From NCBI GenBank assembly GCA_902555695.1, contig CACDTV010000002.1, positions 62,001-126,000 of the forward strand: a stretch of DNA of 64,000 nucleotides. The letters are read 5' to 3'. The position numbers and the translations under genes are program-made. Position 1 is the first letter of the stretch. Each line of letters starts with the position of its first letter. This DNA is from an uncultured Alphaproteobacteria bacterium. GTDB taxonomy: Bacteria > Pseudomonadota > Alphaproteobacteria > HIMB59. The notes beneath the pieces were generated by a model that was given only the letters and a program-made list of their open reading frames with translations, was not told the DNA's origin and made no database searches. This document shows positions 1 to 64,000 of the stretch, piece by piece.

Positions 1-1023
1 TTATCGACAAACGAAGTTCTTTTAGAGAAAAACTCTAAAGCCAAAACATATCCATCAAGTATGACCAAGATGATGACTGCTCTTGTAGCCTTTGAAAAAA
101 TCAAAAATGGTACTTTATCATTAGATCAAGAGTTTTTAGTAAGTAAAAAGGCATGGAAAATGGGCGGGTCAAAGATGTTTATAGAGGTAGACAAAAGAGT
201 AAAAGTTTATGATTTGTTACTAGGAATTATCGTTCAGAGCGGAAATGATGCCTCGATTGCTTTAGCAGAGGGTATATCTGGCTCTGAGGAAATTTTTGCT
301 ATTGAAATGAATAATTTAGGCAAAAAAATAGGACTCACAGAGACTAATTTTACAAATAGCAGTGGCTGGCCTGATGACAATCATTACACCACTGCTGAAG
401 ATCTTGCTAAAATTGCTGAGTACACGATTGAAAATCATTATGAATTATATCAAATGTACAAATTAAGTGATTTTACATACAGCGGGATCAAACAAGATAA
501 CAGAAATCCACTACTATATACATTTGAGGGGTCTGATGGCTTTAAAACAGGTTATACAGAAGCAGCTGGCTACGGTTTGGTTGGATCAGCTGAAAGAGGG
601 GATAGACGCCTGATTATTGTTCTAAATGGATTAGACTCTTCCAAATCAAGGGCCCAGGAGTCACTAAGATTAATGGATTGGGGTTTCAACAATTTTCAAT
701 TAATAGATTTTTTTAAAAAAAATGAGGTTATTCAAGAAGCTGATACTTGGCTAGGTAAAGACGACAAAGTAGACTTAGTTGCTTTAAACGATATAAGTGT
801 GAGCATTCCAAAAGCACAATTATCTTCTGCTAAAGTTAATGTGATAGTAGAGGAGCCTATTGCAACTCCAATTCAAAAAGGCGACCAAATAGCCAAACTT
901 CAAATATCGTTTGCTGATAAGAATACTGAATTTCCTTTATTTTCAGGTGAGGACATAGAGCAAAAGAATTTCTTTTCAAGAATATTTTCAGCTATTTATT
1001 ATATCATTCTTGGATCTAACTAA
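1..1023 (+). CDS. D-alanyl-D-alanine carboxypeptidase (penicillin-binding protein 5/6 family), 5' truncated by window edge
   Basis: Frame is open from base 1; SxxK (SMTK), SGN (QSGNDASIALAE) and KTG (GFKTGYTEAAG) motifs in the right order. Confidence 0.93.
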   Translation, partial: LSTNEVLLEKNSKAKTYPSSMTKMMTALVAFEKIKNGTLSLDQEFLVSKKAWKMGGSKMFIEVDKRVKVYDLLLGIIVQSGNDASIALAEGISGSEEIFAIEMNNLGKKIGLTETNFTNSSGWPDDNHYTTAEDLAKIAEYTIENHYELYQMYKLSDFTYSGIKQDNRNPLLYTFEGSDGFKTGYTEAAGYGLVGSAERGDRRLIIVLNGLDSSKSRAQESLRLMDWGFNNFQLIDFFKKNEVIQEADTWLGKDDKVDLVALNDISVSIPKAQLSSAKVNVIVEEPIATPIQKGDQIAKLQISFADKNTEFPLFSGEDIEQKNFFSRIFSAIYYIILGSN

Positions 1024-1038
1024 ATAATATCATATAAA

Positions 1039-1638
1039 ATGAAAGTAATCAGTTTTGAAGGTTTTGAATATTCTGGAAAATCGACACAAATAAAACTTTT
1101 AAAAAAATATTTTATAAAAAATAATATTAAATCTACTTTTACTAGAGAGCCTGGAGGTAATAAAGATCTAGAAAAGATAAGGAATGTAATTTTAAAGTCT
1201 AATTTCGATAATTTAAGTTTAATAATGTTTTTCTTCGCATCTAGATTTGCATTATTATCTTCAATTAAAAAGAATGATTTCATTGTATTTGATAGATTTT
1301 TTGACTCTACTTATGCTTATCAAAAATATAATTCTAAAGAAAAAAAACTTATTATAAGTTTAATTAAGTTAATTGATAAGAAATTTATCCCAAAGATAAC
1401 TTTTTATTTGAAGTTAGATAGAAAAAATTTAATAAGAAGGAAAAATAAAAGATTATATTCGAATAAATTTGATAAAAAATATTTTGGACAATTCTCAAGA
1501 ATTCAAAAAAATTATGAAGAAATATCTAAAATTAAATTAGGTGAACGTAAGTTTGTTGCTATTGATGCATCACTATCTGCTAATGAAGTACATGACAAAA
1601 TCATATTAAATCTAAAAAAATGCAAATTGATAAAGTAG
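1039..1638 (+). CDS. tmk: thymidylate kinase
   Basis: ISFEGFEYSGKSTQ P-loop, TREPGG motif, FDRFFDSTYAYQ DR(Y/F) motif; followed by a holB-like gene. Confidence 0.92.
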   Translation: MKVISFEGFEYSGKSTQIKLLKKYFIKNNIKSTFTREPGGNKDLEKIRNVILKSNFDNLSLIMFFFASRFALLSSIKKNDFIVFDRFFDSTYAYQKYNSKEKKLIISLIKLIDKKFIPKITFYLKLDRKNLIRRKNKRLYSNKFDKKYFGQFSRIQKNYEEISKIKLGERKFVAIDASLSANEVHDKIILNLKKCKLIK

Positions 1639-2408
1639 TAAATACTATAAAATCTGAGAGTAGTGGCTTTTACTTATTAGAGATTACTAATAGTGAGAGT
1701 GTTTCATATTTGGAGGAACAGATTTTAAATAGTTTCTATGAGAAACAATATGAAATAGATACAAGTTTTATTATTCTAGAGCCCGAAGAAAAATCAAAAT
1801 TTATAACAATTGACCAAGTAAGAAAAATGAAAAAAGAGTTTCTACATACAAATGTATTAAACCTTAGCAAAGTAATATTTGTCAGAGAGGTAAATTATTT
1901 AAATATTAATGCTTTAAATGGACTTTTAAAAATCATCGAAGAAATACCATCAAAAACCTATTTTATTTTTTGTTCTAAAAACCTAATAAGTTTACCTGAA
2001 ACAATAATTTCAAGGGCTAGAGTTATCAGAGATTTGAATTCAAAGATAAATTTTAGTGATTTCAATTCAATGAAAGAAGACATAGTAAGTCAAAATCAAA
2101 ATATTTCAGAGGAATTAATACACTCTCTTATAAACCCCTTCATTGATTTAAAAAGTACTGATTTTTTTGAAAAGATTAAACTATTTAATAAAGATCAAAT
2201 AAGCGTATGTTCATTAATATTTTTAAAAATACTCAATTACTATTTAAGAACTAATTTAAATAATAAAAAACTTTACAAGTATCTATTAAAACTTCATTCA
2301 GATTATTTAACTGATGTAGATGAAAGTTTAAAATTCAATACATTAACAAATGACCTAATTTCAATCTATTTTACAAGATTAAATTCTAATCTTATTAAAT
2401 ATGTCTAA
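1620..2408 (+). CDS. holB: DNA polymerase III delta' subunit-like (HolB), short and divergent
   Basis: NALNGLLKIIEEIPSKTYFIFCSKNLISLPETIISRARVI is a typical HolB/DnaX clamp-loader segment; position between tmk and metG is typical. Confidence 0.8.
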   Translation: MQIDKVVNTIKSESSGFYLLEITNSESVSYLEEQILNSFYEKQYEIDTSFIILEPEEKSKFITIDQVRKMKKEFLHTNVLNLSKVIFVREVNYLNINALNGLLKIIEEIPSKTYFIFCSKNLISLPETIISRARVIRDLNSKINFSDFNSMKEDIVSQNQNISEELIHSLINPFIDLKSTDFFEKIKLFNKDQISVCSLIFLKILNYYLRTNLNNKKLYKYLLKLHSDYLTDVDESLKFNTLTNDLISIYFTRLNSNLIKYV

Positions 2409-3921
2409 TAATTATTTTACAACTCCGATTTATTATGTGAACGATAAACCTCATATTGGACATGCTTACACCTCAATTGCTGTTGATATATTAAAAAGAT
2501 TTTATGATTGTAGAGGTCTCAATTCTTATTTTCTAACAGGAACAGACGAGCATGGACAAAAGGTTGAAAGAGCTGCTCAAGAAAAAAATATAGATCCTCA
2601 AAAATTTACGGATATGGTTTCAGAAAATTTTAAAGATTTAAGTAATTTATTAAATTTATCTAATGATGATTTTATAAGAACAACAGAAGAAAGACATAAA
2701 AAGTCTGTTCAAAATCTATGGAGAGTTCTGTTGGAAAAAGATGAAATTTATTTGTCCAAATATAGCGGATGGTATTCTGTAAGAGATGAAGCTTTTGTAG
2801 CTGATAATGAGATAGTTGAAAAAAATGGTAAAAAATATAACAGTTTTGGATCTGAATTATCTTGGGTTGAAGAAGAGTCATACTTTTTTAGACTTTCTAA
2901 ATGGCAAGACAAACTGTTAGATTTTTATAAAAATAATCCAAATTTTATAGTCCCAAAATCTAGATCTAATGAAGTTATTAAATTTGTTGAGTCAGGGTTG
3001 AAAGATCTGTCCGTTTCTAGAACAACATTTAAATGGGGAATTGATGTCCCTACAGATGAAAAACATATTGTTTATGTTTGGTTAGATGCACTAACTAACT
3101 ATATTTCAGCTTTAGATTATCCAAATAAAAATTCTGATTTATATAAAAAATATTGGCCTGGGATACATGTAGTAGGGAAGGATATAATCAGATTTCATGC
3201 TATTTTCTGGCCTGCTTTTTTAATGGCTGCAGAGTTAGATCCACCAAAGCAGATCGTAGCGCATGGTTGGTGGACAAATGAGGGTCAAAAAATTAGTAAA
3301 AGTCTTGGTAATGTAATTGACCCTAAAGAATTGATTGATGAATACGGTCTAGACTCAGTTAGATATTTTCTTTTTAGAGAGGTTCCATTTGGCAATGACG
3401 GTGATTTTTCAAAGGTGGCTATCAAAAATAGAATTAATGGTGAATTGGCAAATAACTATGGAAATTTAATACAAAGAATACTTAGTTTTATTTGTAAAAA
3501 TTTAGAACAAAATATTGATTTAACTGTAGATAATTTCAATTTTGAAATTTTAAAACAAATTAATGACTCTGAAAAAGAGTTGTTTGAGTATATGGAAAAT
3601 TACAAATATGACGAATACCTTAAAAAATTATTCTTATTTATGAATGATTTAAATAATTATGTCGATAAATCTGCTCCTTGGGTATTAAAAAAAACAGATC
3701 CTGAACAAATGAAAAAAGTTTTGGCTAATATTTGCCTATGCATTATCAGGGTTAGTCAATATTTAGTTCCTTTTATGCCTTCAAAAACCTCAGAAGTATT
3801 CAATTTATTTGAAAATACAAATAATATTAAATTAGATATTTTTGATAATTTTAAGGAGGTAATTAACTTAAAATTTCTAAAAATACGACAACCTGAACCT
3901 TTATTTACTAAAATTGAATAA
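2401..3921 (+). CDS. metG: methionyl-tRNA synthetase
   Basis: TTPIYYVNDKPHIGHAYTSIAVDI HIGH region and KISKSLGN KMSKS-like motif. Confidence 0.97.
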   Translation: MSNNYFTTPIYYVNDKPHIGHAYTSIAVDILKRFYDCRGLNSYFLTGTDEHGQKVERAAQEKNIDPQKFTDMVSENFKDLSNLLNLSNDDFIRTTEERHKKSVQNLWRVLLEKDEIYLSKYSGWYSVRDEAFVADNEIVEKNGKKYNSFGSELSWVEEESYFFRLSKWQDKLLDFYKNNPNFIVPKSRSNEVIKFVESGLKDLSVSRTTFKWGIDVPTDEKHIVYVWLDALTNYISALDYPNKNSDLYKKYWPGIHVVGKDIIRFHAIFWPAFLMAAELDPPKQIVAHGWWTNEGQKISKSLGNVIDPKELIDEYGLDSVRYFLFREVPFGNDGDFSKVAIKNRINGELANNYGNLIQRILSFICKNLEQNIDLTVDNFNFEILKQINDSEKELFEYMENYKYDEYLKKLFLFMNDLNNYVDKSAPWVLKKTDPEQMKKVLANICLCIIRVSQYLVPFMPSKTSEVFNLFENTNNIKLDIFDNFKEVINLKFLKIRQPEPLFTKIE

Positions 3922-4696
3922 TTTAATAGACAGTCATGTAAATTTTGGTCATGAATTACTTAAAAATTCAGTATCAGATATCTGTAAAGATGCTCTAGAA
4001 AATAACATAGAGCGAATTTTAAGTATAAATTCTAATCTTTACGAGTTTCAGAGAGATATTAATTTAATTAAAGGTTTTAATTTTGTAGATATTACTTTAG
4101 GTCATCACCCAAATAATACTCTTGATATCAAACCTGAGGAAATAAAGACTCTTTTAAATGAAAATATTAAAAAATTTAAAGATAGAATTGTTGGAATAGG
4201 CGAAACAGGCTTGGATTATCATTATGATATTCCTAAAAATAAGCAAATAGAAAGCTTAGAGATACATTTAGATGCAGCTAGTGTTAATAATTTACCGTGT
4301 ATAATTCATATGAGAGATGCTGAAGAAGATATGATTAAAATTTTAACTAAATACTCAAAAAAAATAGGTGATATTCTTATACATTGTTTCACTGGAAGTG
4401 AAGAATTTGCAAAAAAATGTATTGATTTAGGTTGTTTTTTTTCTTTGTCAGGCATTATTACGTTCAAAAATGCAAATAAATTAAGAAATACAATTAAAAT
4501 ACTACCAATTAAAAAAATTATTTTTGAAACTGATAGTCCTTATCTTACGCCAGACCCTTTAAGAGGTAAAATTAATAAACCAAGCTATTTAAAAATTATA
4601 GTTGAAAAATATTGTGAAATTACTGGAAACGACTACATTAATACATGCGAAATTAGTACTTATAATTACAAAAAGCTTTTTAAAATAAATGACTGA
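3914..4696 (+). CDS. TatD family metal-dependent hydrolase
   Basis: LIDSHVNF, GIGETGLDYHYD, CIIHMRDA, IHCFTGSEEFAKK, FETDSPYLTPDPLRG motifs; TTG start at 3914 plausible. Confidence 0.9.
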   Translation: MNNLIDSHVNFGHELLKNSVSDICKDALENNIERILSINSNLYEFQRDINLIKGFNFVDITLGHHPNNTLDIKPEEIKTLLNENIKKFKDRIVGIGETGLDYHYDIPKNKQIESLEIHLDAASVNNLPCIIHMRDAEEDMIKILTKYSKKIGDILIHCFTGSEEFAKKCIDLGCFFSLSGIITFKNANKLRNTIKILPIKKIIFETDSPYLTPDPLRGKINKPSYLKIIVEKYCEITGNDYINTCEISTYNYKKLFKIND

Positions 4697-5492
4697 AAAA
4701 ACTGTAATAAATGTATTAGGATGTGGTTCAAGTTTTGGAGTCCCTTTATCTCATAACATATGGGGTAATTGTGATAAATCAAATCCTAAAAACCAAAGAA
4801 CAAGACCTTCAATACTTTTAAAAAAAGCAGGGAAATCAATACTAATTGATACTAGCCCTGATTTAAGGAAACAGTTAATCGACAATAAAATTGATAATGT
4901 CGGCTCAGTTATTTACACACATTCTCATGCTGATCACATACATGGAATTAATGATTTAAGGACTATTTCAATGATAAATAGAAAAAAAATACCAATTTAT
5001 GCTGATAAAATAACTTTAGAGACACTTCAAAATAGCTTTTCTTATTTGTTTTTAAAGTCATCCACCCATGGTTATGAACCCATTTTAAATGCTAACGTTC
5101 TTAATGGGAATAATACTGAGATTGAGGGTTTTAAAATTGAGATTATTCGACAAAATCATGGAAATATTGACTCCTATGGTTTCATTTTTGATAGTAAAAT
5201 AGCTTATAATTTAGACATTAAGTATTTTTATGATGAGGATTATTTAGATAGAATCAAAGGCATTCAATGCTGGTTTCTTGGTTGTTTAAGATATGATGAA
5301 CACCCATCTCATGCTAGTTATTCTGAAGTAATTGATTGGGCAAAAAAAGTAAACGCAAAACAAACTTTTCTTAGTCATATGACTGCCCATATTGATTATG
5401 AAACTGAATATAAAAAACTGTTTAATAATAATATATATCCAGCTTACGATGGACTTAAAATAACTATCGATGGACTTAAAATAACTATCTAG
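4689..5492 (+). CDS. MBL-fold metallo-hydrolase (PhnP-like)
   Basis: VLGCGSSFGVP start and THSHADHIHGINDLR metal-binding motif; follows tatD as in many alphaproteobacteria. Confidence 0.9.
   Translation: MTEKTVINVLGCGSSFGVPLSHNIWGNCDKSNPKNQRTRPSILLKKAGKSILIDTSPDLRKQLIDNKIDNVGSVIYTHSHADHIHGINDLRTISMINRKKIPIYADKITLETLQNSFSYLFLKSSTHGYEPILNANVLNGNNTEIEGFKIEIIRQNHGNIDSYGFIFDSKIAYNLDIKYFYDEDYLDRIKGIQCWFLGCLRYDEHPSHASYSEVIDWAKKVNAKQTFLSHMTAHIDYETEYKKLFNNNIYPAYDGLKITIDGLKITI
5448..5489 (+). repeat. perfect 21-bp in-frame tandem duplication (2 x gatggacttaaaataactatc)
   Basis: Direct reading: adjacent identical units 5448-5468 and 5469-5489 directly before the stop codon. Confidence 0.97.
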
Positions 5493-5531
5493 ATTCTTAT
5501 AATATATATTATGCAACAAATAAATGTGTAA

Positions 5532-5990
5532 ATGTCAATAAAATCAGTCAAAGATCATCTTAGTATTATAGCCCCTGACCTAGAGATATCAGAATTTAAA
5601 GAGTCTACAGCAACTGTTGAACAAGCTGCAAATGCTCATAATGTTGAGAAAGGACAAATAGTCAAAACAATTGCTTTAATTATAGAAAAACCAATTTTGT
5701 TAATGACTTCTGGAAATGTAAAAATCGATAATAGAAAATATAAGAATTTCTTCAAAAAAAAGGCAAAAATGTTGACTGCTGATGAGACATTGCAAATCAC
5801 CTCTCACCCTATTGGAGGGGTTTGTCCCTTTGGATTACCAAATAAATTAGATATATATTACGATAAGTCCTTAAATAACTTTGAAATCGTTATACCAGCA
5901 GCAGGATCTACCAATAGTTCTGTAAAAATTCAAACAAAAAGGCTTATAGAATTAACTAGTGCTTTTGAAGTTGATGTATGTAAAAAGTAA
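5532..5990 (+). CDS. YbaK/EbsC family aminoacyl-tRNA deacylase-like protein
   Basis: VEQAANAHNVEKGQIVKTIALI and GGVCPFGLPNKLDIYYD are YbaK-family signatures. Confidence 0.87.
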   Translation: MSIKSVKDHLSIIAPDLEISEFKESTATVEQAANAHNVEKGQIVKTIALIIEKPILLMTSGNVKIDNRKYKNFFKKKAKMLTADETLQITSHPIGGVCPFGLPNKLDIYYDKSLNNFEIVIPAAGSTNSSVKIQTKRLIELTSAFEVDVCKK

Positions 5991-6004
5991 GTAAAAACAG
6001 TATA

Positions 6005-6277
6005 TTATTTACTGTTATTATACTTAGATTTTACAATTTTTGGAGCAGTTGCAAAAGTAGCCGCTGTCATAAAAGTTCCAAAAATAAGGAGAAAATGAGC
6101 GCTAGCTGTGATGCCAAAAATCAAAAAAGAGCCAAAATATAGTGAAAAAATGATACACCACATCCATGCTAAAAGTTGCATAATGAGGTGTCTCAGGGCC
6201 ACACTAGGTATTTTTCTTAGAGGATTCCAATCAGCGTCCATCACTCCACTGTAAATTTGCATAAACATGTTTTTCAT
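6005..6277 (-). CDS. small predicted membrane protein, unknown function
   Basis: 90-aa ORF with two hydrophobic stretches; no overlapping alternative. Confidence 0.55.
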   Translation of the reverse strand: MKNMFMQIYSGVMDADWNPLRKIPSVALRHLIMQLLAWMWCIIFSLYFGSFLIFGITASAHFLLIFGTFMTAATFATAPKIVKSKYNNSK

Positions 6278-6358
6278 GGCCTTTTATACATGCGACAGAT
6301 GTGACCAGATCACTTATTTTTAATAATAATTTCAATTATTTCAGTTAAGGTAGAACCT

Positions 6359-6952
6359 ATGAGAAAAATAGAATTCTGGTACTCAATTGGAAGTACATAT
6401 ACTTACCTCTCCACGCAAAGATTAGCGCAGATAGAGACTGAAAATGAAGTTGTATTTGAATGGTGTCCTTTCAGTGTGAGATCAAGAATGATTGAAATGG
6501 AGAATGTCCCTTTTATGGCTGAAAAAAAAAGAGATAAGATTGATTATATGTGGCGGGATGTTCAGAGAAGAGCTAACTTCTATGGATTTAATGCAAAAGT
6601 ACCTGCACCCTACCCACTTAAAGAGTTCGATTTAGCCAACAAAGTTGCAATTTTGGGAAAAGATCAAGGGTGGATCAAAGAATATACTATCTTAACATAT
6701 AAAAAGTGGTTTTTAGAGCATTTGGAGCCTGGGTCAGAACCAAATCTGAGTTCTACTCTCAAAGAAATTGGACTTGATTCAGATAATGTAATAAAACAAG
6801 CTCAAAAAGACGAAATTGATCAAAAATATTTAAAAAACACAGAAATGGCTAAAAATAAAGGTATTTTTGGAAGTCCCACATTTATCGTTGAAAATGAGGT
6901 TTTTTGGGGTGATGACAGATGTGAAGATGCCATAAAATGGCTTTCAAAATAA
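6359..6952 (+). CDS. 2-hydroxychromene-2-carboxylate isomerase / DsbA-like family protein
   Basis: IEFWYSIGSTYTYLSTQRL start and GIFGSPTFIVENEVFWGDDR C-terminal motif. Confidence 0.88.
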   Translation: MRKIEFWYSIGSTYTYLSTQRLAQIETENEVVFEWCPFSVRSRMIEMENVPFMAEKKRDKIDYMWRDVQRRANFYGFNAKVPAPYPLKEFDLANKVAILGKDQGWIKEYTILTYKKWFLEHLEPGSEPNLSSTLKEIGLDSDNVIKQAQKDEIDQKYLKNTEMAKNKGIFGSPTFIVENEVFWGDDRCEDAIKWLSK

Positions 6953-7474
6953 TGTCTATTTTCAATTTTTTTGCGTTTTTAGGTATATTGAAATTTTATT
7001 AAGTATAAATCCTTAGGTAATTTTATGAATTTGACTATTGATTTACTGAAAAAAATATTGATAATCTTTCAACTCAAAATCCAAATATTTCCTAAATTTT
7101 GCTAGTGTCGCAATTTACATAAGGTTTTTAAGCTAAAAATGTCCGATTTTAATTTTTTTTTATAGTTTTTTTGAAATCATAGATTTGAATAACTGTTTTG
7201 ATAGTTTTATTAGCAAGTAATGATAACTATCACTTAATTTAGTGCTCTAATTTCTATTTAATCAGATAAAAATGTGTGAATACTAGTTTAATTCCTCCAA
7301 AATTTAATTAATTCTCAATATTTATGCTTAATATCTCATTTTATGTTTATTTTATTTTTGATTTAGTCAGATTATTTGTTTTTTTTCTTTATAAATAGAA
7401 TTAATAATAAATTAAAATATAGTTAGTAAATACAATACTTTATTATAAATATTTAATGTAAATTATAATACAGT

Positions 7475-9292
7475 TTATAAATTTCCAACTTTAGAAAATT
7501 TTTTTCTCTCGTTTGGATCAAGATACCTTTTTCTTAATCTTAAATTTTTAGGAGTAACCTCCAATAATTCATCAGAATTGATATAAGTCATCATTTCCTC
7601 AAGTGACATCATCCTAGGAGCGGTTAAATTTACGGCCTCATCAGACCCAGATGCTCTGACGTTTGTTAATTGTTTACCTTTTAGAACATTTATCTCTAAA
7701 TCATTATCTCTGGTATGCTCACCGACTACCATACCTTGATAAACAGGTGTTTGGTGTTTAACAAACATTACACCTCTATCTTGAAGCTTCCAAATGGCAT
7801 AAGCTATTGCTTTACCGTTTCCTGTTGAAATTAACGCTCCTGCCCTTCTTTCTGTAATCTCCCCTTTAAATGGTTTATACGAATGAAACACTCTGTTTAA
7901 TACACCAGTTCCTCTTGTGTCCGTTAAAAACTTGCTTTGATAACCAATTAGTCCCCTAGAAGGCGCAATAAATAATAACCTAGTTTTATCAATTCCAGAT
8001 TTTCTCATGTCTAACATATCAGCTTTTCTTTGATTCATGTTATCAATAACAATACTAGAAAACTCTTCATCTACATCTATTGTTACTTCTTCATAGGGTT
8101 CGCATTTTGTCCCCTCTATATCTTTGTAAACTACTTTAGGTCTAGAAAGAGATAATTCAAAACCCTCTCGTCTCATCGTTTCTATTAAAACACCTAATTG
8201 CAATTCACCTCTCCCTCCAATTTCAAATGAATCTTTATTTTGATTTTCTGAGAAGGTAATAGCAACGTTTGTCTCAGCCTCAGCTATTAATCTATTTCTT
8301 ATTAAAGTTGATGTTACTTTTTTCCCTTCAGTCCCAGCTAATGGAGAGTCATTAACCATAATGTTTATTGACATAGTGGGAGGATCTATTGGTGTTGATT
8401 TTATTGGTGTTTCTATATCAGTTGAACAAATGGTGTCTGATACTGATGTGATTGACAAACCTGCTATGCAAACTATATCTCCAGTGTTAACTGAGTTAAC
8501 AGTTATTTTTTTGGTTCCCTCAAATTTTAAAAGTTTAGTAAGTCTTCCAGTTTCAATGATTTTACCTGATAAGTTTAAAGCATGAACGCTGTCGTTTATT
8601 TTTGCAGATCCCTGCTCTACTCTTCCAATTAGACATCTTCCTAAGTATGGATCATAGTCTAAAAGTGTTGATAACATTGCAAAAGGTCTAGTATTATCAA
8701 CATCTGGTGATGGCACATGACTAATAATTTTATTTAACAGAGGTGTTAAGCTGGATCTATCATCTGACAAATCATTAACACACCAACCACTTCTACCTGA
8801 TGCGTATAAAACTGGAAAGTCTAATTGTTGAGTATTTGCATCAAGAGAGACGAATAAATCAAAAACTTCGTTTAACACATCGTCTGGTCTTGAGTCAGAT
8901 TTATCGATTTTGTTGATTACTACTAAAGGCTTAAGTCCTTGTTTTAAAGCTTTTCCTAAAACAAATTTAGTCTGAGGCATCGGACCTTCTGAAGAATCAA
9001 TAAGTAAGATAACACCATCAACCATTGATAAGACACGTTCTACTTCTCCACCAAAATCTGCATGTCCAGGTGTATCGATTATATTTATTCGAGTATCTTG
9101 AAAAATTATAGAGGTAGGCTTTGCTAAAATAGTTATGCCTCTCTCTTTTTCTAAATCATTAGAGTCCATAATTCTTTCTGATATTTCTTGATTATCTCTA
9201 AAAATTCCACATTGCTTCAATAAATTGTCAATAAGAGTGGTTTTCCCATGATCCACATGAGCAATGATTGCAAGATTCTTAATATCGTTCAT
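7475..9292 (-). CDS. typA: translational GTPase TypA/BipA
   Basis: [36 protein letters not shown]; full-length 605 aa with BipA C-terminal domain. Confidence 0.97.
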
Positions 9293-9318
9293 TGAGATAG
9301 GTGTCTTATAGATTAAAA

Positions 9319-9978
9319 TTAACTATTTAAAAGCTTATTTTTTGCTTCAGTTATTAAATTAGATAAATAGTTATTACCATCTTTATCAGGATGGAATTTC
9401 TTCATTAAGTCATAATACGATTTTTTAATATCATCATCAGAAGCACCTTTTTTAAGACCTAAAACTGATAGTGCTTCCTCCTCTGTCATTTGTGACTTGT
9501 CTGAGGAAGATGTAGATTGTTTATTTTGACTAATAATTACATTTAAAATATTAAATCCACGAGGATCATTTATTTTTAGTTCCTCTAAGAGCTTCGATAC
9601 CTCATTTTGAGATAGGGAGGAAAAAGAACGGCCTTTAAAGACACCCTCTCTAATATTAATTGTAGCTTGACGTGATTGTAAAACAATTTCAATTTGTAAA
9701 TACTTCGTATTAATTTTTGGTTTGAACTTACTGCCAAAAGAAGATCGCGAAAACAAGTTTAATATAGTTAATAATGATGAGATCCTTCGAAAAAAAAGCA
9801 AAGCAGGAGCTAAGGCAACAGGTAGAAAATTTAATTTTCCTGAAAAAATTAAAAAACATCCTAGAATTATTATTAATGAAATAATTAAATATTTTTTATA
9901 TCGAGATGATAATTGATTACCAAAGAAAACAAAGATACATATAGCAACAATTGAAAATAATAATAAGAGTTTAATCAT
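9319..9978 (-). CDS. membrane-anchored J-domain (DnaJ-like) protein
   Basis: C-terminal J domain with HPD (MKKFHPDKDGNN), N-terminal hydrophobic segments. Confidence 0.85.
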   Translation of the reverse strand: MIKLLLLFSIVAICIFVFFGNQLSSRYKKYLIISLIIILGCFLIFSGKLNFLPVALAPALLFFRRISSLLTILNLFSRSSFGSKFKPKINTKYLQIEIVLQSRQATINIREGVFKGRSFSSLSQNEVSKLLEELKINDPRGFNILNVIISQNKQSTSSSDKSQMTEEEALSVLGLKKGASDDDIKKSYYDLMKKFHPDKDGNNYLSNLITEAKNKLLNS

Positions 9979-10550
9979 CCCAAATTAATTTTTAGTTGTT
10001 TAATCCTCTGCTCTCTTCCGCAATTGTACTTGTAATATGTATATCTTATTGGATTTTTTTTGTAATAATCCTGATGATACTCTTCTGCAACATAAAAATT
10101 TTTAAAAGGTAAGATCATTGTTTCAACCTTCTGTTTGTGATTTTCCTGAATTTTATCTATGTAAAAGTTAAATCTATCTATAACAATTTGGTCATTGCTG
10201 AAAAGAGCGCTTTTATATGAATAACCTTTATCACAAAATTGACCAACACTATCAAAAGGATCAATATTGACAAAAAAAACCCTAATGATCTTATCTAAAC
10301 TAACAATATCTGAGTCAAAAACAATTTCAGCCACTTCTATATGACCTGTATCACCCTTGACAACTTCTTGATAAGTTGGATTTTCAACATGACCTCCTGA
10401 ATAACCAGATCGAACATCAATTACACCCTTTAATTTTTCATAAACCTCCTCAACACACCAGAAACACCCACCAGCTAAGTAAATTGTATTTATTTTTGCG
10501 TAAGCTGTAATAGGTAACAAAAATAAGAAAAGGAAAAGTCTAAAGATCAT
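9975..10550 (-). CDS. msrA: peptide-methionine (S)-S-oxide reductase, with signal peptide
   Basis: GGCFWCVEEVYEKLKGV active-site motif, GYSGG, N-terminal signal-like segment. Confidence 0.94.
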   Translation of the reverse strand: MIFRLFLFLFLLPITAYAKINTIYLAGGCFWCVEEVYEKLKGVIDVRSGYSGGHVENPTYQEVVKGDTGHIEVAEIVFDSDIVSLDKIIRVFFVNIDPFDSVGQFCDKGYSYKSALFSNDQIVIDRFNFYIDKIQENHKQKVETMILPFKNFYVAEEYHQDYYKKNPIRYTYYKYNCGREQRIKQLKINLG

Positions 10551-11389
10551 ATTGCGTTGATAAATAAATTACGGAACTTCAATGTATTTAGACCGGGCTT
10601 ACCGTTTGAAATAGTAAATTTATCAACTTTAACTATGGGCATTACAAAATTAGTAGCACTTGTCATGAATGCTTCATCTGCATCAAGCAGAGATTTAATA
10701 GAAAATTTTTTTTCCTCAAATTTAAATTTATTTTTTTTTAAAATTGATATTAATTTATGCCTTGTACATCCCCTTAAAATTCTAAAGTTAAGTGGGTGCG
10801 TAATACATTTATTTTTTTTTATAATCCAAATACTTGAGGAATTACCCTCAGTTATCATATTTCTATTATCAAATAATACTGCTTCATGTGATTTATTCTC
10901 TTTTGCATGATTTGCAGCTAGAACATTACCTAATAGAGAAATACTTTTAATATCTGACCTATGCCATCTTATATCTGGATAAAGAGATGTTTTTACACCT
11001 TTTAGTGCTAACTTATTTAAATATTCAAAGTTTTTATTAATTGAGTATATAATAATATTAGGCTTAAGTTTATCAGGGTATTTATGTTCCCTTGGGTTTT
11101 GATCCCCTCTTGTAATTTGAATATATATTATACCCATTTTTAAATTATTTAATTTTTTGATTTTATTGGTGATACTAATTATTTGATTTCTATTGAATTT
11201 AATTTTCATGTTCATTTTTTTTAATGAAACAAACAATCTGTTTAAATGAAGATTTAAATCTACTAATTCACCTCTAAATACAGCAATGACCTCATAAACC
11301 CCATCAGAGAATTGAAAACCCCTATCTGTTACACTGACATACGATTGATTTAGAGGTTTGTATTTTCCATTAATATAACAGGTTGTCAT
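10547..11389 (-). CDS. class IV aminotransferase (D-amino-acid transaminase-like)
   Basis: YVSVTDRGFQFSDGVYEV and ITEGNSSSIWII motifs. Confidence 0.88.
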   Translation of the reverse strand: MTTCYINGKYKPLNQSYVSVTDRGFQFSDGVYEVIAVFRGELVDLNLHLNRLFVSLKKMNMKIKFNRNQIISITNKIKKLNNLKMGIIYIQITRGDQNPREHKYPDKLKPNIIIYSINKNFEYLNKLALKGVKTSLYPDIRWHRSDIKSISLLGNVLAANHAKENKSHEAVLFDNRNMITEGNSSSIWIIKKNKCITHPLNFRILRGCTRHKLISILKKNKFKFEEKKFSIKSLLDADEAFMTSATNFVMPIVKVDKFTISNGKPGLNTLKFRNLFINAI

Positions 11390-11418
11390 AAGAATATCTT
11401 TTTGATTATATTAATACC

Positions 11419-12222
11419 ATGAATCTTAAAAGACGAGATTTTATTAAAAAATTATCATGTGCGTGTTGTGCACCTTTATTTTTACCTTCTTGTACTGAGG
11501 TAGCTATTACAAATCGTAAACAACTCTCTATTATTTCAGATGAAAGTATCAACAAACAAGCTCTTCAAGCCTACGAACAAGTCAAAAAACAAGAAAATTT
11601 AATAGAGTCTGGGCAAAATTTTAGAGCTGTAAGAGAGGTTGGTTTCCGAGTTACAGAGTCTGTAGAAGAGTATTTTTTAAAAATGGGTCAATCAGACTCG
11701 ATAAAAAACTATAATTGGGAATTCATATTAATTGATGACAAGGAAACACTTAATGCTTGGTGTATGCCTGGTGGTAAAATAGCTTTTTACACAGGGATCT
11801 TAGATGTTGCCGCTAATAATGATGGTTTGGCCTCAATAATGGGTCATGAAATTGCACATGCGGTTGCTCGCCATAGTGTTGAAAGGGCCAGCCAAGCATT
11901 AGCAATAAATGTTGGCACAACTATCTTGGATATTGCTTTAGAGGGTGCCCTTTCGAGTACCTCAGCTGATGATTATTTAGTTAATTTAGGTCTATCTTTA
12001 CCTTTTAACAGATTACAAGAATCGGAGGCTGATTATTTAGGCTTGGCCTTTATGACTATGGCCAAATACGACAATCATGAGTCATATAAAGTCTGGCAGC
12101 GAATGGCTGAGGCTCAAAAAGGAAACGCACCACCAGAGTTTCTATCTACGCACCCTTCCCCCAAAAATCGTATTGAAAAGCTTAAAAACTGGATACCTGA
12201 AGTTGATTTAAGATTTACCTAA
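11419..12222 (+). CDS. M48 family metalloprotease with twin-arginine-like signal
   Basis: HEIAHAVARH zinc motif, ESEADYLGL third-ligand region, KRRDFIKKL leader. Confidence 0.9.
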   Translation: MNLKRRDFIKKLSCACCAPLFLPSCTEVAITNRKQLSIISDESINKQALQAYEQVKKQENLIESGQNFRAVREVGFRVTESVEEYFLKMGQSDSIKNYNWEFILIDDKETLNAWCMPGGKIAFYTGILDVAANNDGLASIMGHEIAHAVARHSVERASQALAINVGTTILDIALEGALSSTSADDYLVNLGLSLPFNRLQESEADYLGLAFMTMAKYDNHESYKVWQRMAEAQKGNAPPEFLSTHPSPKNRIEKLKNWIPEVDLRFT

Positions 12223-12274
12223 AGCGTTGTTTTGTCATACTTCAAACAAATCAGAAATTTAATATATTTTATGT

Positions 12275-12493
12275 ATGAATAAAGTTATTAAGTTAAAAAA
12301 GCAGTCTAAATCAAGCGACTCCGATAGCATAAAACAGCTAAACAGTAAGCTAAACAAACTTGATAAGAAAATCGATAACCTCTATGAAAGACTAGACGGT
12401 CATATCAACAAAATAGATAAAGTTTATTCTAGACTAGAGGAACATTTTTCTGGTATCGAAAAGCTTTTATCTTTCTTTAAATTTAGAAAATAA
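12275..12493 (+). CDS. small coiled-coil protein, unknown
   Basis: 72-aa ORF with heptad-like LNKLDKKIDNLYERLDGHINKIDKVYSRLEEHF. Confidence 0.55.
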   Translation: MNKVIKLKKQSKSSDSDSIKQLNSKLNKLDKKIDNLYERLDGHINKIDKVYSRLEEHFSGIEKLLSFFKFRK

Positions 12494-13063
12494 CTATTTC
12501 GATAACTCATAATTTATGACATCTGAAGATCTTAGTAGTTCTTCATAACTGTCCGAAAACCATTTTCTTAAATTATTTTTATTAATAATGACTGGATTTC
12601 TATTGTGAATAAATTCTATATTTTCCAAAGAGGATTTAGTTAAAATTGAATAATAAACAGTATCTTCTATTAATTTATATACACCTGCAAAAAAACTGAC
12701 AGGAGTTTTGGTAAATAGTTTATATTTTTCTTTCAATTCTTGGGTTTTCAACCATTCAAAATAACTACTAAAAGGTACCAAACAGCGATTATTTGCAATG
12801 AGGCTATTACTAAAAGATTTCTCGTGTACTGTCTCTGATCGAATATTGAAAAGTGTTTTTCCTTTCGGAAGCCAATCAAATGACAAACCCCAACTTGATT
12901 GTTTAAATACAAATTTAGAGTTTAGATTAAAGACAATAGGCGCTTTATTTGTAGGGCAAATATCTTCATTTTTATAATCAAATATTGATTTGAAGTTATT
13001 TATAGTTTCCTTCTTAAAAGAGGAGTGATTATCTTTAAGATTTAGCGAATATCTTCCACACAC
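12494..13063 (-). CDS. SOS response-associated peptidase (SRAP/HMCES/YedK) family
   Basis: MCGRYSLN N-terminus with catalytic Cys2; NIRSETVHE, RCLVPFSSYFEW motifs. Confidence 0.92.
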   Translation of the reverse strand: MCGRYSLNLKDNHSSFKKETINNFKSIFDYKNEDICPTNKAPIVFNLNSKFVFKQSSWGLSFDWLPKGKTLFNIRSETVHEKSFSNSLIANNRCLVPFSSYFEWLKTQELKEKYKLFTKTPVSFFAGVYKLIEDTVYYSILTKSSLENIEFIHNRNPVIINKNNLRKWFSDSYEELLRSSDVINYELSK

Positions 13064-13065
13064 TA

Positions 13066-14148
13066 TTAAATTTTTCTAAAATTCAAGTAGTTAGAAATAT
13101 CAAAGTCCTTATATGAAGTTCTTAAACCTAAAAATTGAAAATAATCATCTCTAATTTTTTTCCCAAGAGAGGTATCAGTATAATTATCTAAAACACCATT
13201 GATATTTTTTTTGGCTTCAATGACAATATCGTTAGGTAGTTGCCTGAATTCTACACCAAGTGACCTCAATTTTTCTATAGCCACAACCTCTTTATACATA
13301 AAATCAGACAACATTTCTTGATTTTCTGACTGACAAGCATACTCGATGATGCTCTTAGCTTCATTATCAAAAGAGTTCCATTTATCTAAATTCATTCCTA
13401 ATGAAATAGAAACTGTAGGTTTTTTAAAATCTGGATAATAACAGTAATTTGTTACTTTATAAAAACCAAAAGCTAAATCCATAACTGGATTAGACCAATC
13501 TGCAGCGTCTATAGCCCCACTTGCTAAAGACTGAAGAATTTCACCTCCTGGTATATTTATAGAAGTTGCCCCCATAGTCTTTAACAGATCTCCTCCCATA
13601 CCAGGGCTTCTTATTTTAAGTTTAGAAACATCCTCGAGACTATTTAATTCGTTTTTGAACCAACCAAATAATGTAGATCCAGTATTACCAACTAAAAAAT
13701 GTTTAATGTTAAAATTAGAACCTAATTCATCCCATAATGATTGACCATTGCCAGAATATATCCATGAATTAAATTCCTCGGCAGTCATTCCAAAAGGAAC
13801 AGCGGCAAAAAAAGGATAGGCTTTGTTCTTTCCTCCCCAATAAAACTCTGCTGAGTGATATAAATCAGCTGTTCCAGATGACACGGCATCAAACACTCCA
13901 AACGGTGGGACTAGTTCACCAGCTGAGTAAACATTAACTTTTATTCTTTTATTAGATAAGTTCTCAATTCGCTGAGCCAACCTGTTTGCACCTAAACCTA
14001 TACCAGGAAAATTCTCTGGCCATGATGTGACCATATTCAACTCTGTTATGGTGCTTGCGTGTACATTAAAACTAGAGAGTGCGGCTGCACCTAGTACAGG
14101 AATTGAGGCTTTTTTAATAAAATTTCTTCTGTTAATTTTTTTTTTCAT
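13066..14148 (-). CDS. TRAP transporter substrate-binding protein (DctP-like)
   Basis: Tat-like leader (NRRNFIKKASIPVLGAAALSSFNVHA), TRAP SBP motifs; start moved to internal ATG at 14148 from the longer ORF (14349). Confidence 0.88.
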   Translation of the reverse strand: MKKKINRRNFIKKASIPVLGAAALSSFNVHASTITELNMVTSWPENFPGIGLGANRLAQRIENLSNKRIKVNVYSAGELVPPFGVFDAVSSGTADLYHSAEFYWGGKNKAYPFFAAVPFGMTAEEFNSWIYSGNGQSLWDELGSNFNIKHFLVGNTGSTLFGWFKNELNSLEDVSKLKIRSPGMGGDLLKTMGATSINIPGGEILQSLASGAIDAADWSNPVMDLAFGFYKVTNYCYYPDFKKPTVSISLGMNLDKWNSFDNEAKSIIEYACQSENQEMLSDFMYKEVVAIEKLRSLGVEFRQLPNDIVIEAKKNINGVLDNYTDTSLGKKIRDDYFQFLGLRTSYKDFDISNYLNFRKI

Positions 14149-14185
14149 ATTTTTATATAAATAAGATAACACTTTATAAATAAAA

Positions 14186-14704
14186 ATGAAATTAGAAGCA
14201 AAAAGTTTATTAGCCGCACTTAATGAACAAAAAGTTGAATATAAACTTTTTGAACACGAGGCTTTTTTTACTGTCGAGGAGTCTAGCAAATTAAAATCGG
14301 ATTTGAATATGCAAGGTGCGCATACAAAAAATCTTTTTTTGAGGGACAAAAAGAGAAATTTTTACTTACTATCATGCTTAGATAGCACTGAAGTAGACCT
14401 AAAAATTATTAAAAATACTATACAGTGCCAAGGAAATCTCTCTTTTGGAAGTGCAGAATATTTATATGATAAACTTGGAGTCAAACCAGGCTCTGTTAGT
14501 CCCTACTCTTTAATCAATAATGTAGATAAGGATGTAAGTTTTTACTTAGATAAAAAAATCAATGACTATGAATTATGCAATTTTCACCCACTAGACAACA
14601 CTAAAACTATTCAAGTAAAAACAGAGGATTGTATTAAATTTCTAAAAACAATTACGACTGTGCGATTAATTGATTTTACGACTATGGAAGTTATTAATCT
14701 CTAA
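14186..14704 (+). CDS. prolyl-tRNA deacylase/ProX-like protein (YbaK superfamily)
   Basis: VEYKLFEHEAFFTVEES, GAHTKNLFLRDKK, LGVKPGSVSPYSLIN signatures. Confidence 0.88.
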   Translation: MKLEAKSLLAALNEQKVEYKLFEHEAFFTVEESSKLKSDLNMQGAHTKNLFLRDKKRNFYLLSCLDSTEVDLKIIKNTIQCQGNLSFGSAEYLYDKLGVKPGSVSPYSLINNVDKDVSFYLDKKINDYELCNFHPLDNTKTIQVKTEDCIKFLKTITTVRLIDFTTMEVINL

Positions 14705-15179
14705 AATTTTGAAACTGTAAAGGAATTTTTATATCACTTGATTTTAATAATTCGATCATTGATTGTAGATCGTCTCTTTTCTTTCCAGTAATTCTTACTT
14801 CATCTCCATTAATTGAAGCTTGAACCTTTGCTTTCGATGATTTAACAAGATTTGTTATTTTTTTTGAGTCCTCTTTTGATATTCCATTCAAAATATCAAT
14901 AAATTGTCTTACTCTATTTCCGGAAGCTGTTTCAGTTGATTTTAGGTGAATAAATTTTGGATCTATTTTTCTTCTTACGATATTATTTTTTAAAATATCA
15001 TTAAATTGAGTTAATTTAGTATTGTCGGTTGTCTCTATTGTAATAGAAAAATCGTTTCGTTCGATTGTTGAATTAGTGTTCTTAAAGTCAAATCTATTAT
15101 CAACTTCTCTTTTTGTATTATTGATGGCATTATCAATTTCTTGAATATCTGGTGACGAGACAACATCAAAAGAAGGCAT
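14694..15179 (-). CDS. YajQ family nucleotide-binding protein
   Basis: MPSFDVVSSPDIQEIDNAINNTKREVDNRFDFK; start adjusted to 15179. Confidence 0.93.
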   Translation of the reverse strand: MPSFDVVSSPDIQEIDNAINNTKREVDNRFDFKNTNSTIERNDFSITIETTDNTKLTQFNDILKNNIVRRKIDPKFIHLKSTETASGNRVRQFIDILNGISKEDSKKITNLVKSSKAKVQASINGDEVRITGKKRDDLQSMIELLKSSDIKIPLQFQNFRD

Positions 15180-15181
15180 AA

Positions 15182-16054
15182 TTGAACAATACAATATTTT
15201 TATTTATTTCAACACTAATAGTTTGGGGACCAACCTGGTATATAATTAAATTTCAACTAGGCATTGTCGATCCAATGACATCGGTTTTTTATCGCTTTTT
15301 CTTATCTTCGATCATTATTTTAGTATTTTGTGTATTAAAAAAAATAAATCTGAGATTTTCATTAAAAGAGCATTTCTTTATAGCTGCTCTAGGAGTCTCT
15401 TTATTCAATATAAATTATGTACTGTTTTATCTATCTACAGTTCATTTAATTAGTGGATTTGTTGCTTTATGTTTTTCTTCAATATTATTTTTAAATGTAA
15501 TTAATAATATTATTTTTAAAGGTAAATTTCCAAAAATTATGACTTTGGTTGGAGGTTTTATTGGAACGTTAGGATTACTTTTCATATTTTATGATGAAAT
15601 AATCAATTTTGAATTTTCAAAAGGAACTAGTATTGGAATTTTACTTGGTGTATTGGCGACATATTTTGCATCTATTGGTAACTTAATTTCAGAGTATACC
15701 TCTAAAATTAAATTGAATGTTATTGCTGTTACAGGATATGGGATGTTGTATGGCTCAATAACACTGTTAATTTATCTTTTAGTAACTGGTATTGAACTTA
15801 ATTTTGATTTCAGTTACAGATACGTCTTTTCATTATTGTATTTGGCTATTTTTGGGAGTGTATTTGGTTTCATTCTTTATTTATCAGTAATTAAAAATAT
15901 TGGCGCAAATGATGCCGCATACATTGCTATAATTATGCCTCTTATTGCTCTAATTATTTCTACGATATTTGAAGGTTTGGAGTGGGACTTAAATTTGTAT
16001 GTCGGTGCAATTCTTGTATTGTTTGGAAATATATTAATATTAAAAAGAAATTAA
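15182..16054 (+). CDS. EamA/DMT family transporter
   Basis: About ten TM segments; IVWGPTWYIIKFQLG entry motif; TTG start. Confidence 0.85.
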   Translation: MNNTIFLFISTLIVWGPTWYIIKFQLGIVDPMTSVFYRFFLSSIIILVFCVLKKINLRFSLKEHFFIAALGVSLFNINYVLFYLSTVHLISGFVALCFSSILFLNVINNIIFKGKFPKIMTLVGGFIGTLGLLFIFYDEIINFEFSKGTSIGILLGVLATYFASIGNLISEYTSKIKLNVIAVTGYGMLYGSITLLIYLLVTGIELNFDFSYRYVFSLLYLAIFGSVFGFILYLSVIKNIGANDAAYIAIIMPLIALIISTIFEGLEWDLNLYVGAILVLFGNILILKRN

Positions 16055-17199
16055 TTCTTAAACAACTTTTGTTGAGAAGTTACTATTATGCTCGATATTA
16101 TAAAAAGTATTAACATCGGAATATAGACGAATTCAATACCGAAGATATCAGCAACATAACCTAAAGCTGGTGGTGCAATCATAAAGACCCCATAAACACC
16201 TATTGTAATTATAGTTATCCCTACCGTAGCATTAACATTTTTAATAGAAGACCCAAAGGTATAACAAATAGGAATAATTGAAGAAACACTAAAACCAGCA
16301 ATAATAAAACCAATTATTGCTAATGATAGAGAACTACTTAAAACTATAATTAATGAACCCAGTAATGAACCTATCACTGAGTAAACAAGAAAATTATAAA
16401 TACCAAATATTTCTTTTAACTTATCTCCAATTAATCTACCAATAACCATACTCCCATTAAACGCTATAGCAGCAAGTCCAATATTAAAACCATCTGCATT
16501 AATGTAATCTCTCATATATAAAGAACCCCAAGAGTCAGTACCGCCCTCCAAAAATACTGCTGTAATTGATAAAATAAATAAGATTACAAGAAATAAGGGC
16601 CAATTGAAAAATATAGACAAAATAGATAAAGAGTCTGATTTATTTTGTTTTATAGTTAAACTACCTAGAAATATTAATGGTGATAAGATTATTACAAATA
16701 TAATTGAATTTATTATAAAGCTTATTTTAAATTCCAGAAATAAACTAGTTAACAAAGATCCAGATAATAATCCAATACTCCAAAAGGCATGAAATCCTGA
16801 CATCATAGGTTTTTTAAATCTTTTTTCTAAAGAAGTAGCTTGAACATTAAGAATTACCTCAAATAGTCCGTAACAAATACCAAAAATAAAACTCAATATT
16901 GCCATAATTATAAAAGATTGAGCAAATGGAATTAAAAGCCAAAGAATGCTTATAGCAAGACCTGATAACAGTGAGATTTGTTTTGAGGGATATATTTGTG
17001 TTATTTTTGGTGTAACTATCATAGTTAAAACAGAGCCAATTGAAAAAATTACAAACAAATATCCCATACCTGTATAATCGACATTAATTTGATCTTTTAT
17101 ATCTGGTATTCTTACTGCCCAAAGTCCAACAAAAAAAGAAATTGAGAAAAATAATGCTTTGCACGCATTAGCCTCTGAAAAATTACTCTTTAATTTCAA
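16051..17199 (-). CDS. MFS transporter
   Basis: About twelve TM segments, MFS-like architecture. Confidence 0.83.
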   Translation of the reverse strand: MKLKSNFSEANACKALFFSISFFVGLWAVRIPDIKDQINVDYTGMGYLFVIFSIGSVLTMIVTPKITQIYPSKQISLLSGLAISILWLLIPFAQSFIIMAILSFIFGICYGLFEVILNVQATSLEKRFKKPMMSGFHAFWSIGLLSGSLLTSLFLEFKISFIINSIIFVIILSPLIFLGSLTIKQNKSDSLSILSIFFNWPLFLVILFILSITAVFLEGGTDSWGSLYMRDYINADGFNIGLAAIAFNGSMVIGRLIGDKLKEIFGIYNFLVYSVIGSLLGSLIIVLSSSLSLAIIGFIIAGFSVSSIIPICYTFGSSIKNVNATVGITIITIGVYGVFMIAPPALGYVADIFGIEFVYIPMLILFIISSIIVTSQQKLFKN

Positions 17200-17217
17200 A
17201 ATAGATTAATTAAATAG

Positions 17218-17655
17218 CTACCAACCACCATCATCATCTGCTTTTTTGTCTTTAACAGATTTAATAGATGATGTTTTAACTAATTTCCATATACCACTTC
17301 CAGAAACAATAATTTCATTTTTTGAAAAGACTTTACAATTAACAAAACATAGTGTTTTAGTCATTCTCTCTATAGTTGGTAAGCCTATTAGTTCATCTCC
17401 TTTTTGAGCTGAAAATGTAAAGTGAGTGTTCATGGATATAGTAACACAAGGTTTATTCCCAAAAGACTTATAAGCAGCATTGCCCATAACATTATCTAAA
17501 AAAGACATTAAGAAACCTCCATGTGCAAATTTTCCTGAGTTAAGATGTTTTTCAGTAACAAACATTCGATATTTATCCTGATTATTTTCTGATTTTGTCT
17601 CTAATTCACCAAGTAATTGTGTATATGAAGATTTTGATATTAACTTCCAGGTCAT
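17218..17655 (-). CDS. PaaI-like hotdog-fold thioesterase
   Basis: KFAHGGFLMSFLDNVMGNAAY motif. Confidence 0.85.
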   Translation of the reverse strand: MTWKLISKSSYTQLLGELETKSENNQDKYRMFVTEKHLNSGKFAHGGFLMSFLDNVMGNAAYKSFGNKPCVTISMNTHFTFSAQKGDELIGLPTIERMTKTLCFVNCKVFSKNEIIVSGSGIWKLVKTSSIKSVKDKKADDDGGW

Positions 17656-17749
17656 ATATAACTTTATAATGCAATCTTTAAAAAAAGAAATATTTTATGA
17701 AATTTCATAAACTATTTAACTTAATTATTAATACTAAACTTTATGCGTA

Positions 17750-19501
17750 ATGAATAGATCTTATAGAATTGAAGATAATAATTCTAATAGTTTTATACCT
17801 AGTTACTCTGGTACTAATGGTGCAGTAGCAACACATTCAAATTTATCCTCAATGACAGCCTATAATATTTTAAATCAAGACAGAGGTAATGCATTTGATG
17901 CTGCTGCTGGAGCAATGTTAGTTGAAGGTCTTGTAAATCCTCAAATGTTTGGAATGGGTGGTGAAGGTGTGATGATATTAAAACCCAAAAACCAAAACCC
18001 TGTTGTGTTAAATGGAAATACTTTATCGCCAAGAAAATTTAATTTTTTAAATTTAGTTACCAGGGGTTTTACAGAAGTTCCAGATGAAGGAGTATTATGT
18101 GCTGGAGTCCCAGCAGCATTTTCTAGTATTTTTAGAATGTTACAATTATATGGAACATTAGATTTTAGTACTATTTCTAAATATGCAAAAGAATACGCAA
18201 AAGAAGGATATCCTTTACACACAGGAATAATAAACCAAAATAAATTTGGGTTAAAAAGTCTAAAAGGTAAATTTATAAGAGAGTGGAAAAATTCTGCTAA
18301 ATTATATTTAAAAAATAATAAAATTCCAAAAGTAGGAAGTTTATTCAGAAATTCGGCTTACGCAAACTTAATTGATTATCTTGGTAATTACGAGAAAAAG
18401 ATTACAGGATCTCGAAATAATAAATTTAATAAATTGCATGATGCTTTTTATAAAGGTGATGTTGCAAACTCAATTTTAAAATATTCACAAAAAAATGAAG
18501 GGCTACTTTCAAAAGAAGATTTTGAAAATTTTAATGTGAAATTTGAAAAAACAATTTCAGAAAAATATGGTGATTACCAAGTTCATAAAACTAATTTCTG
18601 GGGACAAGGATTGACTAGTTTAATGATGTTGAAAATGCTTAACAAACAAAAAATTAAATCACTTAATTCAGCTGGTGATATTCATAAATTTACAGAAATT
18701 TTAAAATTAACTTTTGCTGACAGAGAGATGTATTTTACTGGGAAGTACAATTCAAAAGTCAAAGCAAATCACCTATTAGATGACTCTTACCTAAATAAAA
18801 GAATGCAATTAATTAAAGATAAGGCAATTGACTCTATAATTCCAGGGAGCCCCCTATCCAAGAAATCATTACTCCCAATTGAAAATGATATTAAACCATG
18901 GGGCGCTGGCACAGTTCATATAAGTATTATAGATAAAGATAATAATGCTATTTCGTGCACACCAAGTGGTGGATGGATCAGATCTAATGAAGTAATCAAT
19001 GAATTAGGATTTCCCCTAGGTAATAGATTAATGACGTTTTATTTATCAAAACCAGGTCACGTAAATTTTATAGCACCTGTACAACAACCAAGGACAACAT
19101 TGAGCCCTACTTTGATTATCAATCAAAAAAAGAGAGAAATTTTAAGTTGTGGGACTATGGGCGGTGACGCTCAAGATCAATGGCAAGCACAATTTTTAAT
19201 GAATTATATATTTTCAAATATGCCTATTGACCAAGCTTTAAATGAACCCAGAGTTTCATCAGAGCATTTACCTGCTTTTTTTCACCCTCATGATCCAAAT
19301 TTGAAACAATTATTATTAGAAGAGCGACTTTCGCCCTTTATTTCTCAATTAAATAAAAAAGGACATAAATGCCTTAAAACTACAGACTGGAGCGAAGGTT
19401 TTATTTTATGCGCTAGAAAACAAGATAAAATTTATGATGCATATGCAGATATTAGAAGTTATAAGAGTCAAATATTTCAAGCACAGGCATTAGCATGGTA
19501 A
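17750..19501 (+). CDS. ggt: gamma-glutamyltransferase family protein
   Basis: GNAFDAAAGAML, GMGGEGVM, GAGTVHISIIDKDNNAIS (nucleophile Thr region), CGTMGGDAQDQ. Confidence 0.9.
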   Translation: MNRSYRIEDNNSNSFIPSYSGTNGAVATHSNLSSMTAYNILNQDRGNAFDAAAGAMLVEGLVNPQMFGMGGEGVMILKPKNQNPVVLNGNTLSPRKFNFLNLVTRGFTEVPDEGVLCAGVPAAFSSIFRMLQLYGTLDFSTISKYAKEYAKEGYPLHTGIINQNKFGLKSLKGKFIREWKNSAKLYLKNNKIPKVGSLFRNSAYANLIDYLGNYEKKITGSRNNKFNKLHDAFYKGDVANSILKYSQKNEGLLSKEDFENFNVKFEKTISEKYGDYQVHKTNFWGQGLTSLMMLKMLNKQKIKSLNSAGDIHKFTEILKLTFADREMYFTGKYNSKVKANHLLDDSYLNKRMQLIKDKAIDSIIPGSPLSKKSLLPIENDIKPWGAGTVHISIIDKDNNAISCTPSGGWIRSNEVINELGFPLGNRLMTFYLSKPGHVNFIAPVQQPRTTLSPTLIINQKKREILSCGTMGGDAQDQWQAQFLMNYIFSNMPIDQALNEPRVSSEHLPAFFHPHDPNLKQLLLEERLSPFISQLNKKGHKCLKTTDWSEGFILCARKQDKIYDAYADIRSYKSQIFQAQALAW

Positions 19502-20268
19502 AAAAAAAGAACAAATTAAATGATTTAATTGATGTAGTTAAGAGACTAAGAAATCCAAAAAATGGATGTCCATGGGATATACAACAAACTTCCAAATCAT
19601 TAGCAAAGTATACTTTAGAGGAAGCTTATGAGGTTATCGAAGCAATTGAGTCAAATAATAACAAAGAGCTAGAAGGAGAACTTGGCGATTTATTACTACA
19701 AGTTATTTATCACTCAGTTATTGCTGCTGAAAAAAAGAAATTTTCTATTGATGATGTCATTGATACAAGTGTAAAAAAAATGAAATCTCGTCATCCTCAT
19801 ATTTTTATGCGTGATGAGTCAATCAAAACTGTTCAAGATGTTAATGATTTTTGGGAAACACAAAAAAAATTTGAAAGAAAAAAGAAAGGTGCTAAGTCTG
19901 TTTTAGATGGTGTAAGTGTAAACCTGCCTGCTGTTACTCGTTCACTTAAACTTCAAAAAAGAGCCGCAAAAGAGGGATTTGATTGGAAAAATGCAAATGG
20001 AACGTTAAAGAAGGTGAAAGAGGAATTAAATGAACTTTCAAATGAAATGAAAATTAATAATAAGAGAAAAATTAAAGAGGAATTAGGAGATTTATTATTT
20101 TCATGTATTAATTTATCAAGAAAATTAGGCCTAGATACTGAAACAGTAATTAGGGACTCTAATAGGAAATTTGAGAAAAGATTTAAAAAAATGGAAAAAA
20201 CAATGAATAAAAAAAAATTGAAATGGAATTTGAATAATTTGGAGAAAGAATGGCAAAAATCAAAATAA
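19495..20268 (+). CDS. mazG: nucleoside triphosphate pyrophosphohydrolase
   Basis: LRNPKNGCPWDIQQTSKSLAKYTLEEAYEVIEAI, second MazG domain with KEELGDLLFS. Confidence 0.96.
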   Translation: MVKKKNKLNDLIDVVKRLRNPKNGCPWDIQQTSKSLAKYTLEEAYEVIEAIESNNNKELEGELGDLLLQVIYHSVIAAEKKKFSIDDVIDTSVKKMKSRHPHIFMRDESIKTVQDVNDFWETQKKFERKKKGAKSVLDGVSVNLPAVTRSLKLQKRAAKEGFDWKNANGTLKKVKEELNELSNEMKINNKRKIKEELGDLLFSCINLSRKLGLDTETVIRDSNRKFEKRFKKMEKTMNKKKLKWNLNNLEKEWQKSK

Positions 20269-21524
20269 TTTTTTTAAGTACATTCTTTTTATTTTTTTCA
20301 AAAGGTATCTTATCCTATGAAATCACTGATTTAATAAAAATTCTCGTCGAAAAAAATGAAACAAATTCTAAATTTAAGTATGATAATCTAATTGATGAAA
20401 AAAATTTAGAATTAGCTGATACACTCTACATACCAGAAATTGATTATTCATTTAATGTTTCAAACAGTACTACTAGTACTAATGGTACTTCTACACTTAA
20501 CTCAAATACTCATACATTAAGCGCCACAGTCAACCTCTATAACGGTGGGTTTAGCCAGTTAAATTTAATTACTACGCAAACTAGAAATCAAGCGTTTGAC
20601 TATCTTAGAGAGTATCAAAAAGAGTTATTAATCAAAGAACTCCTAAATGGTTATAGTAATTTACAGACATTGATCTTTAAAAAGAAAAATCAACAACTGA
20701 ATTTAGAATTTTATAGAAAAAAAGTCTTAGAAGCTGAAATATTATTTAAGGCAAACAGAGTTACAAAAACAGAAGTATTAGATTTAGAAAATGAGCTATT
20801 AGAGGCACAATCTGTGTCTTTAGATTATGATAGAAAAATAGATAATTTAATGCTTCAAGTTAGTAAGTTACTTGATCTAGAAATTTATGATGAAGATGTA
20901 AATTTTGATTATGTTATAGACGTATCTAATTCACAAATTACTAAGAAATTATTTTCAGAATTGATGAATTCCTCTTATGGCCAATATCTCTCTTTTATTG
21001 AAAACACATATTTACCTGAACTAGAAATGAGCAAAAAAGATTTGAGACCTTCTGTTGATCTAACCTATTCCCTAAGTGAGAGTGATAATTATTCTGCAGC
21101 AATTGATCATAGAAGATCCTCATCTTTGTCACTATCTCTTAGCGTTCCTATTTATGACGGCTATAAAGATGAAAATAATTTTAATATTGAGGAATATAAT
21201 TATCAGAAAAAATTATTAGAACATAAAGACTTAAAGAGAGACTTACTTAATACTTACTTAGAGTCTTGGAACAATTATGATTTTTATTTAAATAAAATAA
21301 ACAACCAAGAGAAAATAATTGATAGCTTAGAATTAAAATTACAAGGAAACGAAATTTTATATAAAGCTCAAAAAATAGATATTACACAACTTATTGAAAG
21401 TAAGAATGAATTAAATGATGCACACAACATTTTATTGGATTTGAAATCCTCAAAAAAATATTATTTAATAGACATTCTGATATTAAACGGGGATTTGAAT
21501 ACAATTATTAATGGACTGGGATAG
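20250..21524 (+). CDS. TolC family outer membrane efflux-type protein
   Basis: Signal peptide, repeated long coiled-coil segments, NLYNGGFSQ and VPIYDGYKDE motifs. Confidence 0.85.
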   Translation: MAKIKIIFLSTFFLFFSKGILSYEITDLIKILVEKNETNSKFKYDNLIDEKNLELADTLYIPEIDYSFNVSNSTTSTNGTSTLNSNTHTLSATVNLYNGGFSQLNLITTQTRNQAFDYLREYQKELLIKELLNGYSNLQTLIFKKKNQQLNLEFYRKKVLEAEILFKANRVTKTEVLDLENELLEAQSVSLDYDRKIDNLMLQVSKLLDLEIYDEDVNFDYVIDVSNSQITKKLFSELMNSSYGQYLSFIENTYLPELEMSKKDLRPSVDLTYSLSESDNYSAAIDHRRSSSLSLSLSVPIYDGYKDENNFNIEEYNYQKKLLEHKDLKRDLLNTYLESWNNYDFYLNKINNQEKIIDSLELKLQGNEILYKAQKIDITQLIESKNELNDAHNILLDLKSSKKYYLIDILILNGDLNTIINGLG

Positions 21525-22404
21525 ACTTAAAACATTTTATCACGTAGCTACAGCTGGTAGCATCTCTAGAGCTATGGATACTATCCACCTCAGTCAATCT
21601 GCTATTACTAGACAAATTCAATCTCTTGAGCATAGTTTAAAAACCAAATTATTTAAAAGACACACAAAAGGTATAACTCTCACAGAGCAAGGTTCTTATC
21701 TTTTTGAAGAAACTGAAAAAATTTTTGCCGATTTAAATTCTATTGAAAAAAAGATAGTTGAATATAAGTCAGTTCCCACTGGTAACCTCTCCATTAATAC
21801 TACAGTTGCTTTTGGATCGATGTGGCTTAGCCCAAGAATCAATGAATTTATTCATGAATACCCAGAAATTAATCTTAAACTAAACTATTCTGAAGATGAG
21901 CAAGATATGCTTCGCCAAGATTATGATATTGGTTTATGGATGAGAAAACCAAGACATTTAGATTTAGTTTCAAAGCACATAGCAACAATCAAATACCATA
22001 TTTATGGATCAGCGAATTATATAAATGAAATGGGTATGCCTTTGAGAAGATCAGAGCTTAATAGTCATAGATTAATCACATATGGCATTGGGAAACCATC
22101 CCCCCTTTCTGATACCAATTGGATACTAAAAACTGGTGTTAAAAAAAACCAAAAAAATAGAAGACCTCATATTACAATTAATAATCTATATGGTTTGTTA
22201 GTAGCTGTTGAAACTGGTGCAGGATTAGCTGCATTACCTGATTATATGGCTCAACATAAAGCCCATCTTGTTAAAGTATTACCAGATATAGAAGGACCAA
22301 GTTACGATGTTCATATGGTTTATCATGAAAATCTAAAAGGAAGTTTAAAATTAATAGCTTTTAGAGATTTTCTTATGAATAAAATAAGCCAGTGGAGATT
22401 TTGA
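21511..22404 (+). CDS. LysR family transcriptional regulator
   Basis: MDWDRLKTFYHVATAGSISRAMDTIHLSQSAITRQIQSLE HTH. Confidence 0.95.
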   Translation: MDWDRLKTFYHVATAGSISRAMDTIHLSQSAITRQIQSLEHSLKTKLFKRHTKGITLTEQGSYLFEETEKIFADLNSIEKKIVEYKSVPTGNLSINTTVAFGSMWLSPRINEFIHEYPEINLKLNYSEDEQDMLRQDYDIGLWMRKPRHLDLVSKHIATIKYHIYGSANYINEMGMPLRRSELNSHRLITYGIGKPSPLSDTNWILKTGVKKNQKNRRPHITINNLYGLLVAVETGAGLAALPDYMAQHKAHLVKVLPDIEGPSYDVHMVYHENLKGSLKLIAFRDFLMNKISQWRF

Positions 22405-22447
22405 CTATCAAAATTTTCTTTTTTTATTAAAAATATAAATAAAAAAC

Positions 22448-23605
22448 ATGAATAACTTATTAAAAACATACAAATTTAGTAATTTTAGAGTAGTAAAAGG
22501 TAATGGATGTTATTTATACACCTCTGATAAAAGAAAATTATTGGATTTCTCAGCAGGAGTTGCAGTCAATTCTCTTGGCTATAATCACCTAGTTGTAAGA
22601 AAAAGTTTACAAGATCAAGTAAAAACTGGCATTACTCATTTATCGGGTTCTCAAATGCATGAGTTCAAGACTAAATTATCTAAATTATTATCTGAAAATT
22701 CTAACAAAGGTGATGTGTTCTTTTCTAATTCAGGTGCAGAAAGCATTGAAGCTGCATTAAAAATAGCAAGAAACTATGGAAGTAAAAAGGGCAAAGATGA
22801 AATTATTGCTATGACTTCCTCTTTTCATGGAAGAACAATTGGAGCCTTATCAGTCGGCAGTAATAAAAAATACAAATCTGACATAGGGCCTGTACCAGGT
22901 AAAGTAAAGTTTTGTAAATTTAATGACGTCTCTCATCTCAAAAAATTAGTAAATAAAAAAACGGTAGCAATAATAATAGAATTTGTTCAAGGAGACGGAG
23001 GTATAAATATTTGCAGTAAGAATTTTGCTAAAACTATAAAAGAGATATGTAAAAATAAGAAAATTCTACTTATTGGAGATGAAATACAAGGTGGCATAGG
23101 TAGAACTGGAAAAATATTTGCTTACAAACATTACGGTGTCAATCCAGATATCATAACCTCAGCCAAAGGATTAGGTTCAGGAATCCCTATTGGAGCAACA
23201 ATAGTTAAAAAAGAAATATCAAAAAATATAAGTATTGGTTTCCACGGCTCTACTTTTGGAGGTGGAATGTTGCAAACACGGGTTGCATACAATGTCTTTA
23301 AAACAATCAATAAAAAAAGTTTTTTAAATAAAGTTATTAATAATGGAAACTTACTCTCTAAATTATTAAATCAATTGAAATCAAAGCATGAAATTTTTAT
23401 AAAAGAGGTTAGATCGAAAGGTTTAATGGCAGCAATCGAATTTAAAAATAATCATGATGCTTTAAAACTTTACAATAAAATTGCTAAAGATGGTTTAGTT
23501 ACAACTTTAATACAAGGTAATACTATTAGAATTACTCCACCTTTAGTAATTGAGAAAAAAGATTTAATAAAAGGAATTGAAATTATCTCAACTAATTTAG
23601 AGTAA
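22448..23605 (+). CDS. argD: acetylornithine/succinylornithine-type aminotransferase
   Basis: GAESIEAALKIARNY, SFHGRTIGALS, GDEIQGGIGRTGK, TSAKGLGSGIPIGA. Confidence 0.92.
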   Translation: MNNLLKTYKFSNFRVVKGNGCYLYTSDKRKLLDFSAGVAVNSLGYNHLVVRKSLQDQVKTGITHLSGSQMHEFKTKLSKLLSENSNKGDVFFSNSGAESIEAALKIARNYGSKKGKDEIIAMTSSFHGRTIGALSVGSNKKYKSDIGPVPGKVKFCKFNDVSHLKKLVNKKTVAIIIEFVQGDGGINICSKNFAKTIKEICKNKKILLIGDEIQGGIGRTGKIFAYKHYGVNPDIITSAKGLGSGIPIGATIVKKEISKNISIGFHGSTFGGGMLQTRVAYNVFKTINKKSFLNKVINNGNLLSKLLNQLKSKHEIFIKEVRSKGLMAAIEFKNNHDALKLYNKIAKDGLVTTLIQGNTIRITPPLVIEKKDLIKGIEIISTNLE

Positions 23606-23612
23606 TTGTTAA

Positions 23613-23930
23613 ATGATCAAAATCCAATCAATACTAATACTAATACCTTTTATGATTTTTTTTGAAGCTGTTTATGCTGAAACAGACTCATATGTAAGAA
23701 ACAAAAATTGTGAAAGATTGGCAGGTGTAATTAACAGCCATGAGGTTACTTGGAATAATTTGTATCATGAAAAATCAGAGGAACTTGCTAAAGGAACAAA
23801 GATTTCATTTGAAGAAGTATATAAGATTAATGATAAAATATATGATCTAGAAGAGAAGCTTCTAATTAAGGTGAATTTATATAAGGATTTATGTATTAAA
23901 TCTAAAATTCCAACTATTGATTTACCATAA
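23613..23930 (+). CDS. small secreted/periplasmic protein, unknown
   Basis: Signal peptide-like N-terminus, 105 aa, two Cys. Confidence 0.55.
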   Translation: MIKIQSILILIPFMIFFEAVYAETDSYVRNKNCERLAGVINSHEVTWNNLYHEKSEELAKGTKISFEEVYKINDKIYDLEEKLLIKVNLYKDLCIKSKIPTIDLP

Positions 23931-23932
23931 AT

Positions 23933-24781
23933 TTAATAGTCTAAAGATTGTTTTTGAAAAACAGTGCCAATGCCCTCTTCTGTTTCTAATTCTGTAAGTA
24001 AGGCATTTTTTATTTCACCACTTAAAATATGAATTTTTTGAACACCTTGATTTAAAGCTTTTAATGAGTTTTCGACTTTTACAATCATTCCATTAGAAAT
24101 GATTTTCTCATCAAATAGTTTTCTTGCCACATTTTCATCGACTGCAGAAATTCTTTCTCCTTGTGTATCTTTAATAAAAGGAACGTCGGAGATAAAAATT
24201 AGTTTACTAGCTGAAAGATTTATTGCTAATTCAGTAGCAATGGTGTCAGCATTAACATTTAATACTTCAGATGTATTTTTATCTAAAACTAAGCTTGGCA
24301 TAATTATCATATCATGTTCTTTAAATAAGTTTTTAATTTGTAAAGCATCAACTGAAACGACGTCCCCTACTTGACCATAATCAATGTTATCAACTACATC
24401 TCTTCTTTTTGCTGCAATAAAGTCTTTCTTTGAAATAGGAATTGGAAAATTTCTGATATTATATCGTGAGCTCAAACTAAAAATATCTATTAAAATTTGA
24501 CCAGATATTTTTTTGGCTGCCTCTATGTCTGTGGGAGATGTTACTCTTCTACCATTTATTTTTTTTGGCTCAATACCATGTACATTGATCATATAATTAT
24601 CTAGCTGTCGTCCAAATCCAAAGACTAAAACAACTTTTAACTTCGAAATAGAGTTTAATAATTCTTTAATGTCGCTTATAACATTATCTATACTACCTTC
24701 ATTATCACAAATTTTACCACTAACTTTAATGACAAGTATGGAATTTTGTAATATTGATTGGTAAAAACTTTGATTTTTCAT
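23933..24781 (-). CDS. argB: amino-acid kinase family, N-acetylglutamate kinase-like (ArgB-like), divergent
   Basis: VIKVSGKI, VLVFGFGRQLD, INGRRVTSPTDIEAAKK, LNVNADTIATELA; adjacent to argC-like gene. Confidence 0.78.
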   Translation of the reverse strand: MKNQSFYQSILQNSILVIKVSGKICDNEGSIDNVISDIKELLNSISKLKVVLVFGFGRQLDNYMINVHGIEPKKINGRRVTSPTDIEAAKKISGQILIDIFSLSSRYNIRNFPIPISKKDFIAAKRRDVVDNIDYGQVGDVVSVDALQIKNLFKEHDMIIMPSLVLDKNTSEVLNVNADTIATELAINLSASKLIFISDVPFIKDTQGERISAVDENVARKLFDEKIISNGMIVKVENSLKALNQGVQKIHILSGEIKNALLTELETEEGIGTVFQKQSLDY

Positions 24782-25773
24782 TATAGATATAAAGGTATCA
24801 TTTGTTTCAATCCCAGAGTTTGATCAAGATCAAAGATTATATTCATGCACTCAATAGCATTACCTGAGGCACCCTTTACTAAGTTATCTAAACAAGCCTC
24901 TATTACAAAGTGCCTCTCATCTTTGTAAGAAATTGAAATATCACAATAATTTGAACCTACTACGTTAGAAAGCTTAGTATTATCTTGTACTCTAATGAAA
25001 GGAGATGATTTAAAACAATCAATTAAAATGGAATTTAAGGACTCATAAGTTGAATCTTCATTTATTTCTATGTGACTTGTAAGATATATACCTCTAGAGA
25101 AAGGTCCTGACAATGGAACAAATGATAGAGTCTCCTTTAAATTTGGAAAAGATTGATAAATTTCTGCTAAATGTCGATGTGAATTTATATTGTATGAAAA
25201 AATATCTTTAGATCTTGTCGAATGATGATTTTTCATAGAGGGATTTTTACCACCACCACTTGATCCAGTAATAGCAGTAATAAATACTTTTTTAATTATA
25301 GATTGAAATGGTAATAAAGAAAGTTGAGCCGTTAGTGCAAAGCAACCAGGATTGGATATGTTAGAAGATTTTTTTATGTCATCAATTGAATTTTCAATAA
25401 ATCCGTATTGGAACTTGCTTTGAATTTCAGAATCAAAATTTGATTTGTAATAGTTGTTATAATCCTCTTGATTAGAAATTCTAAAATCAGAACTTAGGTC
25501 TATGATTTTAACTTTTGATAATAATTCTTTGACATATTCATGGGCTGAACCATGAGGTAATGATAAAAAAACACAATCGAGATTTTTAAAATCATCAAGA
25601 TTAGATGTCTGTAAATCTTTCAAATTTAACGACTGTAAATGTGGAAATTCCTCATCTATTTCCATTTCTCTTTGAAAGATTTTTGATAATTTTACTTCAG
25701 GATGTACAGAGAGAATTCGTATTAACTCAACACCTAAATAACCATTTGCTCCAATTATGCCTACTTTAATCAT
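24781..25773 (-). CDS. argC: N-acetyl-gamma-glutamyl-phosphate reductase-like (ArgC/LysY)
   Basis: VGIIGANGYLGVELIRIL, SNPGCFALTAQL catalytic Cys, TGSSGGGKNPS, HRHLAEI. Confidence 0.88.
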   Translation of the reverse strand: MIKVGIIGANGYLGVELIRILSVHPEVKLSKIFQREMEIDEEFPHLQSLNLKDLQTSNLDDFKNLDCVFLSLPHGSAHEYVKELLSKVKIIDLSSDFRISNQEDYNNYYKSNFDSEIQSKFQYGFIENSIDDIKKSSNISNPGCFALTAQLSLLPFQSIIKKVFITAITGSSGGGKNPSMKNHHSTRSKDIFSYNINSHRHLAEIYQSFPNLKETLSFVPLSGPFSRGIYLTSHIEINEDSTYESLNSILIDCFKSSPFIRVQDNTKLSNVVGSNYCDISISYKDERHFVIEACLDNLVKGASGNAIECMNIIFDLDQTLGLKQMIPLYL

Positions 25774-26812
25774 TATTAATCCTATTAATTATCTTAGCAA
25801 AAACATTGACATGGTTAGTTGAATTATAAATATTTAAAAAGTCTGAATTAGGTATAGAAAACTTATCAATTGATTGCTTATAAGCAGATACGTTATTAGT
25901 TACAGGGCCACTTATTATCAGTAATTTATTATCTAAATTATTTGATTTTAAATTTTCTATAATATTTACTGCTCCTGAAACGTCATAAGCGCAAATTACA
26001 ATAACTTCAATTGGCTCTGTAATATCAGTATTTTGAATTATTTCTTTAGTTCCATAATCGCCATGATAACCATCACCTAATTCCATTAGAATTATTTCAG
26101 CGTCCTCAGACATATTGCTAATAATTGATGTTGAACAACTTTGTATGGTTTTTTTATCGTTCATACAGGTACTAGGCAGACCATAATCTACAAAATCTGA
26201 TGTTTTATAAGCACCATTATCCTCATAAGAATATAAGTCTTTTTGTGAAGCAGTGCCTGCTAATTTACATGCATTAATTTTCTTAAAATAATTACTTAAA
26301 GTTTTAATTATAAAGGATGTGACAGTAGTTTTACCAGAGTCAATACCTGTTCCGATGACTGCAATAGATGGTACTTTATTGTTAATTTTCATTTCTTTTA
26401 TTTTTGAATAATCAACTAGATTCAGTTGTTTGTTACTATTATCTACAATCGATCCAAGGACTTCACATTCTGTAGCTGGTCCTAGAAGAATATTAAAATC
26501 TTTACAATTACCAATAACTCCTCCTAAATTTAAAATATGAATTTTGTCGTGTTTATTTAATTCAGTAGGAACAGAACCTGTCATTCCTGAGGAAGCAATT
26601 CTATTACCCAATGCACCAACGATAATATCTCCCTCAGTTAATTCAGTAATTCTTCCAGAGACTAACTCCAATTTATTATAGTTTGGATTGACTGAAATTA
26701 CTTTAACAGCAATTAATTGACCTTGATTACAATTAATTACATCTGAAATGCTCAATTCATCAATATTATTGATGTTTTTGAGAACAGAGCCTATTTTTTT
26801 TGTGTTAATCAT
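25766..26812 (-). CDS. P-loop protein, DUF1611/DgcN-like (tentative)
   Basis: Central IGTGIDSGKTTVTS P-loop after a beta-rich N-terminal domain; operon with argC/argB-like genes. Confidence 0.5.
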   Translation of the reverse strand: MINTKKIGSVLKNINNIDELSISDVINCNQGQLIAVKVISVNPNYNKLELVSGRITELTEGDIIVGALGNRIASSGMTGSVPTELNKHDKIHILNLGGVIGNCKDFNILLGPATECEVLGSIVDNSNKQLNLVDYSKIKEMKINNKVPSIAVIGTGIDSGKTTVTSFIIKTLSNYFKKINACKLAGTASQKDLYSYEDNGAYKTSDFVDYGLPSTCMNDKKTIQSCSTSIISNMSEDAEIILMELGDGYHGDYGTKEIIQNTDITEPIEVIVICAYDVSGAVNIIENLKSNNLDNKLLIISGPVTNNVSAYKQSIDKFSIPNSDFLNIYNSTNHVNVFAKIINRINND

Positions 26813-26888
26813 CTTAAGGTTGGTTTTATATAATTATCAAGAATATAAGCAATATTTTATTTAATTTGAAATATGATTAATAATTAGA

Positions 26889-28076
26889 CTAAAGCTTAAG
26901 ATTACGTACGTTTTTAGCTGCCTGACGAATTCTTTGCTCGTTTTCAACCAGTCCTATCCGAACAAAACCCTCGCCATATTCGCCAAAAGCAATGCCAGGA
27001 GAAACAGCTACATCAGCTTTAATCATTAAATCTTTTGCAAATTTTAGAGATCCTTTATTTTGGTACTTTTTGGGGATTGGCGCCCATGCAAACATACTAG
27101 CTGAAGGACTAGGTATATCCCACCCAGACCTTGACATAGACTCAACTAAAACATCTCGCCTGTTTCTATAAGTTGCTCGAATACTTGAGACACACGTTTG
27201 AGGACCATTAAGTGCTGTTGCTGCTGCAACTTGTACTGGTGTATAAGCACCATAGTCTAAGTAAGATTTAATTTTTGTTAAGGCTTCAATTAGTTTTTTA
27301 TTTCCAACGGCAAAACCTATTCTCCAACCAGCCATAGCGTAAGTTTTTGACATAGAAGTAAATTCAACAGCAATTTCTTTAGCTCTATTTACTTGGAGAA
27401 TTGACGGAGGTGGTTTCTTATCAAAGTATATCTCAGCATAAGCAAGATCTGATAAAACATAAACATTATACTTCAAAGCCATCTTAACTATTTCTTTATA
27501 AAAATTTAAGTCAACTACCTGAGCTGTTGGATTAGATGGAAACGATACAATTAGAGCTACTGGAGATGGAGTGCTATTTCTTATAGATCGATCTAATCTT
27601 TCAAGATAAGTTTCAGGATCAAAAACTCCTTCTTTCATTGTCTGTAAATGTCTTAATGATGCACCTGCTATAATAAATCCATAAGGATGTATAGGATATG
27701 AGGGGTTGGGAGAAATAATAATGTCTCCAGGTGTTGATATTGCTTGAGCTAAGTTAGCTAAGCCCTCTTTTGAGCCCAATGTTACAATTACTTCACTATC
27801 AGGATTTAATTTTACACCAAATCTTTTTTGATAATATTTTGCTTGAGCTTTTCTTAGCCCAGGTATTCCTTTACTGACTGAATATCTTCCAGTCCCAGGT
27901 TTATCTGTAACTTCTTTTAGTTTGTCTCTAATGTGTTTTGGTGTAGGCATATCAGGATTACCCATGCCAAAATCAATTATATCTTTCCCATTTTTTCTAA
28001 GTTTAGCTTTGAGTTTATTTATCTCGCCAAAAATATAAGGTGGCAAACGTTCTATTCTATTAAATTTATCTTTCAC
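26889..28076 (-). CDS. class I/II aminotransferase (AlaC / LL-DAP aminotransferase-like)
   Basis: IIDFGMGNPDMPTP, SFPSNPTAQV, SMSKTYAMAGWRIGFAVG. Confidence 0.9.
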   Translation of the reverse strand: MKDKFNRIERLPPYIFGEINKLKAKLRKNGKDIIDFGMGNPDMPTPKHIRDKLKEVTDKPGTGRYSVSKGIPGLRKAQAKYYQKRFGVKLNPDSEVIVTLGSKEGLANLAQAISTPGDIIISPNPSYPIHPYGFIIAGASLRHLQTMKEGVFDPETYLERLDRSIRNSTPSPVALIVSFPSNPTAQVVDLNFYKEIVKMALKYNVYVLSDLAYAEIYFDKKPPPSILQVNRAKEIAVEFTSMSKTYAMAGWRIGFAVGNKKLIEALTKIKSYLDYGAYTPVQVAAATALNGPQTCVSSIRATYRNRRDVLVESMSRSGWDIPSPSASMFAWAPIPKKYQNKGSLKFAKDLMIKADVAVSPGIAFGEYGEGFVRIGLVENEQRIRQAAKNVRNLKL

Positions 28077-28147
28077 AATTATAAAATAGTTTTTTTTATC
28101 AATATCTGAAGTATAAAAAAGAAATATATTAGTTAATTATATTAAAA

Positions 28148-29638
28148 CTAAAACAATTTTGTATATTCCATCAACTCTTTATTGCCTATTTTGGTAAATA
28201 ATCCTTGTCCATTATTTATGTAAACATCGTTATTACCTTTAACAAAATGATGCCCATTTACCATAAAATCAATATGTCCATCAAAATTAACATCTAGTGG
28301 ATGTATTGAGAGATACCAACCATTTTCATTATGACCAACTTCAGACTTTGGCCAATTTTCTTTGTTAAATTTTGTTACACTATGAATTGAATGTTGCCAA
28401 TATATAGAAAAATTACCATCACCATCATTTAGATAAGTAATTAAATAACCACCAACATAATTTAGACCAATAGTGGAACCAACAATGTCCATATCTCCAT
28501 CGTTATCAACATCTGCAATCATAGTACCGACTGGATTACAAAGTGGAATTTTATCTTTAGTCTTAGTGTGATACCCCACATTCTTTATTTCTTTTGAGTT
28601 TTTAGTGTTCCATTTGTTGGAACCATCACCCCATAGAATTCTGATATTATGTCTTTCTTTATTTTTAGTGTTATGACCTGCCCAATTGTTGTGATAATTG
28701 AAGCAATCAGAGCTATGTCCCCCAGACAGTATATCTATATGGCCGTCTCCATTGAAGTCAGCATGCCTAGCTAAGAAACCGAACTGATTTGCACAAACGT
28801 TACTTTTCATTATGCCTTTACCGTCATTAATTAGACATAGCATTTCACCATTGCTTCCTTTCCAATCAACACTGGCAAGAATGATATCCAGGTCACCGTC
28901 TTTATCAAAATCACCCGCATCAGCTCGGTGTGAAAAATTACAAAATCTTTTGAACTTTTTATTATAGTCTGCTCCATTAATATGTGTAGCACTTGACTCT
29001 TTTAAAAAACCTTCAGGTTGTGATAAAAAATATGAGTGATACCCTCCACAACCTGTTCCAAAATCATTTACTGCTGCTGCCAAATATATGTCATCCCACC
29101 CATCACCATTAAAATCCGCGACAAGGGGTTGAGCTGTTCCACTTTGAATAAAAGGTAAATTGTCTTGTATGAGGCCTGTACCCCAAAAAGATTCATTACC
29201 TTTAGCTCTACCTGTTTTTGATTGACCAAGAATAATTTGATAATTGTGTTGAGTTACTCCGGCTTCTGCTAAACAAGCTCCAGCGTTTTCATCAGCTTTA
29301 CAAACATATATCCCAAGATTTGGATCTAACTTTTGTTTAAAATTCTTATCAAGATTAAGAACTGTTACAACATAATCCTGCACACCGTCTCTATTAAAAT
29401 CACCAGTCGCTATAAAATCATGCAGAGTAAACCAAGGTTGTGATTTATCATAAGCTAATAATTTAGCAAGAAATTGATCTTTGAGAATTTTTTTAGGGAT
29501 GAGCCATTTTTTTTTATCACTATTAGCCTCTCCCCATAAATATTTCTCATCAAATCCCTGACCTGCCTGAAATGGTAAAATATTATCAGCTTTAGCAAAA
29601 CTAAAAATAAACAAAAAAACTACAATAAAATATTTCAT
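28148..29638 (-). CDS. secreted FG-GAP/VCBS repeat protein
   Basis: Signal peptide MKYFIVVFLFIFSFAKA; repeats GDFNRDGVQDY, ADFNGDGWDDI, GDFDKDGDLDI, ADFNGDGHIDI, ADVDNDGDMDI, LDVNFDGHIDF. Confidence 0.85.
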   Translation of the reverse strand: MKYFIVVFLFIFSFAKADNILPFQAGQGFDEKYLWGEANSDKKKWLIPKKILKDQFLAKLLAYDKSQPWFTLHDFIATGDFNRDGVQDYVVTVLNLDKNFKQKLDPNLGIYVCKADENAGACLAEAGVTQHNYQIILGQSKTGRAKGNESFWGTGLIQDNLPFIQSGTAQPLVADFNGDGWDDIYLAAAVNDFGTGCGGYHSYFLSQPEGFLKESSATHINGADYNKKFKRFCNFSHRADAGDFDKDGDLDIILASVDWKGSNGEMLCLINDGKGIMKSNVCANQFGFLARHADFNGDGHIDILSGGHSSDCFNYHNNWAGHNTKNKERHNIRILWGDGSNKWNTKNSKEIKNVGYHTKTKDKIPLCNPVGTMIADVDNDGDMDIVGSTIGLNYVGGYLITYLNDGDGNFSIYWQHSIHSVTKFNKENWPKSEVGHNENGWYLSIHPLDVNFDGHIDFMVNGHHFVKGNNDVYINNGQGLFTKIGNKELMEYTKLF

Positions 29639-29644
29639 TTCTTT

Positions 29645-29665
29645 ATTCCCATTCAATAGTAGATG
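29645..29665 (-). repeat. second copy of guaA 3' end (encodes STIEWE then stop on minus strand)
   Basis: attcccattcaatagtagatg matches 30160-30180 attcccactcaatagtagatg at 20/21 positions. Confidence 0.85.
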
Positions 29666-29712
29666 CTAAAAATATCATTGTTTATCAACTATTTTAAAGC
29701 CATTTTTTAAAT

Positions 29713-29734
29713 TGTGTAAGTTTTGTGTAAGTTT
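29713..29734. repeat. perfect 11-bp tandem repeat (tgtgtaagttt x2)
   Basis: Direct reading of tgtgtaagttttgtgtaagttt. Confidence 0.95.
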
Positions 29735-30157
29735 AATGACCATCATATTTCTTAAGTAGATTATCAAAATTTCTTATTTTCTTATAAACATTACTTTTTT
29801 TATCGTATTCAACTCTCCAAAAAGGAAAGTTGGGGCATTCAAGTTTTAAATATTTTGTTTCTATAAGTGAATAATCTATTGCCAATCTTAGAAATATACC
29901 AAAAGTTACTGGACAAGTATTGTCAGCTTTACTTTTTTTAGCCAACTTTAGTCTAATATCTTTAAAGTTATACTTTTTGGTAGAGGGAGTTTTTTTAATA
30001 AATTTTATAATATCTTTTGGGGTTGATATGAGCATTAATTCTCCTTTTTTCATATCAGCAAAATTAAAATCTAATTTTTTAATTTTTGGTAAAAATTCTC
30101 TATTAAATTTCTTAAATGTTTTTAATTCATCAATTGATAATTTTGTAATATCTAAAT

Positions 30158-30161
<4 letters not shown>
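29733..30161 (-). CDS. small protein; MGMT/Atl1-like family tentatively
   Basis: KGELMLISTPKDIIKFI...DIRLKLAKKSKADNTCPVTFGIFLRLA...FPFWRV resembles MGMT-like proteins; ATG at 30161 overlaps guaA stop. Confidence 0.6.
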
Positions 30162-33180
<3,019 letters not shown>

Positions 33181-33202
33181 TTATATTAAAATCAAGATCT
33201 GA

Positions 33203-33547
33203 CTAGGATAGTTTTCTTCCGTCATTTAGACCAGCTTCATAGTCTAATGGGTCTACATCATCTAAGCACCCTAGGTTAATACCCATACCGTTTGGATCAG
33301 TTCTTCTATTGTGGTGAGTGTATATCCCGCAATGCTTGCAAAAAAAATGTTCAGCTAAGTTTAGATTAAATTGATAAAGAGATAGATCTTCTTTTCCCTT
33401 TAAAAGTTTAAAATTAGATTTAGGAACCATTATCATTTTTGCATTTTTTCTAATACAAATGGAGCAATTGCATTGCATTATTTTTTCAAGATCAGAGTCA
33501 ATCTCAAACTCAATAGCTTTACAGTGACACGATCCTTTATGAAGCAC
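33203..33547 (-). CDS. GFA/CENP-V family zinc protein
   Basis: GSCHCKAIEFEI, CNCSIC, FFCKHCGIYTHH Cys motifs. Confidence 0.9.
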   Translation of the reverse strand: MLHKGSCHCKAIEFEIDSDLEKIMQCNCSICIRKNAKMIMVPKSNFKLLKGKEDLSLYQFNLNLAEHFFCKHCGIYTHHNRRTDPNGMGINLGCLDDVDPLDYEAGLNDGRKLS

Positions 33548-34346
33548 GGCTATTTTCTTTAAAGAAATTTTTTAAAATATTTTTAGTTTCACTCGCCGTT
33601 TCTAAAATAGACATATGTCCAGACTCTTCTAAAACGACTGTTTTTGATCCCTCTATATTTGAAGCTAATTCTAGACCCACTTTTTTAGGAGTCATTTTAT
33701 CATGTTTGCCTACGATACATAAAGTTGGGTGTTTAATACTTTTAGCAGCAGTTTCTCCATTAGTGTATTTATCGCAAGCATTGAAGTCTGCACCAAGCGT
33801 GCCGTCATTATTTGAAGATACCAACTGACCGCCCATACCTAAATGACTTAATCCTGGAACAGGATGGCCACCTTTATGACCTAAAGGTCCATGAACCCAA
33901 TCCATCATAAGATCAACAGCTTTTTGATCTTTATTTAATGCTAAATCTAAAAGTTCAGTGTTCATCTTCATTGACATAGATCCATTGATTAGTGCAAGTA
34001 AATCTAATTTCTCAGGGTGTCTTTGTGCAAATTCTAATCCCACCAAACATCCCTGTGAATGACCGACGTACGATGCTTTATCAATTCCCAAAGATGTTAA
34101 TAGGTCTGCAACCCAATCAGCCATCTCCTCAATCGTTTTTAATGGTGGTCCTTCGGAGTCACCATGGCCGGGTAGATCTACTGCAATTGTATTGTAACCA
34201 TGAAATGCAAAGTATCTTGTTTGAAGCACCCATGTGACATGGCTCAGACCACTACCATGAACAAATACAATCGAGGGTTGATTTTTATCTATTTCTCTTC
34301 CACTAGATGTATAATACGCCTCTTTTCCGTTAACTTTAAGCTTCAT
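33537..34346 (-). CDS. alpha/beta hydrolase
   Basis: VFVHGSGLSHVTW oxyanion region, GHSQGCLVG nucleophile elbow, ESGHMSILE. Confidence 0.9.
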   Translation of the reverse strand: MKLKVNGKEAYYTSSGREIDKNQPSIVFVHGSGLSHVTWVLQTRYFAFHGYNTIAVDLPGHGDSEGPPLKTIEEMADWVADLLTSLGIDKASYVGHSQGCLVGLEFAQRHPEKLDLLALINGSMSMKMNTELLDLALNKDQKAVDLMMDWVHGPLGHKGGHPVPGLSHLGMGGQLVSSNNDGTLGADFNACDKYTNGETAAKSIKHPTLCIVGKHDKMTPKKVGLELASNIEGSKTVVLEESGHMSILETASETKNILKNFFKENSRAS

Positions 34347-35656
34347 TTAGAAGCAACAAGTCTTGGCTTTTGAGATGCTCTGAAACCATTTTCAAAGTCA
34401 TTAATAATGTCATCCATGTCTTCCAAGCCAACAGAAAAACGTATCATATCTTCAGTTAAACCTGCCAACTCTAATGATTTTTTATCCATTTGAGAGTGAG
34501 TTGCAGATGCTGGATGAATAACTAGTGATTTTGCGTCACCAACGTTAGCTAAATGTGAAGTTAGTTTTAAAGAGTTTATAAATGCGTGACCAGCTTCTTT
34601 GCCTCCCTTAATTCCAAAAGCTATCATTGAGCCAGCACCCTTAGGCATTAATTTTGCAGCAACTTTATGATCAGGGTGATCCGGTAAACTTGGATGATTT
34701 ACCCAAGAAACACTTGGATTGTTACTTAAGTAATCAACCATTATTTTAGTATTGGATAAATGCTTTTCCATTCTCACTGAAAGAGTTTCTATTCCTATTA
34801 AAATATTAAATGCATTTGTTGGACTCATACATGGACCAAAGTCTCTCATGCCCTCTGCCCTTGCTCTCATAGTGAATGCTGCTGGACCAAATTCTTCAGC
34901 AAAAGAAAGACCGTGATAACCATCATATGGTTCAGTCATTGTTGGAAACTTATCTCCCTTAGTCCAATCAAAGTCACCCTTTTCAACAATTATACCACCC
35001 ATTGAAGTGCCATGACCTGCCATCCATTTTGTTAGAGAGTGTGTGATTATATCTGCTCCTAATTCAAAGAGATTACACAAATATGGTGTGTTAAATGTTC
35101 CATCGACCATTAAAGGAATACCGGCTTCTTTTGCTATTTTGGAAATTTCAGGTAAATCCATAATTTCTATGCCAGGATTACCAATCAACTCACCCCAAAT
35201 ACATTTTGTATTTGGTTGAATTGCTTTTTTAAAACCCTCTGTGTCTCTAGGCTTGACAAAAGTTGTTTCAATACCAAATCTTTTTAAAGTTAGTCTCAGT
35301 AAGTTAAAAGAGCCTCCATACAATTGCGATGAGGAAACTATATGATCACCTGCACTACAAATATTTAGAAGAGCTAGCATCATTGCGCTCATACCAGAGG
35401 CAGTAGCTAAAGCAGCAGAGCCACCTTCTAAAGCTGCAACTCTTTCTTCAAGAACAGATATAGTTGGGTTGGATATTCTACTATAGATATGTCCGCCCTC
35501 CTCTAAATTAAATAAAGCAGCCGCATGATCTGCATCTTGGAATAAATATGATGTTGTTTGATATATTGGAACGGCACGGGAGCCAAAATTTTTATCTGGC
35601 TGATGCCCACTATGTAAAGTTTTAGTGTTAAACTTATATGTTTTTGGATCGGTCAT
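34343..35656 (-). CDS. metY: O-acetylhomoserine aminocarboxypropyltransferase/sulfhydrylase-like PLP enzyme
   Basis: TLHSGHQPDKNFGSRAVPIYQTTSY, YSRISNPT, HSLTKWMAGHG PLP lysine; start adjusted to MTDPKTYKF. Confidence 0.88.
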   Translation of the reverse strand: MTDPKTYKFNTKTLHSGHQPDKNFGSRAVPIYQTTSYLFQDADHAAALFNLEEGGHIYSRISNPTISVLEERVAALEGGSAALATASGMSAMMLALLNICSAGDHIVSSSQLYGGSFNLLRLTLKRFGIETTFVKPRDTEGFKKAIQPNTKCIWGELIGNPGIEIMDLPEISKIAKEAGIPLMVDGTFNTPYLCNLFELGADIITHSLTKWMAGHGTSMGGIIVEKGDFDWTKGDKFPTMTEPYDGYHGLSFAEEFGPAAFTMRARAEGMRDFGPCMSPTNAFNILIGIETLSVRMEKHLSNTKIMVDYLSNNPSVSWVNHPSLPDHPDHKVAAKLMPKGAGSMIAFGIKGGKEAGHAFINSLKLTSHLANVGDAKSLVIHPASATHSQMDKKSLELAGLTEDMIRFSVGLEDMDDIINDFENGFRASQKPRLVASK

Positions 35657-35743
35657 ATGAAAATATAACATAGATTTTTTAATGAAAGTAATAGAAAAAA
35701 AGTCTCAGTTTTGAGGTTTATGTAGAAAAGACATAATCTCTAA

Positions 35744-37498
35744 TTAATAATTTGTAATCCACATGGTTTGATAGGCCTTTAGAGTAATAGTTGATTTTAT
35801 ATCAATGATTATCTCATTAGAAATTAAATCCCACCATTCATTTGATGCTATTAGATTTAATTCTGACAAATCTAAATATTGGAACACATTAGTTACATTA
35901 CTTACACAAAATATCGACTGTCTTTTATCATGACTCTGTCTCCAAAAACCAAAAAAGTTCTTACCTAAATTAAATGTAAATTGTGTAGCATTCGGATGAA
36001 ATGCAGATTGGTTTTTTCTAATTTCAATTAATTTTGATAATTGATTATATATTTTTGAATTAAAAGTATCAGTATTTGCAAGTAATCCATCAATTTCATC
36101 ATACTTCCAAGATCTTCTATTTATAGATCTATGACTTTTTGTTTGCTCTAGTTTTTCATAGTCATTTGTAGAGCCCAAAATACTATGTATGTAAATAGCT
36201 GGTATTCCCTCGAGTCCTAGCATTATTGCATGGCAACAAATAAACCTTTCAATTTGCAAATGATCACTTCCTTGAAATGTTCCTTTCATAGCATCTATGA
36301 GTGAAATATTTATTTCATAGACAGTCTCGGTGTTGTCTGTTTTTTTTCTTTTGGTAGTTTTTGCTCCAAAATCAGTCATGATATCGACTAAGTTATTTCT
36401 CTCTTTTTCTGTTAAAATTCCCTCTGTCGGTCTCAGGCCAATACCATCATGAGAAGCTATAAAATTAAAATAAGATGTATGATCTTTTGCAGGAGGCATG
36501 CCCATTGACCATTTACGTAGAGCTGTGCTATCACCCATCACAAGAGTCCATAGTAGCAAGGGTGGTAAAGCAAAGTTGTATACAGCATTTGCTTCATCGT
36601 TTTCTCCGAAATAACTAAGATTTTCTAAATTGGGTAAATTTGTTTCAGTTATAAGTAAAGTATTTTTACTAAATGCATTGAGAAGTGTTCTCATTAATTT
36701 CACAACTTCATGAGTCTGTGGTAAATTTAGACAGTTGGTGTCGTGTTCTTTCCAAAGGAAAGCAATGGCATCTAATCTAAATACTCTAACACCATTTTTT
36801 AGATATAAATGAATTAACTTAATGAAGAAAAATAAAACCTCAGGATTTTTAAAATTAAAGTCAACTTGATCGTGGCTAAAAGTACACCATAAATAATAAA
36901 TTTCTTTATTAATTTCAAATTCTCTAAAAAGATCTGAGCTTCTAGGGCGAACAACTTGGTCATAACCTTGTTTGTCTTTAAGTTTTATAAAAAAATTTTG
37001 TGTTTCAGCTTTATTATCAATAAAAGATTTAAAATATTTACTTTCTATAGATGCATGATTAATAACAATGTCACTCATTATCCTAAAATTTTTTGATAGT
37101 GATTTAATATCTTTCCAATAACCTAAATCAGACCTTACTTCTTCATAATCAGTTATAGAAAATCCATCATCTGAACTGTAAGGAAAAAAAGGTAGAATGT
37201 GCAAATTGTTGAATTGTTTTTTACAATACTTGTCTAAGAACTTGCTTAGAGTTTTTAATTTATTATTTTTTTCTTCATATATTGAGTCACCATACGTAAT
37301 TAAGAAAACATCTTTTTGAGACCAATTTGGTTCAGAAATACCTAGGTCTTTATTTTGAAACAAATCAAGAACTCTATTAATTAATTTTAAAATTTCATTT
37401 TGATCTAATATATCCTTGTAAATTATTTGAAAATGAATGTTTAGATTATTTTTTAATTCTTCTTGCACTTTAGGTGTTATCTTCCATGACGGCATCAT
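35744..37498 (-). CDS. GH13 (subfamily 18-like) sugar phosphorylase, probably glucosylglycerate phosphorylase
   Basis: ILPFFPYSSDDGFSITDY, VFRLDAIAFLWKE, LLITETNLP, FIASHDGIGLRPTEG; neighbours are gpgS/gpgP/glycerate kinase-like. Confidence 0.8.
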   Translation of the reverse strand: MMPSWKITPKVQEELKNNLNIHFQIIYKDILDQNEILKLINRVLDLFQNKDLGISEPNWSQKDVFLITYGDSIYEEKNNKLKTLSKFLDKYCKKQFNNLHILPFFPYSSDDGFSITDYEEVRSDLGYWKDIKSLSKNFRIMSDIVINHASIESKYFKSFIDNKAETQNFFIKLKDKQGYDQVVRPRSSDLFREFEINKEIYYLWCTFSHDQVDFNFKNPEVLFFFIKLIHLYLKNGVRVFRLDAIAFLWKEHDTNCLNLPQTHEVVKLMRTLLNAFSKNTLLITETNLPNLENLSYFGENDEANAVYNFALPPLLLWTLVMGDSTALRKWSMGMPPAKDHTSYFNFIASHDGIGLRPTEGILTEKERNNLVDIMTDFGAKTTKRKKTDNTETVYEINISLIDAMKGTFQGSDHLQIERFICCHAIMLGLEGIPAIYIHSILGSTNDYEKLEQTKSHRSINRRSWKYDEIDGLLANTDTFNSKIYNQLSKLIEIRKNQSAFHPNATQFTFNLGKNFFGFWRQSHDKRQSIFCVSNVTNVFQYLDLSELNLIASNEWWDLISNEIIIDIKSTITLKAYQTMWITNY

Positions 37499-38681
37499 TA
37501 AAAGATTTTAAAATAGTTGGGTCAGCACTATCAACTCTTCTCCAAGTTGGTATATTGGGATTTTCACTCGGTGAGTCTAGAAATATTTTTCCTGCTTCGA
37601 TAATATTTTGTGCGAAGAGCTCAACCATTTCCTCTTCTTTGTGGACATCGAAGTTTAATCCATTCATCTCTGCATCTGTTTTATAAATCTGAACCATATC
37701 AAGTGCTAATCTATAATATGTTGCTTTTAGTGTTCTAAACTTCTCATTAGAAAATACATGACCTTGTGTAGCTAATTTTCTAAATAAAGCTTTAGAAATA
37801 TCTATAGTCATTTTAGATAAACCCTTTTGCCGATTATTTTTAGAGACCTCTTGGTGTTTGTGTTCATAGGTATCTGCTATATCTACTTGGCAAATTTTAT
37901 TATTAGCAAAGTTCCTATACATTTCAGAGAGTATTCCTATTTCAAGGCCCCAATCATGTGGAATTCTTATGTCATTCAATAAATTATATTTAAATGAAAA
38001 TTCACCAGCCAGAGGATATTTAAATATATCTAAGAAATTTAAATATTCATTAAATCCAACCATTTTCTGTAAGGATTTAACTAAAGGTGTAACTAGTAAC
38101 CTTGTGACTCTTCCATTCATGGATTTTTGAGCAACCCTAGGATAAAAGCCCTTACAAAAATCAAATGAAAATTTTGGATTAGCAACTGGGTAAAATAGTT
38201 TTGCTACTAAATTTTTATCATAGGTGACTATATCACAATCATGCATTGCAACAGATCCCGACTCTTTCAGAGAAATTACAAATCCCATACAGTACCAAAT
38301 ATTTCTTCCTTTCCCCTTTTCAGCAGGAGCAAGATCCATTTTAGATAAATGTTGATCTATTTTTTTTAATTTAGGTCCATCGTTCCAAAGAATATATTTT
38401 TTTTGAGGAAGTACTGAAAAAAATTTTTTAGCTTTTATAAATTCTTGTTTGTTGGCTTGATCTAAACCAATAACAATATTTTTAATGTATTTAACTTTTT
38501 TTAAAGTATTCACAATATAGGTTAATGCTGGCTTTTCTAATTCTGAATACAAAGAAGGAAGAATTAAAGTCATGGGTGAGACTTTTGAAAAATCTAAAAG
38601 TTCTTTTTCTATTTCCTCTATGGGTTTCGAATTAAAATTATGAAGAGTAGCTATTACGCCATTTTGATGAAAGTCAGGCAT
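37470..38681 (-). CDS. glucosyl-3-phosphoglycerate synthase-like glycosyltransferase
   Basis: MPDFHQNGVIATLHNF, AEKGKGRNIWYCMGF, VAMHDCDIVTYDK, PLAGEFSFK. Confidence 0.8.
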   Translation of the reverse strand: MPDFHQNGVIATLHNFNSKPIEEIEKELLDFSKVSPMTLILPSLYSELEKPALTYIVNTLKKVKYIKNIVIGLDQANKQEFIKAKKFFSVLPQKKYILWNDGPKLKKIDQHLSKMDLAPAEKGKGRNIWYCMGFVISLKESGSVAMHDCDIVTYDKNLVAKLFYPVANPKFSFDFCKGFYPRVAQKSMNGRVTRLLVTPLVKSLQKMVGFNEYLNFLDIFKYPLAGEFSFKYNLLNDIRIPHDWGLEIGILSEMYRNFANNKICQVDIADTYEHKHQEVSKNNRQKGLSKMTIDISKALFRKLATQGHVFSNEKFRTLKATYYRLALDMVQIYKTDAEMNGLNFDVHKEEEMVELFAQNIIEAGKIFLDSPSENPNIPTWRRVDSADPTILKSFNDAVMEDNT

Positions 38682-38683
38682 GG

Positions 38684-39517
38684 TTAAAAAATCTTATTAT
38701 CTAATGTTTTATTTAATTTATACAGAACTTGACTCCAACCGTCAGGTGCTAACTTTGATGATTTAAAAATATTTTTTTTATTAGAACGCAATTTTGGATA
38801 TGCACCAGAAGAATTTTTAATTAGGCAGGAGTATTTACAAGAATTTAACATGTCAATATCATTTCTACTATCACCCAAAGCAATAGTATTCCTTGAATAT
38901 TTATCACGAAATTGAATATCATAAACATGAGATATTAGCTTTTTAGCTATTCTTTTGTTGCATATAGAAGAAATTTGCATAAACCTACTACCTTTTATAA
39001 AAATTCCATCTTTTTCAAATTTAAGCTCTTTTTTGAATGATTTTAAGTTTGTTGGATTATCATCCCAAAGAATAATTTGACTTGCCTCACGATCCAACAT
39101 CATATTTGTATTATTCAAATTCGTGTATCTTTTTAAAATAATTGGTGAGAGATCTTGGGCAATTAAAAAATTATATTTTTTTTGTTTCTTTTTTAAAAAT
39201 TGATGCCAAACCTTTGAAGATAATTTGGCAATTCTTACTTTCCAATATTTTTCAAAAGAAGATGAGTTTTTAATTTTATTAAATCTTATTTTAGGAAAAT
39301 ATAAAATTGCTCCATTTTCAGTACTAAAGGGCATATTTGATAATTTCAATTCTTTAAGTAATTTTTTACATTCACTGAATGTTTTACTAGTATTAAAAAT
39401 AATTTCATTTTTATTATTGATAATTGTAGAGATCATTTTTTTATTATTTCCAAATGAATAATTATCATGATCTAGAAGAGTTCCATCGAGATCAGTAAAA
39501 ATAAGATATCTTTTCAT
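38684..39517 (-). CDS. HAD-IIB phosphatase, mannosyl/glucosyl-3-phosphoglycerate phosphatase-like
   Basis: LIFTDLDGTLLDHDNYS, TSKTFSEC, ENGAILYFP, ALGDSRNDIDML. Confidence 0.85.
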   Translation of the reverse strand: MKRYLIFTDLDGTLLDHDNYSFGNNKKMISTIINNKNEIIFNTSKTFSECKKLLKELKLSNMPFSTENGAILYFPKIRFNKIKNSSSFEKYWKVRIAKLSSKVWHQFLKKKQKKYNFLIAQDLSPIILKRYTNLNNTNMMLDREASQIILWDDNPTNLKSFKKELKFEKDGIFIKGSRFMQISSICNKRIAKKLISHVYDIQFRDKYSRNTIALGDSRNDIDMLNSCKYSCLIKNSSGAYPKLRSNKKNIFKSSKLAPDGWSQVLYKLNKTLDNKIF

Positions 39518-40365
39518 TTATATGTAATTTTTTTTGCTGTTTGTTTTTTATCTAAAATTATTAATACATTGCAATCACTGGGTGAAGTTAAAAACATCCA
39601 TTTAGATAATTTTTCATAAAATTGTATAAATCTATAGAGTTTCTTTTTTAAAGGATTATTACTATTAGAAGAGCGAAGACCTAATTCTTGTTTATATTTC
39701 CAATCAATTACAAATTTCCAGTTTGGTATTTTAATGAAAATAAAATAACTAAATTTTTTAAAAACTTTTTGATATTCAACTAAAGCCTTATTATATGCAG
39801 TTCTCCATAATAAATTAGAGTCCTCTATTTTTTCTAAATCATTTATATTTTTTTTTAAATAATGTGGGTCTATTGGTTTTGAACCGACACACCAACCCTC
39901 TAAAATAATTAAATCTGCTTTATTTACTTTTCTTCGATATTTTTTCTTATTATCAGTTACTTTATCAAAGACTGGAAGAAATAATGGAAATTTATTACTT
40001 TTAAGATTTCTGATTGTTTGAAACAGTAATTTTAAATTGTGAGTGCCAGGAACACCCCTGGTTTCAAATAAATTTGTATTATATCTTTTAGCCAATAGTT
40101 TTCTTTGATGAGAAGATAAATAAAAGTCATCTATACTAAGAATAACAACATTCTTTGAATAATATTTTTTAAAATATTTTTTAATTTGTAACGACAGAGT
40201 AGATTTACCAGATCCTTGAGATCCAGAAATCATTAATGTTTTTTTATTTTTTATTCTTTTAAATAAATCAATATACGACTTAGCTATTTCATAAGTTAAA
40301 TTTGAACCTGTTAATTTCTTATGAGATGTTACAAGAAAGTCTAATTTATTTTTATTATCAGACAT
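39514..40365 (-). CDS. D-glycerate 3-kinase-like (GLYK family) P-loop kinase
   Basis: LMISGSQGSGKSTLSLQI, VILSIDDFYLS, TRGVPGTHNL, ILEGWCVG. Confidence 0.83.
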   Translation of the reverse strand: MSDNKNKLDFLVTSHKKLTGSNLTYEIAKSYIDLFKRIKNKKTLMISGSQGSGKSTLSLQIKKYFKKYYSKNVVILSIDDFYLSSHQRKLLAKRYNTNLFETRGVPGTHNLKLLFQTIRNLKSNKFPLFLPVFDKVTDNKKKYRRKVNKADLIILEGWCVGSKPIDPHYLKKNINDLEKIEDSNLLWRTAYNKALVEYQKVFKKFSYFIFIKIPNWKFVIDWKYKQELGLRSSNSNNPLKKKLYRFIQFYEKLSKWMFLTSPSDCNVLIILDKKQTAKKITYK

Positions 40366-40375
40366 GGCAAATAGT

Positions 40376-40452
40376 TGGCGCGCTCTGCAGGATTCGAACC
40401 TGCGACCCTCTGCTTAGAAGGCAGATGCTCTATCCAGCTGAGCTAAGAGCGC
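40376..40452 (-). tRNA. tRNA-Arg (anticodon TCT), CCA encoded
   Basis: 7-bp acceptor GCGCTCT/AGAGCGC, GGTTCGAATCC T-arm, CTTCTAA anticodon loop. Confidence 0.96.
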
Positions 40453-40515
40453 ATTTATTGGAATATTTACCACTTCAACTTTATATTTTCTACTTTAATA
40501 TGCATTAATTTTTAA

Positions 40516-41292
40516 ATGAACAATATTTTAATTAAAGTCGAAAATTTGGTGAAAACATTTGGTGGATTAGTTGCACTAAATGATTGCTCCTTAGAAATTA
40601 AGGATAAAGCAATAACAGGAATTATTGGACCTAATGGATCTGGTAAAACTACTTTATTTAATGTAATAACTGGTAATCTGAAGCCAGATACAGGTAAAGT
40701 TTTCTATAATGGTGTTGAAATAACTAATGAAGAGTCGCACGACTTATTTCATTTAGGAGTATTAAGAACATTTCAAATAGCACACGAATTTTCAAATATG
40801 ACAGTTATTGAAAATTTAATGGTGGTGCCGGGTAATCAAAAAGGTGAAAAGCTTCTATATTCATTGATGAATAGTCAAAAAATTAAAAAAGAGGATGAAT
40901 TAATAAAAGATAAAGCCATGGAGGTTTTAAAATTTTTGAAAATTGAACACCTTAAAAATGAGAGAGCTGGAAATTTATCTGGAGGTCAAAAAAAACTTTT
41001 AGAATTAGCAAGAACAATGATGGTAGATGCTAAAATAGTTTTTTTAGATGAAGTTGGTGCAGGAGTTAATAAAACACTCCTTAGAGACATAAGTGACTCA
41101 ATTTTAAAACTTAATCAAGATAAAGGTTACACATTTTGTATGATTGAACATGATTTTAACTTTATAAGTGAGTTGTGTGACCCCGTAATAGTTTTAGCTG
41201 AGGGATCAGTTCTTTTTAAAGGTTCTGCTGATGATGTTAAGTCAAATGAACAGGTTATTGAGTCTTATTTAGGTAAGGGATTAAAAAAATAA
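40516..41292 (+). CDS. livG: branched-chain amino acid-type ABC transporter ATP-binding protein (LivG-like)
   Basis: IIGPNGSGKTTLFNVITG, LSGGQKKLLELAR, first gene of livGFHM. Confidence 0.9.
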   Translation: MNNILIKVENLVKTFGGLVALNDCSLEIKDKAITGIIGPNGSGKTTLFNVITGNLKPDTGKVFYNGVEITNEESHDLFHLGVLRTFQIAHEFSNMTVIENLMVVPGNQKGEKLLYSLMNSQKIKKEDELIKDKAMEVLKFLKIEHLKNERAGNLSGGQKKLLELARTMMVDAKIVFLDEVGAGVNKTLLRDISDSILKLNQDKGYTFCMIEHDFNFISELCDPVIVLAEGSVLFKGSADDVKSNEQVIESYLGKGLKK

Positions 41293-41993
41293 TGTTTTTT
41301 TCTGCTTCAAATTTAACAGGTGGTTATGGAGGTGTGAACATTATCGAAGAGTGTTCTTTTAGTGTTAATAGAGGTGAAATTGTGTCGATACTGGGTCCTA
41401 ATGGTGCTGGTAAATCGACAGCAATGAAAGCAATGCTTGGTATACTTGACTTAAAAAGTGGAAATGTCGTACTTGACGGGCAAGATATCACAAAACTTAA
41501 AACACAAGATAGAATAAAGCTTGGTATCTCCTTTGTGCCTCAAATTAAGAATATATTCACAGAATTAACAGTAAAAGAAAACTTAGAGATGGGGGCCTTT
41601 TTAAACGATACAAATTTATCAACGAGATTAGAGGAGATGTATGATTTATTTCCTATAATTAAAGAGAAAAAAGATCAATTTGCAGGGGAATTATCAGGTG
41701 GTCAACGACAGCAGGTTGCAATCGCCAGAGCTTTAATGACTGAGCCAAATGTTTTAATGCTAGACGAACCAACTGCAGGGGTTTCACCTGTAATAATGAC
41801 AGAATTATTTGAGCACATACTAAATATAAAAAAACAAAACATAGCTATATTAATGGTTGAGCAAAATGCCCGCCAAGCTTTAGAAATATCTGACCGAGGT
41901 TATATTTTAGTGACAGGAAAAAATGCTTACGAAGGCAAAGGTGATTATCTTCTAAATGATAAAGAGATAAGGAAGGCTTTTTTAGGTGGATAA
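41292..41993 (+). CDS. livF: branched-chain amino acid-type ABC transporter ATP-binding protein (LivF-like)
   Basis: LGPNGAGKSTAMKAMLG, LSGGQRQQVAIARALMTEPNVLMLDEPTAGVSP. Confidence 0.93.
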   Translation: MFFSASNLTGGYGGVNIIEECSFSVNRGEIVSILGPNGAGKSTAMKAMLGILDLKSGNVVLDGQDITKLKTQDRIKLGISFVPQIKNIFTELTVKENLEMGAFLNDTNLSTRLEEMYDLFPIIKEKKDQFAGELSGGQRQQVAIARALMTEPNVLMLDEPTAGVSPVIMTELFEHILNIKKQNIAILMVEQNARQALEISDRGYILVTGKNAYEGKGDYLLNDKEIRKAFLGG

Positions 41994-43004
41994 ATGGATT
42001 TCTTAAACTCGATCATACTTCTTACAAACTTTATTATTGTGCCTGGAATAACTTATGGATCTCAGCTAGCATTAGGTGCAATTGGAGTAACTCTTATTTA
42101 TGGTGTTTTAAGATTTGCTAACTTTGCCTATGGGGACTTGATGGCTTTTGGAACGATGATTGTAATACTTGTTACTTGGTTTTTAAAGTCAAAAGGAATT
42201 ACATTTGGCTTGCTTCCAACTGCTTTACTAGCGTTACCAGTTGGTATCCTATTGACCATTGTAGTGAGTTTATTTTTTGACAAAACGGTATTTGAATATT
42301 ACAGAAATAAAAAAAGCGACCCTGTAACTTTTATAGTTGTTAGTCTTGGTATTATGTTTGTTTTAAACGCAGTGGTTAGAATTATCATTGGGCCAAATGA
42401 TATTAACTTTATGGATGGTCATAAGTTTATTATGAAAGCTAGAGAATTTAAACAAATGACAGGACTAAATGAGGGATTGGCATTAAAATCAACTCAAGTG
42501 ATAACATTAATAACAACAATAATTACATGCTCCATACTTTTTTATTTTTTAAATAAAACAAAAACAGGCAAATCTATGAGAGCCTATTCAAATAATGAGG
42601 ATTTGGCTTTACTATCAGGTATTGATCCAAAAAAAATTGTTTTACTGACTTGGATAATCGTTTCAATTTTAGCGACAGTCGCTGGAACTTTGTATGGATT
42701 GGATAAAAGTTTTAAACCATTTACTTATTTTAATAACCTTCTGCCCATTTTTGCAGCAACAATTGTTGGTGGTATTGGAAATCCTTTAGGTGCATTTTAT
42801 GGGGGCTTTCTAATTGCTTTCTCTGAAATAGGCCTTACCTATGCTTATAAAAAATTTTTTAAGTACATCATGCCTGAGGGTTTAGAACCAAGCACACTAA
42901 TACAATTTATCTCTACTGATTATAAATTCGCGATCTCTTTTGCGATATTGATAGTGGTTCTTATTTTTAGGCCAAATGGTATCTTTAAAGGAAAAGTCAT
43001 ATGA
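41994..43004 (+). CDS. livH: branched-chain amino acid-type ABC permease (LivH-like)
   Basis: GAIGVTLIYGVLRFANFAYGDLMAFG, IVGGIGNPLGAFYGG. Confidence 0.92.
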   Translation: MDFLNSIILLTNFIIVPGITYGSQLALGAIGVTLIYGVLRFANFAYGDLMAFGTMIVILVTWFLKSKGITFGLLPTALLALPVGILLTIVVSLFFDKTVFEYYRNKKSDPVTFIVVSLGIMFVLNAVVRIIIGPNDINFMDGHKFIMKAREFKQMTGLNEGLALKSTQVITLITTIITCSILFYFLNKTKTGKSMRAYSNNEDLALLSGIDPKKIVLLTWIIVSILATVAGTLYGLDKSFKPFTYFNNLLPIFAATIVGGIGNPLGAFYGGFLIAFSEIGLTYAYKKFFKYIMPEGLEPSTLIQFISTDYKFAISFAILIVVLIFRPNGIFKGKVI

Positions 43005-44371
43005 TCAATAATTCTGACTTTAAAATTTGTTTCTCAGTAATGACAGTTTTAACCATTTTAGTAGGTTTATTTCAATCATGGGGTATTGCATTATCAATGT
43101 TAAATCTCTGTCTTATCTCTGCTGTTATGGCGATGGGAGTAAATATACAATGGGGTTTTGCAGGGTTAATTAATTTTGGTGTAATGGGCTTTTTGGCCAT
43201 AGGTGGTCTAGCTACTATTTTAGTTTCAGTTCCACCTGTTCCTGAAGCATGGAGCGCTGGTGGGTTAGGAATTTTAATTTCTGGTTTATTTTTAGTTGCA
43301 GTTGTTTTTAGTGTTTTAATAATTAATAAAAAAATTCCAAATTATAAATATAAAAATTATTTTATATTCTTTATCATAGTTTTATCTATACCCTTACTTA
43401 AATTTATAGCTGGTCCATCAATTAGTAAAATTGAGTCAATAAATGCCGCTACATCAGGTTTCTTAGGTGGAGCCAATTTGCCAATTATATTTTCATGGTT
43501 TGTTGGTGCAATTTTGTGTGCACTCGTAGCCTTTGTCGTAGGAAAAGTTTGTTTAGGATTAAGGTCTGACTATTTAGCAATATCAACTTTATTAGTCTCG
43601 GGAATAATAATAACAATTGTAAAACATGAGGAGTGGCTATCAAGGGGAGTAAAGAATGTTATTGGTTTAAAAAGACCAGTTCCATATGAAGTAGATATAC
43701 AAAACTCTGAGTGGTTTATTAAGCTAGTTGAGTTTTTTAACTCTTCAAAACTATCAAATATATTAGACTCTGATGAAAAGGTTTCTCTGCTTAATCAATT
43801 AGTTATCACCTCATCTGGTGTTTTTGTAAAGCTTTGCTTTAGTCTTATATTTTTAGTAGTTGTAATTACAATACTTTACTTTTCAGAAAAAGCCTTGAAT
43901 TCTCCTTGGGGTAGAATGATGAGGGCAATAAGAGACAACGAAGAGGCAGCTAAAGCTATGGGTAAAAATGTTGTCAAGCAACACCTATTTATTTTTATGT
44001 TAGGTTCTGCAATTATTGGATTTGCGGGTGCAATGCTTGTAACATATGACGGACTATTTACGCCATCCAGCTATCAACCATTAAGATATACCTTTCTTAT
44101 ATGGGTAATGGTCCTATTAGGAGGAACAGGTAACAATTATGGTGCAATATTAGGTGGATTTGTTGTTTGGTTTATTTGGATACAATCTGCTCCATTTGCA
44201 TTATTAGTTATCAATATTTTCACAAACCATTTAGAAGAAACTAATTATATAAAAGAACATCTATTGAATAGCGTCCCATACTTTCGATATTTGATGATGG
44301 GTCTTGGACTTTTATTAGTTATGAGGTATCGCCCAAAAGGGCTACTTCCAGAAAAAATTATTAAGAATTAA
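43001..44371 (+). CDS. livM: branched-chain amino acid-type ABC permease (LivM-like)
   Basis: GFAGLINFGVMGFLAIGG, MMRAIRDNEEAAKAMGKNV, GGTGNNYGAILGG. Confidence 0.92.
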   Translation: MINNSDFKICFSVMTVLTILVGLFQSWGIALSMLNLCLISAVMAMGVNIQWGFAGLINFGVMGFLAIGGLATILVSVPPVPEAWSAGGLGILISGLFLVAVVFSVLIINKKIPNYKYKNYFIFFIIVLSIPLLKFIAGPSISKIESINAATSGFLGGANLPIIFSWFVGAILCALVAFVVGKVCLGLRSDYLAISTLLVSGIIITIVKHEEWLSRGVKNVIGLKRPVPYEVDIQNSEWFIKLVEFFNSSKLSNILDSDEKVSLLNQLVITSSGVFVKLCFSLIFLVVVITILYFSEKALNSPWGRMMRAIRDNEEAAKAMGKNVVKQHLFIFMLGSAIIGFAGAMLVTYDGLFTPSSYQPLRYTFLIWVMVLLGGTGNNYGAILGGFVVWFIWIQSAPFALLVINIFTNHLEETNYIKEHLLNSVPYFRYLMMGLGLLLVMRYRPKGLLPEKIIKN

Positions 44372-44380
44372 CATAACAAT

Positions 44381-44403
44381 AGCCCCACCAAAATGATGGG
44401 GCT
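44381..44403. terminator. hairpin between convergent livM and livK (agcccca/tggggct stem)
   Basis: agccccaccaaaatgatggggct, 7-bp GC-rich stem in an AT-rich gap. Confidence 0.65.
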
Positions 44404-44415
44404 AAAAAATAATAA

Positions 44416-45591
44416 TTATCTTTGTGCTACGTCAGTAAATTGACCGCCTTCAATTCCCTTTTCAAGGAATGCTCCAAACGCTTCTCCTACTTCAGTAAAA
44501 TTAACATCTGTGGCTCCGTCATAGTCAACTGCAAAACCTGCACAAGCAAGCTCGAGACCTTTACTTAATTCACCAGCAAAAATCTTAGTACCAGGACCAT
44601 TAGCTACACTCATAATATTTGCAGCTACAGTTGCACTGTCATCGGATCCACCTTTACACATTGCTAGCATGATTAATGCAGCTGCGTCATATGACTCTCC
44701 AACGTAAACTGATGGATCAACTCCGTTAGCTTCAGCGTATGCTTTAAACTTCATTGCACCAGCACCTAAAGAACCAGGCATTGAACCAAATGAACCATCA
44801 AGATCTGAACCAAATGTGTCCGTTAATGAGTCACCAATCATACCATCAGATAAAACAAATGTATCAAAAGCACCAGTATCTAAGGAACCTTGAATAATTT
44901 GGTTCCCACCTTGGTCTAGGTAGCCTATAACAACTAAAGCATCCCCACCAGCTGATGAAAGAACACCTACTTCAGCACTATAGTCAGCTTTGTCACCTTC
45001 GTGAGCAGTTTTAGCTGTCACATCAATACCTCTTGCAATTGCTGCAGCTTCATACACATCAGCTAAACCAACACCGTAGTCTGTATTAACGTAAGTAATT
45101 GCAACACTTGAAATACCTCTGTCACTAGTAATGTCTGCTAATACCTCTCCACCTCTAGCATCAGAAGGGGCTGTTCTGAAAAACAAACCATTGTCCTCTG
45201 CAGTAGTTAAAGCAGGTGAAGTTGCAGATGGTGAAATCATTGGAACACCATTAGGCACAGCAACATTTGAAAGGACTGCACCTGTAACACCAGAACAGTC
45301 TGCTCCCATAATTGCAGTAACACCCTGTGAAATTAAAAATTCAGCTGCAGATGCTGCCGCTGCTGAGTCGATACATGTTGAGTCAGCTCTTATAGAACTA
45401 ACAGTTGAACCACCTAATAGTTTACCAGAGTCTGAAGCTTCATTAAAAGCTAACTCAGCTCCTGCAGCCATACCTGGCGTTAATGATTCAATAGGTCCTG
45501 TAAAACCTAAAATAATGCCAACTTTAACTTCTTTAGCGTATGACGTGCTAAACATAAATAAAGCAAGCAGAGTAGTAATGAACTTAATCAT
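44416..45591 (-). CDS. ABC transporter substrate-binding protein (LivK-like)
   Basis: Signal peptide, KVGIILGFTGPIESLTPGMAAGAELAFNEA, type I periplasmic-binding fold; convergent with livGFHM. Confidence 0.92.
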   Translation of the reverse strand: MIKFITTLLALFMFSTSYAKEVKVGIILGFTGPIESLTPGMAAGAELAFNEASDSGKLLGGSTVSSIRADSTCIDSAAAASAAEFLISQGVTAIMGADCSGVTGAVLSNVAVPNGVPMISPSATSPALTTAEDNGLFFRTAPSDARGGEVLADITSDRGISSVAITYVNTDYGVGLADVYEAAAIARGIDVTAKTAHEGDKADYSAEVGVLSSAGGDALVVIGYLDQGGNQIIQGSLDTGAFDTFVLSDGMIGDSLTDTFGSDLDGSFGSMPGSLGAGAMKFKAYAEANGVDPSVYVGESYDAAALIMLAMCKGGSDDSATVAANIMSVANGPGTKIFAGELSKGLELACAGFAVDYDGATDVNFTEVGEAFGAFLEKGIEGGQFTDVAQR

Positions 45592-45664
45592 TTCTTTCCC
45601 CCTTATTAATTAATAATTATGCAGTGATAATAGTATTATATTTGAAAAAATGAATATTTAATTA

Positions 45665-45973
45665 CTAATGTGTCCAAGAAGTTTTTCTATTATTTGAGAA
45701 ATTACTGGCATAACTCTTTGGTTTTACTGGTTTATAGGTTTGATCAACAACCCTGTATTGATATGAGTTCTTTTGACACCATAAGATAGCATCATCTAAG
45801 CTGTCAAAGTTTAATTTTAATTGTTTAGTTGTGTTTTTTGAGCTATTCCAGCCCATTAATACATCCTTTTGAAGACTAGGATCAAACTCAAACTCGATAA
45901 TCCAAACCTTAGTTTTCTTTAATCCTGATTGCATATTAGTTTTTGACGGACGCTTAATTGTTACTTTTTTCAT
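45665..45973 (-). CDS. ETC complex I subunit (NDUFS4-like)
   Basis: KPSKTNMQSGLKKTKVWIIEFE...LMGWNSSKNTTKQLKLNFDSLDDAILWCQKNSYQYRV. Confidence 0.9.
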   Translation of the reverse strand: MKKVTIKRPSKTNMQSGLKKTKVWIIEFEFDPSLQKDVLMGWNSSKNTTKQLKLNFDSLDDAILWCQKNSYQYRVVDQTYKPVKPKSYASNFSNNRKTSWTH

Positions 45974-45981
45974 CTTGTTTT

Positions 45982-46058
<77 letters not shown>

Positions 46059-46110
46059 AGTATTGAATATATATACTTTTGTCTTATAAATAGTCAAACA
46101 GTTAAATTTC

Positions 46111-46680
46111 ATGCAAAAAGTAACTAAAATAAAAAAATTACTTATATCAAACAGCTTTTTCAAGTTTTGGAAATATCAATTTTTAGTTCGTAGCTATAAC
46201 AAGAAAATAAAACCTTATAAGATTTTTAGAGAAATATTAAATGTTGGAGATGTGGTTTTTGGTCTTTGTTTTAGTCCTGAGGAGAAAAAGTTTTATTTGA
46301 TCAAGCAATTCAGACCATTTTACTTTGTCAGAAATAAAAAATTAAAATATGAAATTGTAGGAGGATTAGTAGATAAAGGTGAGTCGCTTATTACTGCTTT
46401 AAAAAGAGAAATTAAAGAAGAAATAGGAGTTAAAACAAAAAAAATTGTGAAATTAACTACATACTGCCCAGTACCAGGCTACTCTGATGAAATAGTTCAT
46501 GTTTATTATGCAGAGGTTGAAAAAATAAAGCTAAAAACTCTGTATAATAGAAATGAGAATGAGGAAATTAAAATTTTTAAATTAAGTCTAACTGAGTTAA
46601 AAAAAATTAATGAAAGTAAATCTATACAAAACGTCCTAACAAAAATTTCTATTTATGAGTATTTTAAAAAATTTAAATAG
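46111..46680 (+). CDS. NUDIX hydrolase (ADP-ribose pyrophosphatase-like)
   Basis: Nudix box GGLVDKGESLITALKREIKEEIG. Confidence 0.9.
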   Translation: MQKVTKIKKLLISNSFFKFWKYQFLVRSYNKKIKPYKIFREILNVGDVVFGLCFSPEEKKFYLIKQFRPFYFVRNKKLKYEIVGGLVDKGESLITALKREIKEEIGVKTKKIVKLTTYCPVPGYSDEIVHVYYAEVEKIKLKTLYNRNENEEIKIFKLSLTELKKINESKSIQNVLTKISIYEYFKKFK

Positions 46681-47614
46681 AGTTAACGTTATTAACAATC
46701 TTATTTTCTTTTAAAAAATCAGCAACTTGATTTGCTACGTCAATTGCTACATTAGATTGAGCTTCCTTTGACGAAGCTCCTAAATGAGGTGTGAGAAGTA
46801 AATTTTTAGTTCCAAACATTATATTATCTGTTGCAGGCTCATTTTCATAAACATCAATTGCAGCACCTGCAATAATTTCATTATTGAGTGCATCTTTTAA
46901 ATCAGACTCATTAATCAGACCGCCCCTAGCACAATTTATAATCACAGATGTGGGTTTCATTGTTGATATTGTTTCTTTGTTAATCATATATTTTGTTTCA
47001 TCATTCAATTTCGTATGAAGAGAAATAATATCAGCTTCCTTAATTAAATCTTCTGTTGAAACCTTTTTAACATCAAATTTTGATAAATCATCATCACTTG
47101 CTGATTTAGAATTAGTAATAATTTTCATTCCAATTGTTGAGCATATTTCAGTAACTCTTTGGCCTATGTTACCATAGCCTACAATTCCAAGTGTTTTTCC
47201 TTTAAGTTCAGTACCAATAAACTTAGGTTTTTCCCATTTACCTTGATGGGTTGAATCGTTAGCCAGATGAATATTTCTCATAATAGAAAACATTAAACCA
47301 ACACTTAACTCAGCAGTTGCCTCTAAATTTCCTAGAGGCGTATTCATTACAAGAATTCGATTTTTTGTTGCTTGATCTAGGTCAACATTATCAACTCCAA
47401 CTCCTGCTCTACCTATAACTTTGAGGTTATTACAATCAGCAAGAATATCTGATGTAAGTTTAGTTGCAGATCTGATTAAAATGCCATCATATTGATCAAT
47501 CACACCTTTAAGTTCCTCAGGGGACATCCCAGTTTTGATATCATAATCAATTTGTTTTGACTTTAAGACATCTTCTACCTTATCACTCATCTTATCAGAA
47601 ATTAATATCTTCAT
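46673..47614 (-). CDS. serA: D-3-phosphoglycerate dehydrogenase, short form
   Basis: GRAGVGVDNVDL, GIVGYGNIGQRV, INCARGGLINESDL, TPHLGASSKEAQ; adjacent serC. Confidence 0.93.
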   Translation of the reverse strand: MKILISDKMSDKVEDVLKSKQIDYDIKTGMSPEELKGVIDQYDGILIRSATKLTSDILADCNNLKVIGRAGVGVDNVDLDQATKNRILVMNTPLGNLEATAELSVGLMFSIMRNIHLANDSTHQGKWEKPKFIGTELKGKTLGIVGYGNIGQRVTEICSTIGMKIITNSKSASDDDLSKFDVKKVSTEDLIKEADIISLHTKLNDETKYMINKETISTMKPTSVIINCARGGLINESDLKDALNNEIIAGAAIDVYENEPATDNIMFGTKNLLLTPHLGASSKEAQSNVAIDVANQVADFLKENKIVNNVNSI

Positions 47615-48774
47615 TATTTATATCTTCCCATTGTTTCAAAAAAAGACCATTCAATCCATGGTAAAACTTTTTCAATGTCAGAGGCCTCAACAGTTGCTCC
47701 TCCCCAAATTCTTATGCCCGCTGGTGCATCTTTATATGCATTAATATCGTAACCAGCGTCCTCTTTCTCTAATGTAGAACATATTTCTTTCACAAGTTTT
47801 TTTTGATTATCACTATCTAAAGCTACAAAGTCAGGATGTGTAAACTTAAAACATATACTTGTTGAAGAATATGTATTTGGGTCAACAGCTAAAAACTCTA
47901 CCCAATCTCTCTGATCAATCCAGTCCTTAATAACTTGAAGATTTTTTTTTGATCTAGATATTAATTCTTTTTGCCCACCTATTTCAATACACCAATTCAA
48001 TGCATCCAATGCATCTTCTGCAGCGAGCAAGGAGGGGGTATTTATGGTAGCTCCTTCAAAAATTTCTTTGGAAAACTTTTTGTTTTTAGCTAACTGAAAA
48101 ATTTTAGGCATTGGCCAAGATGGTTCATAAGTTTCAAGTCTTTCAACTGCTCTTGGTGATAGAGCAATCATACCGTGTGCGGCCTCTCCTCCCAAAACTT
48201 TTTGCCATGACCAGGTCACAACATCTAATTTTTTAAAGTCCATATCCATAGCAAATACTGCTGAAGTTGCATCACAAATAGATAAACCTAACCTATTATC
48301 TGGTATCCAATCTGCATTAGGAATGCATACACCTGAAGTAGTGCCATTCCATGTAAAAACAACATCATTATCAAAATTTACTTTTGACAAATCAGGGAGT
48401 TCACCATAGTTATCAGTTTTATGAACTGTTACACTCTCTAATTTTAACTGTTTTGTAATATCCTTTACCCATGTTAGACCAAAAGTTTCCCAACCACATA
48501 CTTCTACATCTTTTAAACCTAGAAGACTCCACATAGCCATTTCTATTGCCCCAGTATCAGAGGCAGGGACGATACCTACTAAATAATTATCTGGTAACTC
48601 CAAAACTTGCTTCGATTTAACAATTACTTCATTGAGTTTTGCTTTACCGCTTTTTGCTCTATGCGATCTACCTAAAACGGCATCGTTTAAAGCTTCTAAC
48701 TTCCATCCAGGCCTTTTCGAACAAGGTCCCGAGGAAAAGAATGGATGATCTGGTTTAATGGTAGGTTTTTGCAT
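47614..48774 (-). CDS. serC: phosphoserine aminotransferase
   Basis: [41 protein letters not shown]. Confidence 0.93.
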
Positions 48775-48803
48775 AATTAATATTTCTCCTTAGTGATCGT
48801 GAA

Positions 48804-49946
48804 CTACTCAATAATTTTGTAAAAAAATAAACCATCTAGTGGTTTGGGTTCAAACCAGGTAGCTTTGGGTGGCATAAATTTTAAATTTTTAGAATATTCT
48901 ATTACTAAATCCATACTAACTGGTCTCATTAATGTCGATAAATCTGTTATACCTGTATCAACTTGATTAATCAAATAATCAGTGCCTAATGAGGGTGGGA
49001 CGAATTCGACCCTTAGATCAGTAGTTTCGTCTTGAATATTTAATATTTCTTTCAAGACAAACTCACCAAAATCAATACAGTCAGCACCATTTGTGGAGAA
49101 ATCGTTTTTCAAATCTATTTTATAATACTTACCCTGATAGTAGATAACAAAAAAACGGTCTATCTTCTCATGATATTTTAGCTCCTCAACATGGAAATAT
49201 TTTTTTAAGTCAGATATGAACGAATCTTTATTATAGGCATCTGGAAATTTAATACTTCTATTGTATGCAAGGTTTAAGCATTTAGATTTTGGAAAAACAA
49301 TAGATAGAAATTTAGTATCTTTATCTACATCTAATTGAGCAAAGCCTTCTATTCTATGATGGCCATCTGCAACAAAAAGTTCCTTAAAATTAATACCAGT
49401 GAAATCGGTGTTAGTCTTGTATATAGAGTGAGTGTACTTACCAGATTTAAACTTTATTAGTGGTTTTTTATCATGATGAATATCTAAGTTTAAATCTATA
49501 TTTTCATCATCGTAAAAAAGGTAAATTGGACACAATTGAAATTTTACTTTTGATAATTGATCAGCTCTTTCTTTGCCTTTACTAACTAAAATTTTTTCAT
49601 GGGGCTTTATATTTCTATTTATGTAGTCTTGTATATTTAACAAAGAAATTAACCCTGTTTGCGAATGACTGTCAGAGTCTATTCTATATAAAAAATATTC
49701 ATTGTCAGATTTATATATAATTTTATCATCGATAAGTCTTTGGTAATATTTCTTTGATAAATCAAAAAATTCATTATCAGAAAGTTTCTTATTAAAATAA
49801 ATATCTGGTCTTAGAATTTGTAAAAGATTGAGCTTGTGGACCTGATCAGAACTAAAATTATAGTCAATGATATCTGTGCTAGGTGAAATAATTGATTGTA
49901 GATATTTATTGTTAAGTACATAAGTATTTGGTAATAATGGCTTCAT
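48804..49946 (-). CDS. DUF1015 family protein
   Basis: LFVADGHHRIEGF motif and HKLNLLQILRPDIYF N-terminal region; downstream serC/serA. Confidence 0.83.
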   Translation of the reverse strand: MKPLLPNTYVLNNKYLQSIISPSTDIIDYNFSSDQVHKLNLLQILRPDIYFNKKLSDNEFFDLSKKYYQRLIDDKIIYKSDNEYFLYRIDSDSHSQTGLISLLNIQDYINRNIKPHEKILVSKGKERADQLSKVKFQLCPIYLFYDDENIDLNLDIHHDKKPLIKFKSGKYTHSIYKTNTDFTGINFKELFVADGHHRIEGFAQLDVDKDTKFLSIVFPKSKCLNLAYNRSIKFPDAYNKDSFISDLKKYFHVEELKYHEKIDRFFVIYYQGKYYKIDLKNDFSTNGADCIDFGEFVLKEILNIQDETTDLRVEFVPPSLGTDYLINQVDTGITDLSTLMRPVSMDLVIEYSKNLKFMPPKATWFEPKPLDGLFFYKIIE

Positions 49947-50034
49947 TTATGAACAGAAACAAAGCACCGTATTATTTTGCTTTAGTAGTAGCTTTGATAT
50001 TCTTTTTTTATGGAATATTTTCAGTTTTAATACA

Positions 50035-50337
50035 CTAATCTTCTTTATTTGTTGAATTTGGAAGACTCTTCTCTTCGTACCAAGTAGATTTATCTGGAAT
50101 ATTTCCATCCCATAAATAACTCTCATAATCAAATTTTGGCATACCCTTGTCCGATCTTTCATAATATAGTCCGAACTCTCTGCAATATTCTGATAATTGA
50201 TCTGCCTCAGTCTCTGTTATATTTAGTTTTTCCCATTTTTTTGAAGATGCAACCCATTTAAAACCTTTAGATTTTAGCCAATCCTTGTGATAATAAGTTT
50301 CAGAACCTGATACTGCAAATATAATATTTTCACTCAT
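50035..50337 (-). CDS. hypothetical protein, about 100 aa
   Basis: MSENIIFAVSGSETYYHKDWLKSKGFKWVASSKKWEK; overlaps upstream gene stop by 8 nt. Confidence 0.6.
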   Translation of the reverse strand: MSENIIFAVSGSETYYHKDWLKSKGFKWVASSKKWEKLNITETEADQLSEYCREFGLYYERSDKGMPKFDYESYLWDGNIPDKSTWYEEKSLPNSTNKED

Positions 50338-51157
50338 AAAGAACCTCTTGAAATAATTTGTACGGATAATATGTAAAAATAGATAGATTTTCAAAAGATT
50401 TTTTTGAATTTACGAAAGAAATTAGATCTTTGATGTTATATATCTGCATATTGGGCATAAATTCCATTTGTTTGTCTAGATTTTTTAAATTGTTATCTGA
50501 ATTGCTAGTTAGTGTAACGTTAATTTTTAAATTACCATTAATTTCAATACAGCACTTAAAGTTAGTTAATTTTTTAGTAATCTTATCAAGAATTTTATCG
50601 TTTTTAATAATTGATATTTTTTTTTCACGATATTGATAAATTAGGTAAAAAAGCTCTGGGCATAATTCAAACAAAACATCTCTGCTGTATAAACTATTCT
50701 CAAATTTATTTAGATCTTGAAATGATTTTGTGTAATTAATAATATTTTGTTTTAAAGAGTCCTCGTATAGTTTTTTTATATTTGTTTCATCAATTAAAAA
50801 AAGGTTATAAATTAATTTTGAATTGATCAATTTGTTATAATATTTTAAGTCATTTAAATTACTTACAATTGGATAATCAGTTATGACTTTAATATTATTT
50901 TTTAAACAAAGATAAATATATTCAAACTTTATGCCAGAAGGTAAAAAATTTAAAACGAAATCTACGCTTTTGTCTCTAATAAGATCTTCGTAAGCACCAT
51001 AATATTTTTTAAAATTATGAGTCGTAGCAAATCTCTGTGCTACCTCAATATTTCTTGAACTATTAGCATATAGATTAAGTGTGCTTGATAGTTTATTTTT
51101 TTTTATAAAGTCAATTGATTTTTGATCTGAACTCAATATAGCTAAATTGCTTTTCAT
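50330..51157 (-). CDS. Gfo/Idh/MocA-like NAD-binding protein, short and divergent
   Basis: YGAYEDLIRDKSVDFVLNFLPSGIKFEYIYLCLKNNIKVITDYPI resembles the Gfo/Idh N-terminal fold. Confidence 0.6.
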   Translation of the reverse strand: MKSNLAILSSDQKSIDFIKKNKLSSTLNLYANSSRNIEVAQRFATTHNFKKYYGAYEDLIRDKSVDFVLNFLPSGIKFEYIYLCLKNNIKVITDYPIVSNLNDLKYYNKLINSKLIYNLFLIDETNIKKLYEDSLKQNIINYTKSFQDLNKFENSLYSRDVLFELCPELFYLIYQYREKKISIIKNDKILDKITKKLTNFKCCIEINGNLKINVTLTSNSDNNLKNLDKQMEFMPNMQIYNIKDLISFVNSKKSFENLSIFTYYPYKLFQEVLYE

Positions 51158-51180
51158 TTATTTTTTATTATAATCCTTGA

Positions 51181-51606
51181 ATGAAACAGGTCTTTTTAAG
51201 CTATCACGATATACATACTGATTGTATAAAATTAGCAAAACTAATTAAAAAAAAATATAAACCTAAAAAACTTATTCTTATATCCAGGGGTGGTCTTATA
51301 CCAGGATCTATTATTGCTAATTATTTAGGAATTCAAGATATTGATGTTATTGCTCTTAAAACTTACTCAGACAGGAAAAAAAATACTGATATTAAGATTT
51401 TTAAAAGAATTAAGTCTGAGAAAAAACTGGTTGTAATTGATGATTTAGTTGACAGCGGTGACACTGCGAAAATAGTTAAAGATATGATGCCAAACTCAAA
51501 ATTTGTTGTTTTGTATGCTAAGACTTCAGGGAAAAAACAAGCCGATCTTCATTTATATGATTTTAAAGATAAAGACTGGCTTGTCTTTCCTTGGGAACAG
51601 GATTAA
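51181..51606 (+). CDS. phosphoribosyltransferase (xanthine-guanine PRTase-like)
   Basis: LILISRGGLIPGSIIANYLGI and VVIDDLVDSGDTAKIVK PRPP motif. Confidence 0.87.
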   Translation: MKQVFLSYHDIHTDCIKLAKLIKKKYKPKKLILISRGGLIPGSIIANYLGIQDIDVIALKTYSDRKKNTDIKIFKRIKSEKKLVVIDDLVDSGDTAKIVKDMMPNSKFVVLYAKTSGKKQADLHLYDFKDKDWLVFPWEQD

Positions 51607-51617
51607 ATATTTTTATT

Positions 51618-52688
51618 TTATTGAGGCACCTCTCCGTCTATACCTTGAACGTAGAACATCATTGAGGCCAACATACCATCATCTGCAACTTCGCCCTCCT
51701 TAACTACTAGTTTACCAGCTTGGTTATAAATTGGCCCTTCGAATGAATGAAGAGTTCCATTTTCAATTGCTGACTCCATATTTTTCGCTTCCAAGATTAA
51801 GTCTAATGGTAAGAGTTTTGTGTTATAAGGTGACATTTCTACCATACCGTCCTTAAACCCGTGCCATGTATCTTCGGAAGACCATGTACCATCAACAACT
51901 GCTTGTGCTTTTGCAGCATAGTAAGGTCCCCAGATATCTTCAATTGAAGTCATGTGAGAATTTGGACAGAAAGCCTCTTGATTTGAAGCTTGACCAAAAG
52001 CGAGAACACCGGCTTTCTCAGCGGCTTGGCAAGGAGCATATGAATCAGTATGTTGAACAATTATATCTGCTCCTTGATTTATTAAAGTGTTAGCTGCATC
52101 AGCCTCTTTTCCAGGGTCATACCAAGAGTAATTCCAAATGATTTTAATTTTTACATCAGGGTTGACTTTAGAGGCGGCTAAATAAAATGCATTAATTCCT
52201 CTTATTACCTCTGGTATAGGAAAAGAAACAATGTATCCAATAGTATTGGTCTTTGTCATTTTACCAGCAATGTGTCCAATAATAGTTCTACCCTCGTAAA
52301 ATCTTGCAGAATATGTTGAAACATTATCCATTCTCTTAAAACCAGTAGCGTGCTCAAATTTGACATCAGGAAACTCTTTAGCTACTTCAAGAGTTTGATC
52401 CATGTAATTGAAAGATGTTGTAAAAATTAGATCATGACCTGATGCAGCTAATTTTCTTATGGCTCGAACCGCATCTGCATTTTCTGGAACATTTTCTATA
52501 TAAGTGGTTGAAATTGAGTCTCCTAGTGCATTTTCCATGTAAATTCTGCCTTGATCATGCATATATGTCCATCCGTGATCACCTGGAGGGCCAATATAAA
52601 TAAAGCCAATTTTCTTTTGATCAGCGTGAACTGCGGATACAGAAATTACAGCTAAAAATGTGAGAAAAGTGAGTATTTTTCTTAACAT
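51618..52688 (-). CDS. BMP family ABC transporter substrate-binding protein
   Basis: Signal peptide, KIGFIYIGPPGDHGWTYMHDQGR, GADIIVQHTDS. Confidence 0.9.
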   Translation of the reverse strand: MLRKILTFLTFLAVISVSAVHADQKKIGFIYIGPPGDHGWTYMHDQGRIYMENALGDSISTTYIENVPENADAVRAIRKLAASGHDLIFTTSFNYMDQTLEVAKEFPDVKFEHATGFKRMDNVSTYSARFYEGRTIIGHIAGKMTKTNTIGYIVSFPIPEVIRGINAFYLAASKVNPDVKIKIIWNYSWYDPGKEADAANTLINQGADIIVQHTDSYAPCQAAEKAGVLAFGQASNQEAFCPNSHMTSIEDIWGPYYAAKAQAVVDGTWSSEDTWHGFKDGMVEMSPYNTKLLPLDLILEAKNMESAIENGTLHSFEGPIYNQAGKLVVKEGEVADDGMLASMMFYVQGIDGEVPQ

Positions 52689-52838
52689 ATTTAAATCCTA
52701 TCTTTTTAAAATTAATAAAATTTATTATAGAGCTAATTTCACAATTAAATAATGAATCTAGTTAATAATAAATATGTAATTAATTTATAACAAAAAAGAA
52801 ATGGATGCCCTTTATATAAAAAAAAATAAGTGGATAAC

Positions 52839-53708
52839 CTATTGATTTTTTTCAAAAGGTATATTTAAAGATGATGGTGCACTAAGTTTAAGTCTAAGTT
52901 TGTTGGATGAAATAAAAACTAATACAATAATTGTCGCTAAATATGGCATCATGTTAAAAAATTGACCAGGTAATTTAACACCTACAGCTTGTAAGTTCAT
53001 TTGCATAATTGCAACGCCTCCAAAGATATAAGCACCAACTAATAATCTCCAAGGTTTCCAAGTTGCAAAAACAACTAAAGCTAGGGCTATCCAACCCCTA
53101 CCAGCAGTCATTCCCTCCTGCCACATTGGTGCATAACAAATAGAAATGTAGTAACCTGCAAGAGAACTCATAACACCACCAAATATAATCGTTAAATATC
53201 TTGTTTTTATAACGTTATATCCCAACGCATAAGCTGAGTTATGATTTTCACCAACTGCTCTTACGATAAGTCCAGATTTTGTCTTTGATAAAAAATAACC
53301 TACTGAAAACACTAACAGAAAAGAAATCACTATGAAATAGTAAGGATTTAATCCATCTATGGGTGTTCCAGCAAATTTTTTACCAAGCATTGCACTTAAG
53401 CCAATACCAAATATAGTTAACGCTAATCCGGTCGCTATTTGGTTAGTCATAAGGTTTAAAACGAGAAAAGCAAATATTCCTGATAAAATTACTCCAGATA
53501 TTATTGATAAAAATAAGGAATAAAAATAATTACCAGTTAAAACTAAAGTAATAAATCCTGTTACTGCTCCAACTAACATCAATCCCTCTAATCCTAGATT
53601 AAGCACTCCACTTTTTTCAGTGACTAACTCACCGATACCAGCAAAAACAAGAGGCGTAGTAGAGATTAAAACTATATTTAAAATACCTATAATTAACTCA
53701 ATACTCAT
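52839..53708 (-). CDS. ABC transporter permease (nucleoside/purine type)
   Basis: STTPLVFAGIGELVTEKSGVLNLGLEGLMLVGAV. Confidence 0.92.
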   Translation of the reverse strand: MSIELIIGILNIVLISTTPLVFAGIGELVTEKSGVLNLGLEGLMLVGAVTGFITLVLTGNYFYSLFLSIISGVILSGIFAFLVLNLMTNQIATGLALTIFGIGLSAMLGKKFAGTPIDGLNPYYFIVISFLLVFSVGYFLSKTKSGLIVRAVGENHNSAYALGYNVIKTRYLTIIFGGVMSSLAGYYISICYAPMWQEGMTAGRGWIALALVVFATWKPWRLLVGAYIFGGVAIMQMNLQAVGVKLPGQFFNMMPYLATIIVLVFISSNKLRLKLSAPSSLNIPFEKNQ

Positions 53709-54766
53709 TTAATAAAAACCCTATATTTATTTAAAAAATCAGTGCCTAACAAAAAGAATAGAACTAAACCCTGGAATACAAAACCTACTGCAGAGGGTAT
53801 CTTAAGAAATAATTGTGCATCCTCAGCGCCTAAATATGTTAATGCAATTAGCAAAGAGGATAAAACAATTCCAATAGGATTCAATCTTCCCAAAAATGCT
53901 ACAATGATTGCAGTAAAACCATAATTAGGAGAAATGTCTCTGTATAACAAACCTATAGGCCCTGAAACCTCAAATAGTCCAGCTAGTCCTGCACATGCAC
54001 CACTTATAATAAAAGTATAAAAAATTAAATTTTTATATTTAAAACCTGCATATTGGGATGCTTTTGAACTTAAGCCAGAGACTTTAAGTTTAAATCCAAA
54101 TAATGTTTTGTTGTAAACAATATAAGTTACAAAACATATTATTATTGCAAAATAGACACCAATGTGAACACGAAGGCCATCAAATAATACAGGAAGTCTT
54201 CCTGCATCAGGAAAAGGCATCGATTTAGGTAAACCATATCCTGCAGGATCTTTCCAAGGACCAACAACAAAATAATCTAGGATAAAAAGAGACACATAGG
54301 TTAACATCAAACTTGTTAAAATTTCATTTGTATTAAATTTTATTTTAAGAATAGCAGGTATAGTTGCCCAAAATGCCCCTCCTATTGAACCAAATAAAAT
54401 CATTAACGGAAGTAAAAAAACACTTGTAGAGTCATTAAATAAAAGTCCAATACCGCCACCAAATATTGCTCCCATTGTTAGTTGTCCTTCAGCCCCAATA
54501 TTGTAAATATTGTTTTTAAAACAATAAGATAATCCTAAAGCTATAATTGCAAGTGGTGTGGCTTTTACAAAAAGTTCAGAAATACCATAAGAATTTGAAA
54601 TAGGACTAATAAAAAAAATTTTAAAAGACTCGATAGGACTTAAATCCAAAATTAAAAAAATAAAAGAGCCAAAAAATAAAGTTAAAGCAACAGCAACTAA
54701 TGGTGACAAATAAAATATTAAATTTGAGTAATCCTCCCTTAACTGAACTCTAATCAAATAGACCAC
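53705..54766 (-). CDS. ABC transporter permease (nucleoside/purine type)
   Basis: YNIGAEGQLTMGAIFGGGIGL, GLSSKASQYAGF. Confidence 0.92.
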   Translation of the reverse strand: MVYLIRVQLREDYSNLIFYLSPLVAVALTLFFGSFIFLILDLSPIESFKIFFISPISNSYGISELFVKATPLAIIALGLSYCFKNNIYNIGAEGQLTMGAIFGGGIGLLFNDSTSVFLLPLMILFGSIGGAFWATIPAILKIKFNTNEILTSLMLTYVSLFILDYFVVGPWKDPAGYGLPKSMPFPDAGRLPVLFDGLRVHIGVYFAIIICFVTYIVYNKTLFGFKLKVSGLSSKASQYAGFKYKNLIFYTFIISGACAGLAGLFEVSGPIGLLYRDISPNYGFTAIIVAFLGRLNPIGIVLSSLLIALTYLGAEDAQLFLKIPSAVGFVFQGLVLFFLLGTDFLNKYRVFIK

Positions 54767-56252
54767 CCATATACTTACCTAATTTGGTGATATTTATATT
54801 TTCTACACTTAGGGGATTTGATAAAGACCCCTCATATAAAACAGATATTTTGTGACATACTTCAAGTAATTCATCTAAATCATGTGAAATAATAATTATA
54901 GATACTCCTTTTTGTGATAATTCCACAATTGTTTTCTTGATAAATGCTTCAGAACCTGCATCAATGCCCCATGTAGGTTGGGATAAAATTAATAGCTCAG
55001 GATTTGACATAATTTCTCTTCCAATAATAAATTTTTGAAGATTTCCTCCTGAGAGCTTACCAGCTTTGACATTGTAAGAGGGAGTATCAACATTAAAATT
55101 TTTTATAACATCACTTGCAAATGAGTTAATCTTTTCAAAGTTTATAAAATCACCTTTTTTAAATTCATTTTTATGATTCATGCTTAAAAATATATTTTCA
55201 GATAAAGACATTTCAGGCACTGCACTGTGACCTAACCTCTCTTCAGTAACATATGAAATAGATAGTGATTTTCTTTGAAATGTAGATAAATTATTAATGT
55301 TTAAATCTTTGAAAAAAATATCTCCGCTAAATTCATAATCATTTTCATTTAGTAAAATTTCCATTAATTCTTTCTGGCCATTTCCTGCCACTCCAGCTAT
55401 TCCAAAAATTTGTCCCTTTTTTAAATTTAAATCAATTTTATTTAAATTAATTGTAAATGGATCTTTAGATTGAGTTGATAAATTTTTAATACTAAAAATT
55501 TCCTGAGAAAAATTAATTTCGCTGACCTGTTTTGCTTTAGGCACTTTATAACCTAACATTTTATATCCTAAAGTTTCAGGATCTTCATTTTGTGTCGAAA
55601 TTGTGCTCACTACTTTTCCATTTCTCATAATTGTTACATAATCAGACAGATTTATGATTTCTTCTAATTTATGGGATATAAAAATTACTGTTAATCCGTC
55701 TTTAACTAAATTTTTTATAATTTTAAATAATTTACTAATTTCATCTGGTGTGAGAACAGAAGTTGGTTCGTCCATAATTAAAATTTTTGGATTATTCAAT
55801 AATGATCTAACAATTTCTACAGATTGCCTCTGACCAACAGATAGAGAGCTTATAGGAGAATTTAAATTTAAGTTAAAACCGTACTTATCGCAAATTGTCT
55901 TAGACTTATCTTTTAATTTATTTAAAGGTATATTTTCGTTCATTCCCAGAATTAAATTTTCAGCAACAGTTAGTGACTCAAATAAACTGAAATGTTGAAA
56001 AACCATATTTATACCTAAGTTCTTTGCAGTAGATGGTGAATTAATGATTGCTAAATCAGAATTTATTAAAATTTCACCACTGTCAGGTTTTACATGACCA
56101 TATAAAATTTTTACTAATGTTGACTTTCCGGCACCATTTTCACCTAAGATAGCATGGATAGATTGCTCTTTGATATTAAAGGTTACATTATCATTTGCTA
56201 TAACTCCGGGATAGGATTTAAAAATATTTTTAAATTCAACTATGGATTGCAT
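54750..56252 (-). CDS. ABC transporter ATP-binding protein, two ABC domains (nucleoside/purine type)
   Basis: LGENGAGKSTLVKILYG, LSVGQRQSVEIVRSL, second domain KLSGGNLQKFIIGREI. Confidence 0.93.
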   Translation of the reverse strand: MQSIVEFKNIFKSYPGVIANDNVTFNIKEQSIHAILGENGAGKSTLVKILYGHVKPDSGEILINSDLAIINSPSTAKNLGINMVFQHFSLFESLTVAENLILGMNENIPLNKLKDKSKTICDKYGFNLNLNSPISSLSVGQRQSVEIVRSLLNNPKILIMDEPTSVLTPDEISKLFKIIKNLVKDGLTVIFISHKLEEIINLSDYVTIMRNGKVVSTISTQNEDPETLGYKMLGYKVPKAKQVSEINFSQEIFSIKNLSTQSKDPFTINLNKIDLNLKKGQIFGIAGVAGNGQKELMEILLNENDYEFSGDIFFKDLNINNLSTFQRKSLSISYVTEERLGHSAVPEMSLSENIFLSMNHKNEFKKGDFINFEKINSFASDVIKNFNVDTPSYNVKAGKLSGGNLQKFIIGREIMSNPELLILSQPTWGIDAGSEAFIKKTIVELSQKGVSIIIISHDLDELLEVCHKISVLYEGSLSNPLSVENINITKLGKYMGGLFD

Positions 56253-56311
56253 AAATATTAATAGATTCCTTTTTTTAAAGATTAAATTGTTTTTTATGAT
56301 TTAGGATAAAA

Positions 56312-56899
56312 TTATAAATATAAAGGTTCTGAGTCATAAGATGACCAAAGATACCATGTTACAATAGTTGAATAATTTCGCCATTTGTTAGAATGAAAAG
56401 ATAATTTAGTTAAATTTTGATCTCTATAATATTTCTTATAAGCATTAATAAAACCAAGGTCTCCTAATGGTATTATATCTGGCAAACCTAAATAAAATAT
56501 TGAAAACATCTCAGCAGTCCATTTACCAATGCCAAAAATTTGAGTTAAATTATTGTTAGCTTTTTCAAAATTACAGTTTCTTAAATTTATATCAGTTACT
56601 AAATGATAATTATCTAGAAGTGCTTTTAAACACTTTTTCTTATTTTTACTTAAAGGTAATTTTTTTATTTTACTTTTGTTTGTTTTAAAATTTTTATAAT
56701 TTATAGGACCTATTATACTCTTAGAATTTTTATAAATAGACATAGCAGCAGAAACAGATATTTGCTGAGAACATATAGATTTAAATAAAACATCAAATTT
56801 ATTTTTATTTGTTTTTAATTGATGATTTGGATTATAGTAATTTTTAAAAATAGGATCATTTTTTAATAAATAAGTACACCCTTTTTTCCAATAATTCAT
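56312..56899 (-). CDS. DNA-3-methyladenine glycosylase (AlkA-like HhH-GPD)
   Basis: FKSICSQQISVSAAMSIY, LTQIFGIGKWTAEMFSIFYLGLPDIIPLGDLG. Confidence 0.9.
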   Translation of the reverse strand: MNYWKKGCTYLLKNDPIFKNYYNPNHQLKTNKNKFDVLFKSICSQQISVSAAMSIYKNSKSIIGPINYKNFKTNKSKIKKLPLSKNKKKCLKALLDNYHLVTDINLRNCNFEKANNNLTQIFGIGKWTAEMFSIFYLGLPDIIPLGDLGFINAYKKYYRDQNLTKLSFHSNKWRNYSTIVTWYLWSSYDSEPLYL

Positions 56900-57765
56900 T
56901 GATCATTAAACGACTTGACTAAACTTGAAGTATCATATTTTTTATAAATTGTATTTTGTAAACTTTTATACTTTTTAAAGACCATCTTTGTAAGATTTAA
57001 GTTTAATTTAGTTTTTTTTGCATGTTGTAAAACATATTTTAAATCTTTAGTCATTAATTCTGTAGAAAAACCAAAATTAAATTTATTTTTTGTAAGTGTT
57101 GGATACCTATTTGTAAATTGCCAAGAATTAGCTGCACCGTTTTTAATAGCATTAAAAATTTTATTTTGATTAAGTTTATTTTTTTTACTAAAAAGATATG
57201 CCTCTGATATAGAGTATAAAATACCACAAATTAATATTTGATTAGTAAATTTAGTTAATTGACCCGAACCTAATTTCCCCATATGCGTTATGCTTTTAGA
57301 ATAAGAAGAAATAATTTTTTTTGATTTATTAAAGTTTGGTACAGTTCCACCAACCATTACCGATAAAGAACCTTTTTTAGCGCCCTCTTCTCCTCCTGTA
57401 ATAGGAGCATCTAAAAATTTTACTTTTAAATCTTTAAATAACTGAGAAAGAAAATCTATTTGTCTTAATGATATAGTTGAGTGATCAATAATAATTGAAT
57501 TTTTGTGAAAATTTGAAGTTTTTACAAATTCATTAAAAAAAGAATTAACTGCATGATCATCTTTTAAGCAGGAAATAATAAAGTCAAATTTAATATCATT
57601 TTTAAAATTATATCTTTCAGCTATAAATTTTTTTTTCCATTTAAGTTCAACTGATTTAGTTCTGTTAAATACAAATAGTTTAAAATTTTTATTTTTGGAC
57701 AAATATCCAGCCATGTGGAAGCCCATTTTACCTAGTCCAACAAATAAAATCTTATATGTTGGCAT
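56896..57765 (-). CDS. NAD(P)-dependent 3-hydroxyisobutyrate dehydrogenase-like protein
   Basis: ILFVGLGKMGFHMAGYL, FLDAPITGGEEGAKKGSLSVMVGG, GSGQLTKFTNQ. Confidence 0.9.
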   Translation of the reverse strand: MPTYKILFVGLGKMGFHMAGYLSKNKNFKLFVFNRTKSVELKWKKKFIAERYNFKNDIKFDFIISCLKDDHAVNSFFNEFVKTSNFHKNSIIIDHSTISLRQIDFLSQLFKDLKVKFLDAPITGGEEGAKKGSLSVMVGGTVPNFNKSKKIISSYSKSITHMGKLGSGQLTKFTNQILICGILYSISEAYLFSKKNKLNQNKIFNAIKNGAANSWQFTNRYPTLTKNKFNFGFSTELMTKDLKYVLQHAKKTKLNLNLTKMVFKKYKSLQNTIYKKYDTSSLVKSFNDQ

Positions 57766-58468
57766 AAAATATTATTTTTTTTTCTAATTTTGAATAATCA
57801 AATTCCATATTTGGAAGATTTGTTTCAAAATTTAATAACTTTAAAAAACTCATAGCTGGAAATAAATCCCAAATTTTTGATCCATAGACAGTCAAAAAAG
57901 ATCTTTCACCCTCTATAGCTTCAATTACATCATAGCCAATTGATCTTGATCTAATTTTTTCTGTGTAAGATGTAATAATATCTTTAAAGTAAATTTTGGC
58001 ATGTTCTCCTAAAAATCCTATTTGATTACTATAATTATAACGTTGTATTTGCTTATGGTTTTTAAATATTGAATTGTTATGGGTGTGATAAAAAACATCA
58101 CTAATGGGGTCATATATTATAGCAAATTCACATTGAGTAAATTTTATAAATGATAGCATTATCGCAACTTTATTAATACCGTTGATAAAATTTCTTGTTC
58201 CATCAATAGGATCTATTGTCAGATATTCATTTTTTTTTATTAATTCAGAATTGCCCTCTTCAGAGATGATATTAGAAAATCCAATTTTTTTAAAATATTC
58301 AATTAATTCATTTTCTATAATAACGTCATAGCTAGTAACTTTCGAGTTATCATCTTTTGTTGATACTTCATTTTCATTTAATTTTCCAATATTTGGAATA
58401 ATTATATCAGCAGAAATTTTCTTAAGAAAATTGTGAGTTTCAGAAAAAAATTTATTGTCAATCATCAT
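57752..58468 (-). CDS. inositol monophosphatase family protein
   Basis: ISEEGNSE, LTIDPIDGTRNFINGI, SKIWDLFPAM. Confidence 0.88.
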   Translation of the reverse strand: MMIDNKFFSETHNFLKKISADIIIPNIGKLNENEVSTKDDNSKVTSYDVIIENELIEYFKKIGFSNIISEEGNSELIKKNEYLTIDPIDGTRNFINGINKVAIMLSFIKFTQCEFAIIYDPISDVFYHTHNNSIFKNHKQIQRYNYSNQIGFLGEHAKIYFKDIITSYTEKIRSRSIGYDVIEAIEGERSFLTVYGSKIWDLFPAMSFLKLLNFETNLPNMEFDYSKLEKKIIFYANI

Positions 58469-59786
58469 TAATTATTTTTTCTAAAATATGAGAGTCTTTT
58501 CGTGATACACATAAAATTAAAATATCGTTATTCAAGGGGATATGGTCATCATTTTTTAGTTCTAATGTATCATTTGTTATAGTGCAGATGTGATTTATAA
58601 CATTATTTTTTTTTATATTTTCATATATCTCATTTTTATATTTAATTTCATAGATTATGTACTCATCTTTAAAGATAGAATGATATGATAAAAGAGAACC
58701 TTTAGATATTTTTTCAATAATTCTTGATGTTGTTAACTCTCTTGGGTTGATAATAACGTCTATGCCCAAATCATTAGCGAAAGATGAATATGACTCATTA
58801 TTAATAACTGATATAACTGATTTAGATCCTCTTTTTTTAGCAATTATTGACAATATTGTATTAATTTGGTCATTATTTGTGACGGTAATTACTAAATCAG
58901 AATTATTCAATTTAATTTCTTCGTACAAAGTTTGATCGAGAGCGTCTCCATTAAAGATAGTAGTATTTTTGAGTAAACCAGCCAATAAATTACACCTCTC
59001 TTTATCTAATTCTAAAATTTTTAAATTTATTTCTTGATCATCTTGTTCTATTAAAGTTGATAAATTTTGACCGATATTCCCACCACCAACAATAAGAACA
59101 TCCAATACATAGTCTTTAAAACCAAAGAACTTTATGAGTTTATTTAAATATTTTTTTTTTATTAATAAGTATAGTTGATCTGAAATTGATATATTTTTAA
59201 AGTCGAAATTTATTTTTCCCTCTTTACTATGACCTAAATAACAAAGGTTATTAGTTTTAAAGAAAACTTTTATTTCTTCAAATGAATGATTTTTAAATAA
59301 GTTAGATGACTGCATTCCAATTAATAAATAATCTTGTGTTATTAAAGACTCACTAAAAAAAGCGCCAGGTAAATGAATCTTCTCAAAAATATTATTTGAA
59401 ACCTCCCATTCGGGAGAGATAATATGATCAAGGAAGCTGTTTGACTCAATTAATAATGATTTATTTTCATCTAAAATTAAATTTTGATTTCGAACCCTTG
59501 CTATTGATTTATCGACATTTAAAAATTCTTTTGCAAACTTACTTGTTATTATATTTTTTTCATCACTTCGTGTAACCGCTATAAAACAATCAATTTTAGA
59601 TTCAAAATTTTTATAGAATGATGGATTTAGAGGATCATCATAAATTGTTTTAATATCAAATCTTTCAGCAAGATTTTTTAATTCGTTAGAATCATCATCT
59701 AATAGAAATACATTTTTTCCTTGTTCTGATAATTTTTTAGCTAGATTTGCTCCTACTATTCCTGAACCAAGTATAAGAATATTCAT
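58458..59786 (-). CDS. trkA: Trk system potassium transport protein TrkA
   Basis: NILILGSGIVGANLAKKLSEQGKNVFLLDDD, second RCK domain DVLIVGGGNIGQNL. Confidence 0.93.
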   Translation of the reverse strand: MNILILGSGIVGANLAKKLSEQGKNVFLLDDDSNELKNLAERFDIKTIYDDPLNPSFYKNFESKIDCFIAVTRSDEKNIITSKFAKEFLNVDKSIARVRNQNLILDENKSLLIESNSFLDHIISPEWEVSNNIFEKIHLPGAFFSESLITQDYLLIGMQSSNLFKNHSFEEIKVFFKTNNLCYLGHSKEGKINFDFKNISISDQLYLLIKKKYLNKLIKFFGFKDYVLDVLIVGGGNIGQNLSTLIEQDDQEINLKILELDKERCNLLAGLLKNTTIFNGDALDQTLYEEIKLNNSDLVITVTNNDQINTILSIIAKKRGSKSVISVINNESYSSFANDLGIDVIINPRELTTSRIIEKISKGSLLSYHSIFKDEYIIYEIKYKNEIYENIKKNNVINHICTITNDTLELKNDDHIPLNNDILILCVSRKDSHILEKIINDD

Positions 59787-61033
59787 TAATCTATTTTTAT
59801 TTTGAACGATTTAACTTTGCGATACAAAGAAACTCTATCTAGTTTTAGCATTTTAGCAGTTAAAGTAATATTGAAATTATTTATTTTTAACTTTTGTAGT
59901 AAATAATCTTTTTCAAATTTATCCTTTGCCTCTTTAAAATTTAAATCATAAAGATCAGTACTTTCTATAGAATTATTCATTAAATCCTCAATTAAGTTTT
60001 TTGATACAAATAAATTATTATAAGTTAATAATCCTGTTATGTTTTCAGAAAGATTCATTATTTCAAAAATGTTTCCAGGCCAAGTATGATTTAATAATAA
60101 TTTCTGAACATCATCGTCAATTTCAATTCTATTATCAAATTTCTTTTGTGCAAAAATATTTAAATAATGTTCAAAAAGTGGAAATATTTCGTCTTTTCTT
60201 GTAGTCAATGGATTTAATATAACTCTGTGATCAATATTATTCACAAATGGATCCTTCAAATCTATTTTTTTACTATCAAAAATAATAGAAGCATTGATTT
60301 TTTTACTTTTTACTAAATTTAAATAATTTAATAGCTCAATTTGGTTAAAATTTTCATAATCATTCAAATAAATAGTAAAATAACTATGTAAGGAACTTAA
60401 TTTAAGTAAATCAGACTCATTCATTAAATTTTCATTTAAATTAATAAATGTATCAGGATTATTTGATGATAAATTCATATGAATAGTATTTGAAAGAAAG
60501 TTTTTTCCTATCCCATTAGGCCCTATTATTAGAACAGAAGAATTATTTTTTATTTTGGATAGTGTCTTAAAAACATTATCTATATAGTTGCCGTAACCAA
60601 TAGTATCTATCTTAGAGTGAAAAGAGATTTTGTTTCTATAGTTATTAATTGTAACACGCTGTTTTAGTTCGAGTAAATTTTTTTGGATTATATGAATAAG
60701 TTTTTTAGTTTCAAATGGTTTTTCAATAAAGTCGTTTGCTCCTGCTTTAACAGACTCAATTGCGTTATCTATATTTGCATGACCACTAAAGGAAACAATT
60801 ACTAAATTTTCATATTTATTTTTTAAATATTCAATAATATCTATTCCTTGTTTTGTGCTATTTTTTAACCACAAATCAACTAGTACAACGTCATAATCAA
60901 AATTTCTTAATTCAAGATCAACAAATTCTTTATATGAATTAGCATATGTAACCTCATAACCTTGTTTGGAAAGTATAAGTGAAATTTGTTTACAAATTTC
61001 TAGCTCATCATCAACTACTAATATTTTAGTCAT
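59786..61033 (-). CDS. ntrX: response regulator NtrX-like with degenerate AAA+ domain
   Basis: Receiver domain DVVLVDLWLKN, GANDFIEKPF; AAA+-like middle region; Fis-type HTH TLTAKMLKLDRVSLYRKVKSF; next to ntrY and trkA. Confidence 0.88.
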   Translation of the reverse strand: MTKILVVDDELEICKQISLILSKQGYEVTYANSYKEFVDLELRNFDYDVVLVDLWLKNSTKQGIDIIEYLKNKYENLVIVSFSGHANIDNAIESVKAGANDFIEKPFETKKLIHIIQKNLLELKQRVTINNYRNKISFHSKIDTIGYGNYIDNVFKTLSKIKNNSSVLIIGPNGIGKNFLSNTIHMNLSSNNPDTFINLNENLMNESDLLKLSSLHSYFTIYLNDYENFNQIELLNYLNLVKSKKINASIIFDSKKIDLKDPFVNNIDHRVILNPLTTRKDEIFPLFEHYLNIFAQKKFDNRIEIDDDVQKLLLNHTWPGNIFEIMNLSENITGLLTYNNLFVSKNLIEDLMNNSIESTDLYDLNFKEAKDKFEKDYLLQKLKINNFNITLTAKMLKLDRVSLYRKVKSFKIKID

Positions 61034-63050
61034 TAAAAATTATTTCAATTTTAAAACCTGAATAACTGTTCGTTGTTATATTCATCTTATAGGAGTTGTC
61101 AGTAATTATTTTATTAATTAAAGATAATCCTAATCCAGATGAATTTTTTGTTGAAAAATATGGTTTAATGAGATCATCAATATCGCCGTCGTATCCAGGA
61201 CCATTATCAAAAAAGGTTAAAATTAAATTTTTATCTAGTTTTTTTATAGTTATATCAATTGCAGGATTATCAGTTGATATTAAAGCTTCAATAGAATTTT
61301 TAAAAAGATTATTAAAAATTATATCCAAATATGAATGATCAAAATTAACAAATAAATTATCTTCAATGTTATGATTTATTTCAATTTTACTGTAATTTCT
61401 TTTATATTCCTCAATATAAACCAAACAAATTTCCGATAGGTTTAATTTAGTAATATTGGGTTTAGGCAATCTAGCATATGTAGAAAATTCATTTACAAGG
61501 TTTTGAATTAAAAAAATTTGCCTCTTGATGGATTTAATTGAATTGATTAATTCTTCATCTTCAAGTTGACTTTCAATAAATTCTGTTGAAAGAAGCATAG
61601 GTGTCAATGGATTTTTTATTTCATGAGATATTTTTCTAGCAAGATCTGCAATGGCATTATTTTTTTCAGCAAAAATTAGGTCGGTATAGTCATTAAAAAT
61701 GATAATTTGATCAAATAAAGAATTATTATCGATAAAAATGGATTTTACAAAAAAATACTTTTGAATATTTTCTAATTTAACTTGTAGGTTTATTTCATAT
61801 GATTTTCTATAAATATTTTGAGTGTTATTGAAATGGTTTGAAAGCAATTTAGTAAAGTTTTTGAATGAAGTGTTATTTTCACCACTAAATATAGTAGATG
61901 CAGAATTTTCAAATATCATTGATTTGTTATTTAATACAAAAATTCCATAGGGTGAATTTTCTATTATATTATTTATGAAACTTAATTGATCATTAATAGT
62001 TGCATTAACTTCTTGTAAATTATTTTTTTGACTGATTATTGTTTTACTCATTTCATGAAAAGAGTTTGTTAATACAGAAATATCATCCTTATTATTAAAA
62101 TTATCAAATTTAATTTGTTTATATTTTCCTTTTCTAAGGTCTATAATTGAATTATTTAAGTCCCTTATGGGTTTTGCTAATCTAAAACTAAAATTTGTCC
62201 CTATTATGATGAATATAAAAATTAAACTTGTAGAAAGAATTATATAGATTGTAAAAAATGTTATTTGAATGTCCCTTTTATTATTATCAATAGAATTTAT
62301 AGCCTCGTATGATTGTATGATATTCTGATAATAATTTAATGTTTCTAAATCAATATTCTTTAGTAACAATAAATAACTTGAGTTATTTAAATTTACTCTG
62401 GAAAAAAGCTGATCATTTGAAAAAAAAATAGTGATATCATTTTCACTTTTAGTACTAGCATCTATTAAATTTTCTTCAGATAAAAATATTTTTTCGTCTG
62501 AAATATGTTCTATAAATTGATTACCATTATTATAATTGTATACAGTTGTAATATTAAATCTTTGTATAATATCCCTATCTATTAATCTTTCAGCTAGAAC
62601 ATAATTTCTTATAAATTTTGAGTCTGTTATGAGATCTCTTTCAGTTTGATTAATGTATTTCTGAGCCAATTGATATGAGTTATTTACTGTAGATTTAAAT
62701 GCAGGACCTAGCCAGGTGCTTACTTCAATATTAAAAAAAATAGCAGATGCTAGTAGTATTATTCCACTGGGGATAATTGAAAAAAGACCAAAAAAAAGAA
62801 AAAATTTATTAAAAAGTCTTAGACCTACTACCTCTCGATTTTTATATTTTAAATAATTAATAAGAAATATTGATAAATACAAAAGAAGAATTAAGAGAAA
62901 TACAAAATCAGCAATCAAAATATATTGAATAAGTTCAGCATTACGGACTATTTCGTTTGATGAAATAAGTGAATATACAGTTAGAGCAAAAAGAGTTATA
63001 AAAATAGATATCAATATAAATGCAGAAAATTTATTAAAATAATTTGACAT
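61026..63050 (-). CDS. ntrY: sensor histidine kinase NtrY
   Basis: Four N-terminal TMs, HAMP, PAS, HEIKNPLTPMLLS H-box, FFDNGPGYDGD, GLGLSLINKI. Confidence 0.93.
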   Translation of the reverse strand: MSNYFNKFSAFILISIFITLFALTVYSLISSNEIVRNAELIQYILIADFVFLLILLLYLSIFLINYLKYKNREVVGLRLFNKFFLFFGLFSIIPSGIILLASAIFFNIEVSTWLGPAFKSTVNNSYQLAQKYINQTERDLITDSKFIRNYVLAERLIDRDIIQRFNITTVYNYNNGNQFIEHISDEKIFLSEENLIDASTKSENDITIFFSNDQLFSRVNLNNSSYLLLLKNIDLETLNYYQNIIQSYEAINSIDNNKRDIQITFFTIYIILSTSLIFIFIIIGTNFSFRLAKPIRDLNNSIIDLRKGKYKQIKFDNFNNKDDISVLTNSFHEMSKTIISQKNNLQEVNATINDQLSFINNIIENSPYGIFVLNNKSMIFENSASTIFSGENNTSFKNFTKLLSNHFNNTQNIYRKSYEINLQVKLENIQKYFFVKSIFIDNNSLFDQIIIFNDYTDLIFAEKNNAIADLARKISHEIKNPLTPMLLSTEFIESQLEDEELINSIKSIKRQIFLIQNLVNEFSTYARLPKPNITKLNLSEICLVYIEEYKRNYSKIEINHNIEDNLFVNFDHSYLDIIFNNLFKNSIEALISTDNPAIDITIKKLDKNLILTFFDNGPGYDGDIDDLIKPYFSTKNSSGLGLSLINKIITDNSYKMNITTNSYSGFKIEIIFND

Positions 63051-64000
63051 TAATTAACTCTAAAATTCATTTTGTACTTCTAGCAGGTGGTAGTAGTTTA
63101 CGATTCTCATCAAATACTAATAAGCTTTTAGCTAAATTTAAAAATAAAAATTTACTTATACATAATATTGAATTTATTAAAGAACTTAAATTTAAAAAGA
63201 TAACACTAGTAATTAATAATCTAAAAAACGCTAATATAAACATTTTTAATGATTTAGAAATAATTAAAGGAGGAAAAACAAGATCAGAAAGTGTAAAAAA
63301 TGCTCTAAACAAATCCAAATTTAAATCAAAATATGTAATCATACATGATGTAGCTAGACCATTAAATTCTCATAAATTAATAAAAAAAATAATAAAGAAT
63401 TTAGCAGAAAAAAATTATGATTGTGTAGTTCCTTATAGTAAATGTTCTGATACTGCTGTTATTAATAGTAATAATATTGATAGAGAAAAAATTAAACTCA
63501 TTAAAACCCCACAAGGTTTTATAAAGGATAAAATTATTCGCTTACATGATAAAAATAATAGAAAAATATTAACAGATGATAGTCAACTTTTTAGGAATGA
63601 AAAAAATAAATTTAAAATTAAATATTTATTACAAAATGAAATAAATATAAAGATTACATACAAAGATGAATTAAAATCATTAAATAAATTAGTTGAAAAT
63701 AATATCTTAGTAGGAATAGGTTATGATATTCACAAAACTATCAAAACTAATAAAAATAATTTATTAAAACTTGGTGGTGCTAAAATAAAATCTAAAGTAA
63801 AAGTTATTTCTCATTCAGATGGAGATGTAATACTACATGCTATTACAGACTCTATTCTAGGAGCACTATCACAAAGAGATATAGGCACATATTTTCCGAA
63901 TAATAAGAAAAACTTAAATAGAAATTCAATAGACTTTTTAAATTATGCTTTAAATAAAATGAAAACTAAGAAAAAGATGATCAATAATATTGATCTAATG
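63044..64000 (+). CDS. ispDF: bifunctional IspD/IspF (MEP pathway), 3' truncated by window edge
   Basis: Manual translation from TTG 63044: FVLLAGGSSLRF, VIIHDVARPL, KTPQGF then GIGYDIHK, SHSDGDVILHAITDSILGA, DIGTYFP; absent from ORF track because it runs off the window. Confidence 0.92.
   Translation, partial: MTLINSKIHFVLLAGGSSLRFSSNTNKLLAKFKNKNLLIHNIEFIKELKFKKITLVINNLKNANINIFNDLEIIKGGKTRSESVKNALNKSKFKSKYVIIHDVARPLNSHKLIKKIIKNLAEKNYDCVVPYSKCSDTAVINSNNIDREKIKLIKTPQGFIKDKIIRLHDKNNRKILTDDSQLFRNEKNKFKIKYLLQNEINIKITYKDELKSLNKLVENNILVGIGYDIHKTIKTNKNNLLKLGGAKIKSKVKVISHSDGDVILHAITDSILGALSQRDIGTYFPNNKKNLNRNSIDFLNYALNKMKTKKKMINNIDLM

Follow-up and report, generated by a model that had tools for sequence, protein, structure and literature searches.

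A conserved P-loop protein encoded with ArgC and ArgB in the HIMB59 clade as a candidate first-step enzyme of arginine biosynthesis

How might a bacterium protect the amino group of glutamate on the way to arginine when the known enzymes of this step are missing from its genome? The question is raised by a cluster of genes within a window of 64,000 nucleotides (the whole stretch of DNA analysed; contig CACDTV010000002.1, positions 62,001 to 126,000) from an uncultured alphaproteobacterium of the HIMB59 clade, whose members are abundant marine bacteria. The HIMB59/AEGEAN-169 clade occurs throughout the ocean (PMC10308909), and no mention of arginine was found in the paper that describes this.

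The gene cluster and its conservation

A preliminary description of the window had read three minus-strand genes, encoding a P-loop protein, an ArgC-like reductase and an ArgB-like kinase, as a single unit. All three open reading frames were confirmed in position with clean reading frames, and the motifs quoted for them are present, namely GFGRQLD and INGRRVTSP in ArgB, KNHHSTRS...HRHLAEI in ArgC and GTGIDSGKTT in the P-loop protein. The features of the cluster are as follows:

22448-23605, plus strand: ArgD-type N-acylornithine aminotransferase (385 aa; TIGR00707), tail-to-tail with argB
23933-24781, minus strand: ArgB-type N-acylglutamate kinase (282 aa; PF00696 match; no GNAT domain)
24599-24622, minus strand: FGFGRQLD loop of ArgB (residues 54-61), replacing HGGG in the alignment
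24781-25773, minus strand: ArgC-type N-acyl-gamma-glutamyl-phosphate reductase (330 aa; TIGR01850 match above cut-off)
25210-25230, minus strand: NHHSTRS loop of ArgC (residues 182-188), with Arg187 as the HHxxR arginine
25766-26812, minus strand: P-loop protein (348 aa) with an N-terminal beta-rich domain and a predicted C-terminal SIMIBI-type P-loop NTPase domain; proposed glutamate N-acylating enzyme
26324-26353, minus strand: BioD-type Walker A motif GTGIDSGKTT of the P-loop protein (residues 154-163)

Neighbouring reading frames overlap, by 8 bases between the P-loop protein and ArgC and by 1 base between ArgC and ArgB, resembling the arrangement in a translationally coupled operon. The argD-like gene, which is absent from the preliminary description, is part of the same gene set; it scores 392.6 bits with TIGR00707 (cut-off 410), it was found in 35 of the 38 HIMB59-clade loci fetched, and the best ArgD match of a complete relative of the same genus as the window (G001; 1,410,127 bases) sits inside the same cluster. 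The four-gene cluster is complete in 34 of these 38 loci, with near constant spacing of the P-loop gene, argC and argB in all 34, while the gap between argB and argD differs from strain to strain, being nearly absent in some and reaching about 2.2 kb in others. The window's own gap (23606-23932) holds a small ORF of 105 aa whose product looks secreted.

Among the 52 family genomes sampled from the HIMB59/AEGEAN-169 clade, the P-loop protein was detected in 42, and some of the absences are due to assembly gaps, since in at least one genome lacking the protein (G016) a piece of argB lies close to where a contig begins. Since the window's own genome is 71% complete, statements of absence rest on G001 and on this family set.

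Homologous operons were also obtained from two other alphaproteobacterial families. In both genomes of family f137 (G287 and G368), the order is P-loop gene, argC, argB, argD and argF, all in one direction, with argG and argH of G368 located within 5 kb downstream, and in the genome of family f14 (G674) an argR-like gene, recognised by eye, is followed by the P-loop gene, argC and argB. The P-loop protein of f137 and f14 is about 31-37% identical to that of the window, and their ArgC 30-43%. In all, at least three bacterial families encode the P-loop protein together with the arginine genes that act next. The grouping of the P-loop gene, argC and argB is real and conserved rather than due to chance, because its spacing is nearly fixed in the HIMB59 clade and a homologous grouping occurs in the two other families.

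Arginine pathway genes and the missing first step

The argB and argC of the cluster are the sole copies in the complete genome G001, where argF, argG, argH, carA and carB were all found and where the four amino acid kinases comprise the cluster's ArgB and three with frame lengths fitting lysC, proB and pyrH. A normal argA or argJ elsewhere, which the preliminary description had set beforehand as a finding against its proposal, did not appear. ArgJ was found in none of the 52 family genomes, though the same search was positive in 10 of 14 control genomes, nor was it found in either f137 genome (both 99% complete); an E. coli ArgA query against G001 matched just the cluster's ArgB and one GNAT, whose best model is RimI, just under the RimI cut-off. 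LysW, already missed in the window, was not found in complete G001 either, nor was a LysX-type ligase. With the known first-step enzymes missing, the earlier suggestion of an unusual first step in N-acylglutamate supply is supported. The three-gene cluster very probably serves arginine biosynthesis, because G001 has a sole argB and argC along with argF, argG, argH and carAB, ArgJ is missing, and the homologous operons are arg operons.

HIMB59 ArgF scores 275 and 245 bits with the ornithine models (cut-offs 306 and 281) versus 102 bits with the N-acetylornithine model, and a route through an N-acylornithine carbamoyltransferase was rejected on these far higher ornithine scores, though they fall below their cut-offs. 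Judged from its genes, the arginine pathway of G001 is otherwise ordinary, minus the known first step and a clear ArgE.

The P-loop protein probably replaces ArgA/ArgJ as the enzyme that N-acylates glutamate, a grading that covers the replacement and leaves aside the details of the chemistry. The basis of this claim is gene content, operon conservation, the missing first-step enzymes, motifs and phylogeny; what we infer is the enzyme activity, its use of ATP, the nature of the acyl group and the deacylase. It is unlikely that a GNAT encoded elsewhere makes N-acetylglutamate, with the P-loop protein serving the arg operon as a regulator, an accessory factor or an ATPase resembling a metallochaperone. 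SIMIBI NTPases do include regulators and chaperones, and the f137 genomes are rich in GNATs (14 in G287 and 8 in G368), so that a divergent GNAT synthase is possible there; however, only two GNATs were found in complete G001, the RimI-like one and a small one without assignment (113993-114442), neither matching the GNAT of the Bacteroidota succinyl pathway, and the P-loop gene stands ahead of argC and argB in each of the three families.

Other alphaproteobacteria, and one proteobacterium further afield, encode distant paralogs of the P-loop protein (about 21-28% identity), most of which have an ABC exporter gene as neighbour; at eight of the loci inspected the paralog lies directly before the exporter gene (TMD plus ATPase), often near apparent two-component or anti-sigma factor genes. 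Some distant paralogs adjoin a beta-aspartyl-peptidase-like gene, and in two genomes (G234 and G651) the neighbour is an M20 hydrolase; direct pairs of paralog and M20 hydrolase gene were seen at loci L185 (9329-11703) and L282 (9132-11340), from two genomes. Paralogs beside M20 hydrolases fit what is expected of protect/deprotect pairs, and so does a further paralog with an M20 gene in its vicinity. It is located at 5896-6957 on the Priestia megaterium plasmid NZ_CP085446.1, among genes for an ornithine carbamoyltransferase, two ATP-grasp proteins, thiamine-diphosphate enzymes, a PEP mutase family protein and an M20 peptidase, a region that looks like a phosphonate natural-product cluster. 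No relatives of the P-loop protein were found in viral contigs. The exporter neighbourhoods and the Priestia region would fit a cluster product other than arginine, and the preliminary description had considered a different N-protected amino acid. For the window such a product is extremely improbable, given the sole argB and argC of G001 and the argF, argG, argH or argR beside the homologous operons.

Predicted chemistry of the P-loop protein and its partners

No Pfam or NCBIfam model matched the P-loop protein above its cut-off. The preliminary description had proposed membership of DUF1611, the family of DgcN; PF07755 did not match the window protein, its homologs reached at most 21.5 bits against a cut-off of 25, and hhalign of the P-loop family with 26 DUF1611 proteins was limited to 30-37 columns around the P-loop at a probability under 2%, so that this membership is not supported. 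The GTxxxxGK[TS]-type Walker A, with T varying to S or A, is found in 18 of 18 family members compared. DgcN carries GKM or GKK at the site of GKT or GKS, and the residue expected to hold Mg is therefore different. An hmmsearch of the PDB gave dethiobiotin synthetases (BioD) as best, though weak, hits (E 0.006). The C-terminal domain modelled alone reached moderate confidence (pLDDT 76.8, pTM 0.81), and Foldseek matched it best to CooC1 (E 2.4e-5), followed by HypB, MeaB and NifH, with TM-scores of about 0.5-0.6; a whole-length AlphaFold model was discarded for its mean pLDDT of 50.9 and meaningless Foldseek matches. On this model the C-terminal domain is predicted to be a P-loop NTPase of the SIMIBI type, and its motif is BioD-like. 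Because of this SIMIBI-type model, the BioD-like Walker A, the weak BioD match and the GKT or GKS unlike DgcN, an ATP-using ligase seems likelier than a CoA transferase. The family is undescribed; no description of it in arginine biosynthesis was found in the literature searched, whose coverage excludes most subscription journals.

The reductase bears on the acyl group. ArgC scores 300.3 bits with TIGR01850, above the equivalog cut-off of 233.6, and its loop is NHHSTRS, THHPIRN or THHPQRH depending on the P-loop family. The resemblance to LysY noted in the preliminary description is real at the HHxxR motif, since the same arginine occurs in SHHPERA of Thermus LysY; it is likewise found in SHFSWRN of the Bacteroidota succinyl-type ArgC and kept in carrier-type ArgC of Streptomyces, Rhodococcus and others. 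This arginine is present in 6/6 P-loop-type, 3/3 succinyl-type and 6/6 carrier-type (LysW/RimK) ArgC, and in 1/10 of acetyl or untyped ArgC (Paracoccus), where the type of a plasmid ArgC was taken from its neighbours or its phylum, and the succinyl type of the Bacteroidota plasmid ArgC was assumed from the phylum. In a tree built with the motif columns removed, P-loop-type ArgC grouped with the succinyl type (97/94), apart from the acetyl type (92/90) and from the carrier type (94/92). A single clade of P-loop-type and carrier-type ArgC was rejected by the AU test (p 0.017; 0.040 without f14), whereas one of P-loop-type and acetyl-type ArgC was not (p 0.06; 0.12 without f14). An acyl group with its own free carboxylate, succinyl-like, would be the simplest reading and is favoured over acetyl, because of the HHxxR arginine of ArgC and its grouping with succinyl-type ArgC.

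Three actinobacterial plasmid clusters combine homologs of ArgC and ArgB with a RimK-type ligase and a gene of the gamma-glutamyl-GABA hydrolase family, LysW being annotated in two of them; all three are probably carrier-protein pathways for a natural product.

We tentatively suggest that the P-loop protein is a SIMIBI-class ligase that would couple a dicarboxylic acid, either succinate or glutamate reacting at its gamma-carboxyl, to the amino group of glutamate at the expense of ATP, with no use of CoA, GNAT, ArgJ or carrier protein. It seems doubtful that its product is instead N-acetyl-L-glutamate formed with acetyl-CoA, the reaction that DgcN carries out on D-glutamate, with the P-loop of the protein holding the CoA phosphates and ATP being unused. 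One DUF1611 protein of the same class is assigned by NCBIfam to the N-acetyltransferase DgcN, a GTxxxxGK pattern and an acidic ExG motif are common to DUF1611 and the P-loop family by eye, a plasmid paralog is publicly annotated as 'DUF1611 domain-containing protein', and the AU test does not reject the grouping with acetyl-type ArgC; however, neither Pfam nor hhalign joins the families, the expected Mg-holding residue differs, and the ArgC partners carry HHxxR.

ArgB contains AA_kinase (PF00696, 93.6 bits) as the sole domain in its 282 aa, and the earlier remark that no GNAT domain is attached holds. Among NCBIfam models it fits the ArgA family PRK05279 best, at 136.7 bits and under the cut-off, while the argB model TIGR00761 gives 129.1 bits, below the cut-off of 151.3. 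The GFG loop was seen in the HIMB59 clade alone, the ArgB of f137 and f14 having GGG. In an alignment with E. coli ArgB, it keeps the residues aligning with NAGK Lys8, Arg66, Asn158, Asp162 and Lys217, whose numbering and catalytic roles we take to be as commonly given, and by these it looks like an active kinase. A small kinase tree groups HIMB59 and f137 ArgB with the ArgA kinase domain (83/94), with f14 ArgB outside and E. coli ArgA on a long branch, and this kinship is only suggestive. The likeness to the kinase domain of NAGS put forward in the preliminary description has some support, from the best model and from the tree for HIMB59 and f137, though not for f14.

No recognisable ArgE was detected in HIMB59. 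The M20 search gave DapE as the single M20 in two HIMB59-clade genomes, DapE plus an AllC-like M20 in G001, and in a fourth genome a single match cut by the contig end. DapE, the sole conserved M20 found in HIMB59, has its own job beside dapD, and G368 has a single M20D amidohydrolase just upstream of the arg operon; DapE in HIMB59 and the M20D amidohydrolase in f137 are no more than candidates for the deacylase. The AllC-like M20 was rejected, being seen in G001 alone among the HIMB59-clade genomes searched.

A gamma-glutamyltransferase-like (GGT-like) gene (PF01019) is located at 17750-19501 on the plus strand of the window, its product having no obvious signal peptide by eye. A gamma-glutamyl protecting group, with chemistry like that of LysW but no carrier, would have the P-loop protein ligate glutamate to glutamate and this GGT-like enzyme free ornithine. 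The HHxxR of ArgC is common to LysY and to LysW/RimK-type ArgC, a GGT-like gene is found close by in 26 of the 38 HIMB59-clade loci, and GGT is also present in G287 and G674; against this, P-loop-type ArgC stands apart from the carrier type in the AU test, and G368 (99% complete) has the same operon and no GGT. We regard this route as very unlikely, and GGT as a general deprotecting enzyme was rejected because of G368.

Proposed pathway and comparison with known systems

If the P-loop protein replaces ArgA/ArgJ, the cluster would cover arginine biosynthesis as far as ornithine. The protein would add a protecting acyl group to the alpha-amino group of L-glutamate, most likely spending ATP on activating a carboxylate so that an amide can form, as its BioD-like Mg-nucleotide motifs suggest; the acyl group, going by the ArgC partner, probably bears its own carboxylate, succinyl being the simplest case. 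ArgB would then phosphorylate the gamma-carboxylate, ArgC reduce it and ArgD transaminate the product, after which a deacylase would free ornithine for ArgF, ArgG and ArgH.

With the known first-step enzymes missing, automatic pathway tools are expected to call arginine auxotrophy or to leave a gap. If the P-loop protein fills this gap, such a call would be wrong, a new enzyme family would gain a function, and the number of ways to protect glutamate could be tested with one purified protein. If the ATP-ligase reading is true, arginine would be reached by a new kind of chemistry, and a family of N-protecting ligases would start with this protein, with paralogs in other pathways, some of them beside M20 deacylases. 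The HHxxR of ArgC could also serve as a sequence marker of the acyl-group type.

ArgA, ArgJ, ArgO, S-NAGS, H-NAGS and C-NAGS perform the same step (PMC4490483, PMC3827942), but the P-loop protein has neither a GNAT nor an ArgJ domain. C-NAGS contains an acetyltransf_1 (GNAT) domain (PMC3827942), and was for that reason rejected as a known P-loop synthase. In bifunctional NAGS-K the kinase is fused to a GNAT, whereas ArgB here is the AA_kinase domain only.

N-succinyl intermediates are supported for the arginine pathway of Bacteroidota (PMC7311316). That pathway is alike in applying ArgB, ArgC and ArgD homologs to N-acylated glutamate, in the ArgC grouping and in the arginine of HFSWR/HHxxR; it differs in having a GNAT-type synthase and an N-succinylornithine carbamoyltransferase, where the P-loop protein stands here, along with an ArgF whose scores are far higher for ornithine than for N-acetylornithine carbamoyltransferase. 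With the LysW/ArgW pathway (PMC10433800) the cluster would share ATP-driven protection of the amino group, which is plausible here, and the HHxxR loop of LysY, but neither LysW nor a LysX-type ATP-grasp ligase was found in G001.

The link to DgcN/DUF1611 (PF07755, NF041892; D-glutamate N-acetyltransferase) is an analogy, consisting of a P-loop protein, GTxxxxGK and the N-acylation of glutamate proposed here; there is no significant family match, GKM/GKK stands against GKT/GKS, and the N-terminal sequence differs. Though the matches to BioD and other SIMIBI NTPases are weak, and the P-loop protein differs from them by its extra N-terminal beta-rich domain and its arg operon context, it shares with them the BioD-type Walker A, the following K..TGT..D region and the predicted fold class.
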